Shown: piece after piece, positions 1 to 47,816 of the stretch
Layout: every line of letters starts with the position of its first letter
How positions within the stretch are numbered: position 1 is the stretch's first letter
Assembly: GCA_013177815.1 (NCBI GenBank)
Contig: JABLXM010000006.1
Location: forward strand, 1 to 47,816
Length of the DNA stretch: 47,816 bases
From: Anaerolineae bacterium
GTDB lineage: Bacteria; Chloroflexota; Anaerolineae; Anaerolineales; Anaerolineaceae
Reading direction: 5' to 3'
Program-made: the position numbers and the translations under genes
Notes under the pieces: generated by a model
Seen by the model: the letters and a program-made list of their open reading frames with translations, nothing else
What the model was told of the DNA's origin: nothing
Database searches by the model: none

Positions 1-102
1 GTTCACTCGATCTATCAGCGCTGCCGCGCGGTGCTGCGCGAAGAACTCGATGTGGAACCTGCACCTGAGACCACCCGTTTGTGGGCAGCGTTAACAAAAT
101 AA
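1..102 (+). CDS. C-terminal end of a BTAD-domain (AfsR/SARP-type) transcriptional regulator, cut by window edge
   Basis: The first 33 codons read in frame 1 to a TAA at 100-102. The peptide has the pattern of the last helices of a bacterial transcriptional activator domain: YQRCRAVLREEL, then DVEPAPET and a final L-W-A-A-L helix. In this family the BTAD follows an OmpR-like or LuxR-like DNA-binding domain, which would lie upstream of the window. The gene meets the minus-strand liv operon head-on and shares its terminator. Everything except the domain end is outside view, so target and ligand cannot be told. Confidence 0.7.
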   Translation, partial: VHSIYQRCRAVLREELDVEPAPETTRLWAALTK

Positions 103-128
103 GGCGGCTTCGAGAGCCGCCTTATTTT
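96..128. terminator. Bidirectional rho-independent terminator
   Basis: A perfect 14-bp inverted repeat (96-109 and 115-128) encloses a 5-nt loop. The GC-rich core AAGGCGGCT is flanked by A-rich sequence on one side and TTATTTT on the other, so it can end transcription on both strands. It sits between the BTAD gene (+) and livM (-), the last gene of the long minus-strand operon. Confidence 0.9.
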
Positions 129-144
129 GCCAGTTCAAATAAAA

Positions 145-1278
145 CTATTTTGCTCTGAACAGGCTAAACAACCTCTGCCATCCCTTCTTCCAACCCTCTT
201 TTTTCGACCGCCAGGTGCCCACGATGCCGTACGGCAGGAAAATGACCAGCAGGATATAGAGGATACCGAAGATCAGAGGCCAGCGTGGTCCGAACCAATC
301 GTAGAAGAATTGCCCCACAAGTTGAAGAATGCCGGCGCCCAGGATCGGTCCGATCAACGTGCCCATGCCGCCAAGAATGGTGATGATCAGTGCATTGATC
401 GTGGTCGCGACAGATGTCATGCTTGGGGTAGCCCCCAGATTCCAGACGGCATTCATCGCGCCCGCCAGCCCAGCCACCACTCCCGAGATCAGGAAGGCGA
501 CAGAGCGATAGACCACGGGATTGTAGCCAACCATGCTGACGCGGCTTTCGTTCTCGCGGATCGCAACCATCACCCTGCCGGTGGGAGAATTAACCACCCG
601 CCGCATCACCAGATACATCACCACCAGGAAAGCAAGCGTTATAAAATAGAAAGATAACCGGTGGGTATTGGGATTCATCCAATCCGGGAACGGGACGCCG
701 TGCAAACCCTCATCGGCGCCGGTCCACTTGACAAAATCGGTCGCTTTGACCAGCAGGTAAAGCGCATTCGCCATGGCAAGCGTGATCATGGCGAAATAGA
801 CCCCTTTCACACGGGAAGAGACCATCGAGAACAGCAACCCGAGCAAGATAACGACAACCAGTACCAGCAGTAAACCGATGAGGAATATGACGGTCTGTGT
901 CAGGTCCAGGCTGCCGATCTGAATATTGAAATTTCCGCTCTCAAGCCAGGTTGGAACGATATGCTTGTAATAGATCGCAATGGCATAAGCGCCGCTGCCG
1001 AAGAACGCTGCGTGCCCGAAAGAAAGGATGCCAGAATAACCAATCAGCAAGTCGTAGCTCATGGCATAAACTGCCAGGATGAAAAAAGCGATCAACTGCC
1101 CCTGCCAGAATTTGGAAGGTCCCTCGAACGGTGACCCACCGGTGACCCAGGCGAAGACAAAGGGGAAAGCAACAAACACCAAAAGCACTACCAGAAACCC
1201 TGCATCTCCCTTGAGGCGGGGCAGGAAAGTGCCGCGGGGTTTTTTTGCCGAATCAGGCGTAAGTTTGTTAGCTGTCAT
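145..1278 (-). CDS. livM: Branched-chain amino acid ABC transporter permease LivM
   Basis: A 377-residue integral membrane protein and one half of the channel of a Liv-type (HAAT) importer. It has about ten hydrophobic segments and the LivM signature region around TGRVMVAIRENESRVSMVGY, the cytoplasmic loop that contacts the ATPases. The C-terminal SKKEGWKKGWQ tail is basic. It starts 2 nt after the livH stop and is the last gene of the operon. The family usually carries leucine, isoleucine and valine, but homologues carry aromatic or short-chain acids, amides or urea, so the substrate is open. Confidence 0.93.
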   Translation of the reverse strand: MTANKLTPDSAKKPRGTFLPRLKGDAGFLVVLLVFVAFPFVFAWVTGGSPFEGPSKFWQGQLIAFFILAVYAMSYDLLIGYSGILSFGHAAFFGSGAYAIAIYYKHIVPTWLESGNFNIQIGSLDLTQTVIFLIGLLLVLVVVILLGLLFSMVSSRVKGVYFAMITLAMANALYLLVKATDFVKWTGADEGLHGVPFPDWMNPNTHRLSFYFITLAFLVVMYLVMRRVVNSPTGRVMVAIRENESRVSMVGYNPVVYRSVAFLISGVVAGLAGAMNAVWNLGATPSMTSVATTINALIITILGGMGTLIGPILGAGILQLVGQFFYDWFGPRWPLIFGILYILLVIFLPYGIVGTWRSKKEGWKKGWQRLFSLFRAK

Positions 1279-1280
1279 GG

Positions 1281-2777
1281 CTACTCATCCTTCTTCCCGA
1301 GTAAACCGGCAGGTCGCACCAGCAGGACGATGATCATCACGATCACCGTGGAGGCTTCCGCAATGGCAGGAGACAGGCTGAACTTTAGGGCAAGGAAGTC
1401 GCCAAAGGCGCGCGCCATCCCCAGCAGCAGGGCGCCAACGCCCGCGCCGAGGTAGCTCCCCATCCCGCCGATCACCACCGTGATAAAGCCCTGCAATTGG
1501 TAAACATCCCCCATGTTCGGCTGAACCGGAACGAATGGGGCTGCGCCAATCCCCCCCAGGGCAGCAAGCCCGACACCAATCGCAAAGACAACTGAGAACA
1601 CCGCTTTTACATTGATCCCCAGTGCTTCAACCATATTCCGATCCTGCACACCAGCGCGGATGATCATTCCCAATCGGCTGTACCGCATCAGCAAGAACAA
1701 ACCCAGCAGCATGACGCCCCCGAGTACGATGATGAACAAGCGGTAACTTGGGAAAGTGACACCCACGATATCGATGGTCAGGTTATGACCGGTGAACCAT
1801 GCCGCAATGTTTTCAGCCTCCCCTGCCTGTGAAAACAATGGTGGGCGTTCCATTGCATATGCCACCGGATCCCACAACAACTGGACGGTTTCGCGCAGGA
1901 CATATCCCAAACCTAATGTCATCAAGACGATATAGAAAGGTCGAGCGTATAGAGGTCGAATGAGACTGATCTCGATCAGTACCCCCAACCCCGCCCCAAT
2001 ACCCGTTCCAACGATCAATGCCAGGAAAAAGCGAATATCAGCGTTCATCTTAAGCACAGCGATCGATGCCGGTTCGCGCAATAAGACAGATGCTGCGGTC
2101 ACCACAACCAAACCCGCCACCCTGATCCAGGCACCTGTGGGTTTGGCATTGGTGACATGCTGGCTCTTGTCTCCTGGTCGGGCAGCGGCGATGGCGAACA
2201 ATAACCCGCTAAGGAAAAGAAGCACAGGTCTGCTCCAGAAGACGGCAAGCGTTTCCTGTGGAGATGCTTCCGCCAGTGGGTTCCCCGCGTGCATCACTGG
2301 CACCAAGGCAGTTTCCGCCAGACCCAACACATCGAATTTTTGGAATCCGACCACGACCAATGCAAGCCCAACGATGATGAGAGTGGTATTGATCCGTTTC
2401 GTCCAGGACTCGGGAACCTGCCACTTGATGACCACCGGTAACCACAGGCTGGTGGTGGCGAGACCGGTAACAAATGCCAGCGCCAATGGCAGGATGCCAA
2501 ATAGAAAGGTTGGGTTTGCATAGAATTGCCAACCCATGTAAGCCCCGGTCATGAACATGGCGCCGTGAGCAAAATTGAGCACATCCATCAAACCGAAGAT
2601 GATGGTCAAGCCTGCCGCAACCATGAAATAAAGCGCGCCAAGCGTCAAGCCGGAGAGGGCAGTGCGCACAAAACTCTCCTGCCCCATAAACCTGTAACTA
2701 GCCAAACCCAACCCAAGAATTATGACCACAACGATAAGACTGGGGAGTACTCGTTTGAACTGAAAGCGTTGAATCAT
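1281..2777 (-). CDS. livH: Branched-chain amino acid ABC transporter permease LivH with a long insertion
   Basis: A 498-residue LivH-type permease; the family is usually near 300. The LivH hallmark GLTIIFGLMDVLNFAHGA lies at residues 57-73, the second conserved block from about 255 (GTGIGAGLGVLIE) and the terminal VRPAGLLGKK is present. Between them, residues about 95-250 form an added region with further hydrophobic stretches and a short polar loop, absent from ordinary LivH. The ATG overlaps the livF stop (ATGA), so the two are translationally coupled. It pairs with LivM as the channel. The insertion is in frame and free of stops, so it is likely real and not a frameshift artefact. Confidence 0.92.
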   Translation of the reverse strand: MIQRFQFKRVLPSLIVVVIILGLGLASYRFMGQESFVRTALSGLTLGALYFMVAAGLTIIFGLMDVLNFAHGAMFMTGAYMGWQFYANPTFLFGILPLALAFVTGLATTSLWLPVVIKWQVPESWTKRINTTLIIVGLALVVVGFQKFDVLGLAETALVPVMHAGNPLAEASPQETLAVFWSRPVLLFLSGLLFAIAAARPGDKSQHVTNAKPTGAWIRVAGLVVVTAASVLLREPASIAVLKMNADIRFFLALIVGTGIGAGLGVLIEISLIRPLYARPFYIVLMTLGLGYVLRETVQLLWDPVAYAMERPPLFSQAGEAENIAAWFTGHNLTIDIVGVTFPSYRLFIIVLGGVMLLGLFLLMRYSRLGMIIRAGVQDRNMVEALGINVKAVFSVVFAIGVGLAALGGIGAAPFVPVQPNMGDVYQLQGFITVVIGGMGSYLGAGVGALLLGMARAFGDFLALKFSLSPAIAEASTVIVMIIVLLVRPAGLLGKKDE

Positions 2778-3502
2778 TGCACACCTCCGACCTTACCAAT
2801 ACTTACACCGAGATACCGTTTTATAAGATCAGCATTGTTTACAAGATCCATCATCTTTCCATTTTCCACAGTCTTTCCGTCATCGATAATGTAGAAGAAA
2901 TCACCCAACTGGCTTGCCATGATAAAGTTTTGTTCGACCAGCAGGATGGTGGTGGTCTTGCTCAACTCCCTGATCGCCACCATCATTTGCTCGATCAAGA
3001 TCGGCGCCAACCCCTCACTGGGTTCGTCGATCAGCAGTAACTTGTTATCTGCCACCAGAGCTCGGGCAACCGCCAGCATTTGCTGCTGTCCACCGGAGAG
3101 ATGGTTACCCGGCAGCTTGTAAAGCCGTTTGAGATCGGGGAACAGGCTGAAGATAAAATCGGATTTCCGCTCCAGGTCACCACGTTTTTTTTCCGCGATC
3201 TTCAAATTCTCCATCACAGAAAGGTTGCGGAAGACCGCACGGTGTTCGGGGACGTAACCAATACCAAAATTGGCGATGTCATAAGCGCGTTTGCCCTGGA
3301 CTTCCATTCCGTCAAAGACTACTTTTCCAAGACGGGGCGGTGTGAGACCAAGGATAGATTTCAAAGTCGTGGTCTTCCCGGCGCCGTTCCTGCCGAGCAA
3401 GACGGTGATCTTATCCCGCGGGACGGTTATCGAAACACCTTCCAGAATATGAAATTGACCAATAAAGGTATGGATGGATTCAAGCGTGAGGATTGGTTCC
3501 AC
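2774..3502 (-). CDS. livF: Branched-chain amino acid ABC transporter ATP-binding protein LivF
   Basis: A 242-residue ABC ATPase powering the LivH/LivM channel. Walker A is GRNGAGKTT (about residues 37-45), the signature is LSGGQQQMLAVARAL and Walker B is LLLIDEPSEGL, a wording typical of LivF. The start is GTG at 3500-3502, immediately after the livG TGA, which gives the correct N terminus MEPILTLESIHTF. An overlapping ATG at 3504-3506 is in another frame. Confidence 0.94.
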   Translation of the reverse strand: MEPILTLESIHTFIGQFHILEGVSITVPRDKITVLLGRNGAGKTTTLKSILGLTPPRLGKVVFDGMEVQGKRAYDIANFGIGYVPEHRAVFRNLSVMENLKIAEKKRGDLERKSDFIFSLFPDLKRLYKLPGNHLSGGQQQMLAVARALVADNKLLLIDEPSEGLAPILIEQMMVAIRELSKTTTILLVEQNFIMASQLGDFFYIIDDGKTVENGKMMDLVNNADLIKRYLGVSIGKVGGVQ

Positions 3503-4294
3503 TCATGCCTCCTTCTTATTTGTGATATCCCCGTACAACGCGCCAAGATAGGCGTCCTGCACAGATTGAGTGTTGGAAATCTCGTAGGGGGTACCCTCGG
3601 CAAGCACGTTACCCAAATGCATCACGGTTATGCGGTCTGAGATACTCATGACCATATCCATGCGATGTTCAACCAGTACGATGGTCTTCGTTCCCAAAGC
3701 GCGAATTTTCTTGATGATCTCCAGCAATGCCGGCACCTGCTCGCTGGACATTCCAGCGGTCGGTTCATCCAAAAGCAGGAGTGAAGGATCGGAAGCCAGC
3801 ATGATCGCTATTTCCAGTTTCCGTTTTTCTCCATGTGAAAGGTTCAGCGCCAGGGTGGGTTCCTTGCCGTTCAACCCCACCAGATCGATGATCTCCTCGG
3901 CTTTGGCGACGTATTGTTTCAAGCTATCGGCTGATTTAAAGAAACTTAAGTTCTCTTTGCCCATCGCCTGAGCAGACAACCGGATATTTTCCAATACCGT
4001 CAGCGTTGGGAAAATATTCGTGATCTGGAATGACCTGCCTATTCCCTCATGGGCAATGCGGTGAACTGGCAGGTGAGTAATATTACGCCCTTTGAAAATC
4101 ACATCTCCGCGAGTTGGGCGGAGAACACCCGAGATCATGTTGAAAAGGGTTGTCTTCCCGGCGCCGTTCGGACCAATGATCGAATGCAGGCTGTGCTCAT
4201 GGATGGAAATGCTGACATCTTCCACTGCCACCAATCCGCCAAATTCTTTGCGTAAATTTCTCGCTTCCAGAATGGGTTTCTTTTCAGACTCCAT
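3503..4294 (-). CDS. livG: Branched-chain amino acid ABC transporter ATP-binding protein LivG
   Basis: A 263-residue ABC ATPase, partner of LivF. Walker A is GPNGAGKTT, the signature is LSHGEKRKLEIA and Walker B is LLLLDEPTAGM, as in LivG. The C-terminal YLG element of the family is present near the end. It follows the binding-protein gene after a 78-nt gap that holds a strong stem-loop, and is directly joined to livF. Confidence 0.94.
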   Translation of the reverse strand: MESEKKPILEARNLRKEFGGLVAVEDVSISIHEHSLHSIIGPNGAGKTTLFNMISGVLRPTRGDVIFKGRNITHLPVHRIAHEGIGRSFQITNIFPTLTVLENIRLSAQAMGKENLSFFKSADSLKQYVAKAEEIIDLVGLNGKEPTLALNLSHGEKRKLEIAIMLASDPSLLLLDEPTAGMSSEQVPALLEIIKKIRALGTKTIVLVEHRMDMVMSISDRITVMHLGNVLAEGTPYEISNTQSVQDAYLGALYGDITNKKEA

Positions 4295-4318
4295 CTAGTC
4301 ATCCTTCTTGAATGAGTT

Positions 4319-4350
4319 AGTAGGTAAGGGAGTGGTTACCCTTACCTACT
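4319..4350 (-). promoter_or_regulatory. Intercistronic stem-loop between the binding-protein gene and livG
   Basis: A perfect 12-bp inverted repeat (4319-4330 and 4339-4350) has an 8-nt loop. It begins 22 nt after the stop of the substrate-binding gene. No U-tract follows on the minus strand. In ABC importer operons such hairpins commonly protect the 3' end of the binding-protein message so that more binding protein than permease is made. This role is inferred. Confidence 0.6.
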
Positions 4351-4372
4351 ATTTCGCTTGTAGTACAGAAAC

Positions 4373-5719
4373 TTATTGGTTCATCTCACAACGAGATGCG
4401 TAATCACCCTCGAGCGTGCAGGGGATATCCAATTCATCGTATGCGCTGACGTAAATGGTCTCGAAGAATTTGTAATCGTTCGTTCCGTCACCATCGCTGT
4501 CAGGATTGACATTGACGAGTTCGAGGATGTTCATCGGTTGCTCGCAAACGTGATCGCCCGGGCGGATGTGGTAGGTACCCTTGGGTCCTTCGAATGTCAA
4601 CCCTTCGAGGGCAGGGATCATCGCATCGCCAGAGGCATCGCCGCCGGTCGTCTCAAGTGCTGCTGCCAAAGCAATGGCGGAAGCCATACCACCAGCGGTG
4701 AACAGATCCGGGGGTTCACCGTAGAGTTCGAGGTGGCGTGCTACGAGGAAGTCATTGACCGGGTTGGTGGGCACGGTGTAGTGATAAACGTTCAAACCAA
4801 CGGTGCCCGCAGCACTGCCATAGACAGCGCCGAAGGTGGCATTGTCACCGAAGCCGGTGGAAACGGTCATCTTGTCCAGAGTGCCCATATCGGCGAGCTG
4901 CTGGAACAGGGTCACGTAACCGATGCCGGACCAGGTCAGGAAGAGACAGCCGGCGCCGGAATCCATCGCCTGCTGAATGTAAGCGGTGTAATCCGTGGTG
5001 TCCGCAGGGGCAGGGATGGGGGCGATGACCTCGCCGCCGTATTTGCCAACCGCAAATTCGAGCGCAACTTCGCTACCCTGACCGAAAGCATTATCGATGT
5101 AGATGTGAGCAAATTTCGGGCTGACGTTTTCCACCAGGTACTTCGCAATCACCAGGGTGTCATCATAGCTGGTGCGGGCGGTGCGGAAGACGTACGGGTT
5201 GAAATTGGCGCCGGTGGTGAAGGCGGAAGCTGCGGGATCGATCATGAGGATCATCTTGTTTTCGAGCGCAACCGTGGTGAGCGCAACCGCAACCGCCGAG
5301 CTGACCGGTCCCTGCAGAATCTCTACGCCATCTTTTTCGATAAGTTCGCGGGCAAGGGCAACACCCTTTTCGGGAACTAACTCATCATCTTTGATGATGA
5401 CTTCGACCGGGCGGTTGGCGATGATATAGCGACCCTCGGCATCCTGTTTTCCACCGGAAGCGTATTCAAGACCAAGCTCAAAACCGCGCACCTGCTGCTG
5501 GCTGTAGAGCGCCATAGCGCCGGAAGCAGAGGTGATCTGCCCGATCTTGAGGACAGGTCCCAGAGGGACTTCGGTGGGAGCATCTGTAGGGGCAGCGGTG
5601 GGTTGCTCGACCGGTGCTTCAGTGGGAACAGCCGTGGGCTCAGTTGTGGGGCTTGCACATGCAGCCAGTAACAGTGATGTGACCAACAAAATGCTTAAGA
5701 TTGTAGCAATTTTTTTCAT
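4373..5719 (-). CDS. Liv-type substrate-binding lipoprotein
   Basis: A periplasmic-binding-protein type 1 (Peripla_BP_6) receptor of the importer, 448 residues from the chosen start. The open frame extends upstream to 5794, but ATG 5717-5719 is preceded by AGGAG at good spacing and gives a textbook lipoprotein signal: MKKIATILSILL followed by lipobox LLAAC with Cys21. After the Cys comes a Pro/Thr/Glu linker of about 30 residues, then the two-lobe fold (VLKIGQITSASGAMALYS onward). The protein is tethered to the membrane and delivers ligand to LivH/LivM. The ligand cannot be read from sequence. The linked acyl-CoA genes suggest an organic acid or amino-acid-like compound. Confidence 0.9.
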   Translation of the reverse strand: MKKIATILSILLVTSLLLAACASPTTEPTAVPTEAPVEQPTAAPTDAPTEVPLGPVLKIGQITSASGAMALYSQQQVRGFELGLEYASGGKQDAEGRYIIANRPVEVIIKDDELVPEKGVALARELIEKDGVEILQGPVSSAVAVALTTVALENKMILMIDPAASAFTTGANFNPYVFRTARTSYDDTLVIAKYLVENVSPKFAHIYIDNAFGQGSEVALEFAVGKYGGEVIAPIPAPADTTDYTAYIQQAMDSGAGCLFLTWSGIGYVTLFQQLADMGTLDKMTVSTGFGDNATFGAVYGSAAGTVGLNVYHYTVPTNPVNDFLVARHLELYGEPPDLFTAGGMASAIALAAALETTGGDASGDAMIPALEGLTFEGPKGTYHIRPGDHVCEQPMNILELVNVNPDSDGDGTNDYKFFETIYVSAYDELDIPCTLEGDYASRCEMNQ

Positions 5720-5803
5720 TTTATTCTCCTCATTAAATATTGTGCATATTTTCGGATTCAAAATCAAGTACTCACGCTGTTCTTTTGTCGACACCTCCTC
5801 AAT

Positions 5804-6247
5804 TTAGTCTAAAGATTTCCCTTCCTCGAAACGTAGCACATGTTTCCGCAGCAACATGGCTGCAGTGCCGATAATGACTTGATTCTTGTCCTGGTTCTTG
5901 CAATCGATATTACAGGTAGCAATGAGTTTATCCGGATCAAGGTTTGCCACTTCGATCGTTGTTTCGATCTGGTCGCCATCCTGGATCGGAGCAAGGAATT
6001 CAAACTGAAGGTTTACACAGTTTGATCCAAGTCCCGGAAACCTCATGGTAAGCATTTTTCCGATCAGGCAGACCATGAACATCAGGTTCTTTTGTCCAAC
6101 GTCTTCCGAATTGGACTCCGCCAGTTCCAGCGACTCTGTTTCCAGGGTCGGTAAATCCATGCAGATATCACTTTCGTTGACGTCGATCACTTTGACAAAG
6201 GTAGCCTTGGAATGTTCGACAAACAGCAGATCACTGGAAGTGCTCAC
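5804..6247 (-). CDS. MaoC-like hotdog-fold protein, catalytic motif not visible
   Basis: 147 residues from a GTG start at 6245-6247 that overlaps the TGA of the hydrolase gene; GAGGCGG lies just upstream. A longer frame to 6319 would run deep into the hydrolase gene and is not supported. The second half has the hotdog pattern of MaoC/acyl dehydratase proteins: a hydrophobic helix ending in GKMLTMRFPGLG, then FEFLAPIQDGDQIETTIEV and a final NQVIIGTAAMLL strand. The usual hydratase signature with its Asp and His (D-x-N-P-x-H) is not visible, so it may bind an acyl-CoA or act as a partner subunit instead of hydrating it. Family assignment moderate, activity unknown. Confidence 0.6.
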   Translation of the reverse strand: MSTSSDLLFVEHSKATFVKVIDVNESDICMDLPTLETESLELAESNSEDVGQKNLMFMVCLIGKMLTMRFPGLGSNCVNLQFEFLAPIQDGDQIETTIEVANLDPDKLIATCNIDCKNQDKNQVIIGTAAMLLRKHVLRFEEGKSLD

Positions 6248-7050
6248 GCAACCGCCTCGCAATGTTTTAGAACAAACCCCATGACTGCGCTGTTGAAGGC
6301 AGATGGTTGTTCCAGGCAAACCGCGTGCCCTGCCTCCGGGATGATGATGAATTCAGATGCTGGTATTTTTGATGCAATCAACTCTGAATACTTGCGGGGC
6401 TTCAATATATCATCTTCGCCTACCAAAAGCAGGGTAGGCGCGGTGATCTTCGATAACTCATCAGTCAGATTCAGCCTCAAAAAGGCTGTCATCAATTCTG
6501 AAACGGATTCGAAATCCATCTCCTCGTAGCGTTTTTTGGTCGCCGCCAACAATTCGGCGTTTTTTACCAGCCACTGCTCGGAAAAATTATAAGGCAGGGT
6601 CACATCGAACAACATCCCCGCATCCTTTTGGAGCAATGCATCTGCCCAACTCTGACCGATTGCCCACAAGAGCGGGTCGATCTGGCTGACGGAGGATGAA
6701 ACGATCAAACTCCTGACCATTGCAGGGTATTTGATGGCGAAGACCATGCTCACTTCACCCCCATATGAGATGCCGGCAATGTGTGCTTTGGGAATACCCA
6801 GGGCTTTAAGCAATCCTGCCAGATCGTCTGCATGTTGCGCCATCGAGTAAGGTCCCTGTGGGTGGTCAGACCTCCACATACCCCTGCAATCGTAGACGAG
6901 CACCCTGAAGTGCCGTTGCAATTCTGCCACCTGGAGTCCCCAACTGGCAGTTGACATGAAGATCCCATTGGAAAACACAATGACATCCGCAGCCTCCGGA
7001 CCGCGGAGCTCATAATAGATGTTGATGTCATTGACCTTGATTTGCGGCAT
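6244..7050 (-). CDS. Alpha/beta hydrolase (3-oxoadipate enol-lactonase-like)
   Basis: A 268-residue alpha/beta hydrolase. The nucleophile elbow is GISYGG with Ser95, the acid is in VGEDD (residues 210-214), and the His is His242 in EAGHAVCLEQP. The N-terminal IYYELRGPEAADVIVFSNG carries the oxyanion region. Overall it resembles PcaD-type enol-lactonases and related esterases. Such a hydrolase could open a lactone or cleave a thioester or beta-diketone in the pathway encoded around it. It lies 11 nt after the OB-fold gene and overlaps the hotdog gene. Confidence 0.82.
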   Translation of the reverse strand: MPQIKVNDINIYYELRGPEAADVIVFSNGIFMSTASWGLQVAELQRHFRVLVYDCRGMWRSDHPQGPYSMAQHADDLAGLLKALGIPKAHIAGISYGGEVSMVFAIKYPAMVRSLIVSSSVSQIDPLLWAIGQSWADALLQKDAGMLFDVTLPYNFSEQWLVKNAELLAATKKRYEEMDFESVSELMTAFLRLNLTDELSKITAPTLLLVGEDDILKPRKYSELIASKIPASEFIIIPEAGHAVCLEQPSAFNSAVMGFVLKHCEAVA

Positions 7051-7061
7051 GGTATTTCCCG

Positions 7062-7475
7062 TTAGACCGGTTCGAACGCCAGCAGCGTCTTCTTTGTTTC
7101 GGCATCTCCGCGCTCTACAAATTTTGAACGCAGGGGAATTCCGATCTTGATATTTTCAGGGTGAGTCACATCCACGCCCTCGACCAGCGCGCTGATCATT
7201 GGTCCTTCATCCAGTTTCACGACCCCAACGCAATAGGGGTTCTTGCGGTCATAGCCGGCTTCGATCATGGCAGTGGGGGCAATGTAGACGATGGTAAAAG
7301 CCTGCAACTTTCCCTTTCCTTTGAGTTCAGCCCATTCCATGTCAGTGGATTGATTGGCAGGATTCACCGGTCGCGGCGGCAAGAAAACCTGACCGGTTTT
7401 TTTATCCCGGCTGCCCATCAACTTATGTTCATTCAGGAATTCGCAATATGCGGCATTCGTAAATTGGTTTTCCAT
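7062..7475 (-). CDS. OB-fold acyl-CoA-associated protein (DUF35 family), zinc-ribbon cysteines lost
   Basis: 137 residues. DUF35 proteins have an N-terminal rubredoxin-like zinc ribbon and a C-terminal OB fold, and form complexes with thiolases or HMG-CoA synthases. Here the ribbon region LMGSRDKKTGQVFLPPRP keeps the PPR core, but all four expected Cys are replaced. The OB part begins at the conserved ELKGKGKLQAFT and continues through CVGVVKLDEGPMISALV. The gene lies 3 nt after the thiolase gene, the classic pairing. It probably holds or channels the acyl-CoA between active sites. Confidence 0.82.
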   Translation of the reverse strand: MENQFTNAAYCEFLNEHKLMGSRDKKTGQVFLPPRPVNPANQSTDMEWAELKGKGKLQAFTIVYIAPTAMIEAGYDRKNPYCVGVVKLDEGPMISALVEGVDVTHPENIKIGIPLRSKFVERGDAETKKTLLAFEPV

Positions 7476-7478
7476 TGG

Positions 7479-8744
7479 TCAACCTCTCCGCTCGAAAATA
7501 TGAACCACGCACGTCTGACCGGTGCCACCCACATTGTGAGTGAGACCGTATTTGAGCTTGCGCTGAAGCTGCCGGTCTCCGGCTTTACCGAGCAGTTGTT
7601 TCCATACTTCCACAACCTGCCCCACGCCCGATGCGCCAACCGGATGCCCCTTGGATTTCAACCCGCCGGATAGATTGATGGGCTTTTTTCCATCCCGACT
7701 GGTATCACCTGCTTCGGCTGCCTGCCATCCTTTGCCTTGCTCGAAGAATCCAAGGTCTTCGGTGGCGATGATTTCGGCAATTGTGAAGCAATCATGCACT
7801 TCGGCGAAGTCGATTTCTGCCGGAGTAATACCAGCCATTTTATAGGCTTGCTCTCCCGCCAGCTTTGCAGCAGGAATGGAGGTCAGGGTATCCCGATCGT
7901 GCAATGCCCCGTCACTTGCCTGTCCCATCCCCGCCACGTAAATGGGGGTATCTGAGAATTTTTTGGCGATGTCTTCGCTGACCAGCAGCACCACCGCCGC
8001 GCCATCAGAGATGGGCGAACAATCGTATAACCGCATGGGCCAGGCGATGGGTGGATTTGCCCGATCATCATGCAAAAATTCGAGCTCATCATCCCATTCC
8101 GGAACCGGCAAACCTTTCTTTGCGGCGCTGGCTCGACGGGCTTCCATCAATGTCGAGATCTTGGCTCCAAACTGGGCTTTTTCGTTCATCGAACCATTGA
8201 AATGGTTCTTGATGCCCACTTTCATGAAAGTCTCCGGCGTTGCACCAAAATCATTCATATACGCCGTCGCCATGGCGGCATAAAAACCGGGGAAGGTGAA
8301 ACCGGCAGGAAGTTCGTATTGAACATCTGCGGCTGTGGCAAGGGTATCCGTAACTTTTTCGGTCGCAAGGTCGGTCATCTTTTCCACGCCGCCGACCAAA
8401 ACAACATCGTACATCCCCGAGGCAACCGCGAGAATCCCTTCACGCAAAGCTACGCCGGCGCTAGCGCAGGCATCTTCCACGCGCACCGCGGGTAACGGGC
8501 TCAGACCCGTCCAGCTCGCCATGATCGGCGCAATGTGTCCCTGACCCTCAAAGAGGTCGCTGCTGTAATTCCCAACGTAGAGGGCTTCGATCATCGTGGG
8601 GTCGATCCCCTTCTCGACCGATTCAAGCATCTCGACGTAGGCTTCCACAAACAAATCTCTGGATGATTTTCCCTTGAAGCTGCCGAATTTGCTCATTCCG
8701 GCGCCAACAAGAGCCACACCCCTGGCTAGTTTTTTAGGTGACAT
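7479..8744 (-). CDS. SCP-x-type thiolase (acetyl-CoA C-acyltransferase family)
   Basis: A 421-residue thiolase-fold enzyme of the SCP-x/archaeal acetoacetyl-CoA thiolase class. The nucleophilic Cys93 is in VEDACASAG, the general-base region has His317 (EVHDCF), and the GHP loop is intact (His367 in KGHPVGASG). Expected reaction: thiolytic cleavage or Claisen formation of a 3-oxoacyl-CoA. This class needs a DUF35 partner, which is the next gene. The gap to the CoA-transferase gene upstream is 95 nt and contains a 10-bp direct repeat (8795-8804 and 8837-8846) of unknown meaning. Confidence 0.9.
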   Translation of the reverse strand: MSPKKLARGVALVGAGMSKFGSFKGKSSRDLFVEAYVEMLESVEKGIDPTMIEALYVGNYSSDLFEGQGHIAPIMASWTGLSPLPAVRVEDACASAGVALREGILAVASGMYDVVLVGGVEKMTDLATEKVTDTLATAADVQYELPAGFTFPGFYAAMATAYMNDFGATPETFMKVGIKNHFNGSMNEKAQFGAKISTLMEARRASAAKKGLPVPEWDDELEFLHDDRANPPIAWPMRLYDCSPISDGAAVVLLVSEDIAKKFSDTPIYVAGMGQASDGALHDRDTLTSIPAAKLAGEQAYKMAGITPAEIDFAEVHDCFTIAEIIATEDLGFFEQGKGWQAAEAGDTSRDGKKPINLSGGLKSKGHPVGASGVGQVVEVWKQLLGKAGDRQLQRKLKYGLTHNVGGTGQTCVVHIFERRG

Positions 8745-8839
8745 CTAATATGATTTCCTTTCATCGCCTGAATAAAATCGAGCTTTGGTCGGGTCTGTTA
8801 ACGCTTCTTTTTCCAACCATTGGAGTCATCGTCATCCTG

Positions 8840-10162
8840 TTAACGCCCACCCTTAAATCTTGGAACGATCCCAAAACGCTGGGTTTCTTCCCGGATCTGA
8901 TCGCGGAAATCGGGGTGGGAAATACGGATCAGGGCTTCCGCTCGATCCCTGACATTCAATCCTTTCAGGTCTGCGATCCCATATTCGGTCACGATGGTGT
9001 CGACGTCCTGGCTCGGGACGGTGATCTCTGCCCCTTCAGAAAGGATCGGGACGATGGTAGAAACCGTGCCATTTTTTGCTGTCGACCGAAGCGCGATGAT
9101 CCCGCGTCCGTTCTCGGAAAGTTGAGCGCCGCGATGCGTATCCAGTTGACCGCCGGTGCCTGAAAAATGGCGGTAACCTATGGATTGGGAACACACTTGC
9201 CCAATCACATCCACCTGGAGCGCAGTGTTGATGCTGATCATGCGGTAGTTTTTGCCAATGACATAGGGATCATTCGTCACAGACCCCTGCTGGAATTCGA
9301 CCCCCAGATTATTGTTCACGAAGTCGTATAACTTCTGGGTTCCAAGCGCGAATGCACCCACCATTTTTCCCTTCCACAGCGTCTTCCTGCGGTTGGTGAT
9401 GACCCCTGCATTGTAAAGATCGACCATCCCATCCGTAAACATTTCGGTATGGATGCCGAGGTCCTTGCGCTTCATGAGGAAGGGCGTGATGGCGTTGGGG
9501 ATGCCGCCGATACCCAGTTGAAGCGTGGAGCCATCCTCGATCAACTCGGCGATATACCCTCCAATTGCCTCCTCTGCATCAGTCGGCAGGGTTGGGGGTA
9601 GCTGCGCCAGCGGCGCATGGTTCTCGACCACGTAATCCACTTCCGATATGTGAACCTGGGTATCCCCAAGCGTCCACGGCAGGTTTTCATTGATCTCGAG
9701 TATGACCAGGTCAGCCATTTCGATCAATTGTTTTTCGATCACCAACCCGAGGGATAGGGAAAGAAAGCCCCTTTCATCCGGCGGCGTGGCGGTCCCAAAG
9801 AACACGTTGACCTTGTTATTGGCAGCGTATAGTTTACATGAAGCTGCCTGGTGAAGATTATTGGGGATGTAGGATTCTCTCCCCTGAGAGTGAACCTTTC
9901 GGTCTGCGTTCCCGTAGAACCAATTCTCGATAAAAAAGTGCCCTTCCATTTCAGGATCGAGTACAAAATCGTATGAGCCCAGTGGCAGGCAAATCCAAAC
10001 GCTAACGTCATCCAGCCTGTCTTTGTGCTTCCCGAGCTCAGCCATCAAACCGGGTGGCTCAGAAGCCGCCATGGCAAGCCCCAACGTCTGGTGTGATTGT
10101 AATTTTCCAACAGCCTCAGGAATAGTGATTAATTTCTTTTTATACAGGTCGCTCGGATTCAT
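8840..10162 (-). CDS. Acyl-CoA transferase of the acetyl-CoA hydrolase/4-hydroxybutyrate CoA-transferase family
   Basis: A 440-residue two-domain CoA-transferase. Family landmarks are FFGTATPPDERGFLSLS, the CoA-binding loop LGIGGIPNA and the catalytic Glu240 in GIHTEMFTDG, close to the active Glu238 of 4-hydroxybutyrate CoA-transferases. The C-terminal half has QSIGYRHFSGTGGQLD. It would activate an imported carboxylic acid by taking CoA from acetyl-CoA or another acyl-CoA without ATP. It starts 7 nt after the KAS III-like gene. The exact acid is unknown. Confidence 0.87.
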   Translation of the reverse strand: MNPSDLYKKKLITIPEAVGKLQSHQTLGLAMAASEPPGLMAELGKHKDRLDDVSVWICLPLGSYDFVLDPEMEGHFFIENWFYGNADRKVHSQGRESYIPNNLHQAASCKLYAANNKVNVFFGTATPPDERGFLSLSLGLVIEKQLIEMADLVILEINENLPWTLGDTQVHISEVDYVVENHAPLAQLPPTLPTDAEEAIGGYIAELIEDGSTLQLGIGGIPNAITPFLMKRKDLGIHTEMFTDGMVDLYNAGVITNRRKTLWKGKMVGAFALGTQKLYDFVNNNLGVEFQQGSVTNDPYVIGKNYRMISINTALQVDVIGQVCSQSIGYRHFSGTGGQLDTHRGAQLSENGRGIIALRSTAKNGTVSTIVPILSEGAEITVPSQDVDTIVTEYGIADLKGLNVRDRAEALIRISHPDFRDQIREETQRFGIVPRFKGGR

Positions 10163-10169
10163 ACGGCAC

Positions 10170-11156
10170 CTATGGCATTATGAATGCGGAACCAGCCTGG
10201 TTGTAACCGACGCCGGAGCCCACAAAACAAACCAGGTCACCAGAATGAACTTTGCCTTTTTCAACGGCATCGTTGAATGCCATCGGCAGACAAGCTGACC
10301 CGGTATAGCCAAAACGGTCCATAACCCAATGCGCTTTTTCAACCGGCAATCCGAGTGTTTCCTGTACCAGGAAGATGCTGTTCAATCTCACCTGGGTGTA
10401 GATGACGAGATCCACATCTTGCAGATCGAAGTTGCCGTTCTTGGCAAGCTCGCGCATCCTGGCGGGCCAGCCTTCGTGGTTCACTTCAGGTGGAAACGGC
10501 GTCACCAATCTTACCTTTGTGCGCCCGGCTTGCAGGCTTTCCTCGCTCGCAGGTTCATAGGTTCCACCGGAATAAATACCCCAATGCTTGTGATACGAGC
10601 CATCTGCAAAGAAGGTGGAAGAAACAAAACCAGGCTTGTCGCTGGGAGTCAGGATCGCAGCGCCCGCCCCGTCCCCATAGAAGAAGGACATCACGTCATT
10701 CTCCCAATCCGACAACTTATGCATCATGTACGCACCGATCACCATCACGTATTTCAGGTTCGGGTTGGATGCGATCAGACCGGCAGCCAGGTTCAAGCCA
10801 GTCGGGAAGGACGCGCATGCGCATCCAACATCGAAGGTGCCGGCATTGATTGCGCCGAGCTTGTGTTGAACGACCACCGAGGTAGCAGGGGTGATGTAGT
10901 CGGGGCTATCGGTGCCGAGGATGATGAGATCCAGATCTTCCGGTTTCAAACCGGCATTCTTGAGGGCTTTTTCTCCGGCTTCCTTCGCCAGGTCCGAAGT
11001 CGCCCAATCATCCGGCGCGTAGAAACGGGTGCGGATTCCGGAAGATGCTTCGAATTTATCGACAACTTCTCCAAAGCGCTCCTTCATCACGGCATTGGAT
11101 CTTTCGATCGATGGCAGATAAGCGCCGGTTGAGATAATCTTTGCGTATGAGGGCAT
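10170..11156 (-). CDS. KAS III/HMG-CoA synthase-like acyltransferase with altered active site
   Basis: 328 residues from ATG 11154-11156, chosen because GGAGAG precedes it and the protein then has normal FabH length; the frame is open to 11294. The fold markers are clear: FDVGCACASFPTGL with the nucleophile at Cys114, the DGAGAAIL loop and the terminal GSGVGYNQAGSAF. The two other KAS III catalytic residues look replaced. Where FabH has His in HQAN, this protein has Thr254 (IYTQVRLN). Where FabH has Asn in GNTSAA, it has Tyr284 (GYTGSA). Classical decarboxylative condensation is therefore unlikely. An acyl transfer or HMG-CoA-synthase-like step with the neighbouring thiolase/DUF35 pair is an alternative. 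Confidence 0.8.
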   Translation of the reverse strand: MPSYAKIISTGAYLPSIERSNAVMKERFGEVVDKFEASSGIRTRFYAPDDWATSDLAKEAGEKALKNAGLKPEDLDLIILGTDSPDYITPATSVVVQHKLGAINAGTFDVGCACASFPTGLNLAAGLIASNPNLKYVMVIGAYMMHKLSDWENDVMSFFYGDGAGAAILTPSDKPGFVSSTFFADGSYHKHWGIYSGGTYEPASEESLQAGRTKVRLVTPFPPEVNHEGWPARMRELAKNGNFDLQDVDLVIYTQVRLNSIFLVQETLGLPVEKAHWVMDRFGYTGSACLPMAFNDAVEKGKVHSGDLVCFVGSGVGYNQAGSAFIMP

Positions 11157-11184
11157 GGTCTCTCCAATAATGCGGTCTGGTACA

Positions 11185-11949
11185 CTAGGATCCGAGAACG
11201 ATTCCGCCATCCACGCTGATGGTAGCGCCGTGTACGAAGGCGGCTTCATCGGTGGAAAGCCACAGATAAGTATTGGCAATATCTTCAGGTTCACCCAGTC
11301 GCCCCAGGGGGGTCTTGGCGCGCATACCAGCCAGGACTTCCTCGGGCATCTTAGCCACCATTTCGGTCATGATGAATCCGGGCGCCACAGCGTTGACGCG
11401 GATGCCGTATTTACCGAGTTCGCGCGCCCAAACCTTGGTCATTCCGATCACGCCGGCTTTCGTAGCAACGTAATTGGTCTGCCCGAAATTGCCGTACAAC
11501 CCTACCACCGAGGAAGCATTCAGGATGACGCCGCCGCCCTGTTTGACCATGAACGGGGCAACAGCCTGACTGCAATTGAAGACGCCCTTGAGGTTGACGT
11601 TGATGACGGAATCGAATGCCTCTTCCGACATCTGCTTGACCAGTTCGCCATCCTTCATCTTGATGAATTGTGAATCGCGGGTGATGCCGGCATTGTTGAC
11701 GAGAATGTCAATCCTGCCATATTTGGCAAACACGCCTTCGATCCACTGCTGGACTTCGGCGCGGTTGCAAACATCAATCTTGTCGAACTGCGCATCCGGT
11801 CCGAGCGACTTGACCAGTTCAAGACCGAGTTCTTCCGAAACATCGCAAATGACAACCTTGGCGCCTTCTTTTGCGAAAACCTGCGCGGTGGCTTTGCCGA
11901 TGCCTGCGGCTCCCCCGGTGATAATGGCGACCTTTCCTTGCAAGCGCAT
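11185..11949 (-). CDS. SDR-family 3-oxoacyl reductase (FabG/PhaB-like)
   Basis: A 254-residue classical short-chain dehydrogenase. The cofactor motif TGGAAGIG is at 11-18, NNAG at 85-88, the catalytic Ser near 146-147 (NASS), and Tyr160 and Lys164 in the YVATK motif. It ends VHGATISVDGG like FabG. Expected reaction: reversible reduction of a 3-oxoacyl thioester. AGGAGG (11957-11962) lies just upstream of the ATG. It is the first gene of the 12-gene operon. Confidence 0.9.
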   Translation of the reverse strand: MRLQGKVAIITGGAAGIGKATAQVFAKEGAKVVICDVSEELGLELVKSLGPDAQFDKIDVCNRAEVQQWIEGVFAKYGRIDILVNNAGITRDSQFIKMKDGELVKQMSEEAFDSVINVNLKGVFNCSQAVAPFMVKQGGGVILNASSVVGLYGNFGQTNYVATKAGVIGMTKVWARELGKYGIRVNAVAPGFIMTEMVAKMPEEVLAGMRAKTPLGRLGEPEDIANTYLWLSTDEAAFVHGATISVDGGIVLGS

Positions 11950-12493
11950 ACCCAGACCTCCTAAACTAGATTTGTGATTTCAATTGAATGTAAACAACTT
12001 CAGGTAAAAGACAGGTTAACAGAACGTCATCAGTATAGCAATTGCCGGTTACAAATCGGTTACAAATCCACGAATGTAAGCAAAAAAGCCATTTTCGCCT
12101 TGTACCGACAACGCATCAATACCCCCGTGGCTTTCGTTGAGATTTATATGAACCGGCGCACCAACCTACCCCCAGGAATGATGCCCGGCAAAAACATCGT
12201 CATGAGAACGCTGCATTTCCACATTCCCGGATGAATATCGGGGGCGTATGCCAACCACACCCCCTGCCTATGATCGATCAGATCGTAGAGGTGATGGGGG
12301 TTTAACCCTTGTCAGTCACATTGCAACTGTGCCATTCGATCGCACAGCGAGGTCAAGCAGTTCCTACATTGAATGGCGCTAATACATCCTTTCGCTATCG
12401 AACAATGCGGCGTTCATTCGAAGTCTACCACTGACGAACGCCCCATTCTCGATCCCAACAATTTTGCGCCGCAGCGCTCAAAGGTGATGTTCA
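11950..12493. other. Intergenic region with operon promoter and no convincing gene
   Basis: This 544-nt gap holds the promoter and leader of the acyl-CoA/Liv operon (12032-12068) in its left part. Its right part lies downstream of the nitroreductase gene. An imperfect GC-rich inverted repeat near 12258-12301 (CCCCC ... GGGGG) may act as terminator for the nitroreductase transcript. Short open frames here have neither ribosome binding sites nor recognisable products. Confidence 0.5.
12032..12068 (-). promoter_or_regulatory. Pho-box-like activator promoter of the acyl-CoA/Liv operon
   Basis: Two perfect adjacent 11-bp repeats (GGTTACAAATC on the plus strand, 12047-12057 and 12058-12068) read TTTGTAAC at an 11-bp period on the transcribed strand. 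The nearer TTGTAAC ends 10 nt before a TATACT -10 box (12032-12037). No usable -35 is present at 17 nt, so an activator probably substitutes for it. The geometry is that of OmpR/PhoB-class response regulators. A related arrangement lies at 38414-38460. Confidence 0.6.
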
Positions 12494-13294
12494 TTACGGT
12501 CTTTCTTTGTAAAAGACAAGCTCCCGTAAATCTGTTTCAGCCCGATTGATCTTGCTCTGGTAGATTTCCAATTGTTTTTGAAAGGATGACCCCAGATGAC
12601 TGACGTTGTAGCCGGCTATCATCTGATCGAGCCAACTTTTCATGACAGTTGTCTCCGTAGGTTGATACTGCCCAGGGATTGTAATGTTCTCCATGGGGAG
12701 CTTTGGCGGCATGGGATGGAAATGTCCGCTGGCATAACCAAATACGATCGTCATCAATGGGACCGTGCCATCAGGCAGAGCCATCTTTTCCCTCAGGTAT
12801 TTCGCATCCAATAATCCGCTCCGCCCCGTCTCCGAAAGCATAACCGAGGATACCCCAAGCGCTTCTGCAGCGATGTTCATATTCATGGCTGCCAATGAAG
12901 CATTGATCACGGCGATGGTATATTCTGTCAGTGGGCAGTCCGGGAAATCCTCCAGTACCGTTCGATAACGGTGATAATCCCCGATAACGATGATCGCCCG
13001 ATTGGCATGAAATGGGATCGAATGCTCAAACGTCTGTTGCCACAGGTTATCATCGAAGATAGCGAACGTCCAGGATTGTAAGTTTACCGTGGAGGGCGCT
13101 AAACGACCAGCTTCCAGAATGGCGTTGAAAACATCGTCCGCGATTGGCTGCCGTGTGAACGATCGGACGCTGCGTCGATCATAAATGATCCGGAGTAGTT
13201 CGTTATCTGCCAAAGAAGCCGGCGGGGACGGTTTCGCCCGTAATAATTTCACAAGGTTCTCTATACTCTTGGTTGGACTTAATTTCCGCTTCAT
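12494..13294 (-). CDS. Nitroreductase-family flavoprotein
   Basis: 266 residues. The FMN-binding start of the nitroreductase fold is clear: IIYDRRSVRSFTRQPI, then EAGRLAPSTVNLQSWTFAI. The middle helix AVINASLAAMNMNIAAEALG and the VFGYASG strand fit. The family reduces nitro compounds, quinones, flavins or dehydrogenates peptides; the substrate is unknown. Its ATG overlaps the stop of the radical SAM gene (ATGA), so the pair is co-translated and may act on one substrate. The last 50 residues form an extra charged helical tail. Confidence 0.82.
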   Translation of the reverse strand: MKRKLSPTKSIENLVKLLRAKPSPPASLADNELLRIIYDRRSVRSFTRQPIADDVFNAILEAGRLAPSTVNLQSWTFAIFDDNLWQQTFEHSIPFHANRAIIVIGDYHRYRTVLEDFPDCPLTEYTIAVINASLAAMNMNIAAEALGVSSVMLSETGRSGLLDAKYLREKMALPDGTVPLMTIVFGYASGHFHPMPPKLPMENITIPGQYQPTETTVMKSWLDQMIAGYNVSHLGSSFQKQLEIYQSKINRAETDLRELVFYKERP

Positions 13295-14511
13295 GATTCG
13301 GATTTTGTTCCCACCTTGTCTTTTTCTACCATTGAAACGAATCCGCCAAATAAGCGATATTCATCCATACGGCAAGAGTTGACAAACTTCCCATCATAGA
13401 TGGTTATATCCGGGCAACTATCACACATATCCGCCCGTCCATCCGGCATAATATCCGGTGCTTGAATGATCCCAACACTCTGGATAAAGATATCATCGAA
13501 AAGGCGCGCCGGATGGCGGACCACATCTTTTCTGCGGTTTCTTCTCGCCTGGCGAATAGTATCATCCCAATGAGACATCCAAAAGATCTTTCGTCCGATC
13601 TTGCCGGAGGTCATATAAGCGAGATAACGTCCCTTTTGAAGATGATGTCCGATCTGAGCAAATTCCATTGTTTTCTTGCCGATTGAACCATAGATATTAT
13701 TTTTGCTTCCCACCATGACGCCGATCAACCATTTATAACTATCGTGGCGGATGCTGCCGCCCAAATAACCGGCTGCGTCATATTCAGGGAAATTATCCTT
13801 GATGATCTGATAGACCTCTGGCGCGGTCACAAAGTGTTCGTGGAACGATTCGCGGGTATAGCTTAACTTGCTCATATCGACTTCTTGATCATTCACGTCG
13901 GTGGCTATATTATCTTCAGTTGTCGCTGTACGATAGGTGATGAACACCAACCCCTGCACTTTTTCGATGTTTGCGTGTCCCCACCGAACGATATCCGGGA
14001 TCTCATGATATGTATCCGGGTAGACGGTAGAGTTGAAAACCAGGTACAAGCCGCCTTCCGCTGCGACCATATCGGCAATTTCCTGCCGTAATTGATTGTG
14101 TTCTTTTTCATTCTTGTCATTCCAATGCGGTCGATTTTGATGGCTATCGACATGCATGGTAAACCCTGCCAATCCAGCTTTCTTTAATTCATGTAATAAT
14201 TCAGGCGTGAGCGCCACCCCATTCGAGAGGATGACCGGTTTGACGCCCTGTTGCGCAATGAATGCCACCAGATCGACGATCTGCGGGTGTATGAGCGGTT
14301 CTCCGCCGGCGATCGAGAAATTATCGGGATTGCGCCATTTCATGAAGAAGAGCACTTCTTCTTTGAGTTCTTCCAGGGATTTATGTCCGGTCATATATTG
14401 CCGGTAACAACCCTCGCAGTGAATGTTACATATATCCGTGACTTCAAGCCACGCGATCGGGTTATCATTCATGGACCAGGGCAACCGGTAATAATTTCGC
14501 TTTTCCAACAT
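13291..14511 (-). CDS. Radical SAM protein with C-terminal cysteine cluster
   Basis: 406 residues from ATG 14509-14511, preceded by AAGGAG; the open frame to 14580 has no such site. The SAM-cluster motif is CNIHCEGCY with Cys28, Cys32 and Cys35, followed by the SAM-binding SIAGGEPLIHP. The C terminus has MCDSCPDITIYDG and a further NSC, suggesting an auxiliary Fe-S cluster as in SPASM-like proteins. It is coupled to a nitroreductase and lies downstream of an MBL hydrolase. The reaction is unknown; peptide or cofactor modification is possible. Confidence 0.85.
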   Translation of the reverse strand: MLEKRNYYRLPWSMNDNPIAWLEVTDICNIHCEGCYRQYMTGHKSLEELKEEVLFFMKWRNPDNFSIAGGEPLIHPQIVDLVAFIAQQGVKPVILSNGVALTPELLHELKKAGLAGFTMHVDSHQNRPHWNDKNEKEHNQLRQEIADMVAAEGGLYLVFNSTVYPDTYHEIPDIVRWGHANIEKVQGLVFITYRTATTEDNIATDVNDQEVDMSKLSYTRESFHEHFVTAPEVYQIIKDNFPEYDAAGYLGGSIRHDSYKWLIGVMVGSKNNIYGSIGKKTMEFAQIGHHLQKGRYLAYMTSGKIGRKIFWMSHWDDTIRQARRNRRKDVVRHPARLFDDIFIQSVGIIQAPDIMPDGRADMCDSCPDITIYDGKFVNSCRMDEYRLFGGFVSMVEKDKVGTKSES

Positions 14512-14589
14512 TGTTTTCTCCTTCGATGGTTCAAATCTAAAACAAACCTTGCTTGTCAACCTGTTCGTTTTCTTATTCAATGTCCTCTG

Positions 14590-14614
14590 AACTGTGTGGT
14601 ATTTCTACACAGTT
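14590..14614 (-). promoter_or_regulatory. Small stem-loop upstream of the radical SAM gene
   Basis: An 8-bp perfect inverted repeat (AACTGTGT at 14590-14597, ACACAGTT at 14607-14614) has a 9-nt loop in the 151-nt gap between the MBL gene and the radical SAM start. There is no U-tract. It could attenuate or process the transcript. Confidence 0.35.
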
Positions 14615-14662
14615 GGCTTATTGACGACACAATTTGCTTCAAGTCGAATTTGATAAATTCAC

Positions 14663-15340
14663 TCATTTGTTCATTGGCATGGCTCCATTCTTGATCTTTT
14701 GTAATGCACTCCCTGGTATTGGCTGCCGTGAATGCCCTGTATATATCCATTTGGGCGCAGTTGATTTTAAATATTCAAGACTGCCCGCAAGCTGACCCCA
14801 ATCAGTTGCCAGCAAACTTTGCAAACCAGGGCGTGGGAAAGCGCCCAGCAGGTCCCCGGCGAAGGCGGTGCCATCTTCCAACACAAGGCACGAATGACCA
14901 GGAGTATGTCCGGGGGTATGCAGAATGGATGCATTTAATCCATACTTCTCCAAAGTTTCACCATCGCTGAGTAGAACATCGGGCAGAGTTGTGGATAACG
15001 GATTTGTTTGATTTAAAATTCTTTGCAGGTGTGGATAGATAAATCCATACCTGCGCGTCGTACCGAGCGGCGACCGGGCAAGAACCATGTAATCTGCATC
15101 AATCAAGTGTATCCCAATGCGCGCACCCGTCAAATTCCGCAAAGCGGCAGCGCTGCCATAATGATCATAATGTGCGTGAGTAATCCATATCAGCTTCAGA
15201 TCTTTCCGCCCTAATTCATTCATCTTTGAGATTACTCGCTGCTGCTGACCGGGAGAGCCGCTATCGACCAGGAACAGCGCCTGGGGCGTCTCGATCAGAA
15301 AAGCGATGCCATAACCACAAACTACCGGATGGACCAGCAT
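14663..15340 (-). CDS. MBL-fold metallo-hydrolase
   Basis: 225 residues. The metal-binding motif THAHYDHYG, then HTPGHTPGHS, AFAGDLLG and the final TGH give a complete dinuclear site of the beta-lactamase-fold superfamily. The family includes glyoxalase II, lactonases and thioesterases; the substrate is not evident. Its ATG overlaps the stop of a short upstream frame (TAATG), and the radical SAM/nitroreductase pair follows. Confidence 0.87.
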   Translation of the reverse strand: MLVHPVVCGYGIAFLIETPQALFLVDSGSPGQQQRVISKMNELGRKDLKLIWITHAHYDHYGSAAALRNLTGARIGIHLIDADYMVLARSPLGTTRRYGFIYPHLQRILNQTNPLSTTLPDVLLSDGETLEKYGLNASILHTPGHTPGHSCLVLEDGTAFAGDLLGAFPRPGLQSLLATDWGQLAGSLEYLKSTAPKWIYTGHSRQPIPGSALQKIKNGAMPMNK

Positions 15341-15534
15341 TATGTATCCTTTATTGTAGAAACCACAATTCCAATTCCTGAATTCGTCTCGGCAATAAAA
15401 CCGGTCTCGATTGGAAATTCCATCGGATTATCACCAAGAGCAGTCGCAATGAGAATTGCCGGGGTGGCAATCAACACCGCAATGATGATGTAAGGTGATA
15501 ACCGATTGAGATCTAGATGTATCTGCCAACAGGT
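15340..15534 (-). pseudogene. Short membrane-protein-like frame without normal start codon
   Basis: From a stop at 15535-15537 the frame is open to a TAA at 15340-15342 that overlaps the MBL start (TAATG). It encodes a basic lead-in, a strong hydrophobic segment (SPYIIIAVLIATPAILIATAL) trimmed here to SPYIIIAVLIATP onward, and a polar tail ending GIVVSTIKDT. No ATG precedes the hydrophobic segment; GTG 15475-15477 would cut through it. It may be a 5'-truncated remnant, use an unusual start, or be frameshifted near 15520. The stop/start overlap is the main argument that it once was a gene. Confidence 0.35.
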
Positions 15535-15583
15535 TCACCCATTTAATAATACGACTGTTATATCGCATTTCTTTCTAATCGAG

Positions 15584-18448
15584 TCAAAATTCCGCCTTTT
15601 TGGGCAAATCTCGTATACGGAGCCAGGCTTTGGTGACCTCCTCTGCACCGGCTGGAAGCAATGCCAACCCAATGACCACCCCCCATTCATGCAAGTATAG
15701 GGAATGAGTGTTAAATATTGGCTGCAAGAACGGTACGTTCACCACCAGCATCAACAGGATGAATGACGCCCCAACCGCCAATTGCATGAATTTATTGGAA
15801 AAGACACCAATCCTTGCCAAGGATGCTTTTTCTGAGCGCACAGTATAGGCACGGAATAGCTCGCACAACGACAGGGTTACAAAAGCCATCGTTTCTGCGA
15901 TCAACACATCTCTCCCATGCCAGTCATACTGGAGCAAGAATAGAAAGGCGTTCTTTCCAGCAGGGATCAATTCGCCCAGGTGCCAATATAAGCCAAGGAA
16001 AAATGCGCCAAGCACTGCCAGGGTTTGCACCACTGTTTGAACGATGATCCCAAGGCGCATTGAACTATTCACAATGGATTCATCTGTTTTACGGGGAGGC
16101 TGATCCATTACATCCGGGTCGCCTTTTTCCATCGCCAACGCCAGGGCTGGCGCGCCATCCGTGATCAGGTTAAGCCAGAGCAGTTGGATGACGGTTAAAG
16201 GGGTGGGCAAGCCAGCCAGGGTGGCGAGGAATATGATGGTTATCTCCGCCAGATTGGACGAGATCAGGAAAAACACAAACTTGCGAATGTTGTTATAGAT
16301 TATCCTTCCCTGTTCCACGGCGGATACGATGCTGGCGTAATTATCATCAGTCAGCACCATATCCGCACTGCCTTTCGCTACATCCGTACCGGATATGCCC
16401 ATTGCCACGCCAATATCTGCCCGTTTAATGGCAGGGGCATCATTCACTCCGTCGCCTGTCATGGCGACCACTTCGCCGTTTTTCTGTAGGGCTTCGACGA
16501 TTCTCATTTTATGTTCCGGAGCGACCCGCGCAAACACATCCGTCCGTCTAACCTCTTCCCGCAGATCATGATCGCTCATCGCACCAACCTCTGCCCCGGT
16601 CATGACGCGATGATCTTCTGAAAGTAGCCCAATGGAACGGGCGATCGCGCTGGCTGTGTTTGGAAAATCACCCGTGATCATGATCGTACGAATCCCGGCG
16701 GTCTTTGCTTGTTCCAGCGCTGGCATCACTTCCGGGCGTGGCGGGTCGATCATACCCACCATGCCTGCAAATATCAGATTGCCTTCTACATCATCGATCT
16801 TGTCGATATCGGGTATTTCCGATGTTACCCTGTAAGCATGTCCCAGCACCCGCAACGCCTGTTTTGTCATGGCATCGTTGGCAGCCAGTATTCGCCTGCG
16901 GTCTTCATCCTTGAGCGGCATGATCGAATCATCCATCGATTGATAGTAACTGCAAAGATCCAATACGATATCTGGTGCACCCTTTACCAAAACGGTATAT
17001 CCCCCCGACTGATTTTCATCAAAAGGTGATGCATCGCTCTGGCTTGGAGCCGCCAGTGCATGGATGGTCACCATGCGTTTGCGGCTTGCATCGAAGGGAA
17101 CCTCCTGTACGCGTGGGTACGCTCTTGTTTGGTCAGAGAGGTTGATCCCGGCTTTGACTGAAGCCGCCAACAAGGCAGTTTCAGTGGGATCGCCGATCAG
17201 GCGGTAGGGAGTTCTTTCATCACCCTCTGCGGCAATTTCAACAGTGCCATCGTTGTTCAGTCCCGCAACCCATAGAGTGGTCAATGCCCCCAGGTAGCTG
17301 CTGAGATCGACTTTTTCACCATATAATTGGTAACCATCTTCAACGATCTCCAGGTCGTATCCATCCACCCATACATGCGTGGCTGTCATCTGATTTTGAG
17401 TTAGCGTACCGGTTTTGTCGGTGCAAATAACCGTTGCAGACCCTAACGTTTCCACAGAGGACAGGCGGCGAATCAATGCATGGCGATTGACCATTTCCCG
17501 CATGCCCAGCGCCAGACTGATCGTCACAACAGTCGGCAAACCTTCTGGAACCGCGGCAATCGCCAGCCCAACAGCGATCATGAACATCTCCAGCGCATCA
17601 TTGCCTCGCAGCCAGCCAACCAGGAACACAATCACACAGATGACGATGGCGGCATACCCAAGTATCTTTCCAAGTTGTTCCAGGCGGCGCTGTAAAGGTG
17701 TCTGCTCTCGTTCCACTGATTGCAGCATTTTTGCAATCATCCCGATCTGGGTCTGCATGCCGGTGCTCACCACCAACCCTTTACCCCGTCCGTAACTTAC
17801 GACCGTTCCCATGAATGCGGTGTTTTTCTGGTCGCCGAGGGGAACATCCTGCCTCAAATGGACGGAGGCATCCTTTTCCACTGCAACCGATTCACCGGTC
17901 AATGGGGATTCATCGATTCGCAAATTGGTGGTCTCTGAGAGGCGAATATCTGCCGGCACATAGTTGCCTGTTTCCAGAAGAACCAAATCGCCGGGGACAA
18001 GATGAGCCGCGGGAATCGTCTGGTGTTTCCCATCACGGATGACATGCGCTTCTGGTGCTGCCATCTTTCTGAGGGCAGATAGAGCCTTCTCAGCACGATG
18101 TTCTTGCATCACACCCAATATCGTATTCAACACAACGATTGCGACAATCACTGCTGCTTCGATGTAATCCCCAAGTAAGGCTGAAATGATGGAAGCAGCG
18201 ATCAACAGGTAAATCATAAAACTATTGAGCTGTGCCCACACCATTTGCCAGAATGAAGTTGGTTTGGCTTCCGCTAACTGGTTTGGACCAAAGGACTGAA
18301 GGCGTATACCAGCTTCATGCTTCGACAAGCCGTTTGTTGCAGAAGTATTAAGCACACGAATAATCTCGTCCTCTTCCTGTGCATACCATGCTTTTTCGGT
18401 TAATTTTCCATTCAAATTTGTAGCCGTTGATGATGTTTTCCTTTGCAT
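15584..18448 (-). CDS. P2A-type cation-transporting ATPase (calcium pump-like)
   Basis: 954 residues with all P-type ATPase landmarks: TGES at 184-187, PEGLP at 301-305 in membrane helix 4, phosphorylated Asp344 in DKTGT, KGAPD in the nucleotide domain and TGDGVNDAPAIKRADIG in the hinge. The C-terminal membrane half has WLNLITDGAPALAL, matching Ca2+-ATPases of the SERCA/PMR1 type. It should export Ca2+ or Mn2+. AAAGGT precedes the ATG. It is the last gene of the minus-strand middle block and may have its own promoter in the 18449-18946 gap. Confidence 0.92.
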   Translation of the reverse strand: MQRKTSSTATNLNGKLTEKAWYAQEEDEIIRVLNTSATNGLSKHEAGIRLQSFGPNQLAEAKPTSFWQMVWAQLNSFMIYLLIAASIISALLGDYIEAAVIVAIVVLNTILGVMQEHRAEKALSALRKMAAPEAHVIRDGKHQTIPAAHLVPGDLVLLETGNYVPADIRLSETTNLRIDESPLTGESVAVEKDASVHLRQDVPLGDQKNTAFMGTVVSYGRGKGLVVSTGMQTQIGMIAKMLQSVEREQTPLQRRLEQLGKILGYAAIVICVIVFLVGWLRGNDALEMFMIAVGLAIAAVPEGLPTVVTISLALGMREMVNRHALIRRLSSVETLGSATVICTDKTGTLTQNQMTATHVWVDGYDLEIVEDGYQLYGEKVDLSSYLGALTTLWVAGLNNDGTVEIAAEGDERTPYRLIGDPTETALLAASVKAGINLSDQTRAYPRVQEVPFDASRKRMVTIHALAAPSQSDASPFDENQSGGYTVLVKGAPDIVLDLCSYYQSMDDSIMPLKDEDRRRILAANDAMTKQALRVLGHAYRVTSEIPDIDKIDDVEGNLIFAGMVGMIDPPRPEVMPALEQAKTAGIRTIMITGDFPNTASAIARSIGLLSEDHRVMTGAEVGAMSDHDLREEVRRTDVFARVAPEHKMRIVEALQKNGEVVAMTGDGVNDAPAIKRADIGVAMGISGTDVAKGSADMVLTDDNYASIVSAVEQGRIIYNNIRKFVFFLISSNLAEITIIFLATLAGLPTPLTVIQLLWLNLITDGAPALALAMEKGDPDVMDQPPRKTDESIVNSSMRLGIIVQTVVQTLAVLGAFFLGLYWHLGELIPAGKNAFLFLLQYDWHGRDVLIAETMAFVTLSLCELFRAYTVRSEKASLARIGVFSNKFMQLAVGASFILLMLVVNVPFLQPIFNTHSLYLHEWGVVIGLALLPAGAEEVTKAWLRIRDLPKKAEF

Positions 18449-18615
18449 ACATACCTTTCTTATTGATGCTCATGAACGCATCCTTCAATTTCCATTGGAG
18501 CATTTCCCGCTTTAATCTCTGCCCTTCCAAAATAAGCCAGGCAAATCACAATATCCGATAACACATAAAGAACACTGTTCCTGCTATTGATCAGAAAAAT
18601 GGTTTGCCTGTTCAG

Positions 18616-18681
18616 TCATCCCAACAGGAGTCGAACCTGAATGCAAAACCTGAAAAGCTTTGCAGCCCCAAGGCGGGATGA
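18616..18681 (-). tRNA. tRNA-like element, probably degenerate
   Basis: Read on the minus strand the ends pair perfectly over 7 bp (TCATCCC with GGGATGA). A T-arm-like CAGG-TTCGACT-CCTG follows a short variable region, and a 5-bp arm with a 7-nt loop TTTTCAG would place UUC (Glu) as anticodon. The D-arm is much too short (about 13 nt between acceptor and anticodon stem), one extra base lies after the T-arm, and CCA is not encoded. It may be a decayed tRNA or a tRNA-derived remnant of an integration event; a functional tRNA is unlikely. Confidence 0.35.
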
Positions 18682-18724
18682 TTTGCCAATCGAGATGTTA
18701 AGATACAAAGTGGAAGCTATTCAG

Positions 18725-18764
18725 TTCCCGCGCCTTGAAGCGGGGTTGCTTCAAGGCGCGGGAA
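18725..18764. repeat. Perfect 17-bp hairpin (REP-like palindrome)
   Basis: The arms 18725-18741 and 18748-18764 are perfectly complementary around a 6-nt loop (GGGGTT on the plus strand). The core CCCGCGCCTTGAAGC is GC-rich. No T-run follows on either strand, so it is not a standard terminator. A REP-like element or an RNA-stabilising 3' hairpin of the upstream radical SAM transcript are the likely readings. Confidence 0.65.
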
Positions 18765-18946
18765 GAGTTGACCCCGGCGCTGGAGGGTGCGTAGTGCCCC
18801 CGGATGCCCCATTGCCATCCGCATCACTGCCGCAAGAAACCGCAGGAGCAAGTGAGCCTCTTCGTGGCTTCAGCATCAGCCGAAACACCCCAACCTCATA
18901 GAACCGGCGAGAAAAACGCTAAGAATATCGAACATCATTTATCTCA

Positions 18947-20500
18947 TTACGCGACAACTGATTCATCTTGTTTGATAGCGGCTTCTGAAATCTCGGAAGA
19001 CGGCAATTCTGGCAGGGGGGCAATCGAACCATTATGACCGTTATCGCCTTCGATGTAATGCTGTTTCCAAATATCGCCGGTGATGGCTTCGAACTCGCGG
19101 TTGTATTCGACCAACCCTTGTGTATATTCCGGATCGGTCAAGGTTTCGGCAGCATTGCTATCGATTGGATCGGGTTCATGTTTGCGCAGAAGTTGAGCTA
19201 ACTCATCATGATGGTCACGGTTAGGGCAGGGCGCCAGCCCATTCCGGTTTTGTTTTTTATAGTCAAGTTGCCAGCGACGCAGGTCTTGGAAGAACGGCTC
19301 CTGCCAAACGTCATTGAGCGTTCCCCCACGGGCATAGACCTCCCGGATGTTGACCGGCGAATATGGCACAAATACACAGGGACTCACCGCGCCGTTCCAA
19401 TCGACATAGAAATACCCACCAGCGCCGTGACCACCCGCAGACAAACAACCGTCACAAGCTGTACCATGGTTCCAGAAGTCAGCAATGAAGAAACGTCGCT
19501 CGCGAACAATTTCCCAAGAACGCCGCCACATCCAGGCTCGTTGCTGCGGTGTAACCATCAAATCGAGTGTAAATGCTCGACCAATCGGCATATACTGGAA
19601 GAGCCAGGCAAACAACGCCCCTTGATCCATGAAGAAATCGATGAACTCGTCGGATAGAATTTCCTCCGCGTTATAGCGGGTGCCTGTCAGTGAAATGCCA
19701 AAAGGCACGCCATCGCTGCGTAACTGCTTCATGGTCTGTAAAACCTTATCGAAAACACCTGCCCCCCGGCGTTCATCGGTACGCTCTTTCCAGCCTTCCA
19801 CAGAGATGCACAGCAACAGGTTGCCAGCTTTAGAAAGTCGCTGGCTCACTTTTTCATCGATCAATGTGCCGTTGGTGTAAGCCATGAAGAAACAATCGGG
19901 GTGCTTTTCGAGGAGATCGATGATCCCTTTGCCTTCAGAACGGTATGCAAATGGCTCGCCGCCACTGATCACAAAAAAGCGTGACCCCCACAACGTCTTG
20001 GCTTCCTGGATCATTCTGTCGACAACGCTCCACTCCAGGGCTTTTCGTTGATCGGTCGAATCGGCATAACAGCCGGTGCAACGTAAATTGCACGCCTTGC
20101 CTGGGCTTATCAATAGAAAGCTGGGAGCGCGTATACCAAATTGATCTTTGAATATGCTGGCTGCTGCCTGGTCACCTTGTTCGAGAAAGAGCCCTTTCAC
20201 CAGGAGCTGAAGGATTGAGCGAATGTAATGCTCCGAGAGGCGCCTCCCTGTCAGCGCACGATCGATCGACCCCATGATCGCAAGCCCCATCGCTGTGCGA
20301 TCGTCTTCGACTCCCGGGAGTTTGCTGGGATCGGATCGGGATGCTTTTAACCCTGTCATGAATAATTTTTCCACCTCGCGCGTGACGGTTCGGCGAACGA
20401 TTGGGCTTTGCACCAACTGGACGAGTTGGGGTCCCGAGGCAGTTGATGCTTTAATCATGACTTCCTTCAAGGCACCTGACAGTTGTACGTTTTCTTTCAT
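18947..20500 (-). CDS. SPASM-type radical SAM protein
   Basis: 517 residues. An N-terminal helical region of about 120 residues precedes the radical SAM motif CNLRCTGCY (Cys137, Cys141, Cys144) and FVISGGEPFAY. The C-terminal part has Cys-rich stretches (TACDGCLSAGGHGAGG, SPCVFVPYS and APCPNRDHHDEL) that fit auxiliary Fe-S cluster ligands. AAGGAGG lies 6 nt before the ATG. Its promoter (20677-20736) belongs to the three-member ACTTT class. Family members modify peptides or act in cofactor and metal-related pathways; the target is unknown. The final 40 residues are acidic and low in complexity. Confidence 0.87.
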   Translation of the reverse strand: MKENVQLSGALKEVMIKASTASGPQLVQLVQSPIVRRTVTREVEKLFMTGLKASRSDPSKLPGVEDDRTAMGLAIMGSIDRALTGRRLSEHYIRSILQLLVKGLFLEQGDQAAASIFKDQFGIRAPSFLLISPGKACNLRCTGCYADSTDQRKALEWSVVDRMIQEAKTLWGSRFFVISGGEPFAYRSEGKGIIDLLEKHPDCFFMAYTNGTLIDEKVSQRLSKAGNLLLCISVEGWKERTDERRGAGVFDKVLQTMKQLRSDGVPFGISLTGTRYNAEEILSDEFIDFFMDQGALFAWLFQYMPIGRAFTLDLMVTPQQRAWMWRRSWEIVRERRFFIADFWNHGTACDGCLSAGGHGAGGYFYVDWNGAVSPCVFVPYSPVNIREVYARGGTLNDVWQEPFFQDLRRWQLDYKKQNRNGLAPCPNRDHHDELAQLLRKHEPDPIDSNAAETLTDPEYTQGLVEYNREFEAITGDIWKQHYIEGDNGHNGSIAPLPELPSSEISEAAIKQDESVVA

Positions 20501-20676
20501 CTTAGCCTCCTTATCATTGCTCCACTTATGGGAAGATTAGTCATCAATTGCATCACTTGAGCGACCAACTGACAACGCACACATTTGAAATCATCCTGCT
20601 CACCTTTCGGTCTGGCATTTCCCCTGCCGGGTAAACCACCCGGGAAACCATCAGACCACACCGAATGATTATCCAT

Positions 20677-20736
20677 AGGATACCAATCTGTCGATCTGCG
20701 GTCATGTATCCAAAGTGCTATAAAAGTGTCATTTGG
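20677..20736 (-). promoter_or_regulatory. ACTTT-class promoter A (SPASM radical SAM gene)
   Basis: On the minus strand ACTTT-N6-ACTTT (11-bp period) is followed by GGATACATG, then exactly 20 nt, then TATCCT (20677-20682) as -10. ATGACC sits at the -35 position with 17-nt spacing. The same layout occurs at 21462-21522 and 30725-30783. Transcription would begin near 20670, giving the radical SAM gene a leader of about 170 nt. Confidence 0.7.
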
Positions 20737-20826
20737 CTGCCGAGAAAACGGATTCATGCCTTATGTAAAACGATACTTTAATCACTTCAGCCATTGGTCT
20801 TATCCCAGCCGGGGTTAAACCCATAA

Positions 20827-20853
20827 CACCCTCCGGGGATAATTCGGAGGGTG
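20827..20853 (-). terminator. Stem-loop after the cupin gene
   Basis: A perfect 9-bp inverted repeat (CACCCTCCG at 20827-20835, CGGAGGGTG at 20845-20853) has a 9-nt loop and lies about 43 nt after the cupin stop. The following minus-strand sequence TTATGGGTTT is only weakly T-rich, so termination is plausible but may be partial. Confidence 0.5.
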
Positions 20854-20895
20854 CCTGGCAGGTCTTGCCTTTTTACTTTTTACGACCGGACAGGA

Positions 20896-21270
20896 TCAAT
20901 GTTCATAAACGTCCGCTTCGGCTTTCGTCTTGTGGATCGTGCCATCCGGGTGCTCAGGCGGGGTGTAGATGGTATATAGCTTAAGTGCTTCCTTCGATGA
21001 TGTATTGATGATGTTATGCTCTGTGCCAGCCGGAATGACAAGCGCAGAGCCATCTTCCAACTCATGAACTTGCCCGTCGAGAATCGCCTTGCCCTGTCCC
21101 TCTTCGATCCGGATGAACTGGTCCGTATCCAGATGGGTTTCGATCCCAATCTCCTCGCCCGGCTTCAATGACATGATAACCAGTTGGCTGAACGGCGCTG
21201 TGAATAGCACTTCACGGAAATATTCATTCTCTTCAGTTTTTTTCTCGATATCGATATGATAACCAGCCAT
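20896..21270 (-). CDS. Small cupin-domain protein
   Basis: A 124-residue single cupin barrel. Motif 1 is PGEEIGIETHLDTDQFIRIEEG and motif 2 is PAGTEHNIIN, here quoted as short blocks: ETHLDTDQF for the metal-binding His/Asp/Glu set and GTEHNI for the second His. The C-terminal YTIYTPPEHPDGTIH resembles mannose-6-phosphate-isomerase-like stand-alone cupins found in stress clusters. It has its own ACTTT-class promoter 190-250 nt upstream. Ligand and reaction are unknown. Confidence 0.82.
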   Translation of the reverse strand: MAGYHIDIEKKTEENEYFREVLFTAPFSQLVIMSLKPGEEIGIETHLDTDQFIRIEEGQGKAILDGQVHELEDGSALVIPAGTEHNIINTSSKEALKLYTIYTPPEHPDGTIHKTKAEADVYEH

Positions 21271-21461
21271 TTTTTATTTCCTTTCATCCACGAAACGAAT
21301 ATTACTTTGCACCTGATTGTGAAATACCCCCAATAAAGACAAGGCTCTTACAAGCCTGGAACGGTGCACATGTGTATCTTCTTTGGTCTTGTGCCTGTAT
21401 CTCTCCAGCTTGGTTATGGGGACATCACTATCCTTAAAGGTGCATTATCACAACAATGCGA

Positions 21462-21522
21462 ATGATACGCTTGCCGGTGAGGGAAAGCATGAATCTAAAG
21501 TGCTATTAAAGTATCAAATATG
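21462..21522 (-). promoter_or_regulatory. ACTTT-class promoter B (cupin gene)
   Basis: ACTTT-N6-ACTTT followed by AGATTCATG, then exactly 20 nt and TATCAT (21462-21467). It lies between the end of the LuxR regulator gene and the cupin gene, so the cupin is separately started. The leader is about 190 nt. The box is nearly identical to copies A and C. Confidence 0.7.
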
Positions 21523-21533
21523 AGGTGGACGGC

Positions 21534-24386
21534 TTAAGGGATCAAGCCCAACTGACGCGCTTTTGATACCGCGTGAGTGCGCTTCCTGACTTCAAGCTTG
21601 GTATAGATGTTATAAGCGTGACGCTTGACGGTGTTCAACGCAAGGAATAGCTGCGCAGAAATTTCCTGGTTGGATTTCCCCTCGGCAATCAAACGCAGCA
21701 CTTCCATCTCGCGCATCGAAAGTGCGATGGGCGGACCGGATTCGGTTTCGATGACGGTTGGGCTGGATCGCTGCTTGACCCGCGGGGGCGATGCTTGCGC
21801 GATTCCATCGAAATGCGGGGTCTCTTCCAATAACTGTTGAATGAAGGCAACCGAAGGAAGATAACTGGTTGATGCCCGTTGGGCAGCCCGGCATTGCAGT
21901 AAGAGTTCTTTCAATCGCTGTCCTTCATCTAAAAAGACGCGCCGGTATCCTTCCGGTTCGCCCAAAGCCAATGCCTGCCGCAGTATATCTTTTGCCCGTT
22001 CATCCCCCAGAGCGAACTGCGCCATTGCCTTCAGTATTAATATTTCTATTTGCGAAGTAAACCTTTGGAAACGCTGCGCTTCGAACAGAAGTGGTTCCAA
22101 AAGGTTCAAAGCACGTTGGATGTCTTTCGAATTGCCCGTATCCTCGCCCGACAAGATCAGGAATCTGGCTTGAGTGAGCTGTAAATATTCGAAGACATGG
22201 TATGGATAACTCTCAAGCGCGATCGTCTCCGCGAGATCCGGGTATCCTCCCCTGACCCACCAGAGTTTTGCTTCTGTCAGGTCATGGCGTTGCAGCGCCA
22301 GCCGTGTCGAAACGGCAGAGATGACGGTATCGTCCCATTTACTGACCTCAGTGCTCAACGCCATGACCGAAGCTTCGGTCATGATCTCCTTCGCTTTTTC
22401 AACTTCCCCTTTTGCCTGGTACAGGCGCGCCAAAGTGATCATCCCATCCATATTACTGAATGACCACATTGGCTGAGAATTCTGATGCCCGCGCTCCAGG
22501 TAAATGTAGGCTTCGTCTAAATTATTGCGTTCGAACAAAACCTCACCAAATCCGGTATCCACCATACCGGCGAGTGGCAGGGGTGTTCCATCAGGACCCG
22601 TTGCCATGTACTGGGCTTTTTGTAGCGTAGCCCATGCCTGGTTTAGCTGCCCTTGCGACACCAATACATGCGCCAACTGACATGTGGAGGTGATCATCAC
22701 TAACAGGTTGTTGGCTTGTTTTGCAACCCGGCTCGTATCCCGCAGCGACTCGATCGCTTTTGGGTTATCCCCGGAAAGGATGAAATATAAGCTGTTGTCC
22801 AGGGAGATCAGACTGCGTATAAATGGGTTCTCGTCCTTCAGAACGCTCGCCGCCTGTTGGGTAAATTCAGCCGCCTTTTCGATATCACCGCTGAACAACG
22901 CCAGGGAGGATTGACACAGTGCCAATCCACCGCGAAGGTTCCATAAACCGGCATTCTCAAAGTTATTATCGACCTTAGACATTCCGGTGCCTGGCTCCAC
23001 TTCGATTTGATGTTCATATTGATCGAGCTGCCGCTTCAATTCCTCGATCCAGTACCGGGCAAGGTCTAAACGATAGGCAGCGATCAACCCCCAGGCATAA
23101 GGCAGGCTGAGGCGTGGTCGTTGACTGATGATCTCGTCAGGGAGCTTGCCCATCCAGTGCGTGAGCGTAAAGATCTCACCGGTTCTGATCATCGAATATA
23201 TATTGCGTTCGATCAGATCTGCTGCCCATTCCGGATCACCGGAAGCCAGCGCATATTCGAAGGCTTTATCCAAGTTTGCGTTCTGTTCGAACCAACTGGC
23301 AGCCCGCTTCTGAAGGACGGGTATTTCCATAGGGTTGATTTCTGTCTGAATATGGCGAAGGAAATCGACAAACAAGTGATGATAGCGAAACCATTCATGC
23401 TTGTCATCCAAAGCGCTGATGAACAGGTGGGAATGTTCCAGGCGGTTCAGCATGGCGGAGCCATACCCTGGTTGCGCATCAGGCTTGACCACCGCTTCTC
23501 ACAAGGAGCCGTTAAGCGAATCCAAAATGGAGCTCCTCAAAAGGAACTGCCGTATCTCTTCCGGCTGGCGGTCGAGCACTTCTTCGGCAAGAAAATCAAC
23601 CATGTAATGGGCGTCACCTTGTAAACTTTCCACCAGCTTTTCAGGGTCTGCCTGGTCCCTCAATGAAACTGCAGCCATTTGCAGCGCGGTAACCCAACCA
23701 TCCGTTCGCTTCTCGAGCGCCGTGATGGTCTCATCCGTAAGGTTCAACTGCATTGCTTGGCGAAAAAATAGCGCAACTTCATCGCTGGAAAACCGCAGAT
23801 CGTTCAATCCCAGTTCAGTCAACCAGCCTTTGGCACGCAGGAATGGCAGGTCGAGCGCAGGTTCGACCCGGCTGGCAATCACGATATGAAAATTATGCGG
23901 GATATGCTTGAGAATAAAGTTGATGTTTTGGAGAATTCCCTGATCCTCCAATTCCTGAAAGTCGTCACACACCAAAACCAGTTCCTTGGGCAGCGCCGCA
24001 ATTTCATTGAGCAGGATCGTTATGCCAACATCCAATCCGACACCCCAGGAAGAATGGATGATATCCAATGTGTCTTCACCCAGGTGGGGCTCTTGCGTTT
24101 GTAGCGCACCAACGAGATAGCCAAAGAAGCGGTTGATGTCATTATCATCAGGATCGATGCTCAGCCAGGCTAATGGATGTTCAGTCTTTTGCGCCCATTC
24201 GACCAACAAATTGGTTTTGCCGAACCCGGCTGGGGCAGCCACCAGGGTCAGTGGTCCTTTGACCCCCCGGTCGATGCGTTCAATGAGCCGTGGTCTGCTG
24301 ACAAATTCGGATGGCATTTTCGGGATCGAGATCTTCGTGCTCAGCAGCAGCCGTTCGTTGTTACCGGTTTCTTTGGGGTTAGCCAT
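21534..24386 (-). pseudogene. MalT-type LuxR-family regulator interrupted by one in-frame TGA
   Basis: One continuous frame of 950 codons carries a single TGA at 23499-23501 (codon 296). Upstream: NTPase domain with Walker A APAGFGKTN (51-59) and Walker B LVLVCDDFQEL. Downstream: ARM/TPR-like repeats and a LuxR HTH near the end (SMREMEVLRLIAEGKSNQEI, NTVKRHAYNIYTKLEV). Homologues have Cys exactly where the TGA stands (pattern LNGSLCDAV; here LNGSL-stop-EAVV). It is therefore a nonsense mutation, a sequencing error, or recoding. GTG 23492 could restart the C-terminal half. It follows the MFS gene by 53 nt and sits next to promoter B, so it is a candidate regulator of the ACTTT class. Confidence 0.82.
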
Positions 24387-24439
24387 TTTTCTTCTCGATC
24401 ATCAATCAGTACAGCCCATGGAAATGATGACGATATATA

Positions 24440-25690
24440 TTATCCTTGATTTTCCGCCAATGATTTCGGCATCCAGAATATCATCAACAGCGCAGCCATC
24501 AACGCCAGGGTGCCGCCGAAGAAAAAGGGTGCAGAAGGTCCCAATCCATTCCAGGAGCCCACACCTTGCCACAGGATACCGGCGATCAAAGAAGATGGAA
24601 ATGCCAACAGTCCGATCACGGCATGGTACGTTCCATAAGCGGTGCCGCGCATATTATCTGGGACCAGATCCGCAACCATTGCGTTGGCTGTTCCGAAAGC
24701 CAAGCCAAAATACAGCCCATATGCCATATATAACAACCAGACCTGCCATGCTGTTTGCGCCAGTGCAAAGCCAAAGTAAATCGCAGCATAGACCAACCAG
24801 CCACCGATGATCAATCGCCGTCGACCAACACGGTCGGAAAGTGAACCGGCAGGTGTGGCGACCAGCGTGATAACCAGGTTATAGATTGCCAGCATGACCA
24901 AAATGCCCGTGACCGAGACCCCCAGATTTTGAGCGCGCAACACCAGGAAGGAATCCGCCGAGTTGCCCAGCGTAAAGATGCTGACGATCACCAAAAAGAC
25001 CTGGAACGGTTTGCCCAGGCTGCGCATGGAAAACTTTGGCGCTTCGCGTTGTCCTTTCACCGGCACGTCCTTCGCCCCAATCGCCAGCGAGAGCACCGCC
25101 AGGAAAGCTGGTACCAGGCTGATCAGTACGATCGTCTTGAAAGTAGATTCGGATAACTCGATGGTGTTTGCCTGCGCCAGCCAAACGACCAAAGCGGCAA
25201 TCACCAACCCCAGAACAGCGCCGGCTTTATCCATCGCCCGGTTGAACCCAAACGCCAGCCCGCGCATTTCTTTGGATGTCGAATCCGCCACCAGTGCGTC
25301 GCGTGGCGCGGTGCGTATCCCCTTGCCCACCCGATCCGCCCAGCGAACCCCGGCAATCAACCCCCAACTATTGGCAAAGAAAAAGAATGGTTTTGAGATC
25401 GTCGAAAGCCCATATCCGGCTACCGCCAACCATTTACGTCCTCCCAGCTTATCTGAAAGCCACCCCGAAAACATTTTTAAAATGCTGGAAGTGGCTTCGG
25501 CAACACCTTCGATGAGTCCAATGACGCTGGTTTGCACACCCAGAACATTTGCCAGGAATAACGGCAGGATATTGAGCACCATCTCACTGGAAATATCCAT
25601 AAAGAAACTTGTAAATCCCACTGCCCAAACATTACGGGGTAGCTGCTTGATTGATTTGCGTTCGGTTGAATTTACGCTTGTTTCTGCCAT
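24440..25690 (-). CDS. MFS transporter
   Basis: 416 residues with about 12 membrane segments. The MFS loop motifs are LSDKLGGRKWLAVAGY after helix 2 and LSDRVGRRRLIIGG in the second half. The block RWADRVGKGIRTAPRDALVADS is typical of a bacterial MFS subgroup of uncertain substrate. AAGGATAAC precedes the ATG and the gene starts 1 nt after the ATPase stop, so it belongs to the chrB-ATPase-MFS-regulator operon. Export of a toxic ion or metabolite is a reasonable guess. Confidence 0.87.
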   Translation of the reverse strand: MAETSVNSTERKSIKQLPRNVWAVGFTSFFMDISSEMVLNILPLFLANVLGVQTSVIGLIEGVAEATSSILKMFSGWLSDKLGGRKWLAVAGYGLSTISKPFFFFANSWGLIAGVRWADRVGKGIRTAPRDALVADSTSKEMRGLAFGFNRAMDKAGAVLGLVIAALVVWLAQANTIELSESTFKTIVLISLVPAFLAVLSLAIGAKDVPVKGQREAPKFSMRSLGKPFQVFLVIVSIFTLGNSADSFLVLRAQNLGVSVTGILVMLAIYNLVITLVATPAGSLSDRVGRRRLIIGGWLVYAAIYFGFALAQTAWQVWLLYMAYGLYFGLAFGTANAMVADLVPDNMRGTAYGTYHAVIGLLAFPSSLIAGILWQGVGSWNGLGPSAPFFFGGTLALMAALLMIFWMPKSLAENQG

Positions 25691-25691
25691 G

Positions 25692-28307
25692 TTATCCTTC
25701 TTTTTTATAAGTGATTAATTTGCGTAACTCGATCCAGTACGTTCCGATCACCGTCGCGGCGAACACCAACCCCCATTGTGATACGGTCAATCGCGTGACT
25801 TTCATCAGTTGCTGAACGCCGGGGATGAGGGAAACGATTATGAGGAATGCCACTATCCCACCGCTCCAAATTAGCATCATGCGGTTGCTGCCCAAACCCA
25901 ATTGCAAGATCGGTTGACGCTCCGAGCGCATATTGAACGCCAGGAACACATGCCCGATCAGCCAGGCAAAAAAAGCGACAGTCTGCGAGGTCACCTGGTT
26001 TTGCGTGCCGTACCACGTGAACAGATAGACTGCCGAGACGGCGGCAAACAGTCCCAGCGAAGACGTGATGATGCTGTTGATCATGGCTCTATCCATAAAC
26101 CTGGCTTTCGGATCGCGTGGCTTCTGGTCAAGAAGATCGGCTTCGGGCTTTTCCGCCACGAAAGCGGCGGCAGCCATCAAATCCATGAATAGCTCCATCA
26201 GGATGATCTGCACCGGCGCAAAAGGCACCGGTATGAGCAGGAGCGTAGGCAATAAAGTGATCAACACCAGCGCCAGTTTGCAAGTCAGGTAGTAACGCAC
26301 GCCTTTCTTGAGATTTTCATAGATCAGACGACCTTCGCGGACGGCGTTGACGATTGTGATAAAGTTATCATCTGCCAGGATCATATCGCTGGCTTCGCGG
26401 GCAACGTCCGTACCGGTTTCTCCCATCGCCACGCCGATATCCGCAGCCGAAAGTGCCGGGGCGTCGTTCACGCCGTCTCCGGTGACAGCCACACGCTCCC
26501 CCATCGCTTGCAGCGCCTGGACAATACGCAGCTTGTGTTCGGGCGTGGTGCGCGCGAAGATTGCAGCGCGCTGCACGACCGCTATCAGCTTGTCATCCGA
26601 AAGCCGGTCAATCTCTGACCCGGTTATGATCTCATGATTGCCATCCAGACCAACCTGCCGGGCAATGGCGCGGGCAGTCAGCGGGTGATCACCGGTGATC
26701 ATGATGATGCGCACGCCGGCGCGTTGGCATGTGGCAATGGCATCTCGTGCTTGCGGGCGGGCAGGGTCTTGCAGCCCAACCAAACCCACAAAGGTCAATC
26801 CCCTCTCCGCTGTCGCCGGGTCCGAAGCGTCCTCCACCAGGAATCTTTCAGCGCATCCCAGCACACGCAGCCCATCTGCTGCCAAATGGGTCACGCGCTC
26901 CAAAATGTTCTGCCGTGATTCTTCTGTCAGCACTTCGGCAGTTTCGCCATCAAGAATGTGGGTGCTTTGCTGTAGAACAGATTCGGGCGCCCCCTTCACT
27001 GCCAACCACAGTCGACCGTCCCGGAGTGAGAGTGTGGACATGCGTTTGCGTTCGTTATCGAAGGTATATTCAACAAGGATCGGGCGCGCGCGGCGTTCGG
27101 CATTGACATCCCAACCAGCCTGCTGTGCGGCGCGCATCAGGGCAGTGTCCATCGCATCCCCCTGGTACACTGCGCCGTTCGGGAGCGCGTCATTACAAAA
27201 CATGCCGATTTCCAGCAATCGACTATGCGAAGCTCGCGTCTCTAAATTTACAACTTTCATGCGGTTTTCTGTCAGTGTGCCGGTTTTGTCGGTAGCGATG
27301 ACCGTTACCGAACCCAGGGATTCCACCGCGTTGAGGCGTTTGGCTATGGCATGTTTTTTGGAAAGACGGAATGCGCCCAGCGATAATACCATGGTGATAA
27401 TGATGGGCAATTCTTCAGGGATGGTGGCAAACGCCAACGAAAGACCGGTAAGCAGCATCTGTTTGGGCGGCTGGTGTGCAAGAAAGATCCCAATCAATGG
27501 GACCAACACGCTAAAGCCCAGGGCAAACCAGATCAGAACCTTACTCAACTCATCCATCATATTCTGCAGGGGTGTGCGTGGCTCTTTTACCTGGCGAGCC
27601 ATCCCGGCAATGCGACCGATCTCGGTGTTCATCCCGGTAGCCACCACGATTGCCGTTCCTTTGCCGCGTGAGACCAGTGTGGAGGAATAGACCATATTAT
27701 GACGTTCAGCCAGGGGCGCATCGGGGTCAATGCCGGCAACTGCGCTTTTTTCCACCGGCAGCGATTCGCCGGTAAGTGTAGATTCATCCACCGATAGACC
27801 GAATGATTCCACCAGGCGGGCATCGGCTGACACACGATGACCACTCTGCAGGATGATCAAATCACCTGGGACAACCTGCTCTAGCGGGATTTCGAGAAAA
27901 CGCCCGTCTCGTCGCACCGCTGTGTTCGGTTCCGCCAATTTTCGCAGGCTGGCGATGGCATTTTTCGACCTTCGTTCGTTGATGACTTCCACCGTATTCA
28001 AAGCAAGGATGATCACGAAGATCATTATCGCGTCCGCCAGTTCGCCCCAGACCGCATACAATACGCCGGTGACCAGCAGCATGAGCACCATTGGTTCCCG
28101 CAGTTCTTCGAAGAAAACCTGCCAGAAGGGCTCTTTCTTCTCTTCTGTAAGCGTATTACTTCCCACCTGTGCCAGGCGTATTTTGACTTCCTGCTCCGAA
28201 AGACCATCAACCTGGTCCGTTCCCAAATCTACGGTAATTTTATCCATCGGTGCAGTGTGCCATTGGGTATGAAGCACTTTGTTTACATCAATCATTGTTC
28301 GCAACAA
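25692..28307 (-). CDS. P2-type cation-transporting ATPase with PEELP motif
   Basis: 871 residues if TTG 28307 is used; ATG 28295 (MIDVNKV) is the more likely start, giving 867. Landmarks: TGES at 179-182, IPEELP at 296-301 in place of the calcium-pump PEGLP, Asp340 in DKTGT, KGAPES, TGDGVNDAPALSAADIG. The Glu-Glu in helix 4 marks a P2 subgroup with uncertain ion choice. It lies 3 nt after the chrB-like gene and 1 nt before the MFS gene, so it is part of a metal or stress operon. The other ATPase in the window (15584-18448) is only a distant relative. Confidence 0.9.
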   Translation of the reverse strand: MLRTMIDVNKVLHTQWHTAPMDKITVDLGTDQVDGLSEQEVKIRLAQVGSNTLTEEKKEPFWQVFFEELREPMVLMLLVTGVLYAVWGELADAIMIFVIILALNTVEVINERRSKNAIASLRKLAEPNTAVRRDGRFLEIPLEQVVPGDLIILQSGHRVSADARLVESFGLSVDESTLTGESLPVEKSAVAGIDPDAPLAERHNMVYSSTLVSRGKGTAIVVATGMNTEIGRIAGMARQVKEPRTPLQNMMDELSKVLIWFALGFSVLVPLIGIFLAHQPPKQMLLTGLSLAFATIPEELPIIITMVLSLGAFRLSKKHAIAKRLNAVESLGSVTVIATDKTGTLTENRMKVVNLETRASHSRLLEIGMFCNDALPNGAVYQGDAMDTALMRAAQQAGWDVNAERRARPILVEYTFDNERKRMSTLSLRDGRLWLAVKGAPESVLQQSTHILDGETAEVLTEESRQNILERVTHLAADGLRVLGCAERFLVEDASDPATAERGLTFVGLVGLQDPARPQARDAIATCQRAGVRIIMITGDHPLTARAIARQVGLDGNHEIITGSEIDRLSDDKLIAVVQRAAIFARTTPEHKLRIVQALQAMGERVAVTGDGVNDAPALSAADIGVAMGETGTDVAREASDMILADDNFITIVNAVREGRLIYENLKKGVRYYLTCKLALVLITLLPTLLLIPVPFAPVQIILMELFMDLMAAAAFVAEKPEADLLDQKPRDPKARFMDRAMINSIITSSLGLFAAVSAVYLFTWYGTQNQVTSQTVAFFAWLIGHVFLAFNMRSERQPILQLGLGSNRMMLIWSGGIVAFLIIVSLIPGVQQLMKVTRLTVSQWGLVFAATVIGTYWIELRKLITYKKEG

Positions 28308-28310
28308 TCA

Positions 28311-28880
28311 TTATTTTTTAGCTTTCAACAATCCGCCCGGGGTTTGGTCGGGTCCTGGTGCCTGACGATTGAATACCTCGTTTGAAAATATCTCGAAGGC
28401 AGTTCGGCATTGATCCATCACTGCGGCTGCCTGCTTAGCCTTTTCTCCCGCAAAAAAATCGCGATTGCGAATCTTTTCCAGCCAGCTCGTCAACCGTTGA
28501 AGATCCTGTTCGCTCTCCTCGAATTCTGCAAAAGTGAATTTTTGTGCCTTTGTTTCTCTTTCAATTTCGGCTAGAAATTCCTGACTCTGTTCAAGGAATT
28601 CGGCGTATTCTTCCCCACGGTCCGCATGGAAGCGCATCAAAATATCGCGCTCGATGTCGGAATTCAGCGGCGAAATACTAAAGATCTGACCGCTCGCGCC
28701 TTGCTTGATGACCGTATCCAGCAGATCTTCCAGGAACTTGACCTGTTCGGGTTGGTTTGGCAGCATCCAAACCCCGTTTTGTAATCCCAACGCGCCGGCT
28801 GCTCTCAGCTTGCGCCAGATACTGACCCTCAAACTGGAGGGGTTGGCTGGAAGTTGGGAAAGGAACAATAGCCAATTCAT
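28311..28880 (-). CDS. ChrB-like chromate-resistance regulatory protein (N-terminal ChrB domain)
   Basis: 189 residues from ATG 28878-28880, preceded by GGAGG; the frame is open to 28892. The N terminus MNWLLFLSQLPANPSSLRV and VWMLPNQPEQ match the ChrB N-terminal domain, a chromate-responsive DNA-binding module. Only this domain is present; the longer ChrB proteins carry a second domain, and no ChrA permease is in the window. Just upstream is a promoter whose -35 lies inside a 34-bp palindrome, which fits autoregulation. It heads a set with the ATPase, MFS and LuxR genes. Confidence 0.78.
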   Translation of the reverse strand: MNWLLFLSQLPANPSSLRVSIWRKLRAAGALGLQNGVWMLPNQPEQVKFLEDLLDTVIKQGASGQIFSISPLNSDIERDILMRFHADRGEEYAEFLEQSQEFLAEIERETKAQKFTFAEFEESEQDLQRLTSWLEKIRNRDFFAGEKAKQAAAVMDQCRTAFEIFSNEVFNRQAPGPDQTPGGLLKAKK

Positions 28881-28904
28881 GACTGCCTCCATTATGCTTC
28901 ATTG

Positions 28905-28953
28905 ATCTTATCACAAATAAGTCGTAATTGCAACATATGTTGCAATTACGACT
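28905..28953 (-). promoter_or_regulatory. chrB promoter with 34-bp perfect palindromic operator
   Basis: 28920-28953 is a perfect 34-bp palindrome centred on ATAT (core GCAACATATGTTGC). On the minus strand its second half supplies -35 TTGCAA (28928-28933), then 17 nt, then -10 TAAGAT (28905-28910). The start codon is 25 nt further on. A dimeric repressor bound here would block RNA polymerase. ChrB itself is the nearest candidate. Confidence 0.68.
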
Positions 28954-29010
28954 GCAAGGTCATTCGATTACTTATTCTTGTTCAGTCGCTACGATAAACT
29001 GGGTGACCGA

Positions 29011-29571
29011 TCATTTTATGATGGCGAACACGCCCGCTGCAAACAGCACGATGAATCCAGCGCCCATCAGGTTTGAGACGACCATTGTCCACAGAAAAGT
29101 GGTGATTGGCACCCCAAATGCGCCGCCCGCTATGCTGACAAACTTCGGTCCAAATCCGGGGAGCATGCGCGCCAGCAACAAAAAAAGCGGGGAGTCGATC
29201 GGAAGGCGCCCCAATTTGAATGGCAACTTCTCCTTCTTCTTTTGGAAATCAGCGATATCGCCAATGTTTCCCCCAATGAAGAATTCAATGACGCCAGCCA
29301 GGGTATTCCCCATCGTTGCCAAAATGATGGCGATCAGCGGACCCTTCCATGTGAGAACCAGGAATGTCACCGGTTCCGCCGGGATAAATGTAACACCTAG
29401 TAATATATAGGCAGTTAAGGCTATCAACAAACCATATTTTTCGTTATTCAGGAGAAACGTCTTGAAGTCACCAATTTCAAAATTCAATGAAAAGATGACC
29501 GCGATGATTAAAAGCAAAACGATTAGAGCTACTTTTAATACTTTTTCCCAACGCTTCAAGTAGGCATTCAT
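29011..29571 (-). CDS. VTT-domain (DedA/TMEM64-like) membrane protein
   Basis: 186 residues: one N-terminal membrane helix, then the VTT core with TFIPAEPVTFLVLTWKGP, the GNTLAGVIEFFIGG loop and LLARMLPGFGPKFVSIAGGAFG, and two terminal helices. The family includes lipid scramblases and membrane-stress proteins. It directly follows the broken glycosyltransferase and the acyltransferase gene, suggesting a membrane-lipid role. Confidence 0.8.
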   Translation of the reverse strand: MNAYLKRWEKVLKVALIVLLLIIAVIFSLNFEIGDFKTFLLNNEKYGLLIALTAYILLGVTFIPAEPVTFLVLTWKGPLIAIILATMGNTLAGVIEFFIGGNIGDIADFQKKKEKLPFKLGRLPIDSPLFLLLARMLPGFGPKFVSIAGGAFGVPITTFLWTMVVSNLMGAGFIVLFAAGVFAIIK

Positions 29572-29588
29572 GAATAATAAACCACGTA

Positions 29589-30170
29589 TTAGCTACGAGA
29601 TACCTTGTGAGCATTGGGTACCCCGGTTGTTTGCCATAGATCATCAGCGATCATTATCGCTGCATCAGAGTGGGCTAAACGACGAGAGTTCGAGGTAATG
29701 TCTACTAACATCTTTTGTCGATCCTTCAATCACACATCTGCCAGATCAGTAACCACAGCAAAAAAGGGTGGTTTGTACTTGAACGAATCCAACACCGTTC
29801 CAACAGGAGTATTGAACATCTGATTTATACTTACGATAGCGTCCGGTTTCATATCACCGATAAGTTTCTTGATATTCTTATATAAAGCCAGCGTTATTGT
29901 ACCCTCAATTAGTGTGCTGGCTGGGCGAGTATCGTTGATTTCATTGGAAAACCGGCACCAATTTGGATGATCTCGAACGTTACGGTCATCATTACGTTCG
30001 GTTTTCTGAAGTAATATTGATGATGCTTGTTCAAAAACAGGGTTAATTACCGATGCAACCACTTCATGTAGATGCCGTAACGCCAACGTTTTCGCAATTG
30101 CGTTGGCTGTGTTGCGGTGACCAAAACCAGAATCACTCGTTAGAATGAGATAATGCTTGTTGAGGGGCAT
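29589..30170 (-). pseudogene. Broken MGDG-synthase-like glycosyltransferase with internal deletion
   Basis: The N-terminal part (30170-29730) encodes HYLILTSDSGFGHRNTANAIA and continues to FFAVVTDLADV, as in monogalactosyldiacylglycerol-synthase-type glycosyltransferases, then stops at TGA. In the same frame past the TGA, up to TAA 29589-29591, RRLAHSDAAIMIADDLW resembles the C-terminal end of the same family. The acceptor-to-UDP-sugar core of roughly 150-200 residues is missing. This looks like an in-place deletion plus a stop. The gene start overlaps the acyltransferase gene by 38 bp, so it was once coupled to it. Confidence 0.68.
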
Positions 30171-30687
30171 ACATCACCACGAACTCATCATTCACGAAAG
30201 TGCTCTTTTTTAGTTGCGCCAATAACTTACGCATTCGCGGGCGATTGAAGCGCTGCATGATGATCGGCACCAGATTATTGAGTAATGCGTACAAGACCAT
30301 CAACCAGCCACCGATGATACTGTTCCACAGGAAAAATAAAAATCCCGGCATAATCATCAGCCAGTGACACACCTCAGACCGGACGCTTTCTACCAACCAG
30401 CGTTCCAAATAGGCAGGATCATAAGTCAGCAATTTTTTAATTGAGAAAGTACCGCGATATAAAGCGGATCCGTTGGGGATGAAGCGTTTCCAGGCACGCA
30501 CATGGAATATTTGATCGTATATTCTCCCGTCTTTTTCCCATGAAAATGCCTGGAAAAAACGCCGGTTGGGATTTAACCACTGTAGTGGTATTTTGGAACT
30601 CAAGTACCCGATGTTGAGGTGAAACACCACCCAGGCGAGGATATCAATGATGATCGTTTCTATAGGACTCAGGAATATGACTTGCAT
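30133..30687 (-). CDS. CrtO-like glycosyl-carotenoid acyltransferase family membrane protein
   Basis: 184 residues from ATG 30685-30687 (AAGGG upstream); the frame is open to 30720. The block WLNPNRRFFQAFSWEKDGRI, here seen as NRRFFQAFSWEKDG, then HVRAWKRFIPNG, SEVCHWLMI and MQRFNRPRMRKLL match glycosyl-4,4'-diaponeurosporenoate acyltransferase-type proteins. Three to four membrane segments are visible. It would acylate a glycolipid or glycosylated isoprenoid. Its former partner, the MGDG-like glycosyltransferase, is broken. Promoter C of the ACTTT class lies directly upstream. Confidence 0.72.
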   Translation of the reverse strand: MQVIFLSPIETIIIDILAWVVFHLNIGYLSSKIPLQWLNPNRRFFQAFSWEKDGRIYDQIFHVRAWKRFIPNGSALYRGTFSIKKLLTYDPAYLERWLVESVRSEVCHWLMIMPGFLFFLWNSIIGGWLMVLYALLNNLVPIIMQRFNRPRMRKLLAQLKKSTFVNDEFVVMYAPQQALSHSNE

Positions 30688-30700
30688 GATCACAGCCCTT

Positions 30701-30729
30701 ATGCTTTGAATTTTATCCATTCAAAGCAT
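30701..30729. promoter_or_regulatory. Inverted repeat over the start point of promoter C
   Basis: ATGCTTTGAAT (30701-30711) and ATTCAAAGCAT (30719-30729) form a perfect 11-bp inverted repeat with a 7-nt spacer. The right arm overlaps the -10 box of promoter C, so the site is probably a DNA operator and not an RNA hairpin. Flanking AAGGGCTGT also occurs inverted on both sides. Confidence 0.5.
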
Positions 30730-30783
30730 ACATTTTTAGGAAAGGGCTGTCATGAATCCAAAGTGCTATTAAAGTATTATTGG
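30725..30783 (-). promoter_or_regulatory. ACTTT-class promoter C (CrtO-like gene)
   Basis: ACTTT-N6-ACTTT, GGATTCATG, exactly 20 nt, then TATGCT (30725-30730). At the -35 position stands ATGACA, one mismatch from TTGACA, with a 17-nt spacer. It is the best formed of the three copies and may drive the acyltransferase, VTT and possibly further genes. Confidence 0.72.
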
Positions 30784-30836
30784 CGTTGGCGTAACATCAT
30801 TCCTGGAATTTTTGAGCCCGAATAATCGCAACGTCA

Positions 30837-33329
30837 TCACTCCCACAACACATCCGCATCTGGTTCACCACCGCAGGCATCGTTGCCAACCAGGCTGTTC
30901 TTGCTCTGGATCAAGATCGCCAGGTCATTATCGACACGCATGCCGTGCAGCCCATTGCCAATGGCAAGGCTGTTCCTGATCATCACGGTCTGCGCCGGCG
31001 CGATGACGACGATACCGGAGTAGCCTTCGCCCCCAGATAGCCCGTTGGACATGACGGTGATCCTGTCCATCAAGACGGCGCCATTGGCTTCGACGCGGAT
31101 GCCTTCCCGGTCGTTCTGCCTGGCTGTGACCTGCTTGAGTGTCACCTTGCCGGCGCCGGGTGCGGCGATGACCTCCAAGCCAACGCCGGTATTATCATCC
31201 GTGGCAACACGGCTGACCGAGACGACTCCCAAAGAGTGCAAGGTGATGCCGGAACCATTACCAAAGACTGTCGCATTGGACAAAACAATGGCGCTGGCTG
31301 CCCCGTTGGAATTATCAACATCGATGGCATGACCGGCATTGCGGTCTGCCCGTACGGAATTGATCACGACCTTGCCGCGCGTAACGAGATAGATACCCGT
31401 CTGGTTATCCTGCAATACAGCGTTCTTGATCGTCACCGCCCCCGCTGCCGCGCCCGGCAGGTCAAGTTGAAGCCCGTTGGCGGCATTCCCATCAGCGTGC
31501 ATACCGGTGATAGAGATTGCGCCCAACGAGATGATGCTGACGCCGTGATGCAGGTTGCCATCCACCGAGATGTCTTTAAGCCAGACCGGAGCGATCGCGC
31601 TAAAATCATTGACGACCAGGATGCCAGCCTGCCCGGCGCCGTTGCCCAGGTTTCCATCAGCGATCACACGGCTGAGGCTGACCGCGCCGTCGGCGCGGAT
31701 TTCGACACCGTTCAGCCCATTTGCCATGAACGCATTCGTGCAACCGGCGGCAGCCGAGAGACTGACCTTACCGACGCTGGCAACAAACAGTCCGTTGACA
31801 GCGTTACCGCTCGCCAGGATATTGGTAAGCGTCACAGAGGCAGGCGCGCCTTCCGGCATGCGACCGATATCGATCCCGTCGCCGCCTTCCCACGCATCAG
31901 CACCGCCGGCAATATTATCTTCCGCCGTGAGATCCTTCAATATCACCTTCCCGCGCGATAGCAGGTATAGACCATCACCATGATTCCCGGAGAACACAGC
32001 TCGGGTTATGCTAACCTTGCGCAACGTGCCGCCCGCACTATTGTCCAGCAATGCGCCAGCCCCGACAACGTCGTCACCACCGTTCTGGTTGGCAGTGATG
32101 TTGCTCAAAGCGATGTTCCCATTGGTCAGAATGACCAACCCGCTGCCCTGGTTGTCGATCACCAGGCTGTTCTTGATGGTCACATTTCCGCGATTCTCGA
32201 TGAACATCCCGTCAGATCCATTATCATCCACCACCAAGTTTTCAAGCGTGAGCGTACCATAAGTGAACAAACCAACCCCGAAACCGGCGCCTGTCCCCTG
32301 GTTGACCGAAAACACGCTATTCGAAATGGCGATGTTATGCGGGAATTCCGTGGGGTGTTCGCGCTCGATCTTCAACCCATACGATGAATTACGACTGGCG
32401 GAAATATCTTTGATCGCGACTGACAGGTCGGTATCCAGCCATAGACCAAACCCCGGCAGGGTGACACCGTTGCCATCGAAGGTGCTGTTCGTGATCTTGA
32501 TCGTACCTGAGGTGACATCGGTATCGATCAATGCGCCATTGACCGGGTTGTTATCTACCCTGACACGGTTCAACGTCACGCTGCCATAATGATCCAATAT
32601 ATAAAGCGCGTTTTCGACTGCACTATTGGTGCTCTGGATTTGAACATCTTCCAACGTAAGCAAACCGGCGTTGTTCCAAAAATAGACGGCGCCGCCATTC
32701 GTGTCTATCGGCAGGATCGCTTCTTCCCCAGAGATCACATTCAAGCCCTTGAGCCGGAATCCGGCTTTCATGTTTTGGATCGAGATCGCGGTTTCGAGCC
32801 TCGTCATGGAAGTGCCATCGGACGCCATTTCTCCAATGACGCCGCGCAGCATGCCGAGATTGGGGTGGGATCCGTCGATAGCCAATTCATCATCGACACC
32901 ATAGATACCTTCACCGATGTACAGATATCGATCGGAAGGCACCAGGTCACCAGCGATACGGATCAACGCCTCACGAATAGGTGTTGAGCTGACCCAGCAG
33001 GTAACGTTTTCGATCGTCCCTTCCGGGCATGCACCAGGCTCCGTGACGGTGGCATATTTCTGCGAGCCGACCTTCCACCACGGGTCGCTGCCACTGCCAG
33101 ACGCCCTGATCTGCAATTGCTCCAACGGCTGAGGCGCCCCCACGTCGGGCGATCCTTCATTAGCAAGTGATGCCTCCGTAGCTTTCCCGGCTGCTGCCGG
33201 CGCCAATAGTGGGGCAGCAGGCTGCTCAGGTGGGGGCGGAGCCGAGGCATTCGCAGTGACAGGCAGCAACAGCGCGGTGAATGCGAACAAGAATGCCAAA
33301 AAGACAGGCAGGAAGCGGTTGGATTTCAT
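30837..33329 (-). CDS. Secreted parallel beta-helix repeat protein
   Basis: 830 residues. An N-terminal signal (about 1-28, cleavage near ANASA) and a Pro/Ala-rich segment are followed by more than 600 residues of right-handed beta-helix coils with recurring patterns such as GSGLVILTNGNIALSNI and GNGLHGMRV. No catalytic site or sortase/membrane anchor is visible. The protein is probably exported and may bind polysaccharide or form surface structure. AAGGAT precedes the ATG. Confidence 0.8.
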   Translation of the reverse strand: MKSNRFLPVFLAFLFAFTALLLPVTANASAPPPPEQPAAPLLAPAAAGKATEASLANEGSPDVGAPQPLEQLQIRASGSGSDPWWKVGSQKYATVTEPGACPEGTIENVTCWVSSTPIREALIRIAGDLVPSDRYLYIGEGIYGVDDELAIDGSHPNLGMLRGVIGEMASDGTSMTRLETAISIQNMKAGFRLKGLNVISGEEAILPIDTNGGAVYFWNNAGLLTLEDVQIQSTNSAVENALYILDHYGSVTLNRVRVDNNPVNGALIDTDVTSGTIKITNSTFDGNGVTLPGFGLWLDTDLSVAIKDISASRNSSYGLKIEREHPTEFPHNIAISNSVFSVNQGTGAGFGVGLFTYGTLTLENLVVDDNGSDGMFIENRGNVTIKNSLVIDNQGSGLVILTNGNIALSNITANQNGGDDVVGAGALLDNSAGGTLRKVSITRAVFSGNHGDGLYLLSRGKVILKDLTAEDNIAGGADAWEGGDGIDIGRMPEGAPASVTLTNILASGNAVNGLFVASVGKVSLSAAAGCTNAFMANGLNGVEIRADGAVSLSRVIADGNLGNGAGQAGILVVNDFSAIAPVWLKDISVDGNLHHGVSIISLGAISITGMHADGNAANGLQLDLPGAAAGAVTIKNAVLQDNQTGIYLVTRGKVVINSVRADRNAGHAIDVDNSNGAASAIVLSNATVFGNGSGITLHSLGVVSVSRVATDDNTGVGLEVIAAPGAGKVTLKQVTARQNDREGIRVEANGAVLMDRITVMSNGLSGGEGYSGIVVIAPAQTVMIRNSLAIGNGLHGMRVDNDLAILIQSKNSLVGNDACGGEPDADVLWE

Positions 33330-33428
33330 GGCTGATCCTTTCTACGCTCGGGGCATGAGTGCAAAACTCTCCTACATTAGTCGAATGGTCAAACCCGGAT
33401 GTGATAAGTTTAGCAACGAGGTGGAAAA

Positions 33429-34083
33429 GTGCAAAACAATCAAGATTACAGCGGGGAATTCCCCACTGTTAATGCAGCCAAGACTAACAACACGATTTTG
33501 AGCGATGTTGGCGGGGTGGCAATTGTGGCATCACTGTGGAATGGTTGGGCATCGGGTTCAGATCTGCGAATCATTGCTCCCAGTGCACTTGAACCCTTCA
33601 CCAACAGCCCGACGATCTTCCTTGTTCGCAAGGACCTCATTGACGATGGCACTATAAAAACGATTGCTGACCTAAAAGGAAAGACCGTTGCTGTTGCAGG
33701 CGGACCGGGTAGCGGCAGTGAATATTTGGCTGCGAAAGCTCTTGAGCGCGGTGGAGTGACGATCTTTGATGTTACTATGTTGAATATCGGTAACGCTGAT
33801 ATGCCGGTTGCTTTCGAGAACAAATCTATCGATGCAGGTCTATTAGGGTCGCCATATGCTGAAAATGTTGTCGATGGTGGGTTTGCAACGGCATTCGAAA
33901 AAGATATCACTCCTGGCTTGATGACGGTGACTTTTGTGGGATCAGGCAAGTTCATTAATGAACGCTCAGAAGTAGCTCAGCGCTTTGTATTAGCTTTGTA
34001 TTAGCTTTGTATTAGCTTTGGCTGAAGCTGCAGCAGCCATGCAAGGGGATGACTACCTCTCTGATGAGAACAGCAGCTCATAA
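33429..34083 (+). pseudogene. Decayed NMT1/TauA-type ABC substrate-binding protein
   Basis: A GTG-started frame (33429-34004) covers the middle of a periplasmic substrate-binding protein: VRKDLIDDGTIKTIADLKGK, then VAVAGGPGSGSEYLAAKAL and AFENKSIDAGLLGSPYAE. The signal peptide and first lobe start are missing (in-frame TAG just upstream). The 3' end is shifted by two extra copies of an 11-bp repeat. Ignoring those 22 bp, the protein would continue VLALAEAAAAMQGDDYLSDEN up to a TAA at about 34081. No permease or ATPase of this type is nearby. Confidence 0.75.
33982..34020 (+). repeat. 11-bp tandem repeat causing a frameshift
   Basis: GCTTTGTATTA occurs three times in perfect tandem (33982-34014) plus a partial fourth unit (GCTTTG). 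One copy would keep the binding-protein frame open (RFVLALAEAAAAM); two extra copies add 22 bp and introduce a stop. Typical of slipped-strand expansion. Confidence 0.85.
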
Positions 34084-34356
34084 TGAAAATACTGCCACTG
34101 CGTTGGCTTTCCAAGTATTCCTACTTTAACAGGTTCACTTAGATTCAACATAACTTTCATATTCCCAAAGCATCCTTTTCGCAAATCGACCAAGTGATCA
34201 GCCTGGCATTTATCCACATCCCCTGCACCTGGCGCAATCATTCGTGTCAGAGGCAGGGGTGCGCTGGGAGGAATCACCCGCGCAGTCGTGAAGATTTTGT
34301 CTTTGAGTTCGATCTGCTGTTCTTGTGAACTCCAGATTAATAGGACACCAAGGGGC
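34053..34356 (-). pseudogene. Unrecognised gene fragment in decayed zone
   Basis: An open minus frame from a TAG at 34357-34359 to 34053. It has protein-like content (QEQQIELKDKIFTTARVIPP, GDVDKCQADHLVDLRKGCFG) with two Cys, but no start before its first third and no family I recognise. It overlaps the tail of the binding-protein remnant. Probably a fragment left after rearrangement. Confidence 0.3.
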
Positions 34357-34424
34357 TATCTTTTGAATCAAACGGATATAGCTGAATGTACATCAAAGAT
34401 CGAACGTTGATACTTGTTCAATAA

Positions 34425-34604
34425 ACAATCAAAGCCTTCCTGGTCGTCGAACTGGCATTCCCGCAGGGGTGCGACCTGGGCGGGCTGACCGCGCGCGTGG
34501 GCGCCGAACCGGTGCGGTTGACCGTCACGCTCACCGTGGCAGGTGAGGTCGAACCGCGTGTCTTCATCGCCGAAGCCGGTGAAATCTCCAACGTGCACCT
34601 GTGA
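34425..34604 (+). pseudogene. C-terminal fragment of an unknown plus-strand gene
   Basis: After an in-frame TAA at 34422-34424 the plus frame reads FLVVELAFPQGCDLGGLTAR and then VTLTVAGEVEPRVFIAEAGE to a TGA at 34602-34604. Codon use is GC-rich and clearly coding-like from about 34437 on, unlike the AT-rich sequence before it. The junction near 34430 looks like a rearrangement point. Family not recognised. Confidence 0.4.
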
Positions 34605-34651
34605 GAGGTCGTGCTGGAGTAAGTTATCTATAGTTCGAATTTATGGGGGCG

Positions 34652-37600
34652 TTATTCCGCTACGAAACTGGTGACCGGCGAATACAGGCTGGAGACCGTG
34701 CCATAGGCGTACACCTTCCAGTAATAAGTCCTTCCGGCGGTCAGCGTCTTGCTGGAAAGGTATTGTGAATCATAAACCTTCACCGAGATCAAGGTGCTGC
34801 TGAAACTGGGGCTGGTGGAGACCTTCAGCACGTAGGCGGTCGCTTCGGGCACATCCGTCCAATCGAAGGTCGGGCGCAAACCGGAACTGCCCAACCCCTC
34901 CACCGGAGCGAGCGGCTCCGGCGCCTCCAGCCGGGTCCTGAAGTAGCGGTAGGAGGACCAGGTGGAGTGTACTCCGTCGGCGTGATAAGAGCTGACCCGC
35001 CAGAAGTAAGTGCGGTTGGGCGTCAGCGGCTCCGGCACCGGCAGTTGTGAATCCGCCGTTTGGTAAGTGATCACATCCTGGTCGAAGTATTTGCTGGTGG
35101 AAAGCTGCACCAGGTAGGAATCCGGCAGGTTGGTTGAATCCTTCCAGTCCAGCGTGGGGCTCCAATCAGGAAGCACACTCTTGCTGGAAGGCGCCACCGG
35201 CGAAGGCACCGAGGGCGGATAAGGGGTGGTGAAGGTACGCACGTCGGAATATAGGCTGGGGTTGCTGCCGTAGGCGTAGACCTTCCAGTAGTACATTCGG
35301 TTGGCGCTCAGGCTCTTGGTCAACGTGTACTCGCTGCTGTATACCTTGACAGAGATGGCGGATTTGAAGGTCGGATACGCCGAGATTTTGATGTAGTAAG
35401 CCGTGGCGCCGGGCACATCCTCCCAATCGAAGGACGGTCGGAGCGAATCGGTCATCACGCCGTCCGTCAGCATCACCAACGTTGGCGTCAGCATACGGGT
35501 GCGGAAATAGCGATACGAAGACCAGGCGCTGTACTGCCCTTCCTGATTGTATGAGCGCACCCGCCAGTAGTAGCGCGTATCGGGCGCTAGGTCGGTCGCC
35601 AGCGTATAGGCGGATTGCGGGACGAAGGATTCCTGCCAGATCACATCTCCAGGCTCGAAGGTGCTGGCGGTAGCCACCTGTAATTCGTAATACGTCGGGT
35701 AGTTGGATGAATCCTTCCAATCCAGATCGATGGCGGTGTCGTGCGAGACCAGGCTGCCGGACTTGGGCGCGTACAGCGACGGCTTGGAAGGCGGGTTGGC
35801 GCTGAAGAAGCTCATCGTCTGCGAGTACTCGCTCCGCACGCTGCCCGACCTGGCAATCACGCGCCAGTAAATCGGGCGGTTGCCGGAGATATCCGAAATC
35901 GGCTGGTAGAACGGTTCGTAGACCGTCTTGCTGATGATGGGCTTGGAGAACGATGGCGAGGTCGAGACGTACAGGCTGTAACTGGTGGCGCCCGCCACCG
36001 CCTGCCATTCGAACGCCGGGCGCAGGTTATCTGGGTTGCTTCCCTCGGCAGGCGCGTACACGCTCTGCTGGTTGAGCATCTTGACCTTGATCGTGAAGGA
36101 CGCCTGCGAACCGTTGGCGCCATCGACCACCAGGTAATACGGGTGACCTGCCTGTGCATTGAATTGCACTGCATCCTCGCCGCCGCCGATCAAGTTGCTG
36201 CTGTGGCATTCGCCGCTGCCATCCAGCACGAACACGTCCAGATCCTTGCCGGTGGTCACGCTGCTCAATTCAGCCACCAGCGTGCCGGTCATGGGGGCGG
36301 TGAAGCGGTATGCATATTCCGGACCGGACATATCCTTCGCCCATCCGGCGTAATCCACCATCCAGTAATGCGAGTTGGTGCTGTAGTTCTTGTAGGTGTG
36401 GCTGCTGCCGAGCGTCAGCGTGGTGGCGGGCGCGCAGCGGTTGCTGGCGCTGACCGTAAACGGCAGCACATTGGATGAGCCACCGCCCGGCACCGGGTTG
36501 TAGACCGTGATATCGTAAGTGCCCGCCTGCTCCAACCGGCTGGCAGCGATGGTGGCACGCACTTCTGAATTGCTGACGTAGGTGGTGGTCAATTCGGTTC
36601 CATGCCAACGGATGCGGGCGCTGCTGACGAAGTTGGAGCCGTAGGCGGTCAACACCACGTCACTGTCGCCGGTGCTCGCCGCGCTGGGGGTGATGCTGTC
36701 CAGCACCGGGATGAACGATCCGCTGCCACCCCCGGAGACGCCGCCGTCATTGATCAGGAAGGTGCTAAAGGGGCAGCGTTTCTCGCCGTCGCGCGTCAGG
36801 TACATGTAATCGCAGTTAGTGTCGTAATTCGAGCGACCGCTGTGAATCACCCAGCGCGAGAGGTCGCTGCTGTCGAGCGGGTAGTAGGCGCCGTTGTAGC
36901 GCAGGGTGAAATGCACGTGCGGTCCAGTCGAAGACCCGCCGTTGCAGGTGGCTTCAGGTAGCGTATTGGCGATCACCGCCAGGTTGTCGTTGATGTTGAC
37001 GCTGGCGCCGGTGCTCACCTGCACGTTCTCGAGGTGATAGTAACTGGTGCTCCAGCCGCCGCCATGGTTGATCTCGACATAGCAGTTGGTCTTGCTCTTC
37101 ACCGTGCCAGCCGCTGCCGCCGTCACCCACATCGCGCTGGTGTTGCCGCCCCAGTCCACACCGGTGTAGAAATCGATCGAAGACATGTCCGTGCCGCTGC
37201 CGGTGTAACCGTGAACGCCGCCAAAGCCCCAGGCGTCGCCGATGGCGTAGGGCAGTTGCAGCATGCCGCTTGGCGCCGCCAGCGCCCTCAACCCGCTGCC
37301 TGGCACATGGTTGATCTCTGCCAGCGGGTCCTCACCGAACAGGCGCAGGTAGGTCTGGTAGAAGCCCTCCGGCAAGTTCGGGTCAAGCGCGACCAACATC
37401 GATTGCGCGTCGCGCGAGAGCGCCAGCCCGGCGATCAGGGCGTACGTCCCGGCGTTGGTCTCGCCGGCAGGCTGGAAGGAACTGCCATCCGCCAGCGTGA
37501 AAGTTGGCAATTCGCGCGTGGCAGGGTCCATGGCGCTGTATCCGTACAGGTGTTGGTAGTAGGCATCCACCATCACCTCCGCCATCTGGTCCAGTTCAGC

Positions 37601-38236
37601 GTCGAAACCGGGGCTGCCCAGCGCGAAGGGCTGTTCCGGGTCAGCGTCCGGTGAACTCACCCAGCCGCTGGCAACCTCCGCCGCTGCCAGCATCACCTTG
37701 GGGTTGAACGAATAGACTTGCGAGCGCCCAAAGATGACGTCCGCATAAGCTTCCCGCCCTATCCCGGCGCCGGCGAGGTAGCCGGCGAGATCGAACCCGT
37801 CCAATTGCGGACCGTAAACGAACGTCCCATCCGCCAGCAATTGCCAGGCGGGTTGCGCGGGTGTTTCGGTTGGTTCTTCAGGCGTAGGTGATTCGGGCGT
37901 CAGGGTGGGTTCGAGCGTGGGTGTGAATTCGGGCGTTGGTGATTCTTCCGGGGTTGAGCTTTCTTCCGGCGGTGGATCGGTCGCTTCCGCCGTTGGAGTC
38001 TCCAGCAAGGGAGGCTCTTCGGCAATGGGCGATTCGGTCTCCGTTGGCGTCTCGGTTGGGGTGGTTTCTTCCGTGTTCGTTTGTTCGGAGGTGGCGCTTG
38101 GGATTGGCAGGTTTTCGTCCTGGGCGTGGGCTGCCGGCACCGCTGTGAAGAATTGGCTGGACAGCAGTATGCTCAAGAGGACGGTGACAGAGACCGCCCG
38201 GCGTCCCCAGCGCATGATTTTTCTGCTGAATACCAT
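34652..38236 (-). CDS. Large secreted LasA-like M23 metallopeptidase with TIG, PPC and FnIII-like domains
   Basis: 1194 residues. Signal peptide to about 38 (PAAHA), then a Pro/Thr/Glu linker to about 128. A helical region (about 130-320) precedes an M23A peptidase domain (about 330-500) with zinc ligands His342 (GGVHGYTG), Asp355 (SSIDF) and the HVH pair 440-442 (STGPHVHF), plus the conserved YYH at 399-401. This is the LasA/beta-lytic type that cuts glycine-rich peptides or peptidoglycan. A TIG domain (about 510-595), a PPC-like domain (about 600-720) and four FnIII-like repeats with YYWRV/YYWKV motifs follow. GGAG precedes the ATG. Confidence 0.87.
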   Translation of the reverse strand: MVFSRKIMRWGRRAVSVTVLLSILLSSQFFTAVPAAHAQDENLPIPSATSEQTNTEETTPTETPTETESPIAEEPPLLETPTAEATDPPPEESSTPEESPTPEFTPTLEPTLTPESPTPEEPTETPAQPAWQLLADGTFVYGPQLDGFDLAGYLAGAGIGREAYADVIFGRSQVYSFNPKVMLAAAEVASGWVSSPDADPEQPFALGSPGFDAELDQMAEVMVDAYYQHLYGYSAMDPATRELPTFTLADGSSFQPAGETNAGTYALIAGLALSRDAQSMLVALDPNLPEGFYQTYLRLFGEDPLAEINHVPGSGLRALAAPSGMLQLPYAIGDAWGFGGVHGYTGSGTDMSSIDFYTGVDWGGNTSAMWVTAAAAGTVKSKTNCYVEINHGGGWSTSYYHLENVQVSTGASVNINDNLAVIANTLPEATCNGGSSTGPHVHFTLRYNGAYYPLDSSDLSRWVIHSGRSNYDTNCDYMYLTRDGEKRCPFSTFLINDGGVSGGGSGSFIPVLDSITPSAASTGDSDVVLTAYGSNFVSSARIRWHGTELTTTYVSNSEVRATIAASRLEQAGTYDITVYNPVPGGGSSNVLPFTVSASNRCAPATTLTLGSSHTYKNYSTNSHYWMVDYAGWAKDMSGPEYAYRFTAPMTGTLVAELSSVTTGKDLDVFVLDGSGECHSSNLIGGGEDAVQFNAQAGHPYYLVVDGANGSQASFTIKVKMLNQQSVYAPAEGSNPDNLRPAFEWQAVAGATSYSLYVSTSPSFSKPIISKTVYEPFYQPISDISGNRPIYWRVIARSGSVRSEYSQTMSFFSANPPSKPSLYAPKSGSLVSHDTAIDLDWKDSSNYPTYYELQVATASTFEPGDVIWQESFVPQSAYTLATDLAPDTRYYWRVRSYNQEGQYSAWSSYRYFRTRMLTPTLVMLTDGVMTDSLRPSFDWEDVPGATAYYIKISAYPTFKSAISVKVYSSEYTLTKSLSANRMYYWKVYAYGSNPSLYSDVRTFTTPYPPSVPSPVAPSSKSVLPDWSPTLDWKDSTNLPDSYLVQLSTSKYFDQDVITYQTADSQLPVPEPLTPNRTYFWRVSSYHADGVHSTWSSYRYFRTRLEAPEPLAPVEGLGSSGLRPTFDWTDVPEATAYVLKVSTSPSFSSTLISVKVYDSQYLSSKTLTAGRTYYWKVYAYGTVSSLYSPVTSFVAE

Positions 38237-38413
38237 TATGGACTCCGATAGTTTAGATATACAATGTAATATAGTTTTATCTACTATTGTTTATGACCTG
38301 ATTTCATTGTAACATCGGTCTAAAATATGTACTTTAACGGTTTTGATAGGTAAAATTTTTGATTATTGTATTTCAAGATTGTTACGTTATTTCTTGATTA
38401 TTCATTCGGTTAG

Positions 38414-38460
38414 ATTTTATCACGTTTTGTTACAATTTTGTTCCAATTCTGTTACAGTAA
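38414..38460. promoter_or_regulatory. Three 11-bp direct repeats in the divergent promoter region
   Basis: TGTTAC, TGTTCC and TGTTAC begin at 38428, 38439 and 38450, an exact 11-bp period. On the minus strand they read TTGTAAC-like, and the last one is followed after 9 nt by TAAAAT (38414-38419), a good -10 for the M23 gene (leader about 170 nt). The 38237-38506 gap is strongly AT-rich and also serves the GT39 gene (+). The motif matches the one before the acyl-CoA/Liv operon. Confidence 0.6.
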
Positions 38461-38527
38461 CCTACGATCACTTAACAATTTGTTGTAAACTCGCATTGTC
38501 TCCGCCTTGTGTACAATAAGAGTTGTC

Positions 38528-40843
38528 ATGACAGACGAAACCGATCACAGCAAGCAGGCGGCAACCGGGACCCCCGCACCTGCTGATTCATCGGATGGGG
38601 CGCTGGCGCCCGTTCCTTCCCGCCTGGAGCAAATGCTGCCCCTGGTCAGCCGGAGTGGTCTGGTCGCGCTGGTCCTGCTGTTAGGCGGGTATGCCTCCAC
38701 GTTGGTCTTCCAGGAACGCTGGTTGATGCTGCCCAACATCCGCGATTCCCAGATGGAAACCTGGTGCCGCGTCGATTTCCTCTGCCGCACGGCGCTGCCC
38801 TCGTATTTTGTGATCGTGCTGCCGGTGATCGCCTTCATGCTGGCGGTGTTGCTCGCCTTCATGCCGCCCCACCCGGATTCATTCGCCCGCCCGCAACCCG
38901 ACACCCCACCAGCAGCGGGCATCCCAGGCGTAACGCAAACCCGCACCGGTCGCGGTCTGCAATACCTGGCGTTGTTGATCACTGCCACCAGCCTGCTGCT
39001 GTATCTGTTCTTCCAGCGCGTGCCCGCCGGTGAAATTGCGCTGGCGCTGCTGTGCTTGCTGGCAGGGCAGGCGCTGGTCTGGCTGCCATTGGAGAAGCTC
39101 GCTTCGGCGGCGAAGTCGCTGCCGGGTTGGTTGTTGCCCTATGCCCTGTTGCACCTGGGGTTCATCCTGGCGCTTACCGCCCAGGCGAATCGCACCCCGG
39201 GGGCGCCGCTGTTCTGGCTGCTGCTGGCGTTGTTGCTGATCTTCCTGCGCGGCTGGCTGAAACAGGTGCCTGTCGTCCTGTGGGTGATGCTGTTGGCGCT
39301 GGCGCTGATGACAATCCAGATCGGTTCCTGGCGCTTCTCGATCGTGGGCGATGAATACAGTTTCTTCTCACTCGGGCGTGAAATCCTGGCAAAGTCTCCG
39401 GGGTATATCTTCAACCGCTTGTTCGATGGCTCAGGCGTCTATGGCTCGCATCCTTTCTTCTCATCATTATTGCAGGCGGCGTCGATGCGCCTGCTGGGCG
39501 AAGGCAACTTCGGCTGGCGCTTCAGCAGCATTTACCTCGCCGCCCTCAGCATCCCGCTGCTATATTTGTTCCTGCGCCGGCACATAGAAAAGCCCACCGC
39601 CCTGCTCACCGCCGGTCTGCTGGCGCTCTCCACTTACCTGATGTCCTTCGCCCGCATCGGTTACAACAACCCCCAGGCGCTACTGGCGCTGGCGCTGGTA
39701 TTATGGCTGGCGGGCGAGGCTTCCCGCCACCGCGACCCATTGCGCTATAGTCTGCTGGGAGCCTCGCTGGCGCTGTGCTTCTATGTTTACCCTGCCGCGC
39801 TCTATATTCCGCCGCTGGCGATCATCTACCTGTTGTTCTTCGACCCGCCCTTCGAGCGCACCGCCCTGCGCCGCTGGGTCTACCTGCTGCCATCCTTCTC
39901 CCTGCTCTTCCTGCCGCTCATCTTCCAGCCCGGTTACTGGCAGGAGAAACTGGCAGGCACCTTCATGAACAACCCCACCATCTTCGAGCAGGGTCAGGGT
40001 ATCTACCATTTTGGTTCCAACCTGCTGTATTCGCTCTTTACTTATCTGTATATCCCGGATGAGACCCATTTCGTGGTCGTCTCGCACCTCGACCTGATCA
40101 GCGCCATCTTCGTGCCCATTGGGTTGGCGCGCCTGGTGCGCCTGGCGCCACGGCATAAGTTCGCCGGCTTCCTGTTGGTGCTGGGGGCATACCTGTTGGT
40201 CACTGTCGGCATCACCCACGACCGCCAGTTCCCCACCAACACCCGCATGTTCCTGCTGTTGCCGCTTTGGACGTTACTGGCAGCCGGTGGTATCCGCTGG
40301 GTGTGGCTGGAGCTGGCTGCTTGCCGTGTACCGGCGAACTGGCAACGTTGGGGGCTGGCAATCCTACTGGGGTCGATCGCCATTCTGAACCTCCTCCAAA
40401 CCTATCCGCTGGCGGCTGCCCGCATGGTTGGTGACCCCAACCTGGAGGTGCTTTTCCTGCGCTGGCTGCAATACGACCAGCAGCAGCCGCAGCGCTCATC
40501 GGGGGTATACGTCTTCATCACCGAAGAGGATTGGGGCATCGATGGTATTCGCCTGTTGCGGGATGTCTATCGCCTGCCCGAATCGCAGGCGCAGTTGAAG
40601 CGTCTGGTGGCAACTGGCGAGACCCTCTCCGAAAGCGACCTGATCCGGCTGGCGGATGAGGATGTTTTTGTCATCGTGCAGCCGTGGATGGCAGAAGATC
40701 GTCGCACAGCGATCGAGCAGCATCTGGCAGCGCTCGGCAAACGCCCGTGTTCCATCCAGAACGCGCCATCTGTTTCGCCGCGTTTCACGTTGTGGATGCC
40801 GCCAGGGCGCTTCGATTCATGCCCAGCCGGCGGCGTCTGGTAA
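38528..40843 (+). CDS. GT39-type membrane glycosyltransferase (dolichyl-phosphate-mannose mannosyltransferase-like)
   Basis: 771 residues from ATG 38528; a TTG at 38507 in the same frame would lie within the likely promoter (TACAAT 38512-38517). A short cytoplasmic N terminus is followed by about 12-13 membrane helices. The first large loop has the GDEYSFFSLGREI motif, with the Asp-Glu pair typical of lipid-linked sugar GT39/ArnT proteins. A soluble C-terminal domain of about 120 residues follows. It likely transfers a sugar from a polyprenyl phosphate donor to a surface protein or lipid. No partner gene is adjacent. Confidence 0.82.
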   Translation: MTDETDHSKQAATGTPAPADSSDGALAPVPSRLEQMLPLVSRSGLVALVLLLGGYASTLVFQERWLMLPNIRDSQMETWCRVDFLCRTALPSYFVIVLPVIAFMLAVLLAFMPPHPDSFARPQPDTPPAAGIPGVTQTRTGRGLQYLALLITATSLLLYLFFQRVPAGEIALALLCLLAGQALVWLPLEKLASAAKSLPGWLLPYALLHLGFILALTAQANRTPGAPLFWLLLALLLIFLRGWLKQVPVVLWVMLLALALMTIQIGSWRFSIVGDEYSFFSLGREILAKSPGYIFNRLFDGSGVYGSHPFFSSLLQAASMRLLGEGNFGWRFSSIYLAALSIPLLYLFLRRHIEKPTALLTAGLLALSTYLMSFARIGYNNPQALLALALVLWLAGEASRHRDPLRYSLLGASLALCFYVYPAALYIPPLAIIYLLFFDPPFERTALRRWVYLLPSFSLLFLPLIFQPGYWQEKLAGTFMNNPTIFEQGQGIYHFGSNLLYSLFTYLYIPDETHFVVVSHLDLISAIFVPIGLARLVRLAPRHKFAGFLLVLGAYLLVTVGITHDRQFPTNTRMFLLLPLWTLLAAGGIRWVWLELAACRVPANWQRWGLAILLGSIAILNLLQTYPLAAARMVGDPNLEVLFLRWLQYDQQQPQRSSGVYVFITEEDWGIDGIRLLRDVYRLPESQAQLKRLVATGETLSESDLIRLADEDVFVIVQPWMAEDRRTAIEQHLAALGKRPCSIQNAPSVSPRFTLWMPPGRFDSCPAGGVW

Positions 40844-40966
40844 CACGCGCCGGGCGTCTTGGGGGAAATTGATAGTCTTTGGATAGTTCACCGCCAATTT
40901 GTGATTTTAAAATATGGGCGGGTCAACCAAGATCGCTGTCGGTTGGCTGCTAGTAAGGAGGTAGGC

Positions 40967-41398
40967 ATGAATACCATCCGGCAATTGCTCGCATTACGGG
41001 GCACCGACCTGTGGACCATTCGCCCGCACGACACAGTCTTTGAAGCCTTGCGCCTGATGGCGGATAAGGACGTCGGCGCACTGGTGGTGGTGGAGGGGCA
41101 TCAGATCGTGGGCATGATCTCGGAGCGCGACTACGCCCGCAAGGTGATCCTTTTAGGGCGCGCCTCCACCGACACGCTCGTCGGCGAGATCATGTCCACC
41201 TCGGTCGTCACCATCCACCCCGACCAGACGGTCGAAGAAGCCCTGGCGCTGATGTCCACCCGGCGCATCCGTCACCTGCCGGTGCTGGATGCAGGGAAAT
41301 TGGTGACGGTTATTTCGCTCGACGATGTCGTCCGCACCATCATCTACCACCAACGCCAGACCATCAAATTCTACGAAGAACTGGAACTGGATCGCTGA
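40967..41398 (+). CDS. Two-CBS-domain protein (copy 1)
   Basis: 143 residues from ATG 40967, preceded by AAGGAGG; the frame is open to 40859. Two CBS motifs: HDTVFEALRLMADKDVGALV with VGMISERDYARK, and PDQTVEEALALMSTRRIRHL with VISLDDVV. CBS pairs bind adenosine nucleotides or SAM and usually sense energy state. The protein is stand-alone, about 143 residues like many bacterial stress CBS proteins. A close paralogue follows at 41597. Confidence 0.9.
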   Translation: MNTIRQLLALRGTDLWTIRPHDTVFEALRLMADKDVGALVVVEGHQIVGMISERDYARKVILLGRASTDTLVGEIMSTSVVTIHPDQTVEEALALMSTRRIRHLPVLDAGKLVTVISLDDVVRTIIYHQRQTIKFYEELELDR

Positions 41399-41596
41399 TC
41401 GTAACGTTGATCGAACGATTGCGCAGGGATCATCGCCACGCCTTCGCCTGTTTGTGACCGGATCGCATCGTACAACTCCTGCCACCCCCCACACGCAGTT
41501 TGATAGTTTTTGAGAGCAACGGACCCGCACCCAGGTGTTATAACCAGCAAGAACTGCGTAACGGTCGCAACCCATCACACGTAACAGGAGGTAAAT

Positions 41597-42070
41597 ATGA
41601 ATACCATTCGTCAATTGATCTCACTGCGCGGCGCGGACCTCTGGGTCATCTCGCCCCAGGATACGGTCTTCAACGCTTTGCGCATGATGGCAAAATTGGA
41701 TGTCGGCGCGCTGGTCGTGATGGACGGCGCCCGCATCGTTGGCATGTTTTCCGAGCGGGATTACGCCCGCAAGATCATCCTGAAAGGGCCCGCCTCGAAG
41801 AAGACCCGTGTCGCGGAGATCATGTCCACCCCCGTCATCACCATTCACCCCGACCAGACGGTCGAAGAAGCGCTGGCGTTGATGACCACCTGCAGGATCC
41901 GTTACTTGCCGGTGATCGAGGATGACCACGTCCTCTCGGTCATTTCGCTCAATAACGTCGTGCGCGATATCATCTCCCGCCAGAGCGAGACCATCAAGGT
42001 CTACGAGGAATTCGAAAGCGGTCGCTCCGTATTACTCAACCACCAGTTGGTGGCGCACCTCCAACATTAA
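41597..42070 (+). CDS. Two-CBS-domain protein (copy 2)
   Basis: 157 residues; AGGAGG precedes the ATG. It is clearly a tandem duplicate of the gene at 40967: both begin MNTIRQL, and both contain SERDYARK and HPDQTVEEALALM. The second copy has a C-terminal extension (SGRSVLLNHQLVAHLQH) and ISRQSETIKVYEEFE in place of IYHQRQTIKFYEELE. The 198-nt gap between the copies shows no other gene or strong structure. Confidence 0.9.
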   Translation: MNTIRQLISLRGADLWVISPQDTVFNALRMMAKLDVGALVVMDGARIVGMFSERDYARKIILKGPASKKTRVAEIMSTPVITIHPDQTVEEALALMTTCRIRYLPVIEDDHVLSVISLNNVVRDIISRQSETIKVYEEFESGRSVLLNHQLVAHLQH

Positions 42071-42451
42071 CCCAACCGCGAACCGCTCACCCCGCATGAC
42101 GAACGCGCTCCCCCCGTCATCTCAACGGGGGGAGCAATCCCTTCGGTTTCGCCTGCGCGAAACCACTGAGAGGAAGAAGGAGAGTCTTTGCGTTGAAGAC
42201 AGGATGCCTCTCTCCCACAGTCATCATATCCGATACCGCCCAGATCGCAATTAACGAGCAATTAATGGTTGTTTAACGCTCATTGGCATTCCTGGGATGA
42301 ATCCGCCTCCTCATAATATTCATTTACGGGATATCCTAACAACGGCGCTTCAAAGCTAAAACGGGCAACTGTGTGAATGACCGCTGCGTGCGCGCCTTCA
42401 TGCTACAATAAAGACGGTCCTTCATATTTTTCATCCAGGATGGAGGCGGTC
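42071..42451. other. Intergenic region with two hairpins
   Basis: A 381-nt gap after the CBS pair. It contains the two hairpins at 42107-42164 and otherwise no gene I can support. The 3' part leads to the ribosome binding site GGAGG of the gene at 42452. Confidence 0.5.
42107..42164. terminator. Two adjacent hairpins after the CBS genes
   Basis: First hairpin: GCTCCCCCCGT (42107-42117) pairs perfectly with 42125-42135 around a 7-nt loop. Second: GGTTTCG (42145-42151) pairs with CGAAACC (42158-42164). Neither is followed by a proper T-run, so the pair may be a rho-assisted stop, a processed RNA or REP-like elements. Confidence 0.5.
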
Positions 42452-42691
42452 ATGGCGATCTATTTGCTGGATAACAGTCTGAAGATCGAAATCTTCTACG
42501 AGTGCATCGATTGCGAATACCCGGACAACATCACTGTGCGCGTCACCGAAGATTGCCCGGAAGAAGAGAAATTAATACGGGCGGACCAGGTCAACCTCTT
42601 CTTGACCCCGCAAGACGCACGCAAACTGGCATTCGCGTTGTTGAGCGCGGCGGAGCAGAGTCACGATGCCGGCAAGCCGCCGGACGAATGA
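42452..42691 (+). CDS. Small acidic conserved hypothetical protein
   Basis: 79 residues from ATG 42452 with GGAGG 10 nt upstream; the frame is open to 42377. Sequence MAIYLLDNSLKIEIFYE, then DCEYPDNITVRVTEDCPEEE and FLTPQDARKLAFALLSAAEQ. It contains three Cys and a C-terminal helix, is probably cytoplasmic and reads as a compact alpha/beta domain. I do not recognise a named family. Confidence 0.65.
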   Translation: MAIYLLDNSLKIEIFYECIDCEYPDNITVRVTEDCPEEEKLIRADQVNLFLTPQDARKLAFALLSAAEQSHDAGKPPDE

Positions 42692-42719
42692 ACCCATATC
42701 CCTCGGAAAGCGATAATTC

Positions 42720-43013
42720 ATGGGCAACCCCTCCAATACCCCCGACCCCGGTCAACCCCCGCATGCCGACCGTGAACACATCAACCCGCTGACCACCCCC
42801 CTATCGGCGCGTGGATTTCCAAAATGGCTGGTCTACAGCATCGCCGTCCTGGGTGTTATCTACCTGCTCAACCCGACCGCCGGTATCATCGAATTGCTGC
42901 CGGATAACCTGCCAATTGTCGGCAACCTGGATGAAGCGGCAGCCTTCTTTCTGGTTTGGGCTGGGCTGGTTGAGATCTTCCAGGGCGACAAACAACCGCC
43001 TGAAAAGCCCTGA
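42720..43013 (+). CDS. Small DUF1232-like membrane protein
   Basis: 97 residues. A Pro-rich N terminus of about 30 residues is followed by a membrane helix (WLVYSIAVLGVIYLLNP) and the pattern LLPDNLPIVGNLDEAAAFFL, which matches the P-D-(x)-I/L-P-x-x-G-x-x-D-D/E core of DUF1232 (YkvA-like) proteins. Function unknown. It converges on the DUF4173 gene with an 18-nt gap. Confidence 0.65.
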   Translation: MGNPSNTPDPGQPPHADREHINPLTTPLSARGFPKWLVYSIAVLGVIYLLNPTAGIIELLPDNLPIVGNLDEAAAFFLVWAGLVEIFQGDKQPPEKP

Positions 43014-43031
43014 GCCGGCAACGGTCTTCGA

Positions 43032-44618
43032 TCAATCCATCCCATACCAGGCGGGACAGTTATACGTATTCCGCCCGTGTTGAATCGTCCAACTCCCCGC
43101 CGCTTTGCCAGCATGGAAATCCTGCCACAGCCCGGAATTTTCATTCAGCAGGCGCGCCGCCTGTGATCGTGAAATATTGAAGGATTGCCACGGCTGCGCC
43201 TGCTCTTCGCTTTGCAGCGCTGCCCGGCAAGCCAGTTCCACCATCAGTCTTGTGCGGGGTTCGTCAGGCAAGTCAGACATCTGCACCATCTCGATCATCA
43301 CTGGAATGGCGTCATCCGAGAGCCTGGCTAGGTATGATACATCCAGCGCTTGGGCATCCAACGCACGCCGGATGTTCTGCCGGGCGATATAGCCATCCAC
43401 GTTGACCGCCGCCAGCGTGAAAGTAAAACCATAACACAGCACCAGCAGCACCAGCGGCGCCCAACCGCGCTTGCCAACCAATTCCAAGATGATTACCCCC
43501 GCCAACAGCGCGCCCAACCAGGGGATGAAGAAGTGCGTGTAAGTCCGCAATTGAGTGAAGCCGTACGCCTGCTCGTAAAGTCCCAGGCGCATCCAGGCGG
43601 AGACCATCATCACGATCACTAACCCGAACATCAGCACCGTCAAGATCGAGAACAGCCGGCGGCGGCTTTGGTTTTCGCGCCGCGAAACGGTCGCCAGCAG
43701 CATGTAGATGGCAAGCGTCAGGATGGCAACGCTGACCAGTTCGTTGAACCCCCGCCGGGCGTATTCTGCAAAAGTGTAACCTGCCTGCGTGATGTTCGCC
43801 CCCCCGCCGAACAGGTATTGGAATTGGATCACGACAAAAAAGGCGAACAGAGCCACCATGCTGCCAAGCAAGATCACCGTCTCCGTCCAACCCAGGAATG
43901 GATGCAGCCAGGGTGAGTCGGGGTCGGGTCGTGACATCTCGCGGCGCGGCAGGATCGCATGCAGCAGCAAGCCGCCCAGCAGGTACGCCAGCACCAGGAT
44001 ATAGAACAAGCGAAAGACATACTCCGGCAGTCTATTGAGATCCAACAATTCCAGCAACGCACCCAGCCGGTCCGCAAAGACCAGGTCTGCCGATGCCAGC
44101 AGGCTCGCCAATGCCGCCACCACCGGCAGAGTGATGAGAATGCCGAGCACAATGGGACCCACACTGTGCCAAAAGCGCCGCCACCCCGAGACCTGCACCG
44201 CGCCCTCTTCGCCCTGCTCCGCTTTCAGCAGCTCTGGCGTCCGAGTAAAGGCAGCCACCCCAGCCCAAAAGCCGGATTCGACATGGTCGCGCACTCGGAA
44301 GCGCACCCAATAGCCATTGCGCCAGGTCAGCGCCAGCAGCCACAGACTGCCCAATGCCGCCATCACCGCCAGGAATACGGTCAGCCCTTCCTGTCGGAAG
44401 GCAACGGTTGCCGCTGCTACCAACGCCAGCGCGCCCAACAGCAAACTCCAACGCGAGATGCGAACGCTTTCTACCCGCGAGAGCAGCAGCCCACCAGCCA
44501 GGATCATCGTAGTCCAAACCAGGAACGAGATACCGACGGATTTCTTCCAGAACAGCAAGTCGACCAACCACCCCAAAACCAGCGCCACAACCAGAAAGAG
44601 GTTTTTATGCTTCATCAT
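43032..44618 (-). CDS. DUF4173-like multi-spanning membrane protein
   Basis: 528 residues from ATG 44616-44618, which overlaps the stop of the 56-residue gene (ATGATG; the second ATG is also possible). About ten to twelve membrane helices cover the first 430 residues; WLHPFLGWTETVILLGSM and GYTFAEYARRGFNELVSVAI are typical of DUF4173. A soluble tail of about 110 residues contains a Cys and several Trp. The function of the family is not known; some members lie near sporulation or envelope genes. Confidence 0.75.
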   Translation of the reverse strand: MMKHKNLFLVVALVLGWLVDLLFWKKSVGISFLVWTTMILAGGLLLSRVESVRISRWSLLLGALALVAAATVAFRQEGLTVFLAVMAALGSLWLLALTWRNGYWVRFRVRDHVESGFWAGVAAFTRTPELLKAEQGEEGAVQVSGWRRFWHSVGPIVLGILITLPVVAALASLLASADLVFADRLGALLELLDLNRLPEYVFRLFYILVLAYLLGGLLLHAILPRREMSRPDPDSPWLHPFLGWTETVILLGSMVALFAFFVVIQFQYLFGGGANITQAGYTFAEYARRGFNELVSVAILTLAIYMLLATVSRRENQSRRRLFSILTVLMFGLVIVMMVSAWMRLGLYEQAYGFTQLRTYTHFFIPWLGALLAGVIILELVGKRGWAPLVLLVLCYGFTFTLAAVNVDGYIARQNIRRALDAQALDVSYLARLSDDAIPVMIEMVQMSDLPDEPRTRLMVELACRAALQSEEQAQPWQSFNISRSQAARLLNENSGLWQDFHAGKAAGSWTIQHGRNTYNCPAWYGMD

Positions 44619-44785
44619 CGCACCACCAAAGTTAGGATCCAGGAGAGTATCAGGACAACGGCGATGGCAATGAAGATTATCTGCTGCCACCGCTGGCGAT
44701 ATTGCTCGCGCGATATCCTGCCCTCACCCGGTTTGGAATTTTGGTTCTTCTTCGCAGTATAGCCATTTTTCTTTCGTTGAGGCAT
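44615..44785 (-). CDS. 56-residue single-pass membrane protein coupled to the DUF4173 gene
   Basis: ATG 44783-44785 with AGAGGG upstream; the frame is open to 44809. A basic N-terminal half (MPQRKKNGYTAKKNQN and so on) is followed by a single membrane helix IIFIAIAVVLILSWILTLVV. It ends with TGA overlapping the DUF4173 start, so the two products are probably made together. It may be a small accessory subunit. Confidence 0.6.
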   Translation of the reverse strand: MPQRKKNGYTAKKNQNSKPGEGRISREQYRQRWQQIIFIAIAVVLILSWILTLVVR

Positions 44786-44843
44786 ACAATCCCTCTCAAT
44801 CGCTGTCAAAACCTATCCAAAATCTGCTCCCAGGGCTGCAAAT

Positions 44844-44868
44844 GAAAAACCCCGGGGCATCCAGGGGC
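44844..44868 (-). terminator. Weak terminator after the fmdB-like gene
   Basis: On the minus strand GCCCC ... GGGG is followed by TTTTTC, about 40-65 nt after the stop of the zinc-ribbon gene. The stem is short (4-5 bp), so efficiency is uncertain. Confidence 0.45.
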
Positions 44869-44908
44869 ATTTATTGTCATCATCGCTGCTTTCCGCTGAA
44901 ATGGGCGG

Positions 44909-45214
44909 TCAATCACCGTCTGTCTTGGAACTGTCCTTGGCAGGCGCTGGTTTCTCCGTCTTGGTCGATTTTTCATCGGATTTCCCGGAATCACCCTCGT
45001 TGGCATGGCTGCTGGCACTGCGTTGACCGGATGGCGAACGATGGTCGGTAGCATAGAACCCCGATCCTTTGAAGACGATACCAACCGGTGTATAGACCTT
45101 GCGCAACGCCTTTTTGCCACACTCCGGGCAGCGGGTCAACGGCGTATCGCTGAATTTTTGGTTCTTCTCAAACTGGACACCACAATTTTCACAGTGGTAG
45201 GTGTAGATCGGCAT
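44909..45214 (-). CDS. FmdB-family zinc-ribbon protein
   Basis: 101 residues. MPIYTYHCENCGVQFEKNQ and RCPECGKKALRKVYTP supply the two CxxC pairs of the FmdB zinc ribbon (Cys8/Cys11 region and the second pair near 29-32), followed by VGIVFKGSGFYATD. The remaining half is a Ser/Lys/Asp-rich disordered tail. Members are proposed to regulate amidase or formamidase genes, but most are of unknown function. A strong promoter lies directly upstream. Confidence 0.88.
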   Translation of the reverse strand: MPIYTYHCENCGVQFEKNQKFSDTPLTRCPECGKKALRKVYTPVGIVFKGSGFYATDHRSPSGQRSASSHANEGDSGKSDEKSTKTEKPAPAKDSSKTDGD

Positions 45215-45260
45215 GCGTCCTCGATATCATCAAATGACAAAAGCGTTCCAACATCACGCT

Positions 45261-45289
45261 ATTATAGTCCCCATCAGGTGGGATGGCAA
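45261..45289 (-). promoter_or_regulatory. Sigma70-type promoter of the fmdB-like gene
   Basis: On the minus strand TTGCCA (45284-45289), exactly 17 nt, then TATAAT (45261-45266), 46 nt before the start codon. Near-consensus. Confidence 0.7.
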
Positions 45290-45369
45290 TACACCCGCTT
45301 GTTTCATATATAATGTTAATCCACCCCGGGGTTGGCGTTGCCCGATTGGATTTTCCCACACCGACCGGA

Positions 45370-45375
45370 TATAAT
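45370..45375 (+). promoter_or_regulatory. Candidate -10 box for the aminotransferase gene
   Basis: A perfect TATAAT lies 59 nt before ATG 45435; a poor TTGGAT (45346-45351) stands at the -35 distance. A second TATAAT is at 45309-45314. Confidence 0.4.
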
Positions 45376-45434
45376 AAAAGTACCCGAACGGTGGCAGCTA
45401 TGCCATCTATCACCGCCTCATTCGAGAATTGCCC

Positions 45435-46832
45435 ATGCGCCAACAATTATTCCATCAGAAATATCCAACCTACAAATCGACCACCGCGCTGGATGACCTG
45501 CGCGCCGCCGATTTCAGCCGGCTGGACCACCACGGTCATGTCTATCTGGATTACACCGGTGGTGGACTGTACGGTGAATCACAGGTGCGCGCGCACCAAC
45601 GATTGTTGTTGGAAGGCGTTTTCGGTAATCCGCATTCCAGCAACCCTTCCTCGTTGGCAGCCACCAGGCTGGTGGAAGCCGCCCGTGAGTGCACACTGGC
45701 ATTCTTCAACGCCTCCCCGGACGAATACGTCGCCATCTTCACCCAGAACGCCACCGGTGCGCTCAAACTGATCGGTGAATCCTATCCCTTTGGGCAGGGC
45801 TGCCGCTACCTGTTGACCTTCGATAACCACAACTCGGTCAACGGCATCCGCGAATACGCGCGCGCCAGGGGCGCCGAAATCACCTATATCCCGCTGCGCC
45901 TGCCGGATATGCACGTGGATGAAAACGCGCTGCGGGACGAACTGTCCAGCGCCGATCCCGGCTGCAACAACCTCTTTGCGTACCCGGCGCAATCCAATTT
46001 CTCATCGGTGCAGCACCCATTGGAATGGATCGACCTGGCGCACCAGGCTGGCTGGCAGGTGGTGCTGGATGCCGCAGCTTTCGCGCCCACCAATCGCTTG
46101 GACCTTTCCCTGGTCAAACCGGATTTCGTGCCGGTATCGTTCTACAAGATCTTCGGTTACCCAACCGGCTTGGGAGCGCTGATCGCCCGGCGGGAGGCGC
46201 TGGCGAAGATGCAGCGACCCTGGTTCGCCGGCGGCACCATCACCGTCGCATCGGTGCAAGGCGGTAAACATTATCTGGCTGAAGCCCCGGCGGCTTTCGA
46301 GGACGGCACGATCGATTATCTTGATATCCCGGCTGTGACGATCGGCTTGGATTACATCCAGACAGTCAGCATCGAGATCATCCACGAGCGGGTACGCTGT
46401 CTCACCGGCTGGCTGCTGGATAACCTGAGCGAACTGAAACATGGCAGCGGCGTACCGCTGGTGCGCATCTATGGACCGCTCACCACCAAGCAGCGCGGCG
46501 GGGCGGTGACGGTCAATTTCTATGACCATGAAGGCTTCCCAATCGACCACCGCACCATCGAGCAGGCAGCCAACCAACACAATATATCGCTGCGTACCGG
46601 CTGTTTTTGCAACCCCGGCGCCGGTGAGCTTGCGCTGGGCATCTCCCAGCCGGAACTGGCTGCCTGTTTTTCAGCCCCCGAGCACAGCCAGCGCTTGAGC
46701 TATGATGACTTCCGCCGCTGCATCGATGGCAAAGCCTCCGGCGCAGTGCGCATCTCGGTTGGCATGGTGAGCAATTTCACCGACGTTGAGAAGTTGTTGA
46801 ATTTCGCCAATGATTTATTGCACCAGGGTTGA
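45435..46832 (+). CDS. Class V aminotransferase, molybdenum cofactor sulfurase-like (no MOSC domain)
   Basis: 465 residues from ATG 45435 (a TTG at 45429 is in frame). PLP-enzyme of the NifS/MOCOS type: GVFGNPHSSNPSS, the PLP-phosphate region TQNATGALKLI, Asp212 (VVLDAAAFAP), PLP-Lys238 (SFYKIFGYPTGLG) and the sulfur-accepting Cys region LRTGCFCNPGAG. These match the N-terminal sulfurase half of eukaryotic MOCOS, but the C-terminal MOSC domain is absent. Expected role: cysteine desulfurase or sulfurtransferase acting on a cofactor. It is followed at 15 nt by a UPF0173 gene, likely one operon. Confidence 0.85.
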   Translation: MRQQLFHQKYPTYKSTTALDDLRAADFSRLDHHGHVYLDYTGGGLYGESQVRAHQRLLLEGVFGNPHSSNPSSLAATRLVEAARECTLAFFNASPDEYVAIFTQNATGALKLIGESYPFGQGCRYLLTFDNHNSVNGIREYARARGAEITYIPLRLPDMHVDENALRDELSSADPGCNNLFAYPAQSNFSSVQHPLEWIDLAHQAGWQVVLDAAAFAPTNRLDLSLVKPDFVPVSFYKIFGYPTGLGALIARREALAKMQRPWFAGGTITVASVQGGKHYLAEAPAAFEDGTIDYLDIPAVTIGLDYIQTVSIEIIHERVRCLTGWLLDNLSELKHGSGVPLVRIYGPLTTKQRGGAVTVNFYDHEGFPIDHRTIEQAANQHNISLRTGCFCNPGAGELALGISQPELAACFSAPEHSQRLSYDDFRRCIDGKASGAVRISVGMVSNFTDVEKLLNFANDLLHQG

Positions 46833-46847
46833 CGTGAGGAGGAGCAT

Positions 46848-47531
46848 ATGAGTTACACTTTCACCTGGCATGGACACGCCACGCTTCAGTTGGACAGCGG
46901 CGGCAAACACATCCTCATTGATCCTTATTTCAACGGCAACCCCATGGTCAAGGTCAAAGCCGGCGAGGTGTCGGCGGATTACATCGTGGTCACGCACGGT
47001 CACGGCGACCACCTGGGCGATACGATCAAGATCGCCAAACGCACCGGTGCGCTGGTGATCGCCAATGCCGAGATCTGCACCTGGCTGCGCGCCAGGGGCG
47101 TACAGACTCACGCCCAGCACCTCGGCGGCGGCTTCCACCATCCTTTTGGCTACCTCAAACTGACGCTGGCGCTGCATGGCTCATCCCTGCCGGATGGCAG
47201 CTACGGCGGCAATCCGGCGGGCGTCCTGCTGACCCTGCCGGACGGCAGGAAGTTGTACTTCGCCGGCGATACCGGTCTCTTCGGCGATATGGCATTGATC
47301 GGCGCAGAAGGGTTGGAGTTGGCGGTGCTGCCAATCGGCGACAACTTCACCATGGGACCGGACGATGCCCTTCGGGCGGTCAAACTGCTGCAACCCAAAC
47401 ACGTCATCCCCATCCACTACAACACTTGGGATCTGATCCGGCAGGATGTCGATACCTGGGCGCGGCGGGTGCAGAATGAGACCAGCGCGCTCCCGGTCGT
47501 GCTTCAGCCAGGTGGCAGTTTCAGTGACTGA
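46848..47531 (+). CDS. UPF0173-family metal-dependent hydrolase
   Basis: 227 residues. Beta-lactamase fold with TWHGHATLQLDSGGKHILID at the N terminus, the metal motif THGHGDHLGD, FAGDTGLFGDM and the terminal PIHYNTWDLI. Length and motifs match UPF0173/YtkL proteins, which lack an assigned substrate. GAGGAGG precedes the ATG. Confidence 0.9.
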   Translation: MSYTFTWHGHATLQLDSGGKHILIDPYFNGNPMVKVKAGEVSADYIVVTHGHGDHLGDTIKIAKRTGALVIANAEICTWLRARGVQTHAQHLGGGFHHPFGYLKLTLALHGSSLPDGSYGGNPAGVLLTLPDGRKLYFAGDTGLFGDMALIGAEGLELAVLPIGDNFTMGPDDALRAVKLLQPKHVIPIHYNTWDLIRQDVDTWARRVQNETSALPVVLQPGGSFSD

Positions 47532-47573
47532 CCGTTCGCGCAACCATCCCGTCCCACCGGTGTTTTGGCAAGC

Positions 47574-47816
47574 ATGAACGCGCTTCACGCGGCTCACCCC
47601 GCGCCGCCCGGCGCCCCTCGCTGGCAAGGCGCAACCGATCGCCTATCCTTTGACGTGTCTGGCGTGCGCCAGGCGCTGCTCGACTTGGAGCTGCCGGTCT
47701 ATCTGGTTGACGTGGACGGCGCAACGGCTGCCGGTCACCACGGGCAAGCCGAACCCGGTGGGCTGCCGTTGCTGGCATATCTGCCGCCGTTGCCTTACCG
47801 GCGCCTGGGCGATCCT
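47574..47816 (+). CDS. PfaD-like polyunsaturated fatty acid/polyketide enoyl reductase, N-terminal part
   Basis: 81 codons from ATG 47574 up to the window end. LPLLAYLPPLPYRRLGDP is the hallmark N-terminal block of PfaD proteins, preceded by a typical QALLDLELPVYLVDVDG stretch. PfaD is the FMN-dependent trans-acting enoyl reductase of PUFA and some polyketide synthases, so a synthase may lie to the right. No strong ribosome binding site is visible; the stop is outside view. Confidence 0.72.
   Translation, partial: MNALHAAHPAPPGAPRWQGATDRLSFDVSGVRQALLDLELPVYLVDVDGATAAGHHGQAEPGGLPLLAYLPPLPYRRLGDP

Follow-up and report, generated by a model that had tools for sequence, protein, structure and literature searches.

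A MalT-like regulator gene with one in-frame TGA

The stretch of DNA analysed here (the window; 47,816 nucleotides, contig C218) belongs to the metagenome-assembled genome of an Anaerolineae bacterium, the assembly of which comprises 3.24 Mb in 261 contigs with a completeness of 88.9%. On the reverse strand it carries a gene for a MalT-like LuxR regulator (21534..24386), which starts with an ATG at 24386, ends with a stop codon at 21536..21534 and encompasses 951 codons including this terminal stop. The remaining 950 codons are open except for a TGA at codon 296 (23501..23499 on the reverse strand; the forward strand reads TCA at 23499-23501), which is the sole internal stop. A first-pass annotation made from the sequence had described a single in-frame TGA at 23499-23501 in a frame of 950 codons that continues without any shift, and the reading of sequence and frame confirmed both points. 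An ORF for an MFS transporter (24440..25690) lies upstream of the regulator gene on the same strand, with 53 bases in between. The window did not match any family in an Rfam scan.

Under translation table 11 the gene is called as two ORFs on the reverse strand. The first half (23499..24386) encodes 295 amino acids and represents the N-terminal ATPase part, as judged from a match to AAA_16 that stays below the cut-off and from the alignment to the solved E. coli MalT core (PDB 8bob). The second half (21534..23492) encodes 652 amino acids and opens with a GTG at 23492, which is in frame and separated from the TGA by two intervening codons. It contains a MalT-type TPR region and a LuxR-type helix-turn-helix (HTH) domain, as the Pfam models TPR_MalT (PF17874, 193.5 bits) and GerE (PF00196, 65.3 bits) both match beyond the TGA and above their cut-offs, and with this combination of domains the protein belongs to the MalT-like regulators. 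The top NCBIfam match is MalT itself (equivalog NF003420), and as its 430.9 bits stay below the cut-off of 537 the regulator is called MalT-like and not MalT. Residues 14-428, i.e., a stretch spanning the TGA, align as one block with the core in 8bob (1e-50).

The cysteine column and the constraint on the gene

In 58 aligned homologue rows the column of codon 296 contains 54 cysteines (27 TGT and 27 TGC codons), two valines, one alanine and the one TGA. The two valine rows (L053 and L058) are one gene represented twice, so that Cys is found in 54/57 distinct homologues, and the TGA is thereby aligned to a conserved Cys, as the first-pass annotation had stated for relatives. This conservation has exceptions: Val is found in a close orthologue and Ala in a paralogue, and E. 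coli MalT carries Ile. None of the six distinct close orthologues (54-62% identity) contains a stop, and at this column five have Cys and one has Val; in the phylogenetic tree the Val orthologue appears as weakly supported sister of the regulator gene (91/90). Three named relatives are metagenome-assembled genomes of Anaerolineaceae and Chloroflexota, and no genome of the same genus was present among 60 relatives or among the listed rows of a family search covering 147 genomes.

Judged from these alignments, the Cys at this column is frequent but replaceable, and it is not essential. As it is exchanged for small or hydrophobic residues (Val, Ala, Ile), it would occupy a structural place rather than a redox centre, and no redox role is indicated. 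The flank, LNGSL-*-EAVV, has no UxxC, CxxU or TxxU motif, and a further Cys or Thr at xxU spacing is missing as well. Such redox motifs are present in 15/17 families with a gain of selenocysteine (Sec) in place of Cys, according to PMC1794560.

A random stop would only rarely fall on codon 296, since it would be struck by a random nonsense substitution with a calculated probability of approximately 0.002, i.e., roughly 1 in 500 (based on seven intact relatives, with transitions weighted three times). Apart from the TGA no further lesion and no relaxed constraint was detected in the regulator gene by frame, invariant columns or branch length. Of 294 columns without variation among the six orthologues it deviates at 20, compared to 8 to 49 for the orthologues when these are counted in the same way, and with 0.32 its end branch is within their range of 0.19-0.51. 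Inactivating changes in sister genomes, named in the first-pass annotation as what would point to a plain pseudogene, were not found; instead, the sister genomes carry intact copies. The single stop and the constraint within the range of the orthologues speak against an old pseudogene. With a constraint as in the orthologues, any real loss of the gene must be very recent, and a base error fits equally well; the intactness of the gene is equally consistent with a wrong base, with a mutation that occurred very recently and with a product of read-through. Stops are rare in these genes: two of 149 other homologue rows contain one, in both cases TAA, and one of the two lies right where the match terminates.

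A further TGA at this column came from a search of genomes of the order with a DNA motif pattern, the Cys form of which recovers 35 of the 54 known Cys homologues. With a TGA at the Cys codon the pattern matched in two of 400 genomes, i.e., in the window's genome and in G285; the reversed pattern used as control had no match among the matches listed. G285 is a single-contig genome from another family of the order that also encodes a tRNA-Sec. Its gene, which is only distantly related (TGA at L089:9320-9322 in G285:C1; motif at G285:C1:3292314-3292366, reverse strand), encodes a full MalT-like frame that scores 438.8 bits against the MalT model, with the TGA as sole stop and the frame intact on both sides. 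The best relative of this gene (47%) has no stop, and neither has any of the 96 other homologue rows listed with it. From the probability for this codon, the stop counts in the 149 and 96 rows and an assumed few thousand such genes, approximately 0.02-0.1 additional same-column cases would be expected by chance, as a rough estimate. The gene in G285 thus comes as a mild surprise that could not be explained away. A scan of 396 genomes of the class (partly the same as those of the order) for TAA, TAG, TGA or TGG at this column gave no further MalT-like case; two matches (one TGG, one TGA) were rejected as they are not MalT-like by translation, and the reversed control also gave two.

Selenocysteine machinery and the RNA downstream of the TGA

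The most prominent alternative to an ordinary stop is that the TGA is read as Sec by means of a downstream hairpin (23496..23449) together with tRNA-Sec and SelB, resulting in a full-length selenoprotein regulator. The Cys column described above and the second TGA in a genome that likewise encodes a tRNA-Sec are in favor of this alternative, as are a hairpin that comes within published limits in a 51-nt fold and the Sec genes that the first-pass annotation had proposed to look for. The genome encodes a tRNA-Sec with the anticodon tca, detected by ARAGORN and Rfam, and a Sec-type selD (358.5 bits) that contains an in-frame TGA of its own at codon 33 (L050:1531-1533) in the motif CAG-*-ASKL. Of selA only the last 195 codons (187.6 bits) and of selB only the last 280 codons (40.6 bits) are present; both stay below the cut-offs for whole proteins because they are cut off at contig ends. 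All four components, i.e., tRNA-Sec, SelA, SelB and SelD, are thus encoded, SelA and SelB as C-terminal pieces at contig edges, and judged from this gene content the organism can very probably make selenocysteine. The contigs C171 (L048) and C254 (L049) share their first 2069 bases, which are identical and cut selA at its middle; these are therefore duplicated contig ends, a sign of redundancy in the assembly.

As the machinery is present, recoding is possible in principle. However, tRNA-Sec was found in 144 of 201 genomes sampled from the order, and the Sec system is therefore weak evidence for a role at codon 296. For the same reason, selenoproteins of this order of Chloroflexota may be under-annotated.

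The published limits for a bacterial SECIS element (bSECIS) are a loop of 3-9 nt, a stem of 4-16 bp, a G within the first two loop bases, a spacing of 16-37 nt and a minimum free energy of at most -7.5 kcal/mol, as given in PMC13188914. In the strict form of the test applied here, the minimum-energy fold itself has to contain a hairpin within these limits, and windows of 42, 51, 60 and 72 nt after the TGA were folded. The regulator gene passes only at 51 nt, with a candidate SECIS-like stem-loop (23449..23496, reverse strand) that has a 9-nt apical loop, GCAACCAGG, 23 nt after the TGA; it is in agreement with the limits of PMC13188914 at this length and fails at 42, 60 and 72 nt. The pair probability of its inner helix is 0.5-0.7 in the 51-nt window and drops to 0.01-0.02 at 60-72 nt. 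Moreover, 577 of 4000 random codons of the genome and 5 of the 54 Cys homologues pass the same test at 51 nt, and the TGA of G285 is not followed by a SECIS-like hairpin at any of the four lengths. The first-pass annotation, which had seen no convincing hairpin, was nearly right in this respect: one hairpin does come within the limits in 51 nt, yet it depends on the window and such passes are common at random codons. In contrast, the genome's own selD passes at 42, 51, 60 and 72 nt alike. The z-score of the 51-nt fold is -1.06 for the regulator compared to -2.27 for selD (rows L052 and L059 left out of this comparison), and the RNA downstream of the regulator TGA is not unusually stable. A stable stem-loop fold was observed directly 3' of the selD TGA. 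Looser scans were rejected as too permissive, since 587 of 1500 random codons passed; in a loose scan 14 of 39 rows passed, including the regulator gene, and the rows L008, L016 and L029 were placed at the wrong motif.

Apart from the unstable hairpin, decoding as Sec is opposed by the absence of TGA from the six close orthologues and from the 96 rows listed with the G285 relative, by the exchange of the Cys for Val, Ala or Ile and by the missing redox motif. Beyond the close orthologues, a homologue with TGA turned up once in the 400 genomes searched from the order, in the distant G285 gene that has no bSECIS. Taken together, insertion of Sec at codon 296 is considered improbable, and it is mainly the G285 case that keeps us from rating it lower still. 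To our knowledge, the regulator would be the first MalT-like selenoprotein. In the literature searched, including the available portions of PMC1088965, PMC13188914 (a review from 2026), PMC12013277 and PMC1794560, no MalT-like or LuxR selenoprotein was found, and neither the accessible text of this 2026 review nor the other literature searched yielded a selenium-gated transcription regulator.

Interpretation and comparison with known systems

It could also be that the gene still works despite the TGA, either in two pieces by a restart at the GTG shortly behind it or by low-level near-cognate read-through. The unshifted continuation of the frame, the in-frame GTG at 23492 and the constraint that appears to act on the whole gene are in agreement with this idea. 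However, the break falls within residues 14-428, for which the alignment to 8bob is continuous, and apart from G285 no relative is split at this place, as the two stops in the 149 other rows are both TAA and the 96 rows of the G285-related listing contain none; a two-piece or leaky gene is hence regarded as very improbable. That TGA is a sense codon throughout the genome has nothing in its favor beyond the single codon and is refuted, since in a 387-kb sample 80 of 170 ORFs that do not overlap and have 300 codons or more terminate with TGA, and the next stop follows after a median of 22 codons. TGA is the commonest stop in this sample and is therefore a normal stop in this genome. A coding-potential survey for interrupted genes covering 387 kb gave 17 candidates, which by eye were mostly gene borders and antisense frames; the known regulator case was absent from these candidates, which shows that the survey lacks sensitivity, and it was not used to derive a rate.

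In our view the TGA is therefore highly likely to be an ordinary premature stop, originating either from a very recent nonsense mutation or from a consensus error in the metagenome-assembled genome. A single-base change would have affected one codon within a MalT-like regulator gene (STAND ATPase, TPR region and LuxR-type HTH domain) that is intact elsewhere; it may have arisen very recently in the population that was sampled, or the consensus base may be wrong in this assembly of 261 contigs. If the TGA is real, translation would stop after the ATPase core, the product would lack the DNA-binding domain and the regulator would presumably be switched off. The comparison of sequences favors such an ordinary stop, with six of six close orthologues free of stops, a replaceable residue, unremarkable RNA downstream and TGA as a normal stop, and the state of the assembly, with its many contigs, its completeness of 88.9% and its duplicated contig ends, favors it as well. 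Against it stand the low probability of a hit at codon 296, the matching TGA in the G285 gene and the capacity of both genomes to decode Sec, although most of the order shares this capacity. The ranking in the first-pass annotation, with recoding as the least likely option behind nonsense mutation and sequencing error, stands; its interpretation as a whole was partly supported, as the ranking and the Cys stated for relatives hold while the Sec machinery, the hairpin and the replaceability of the Cys modify it.

As things stand, the finding matters little, since it concerns a single interrupted regulator from a draft genome. There is a very small chance that MalT-like STAND regulators of Sec-decoding Chloroflexota of this order have gained Sec at the Cys column on two or more occasions, i.e., in this gene and in that of G285. 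If this were true, a transcription regulator would respond directly to the supply of selenium, as the full-length DNA-binding protein would only be made in the presence of charged Sec-tRNA. The locus is furthermore a useful test of the standard selenoprotein search, since it combines a Cys/TGA pair with a genome that has the Sec genes. Yet Sec genes are common in the order, and the usual SECIS limits let through 577 of 4000 random codons even when applied strictly.

Compared to E. coli MalT (STAND ATPase, TPR region and HTH domain; PDB 8bob), the regulator aligns over residues 14-428 and shares the domains TPR_MalT and GerE; E. coli MalT differs in having Ile where the regulator has the TGA, and the regulator stays below the NCBIfam cut-off for the MalT equivalog. 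With bacterial selenoproteins, represented by selD of the same genome, it has in common an in-frame TGA at a column where relatives have Cys, in a genome with Sec genes. However, selD has a stable downstream fold that passes the SECIS test at four of four window lengths, whereas the regulator gene passes at one of four, is devoid of a redox motif and has no close relative with a TGA. From lone nonsense changes in metagenome-assembled genomes it is distinguished by the position of the stop exactly at a frequent Cys column, a 1-in-500 place, and it resembles them in its one stop, its otherwise intact frame and its intact relatives.
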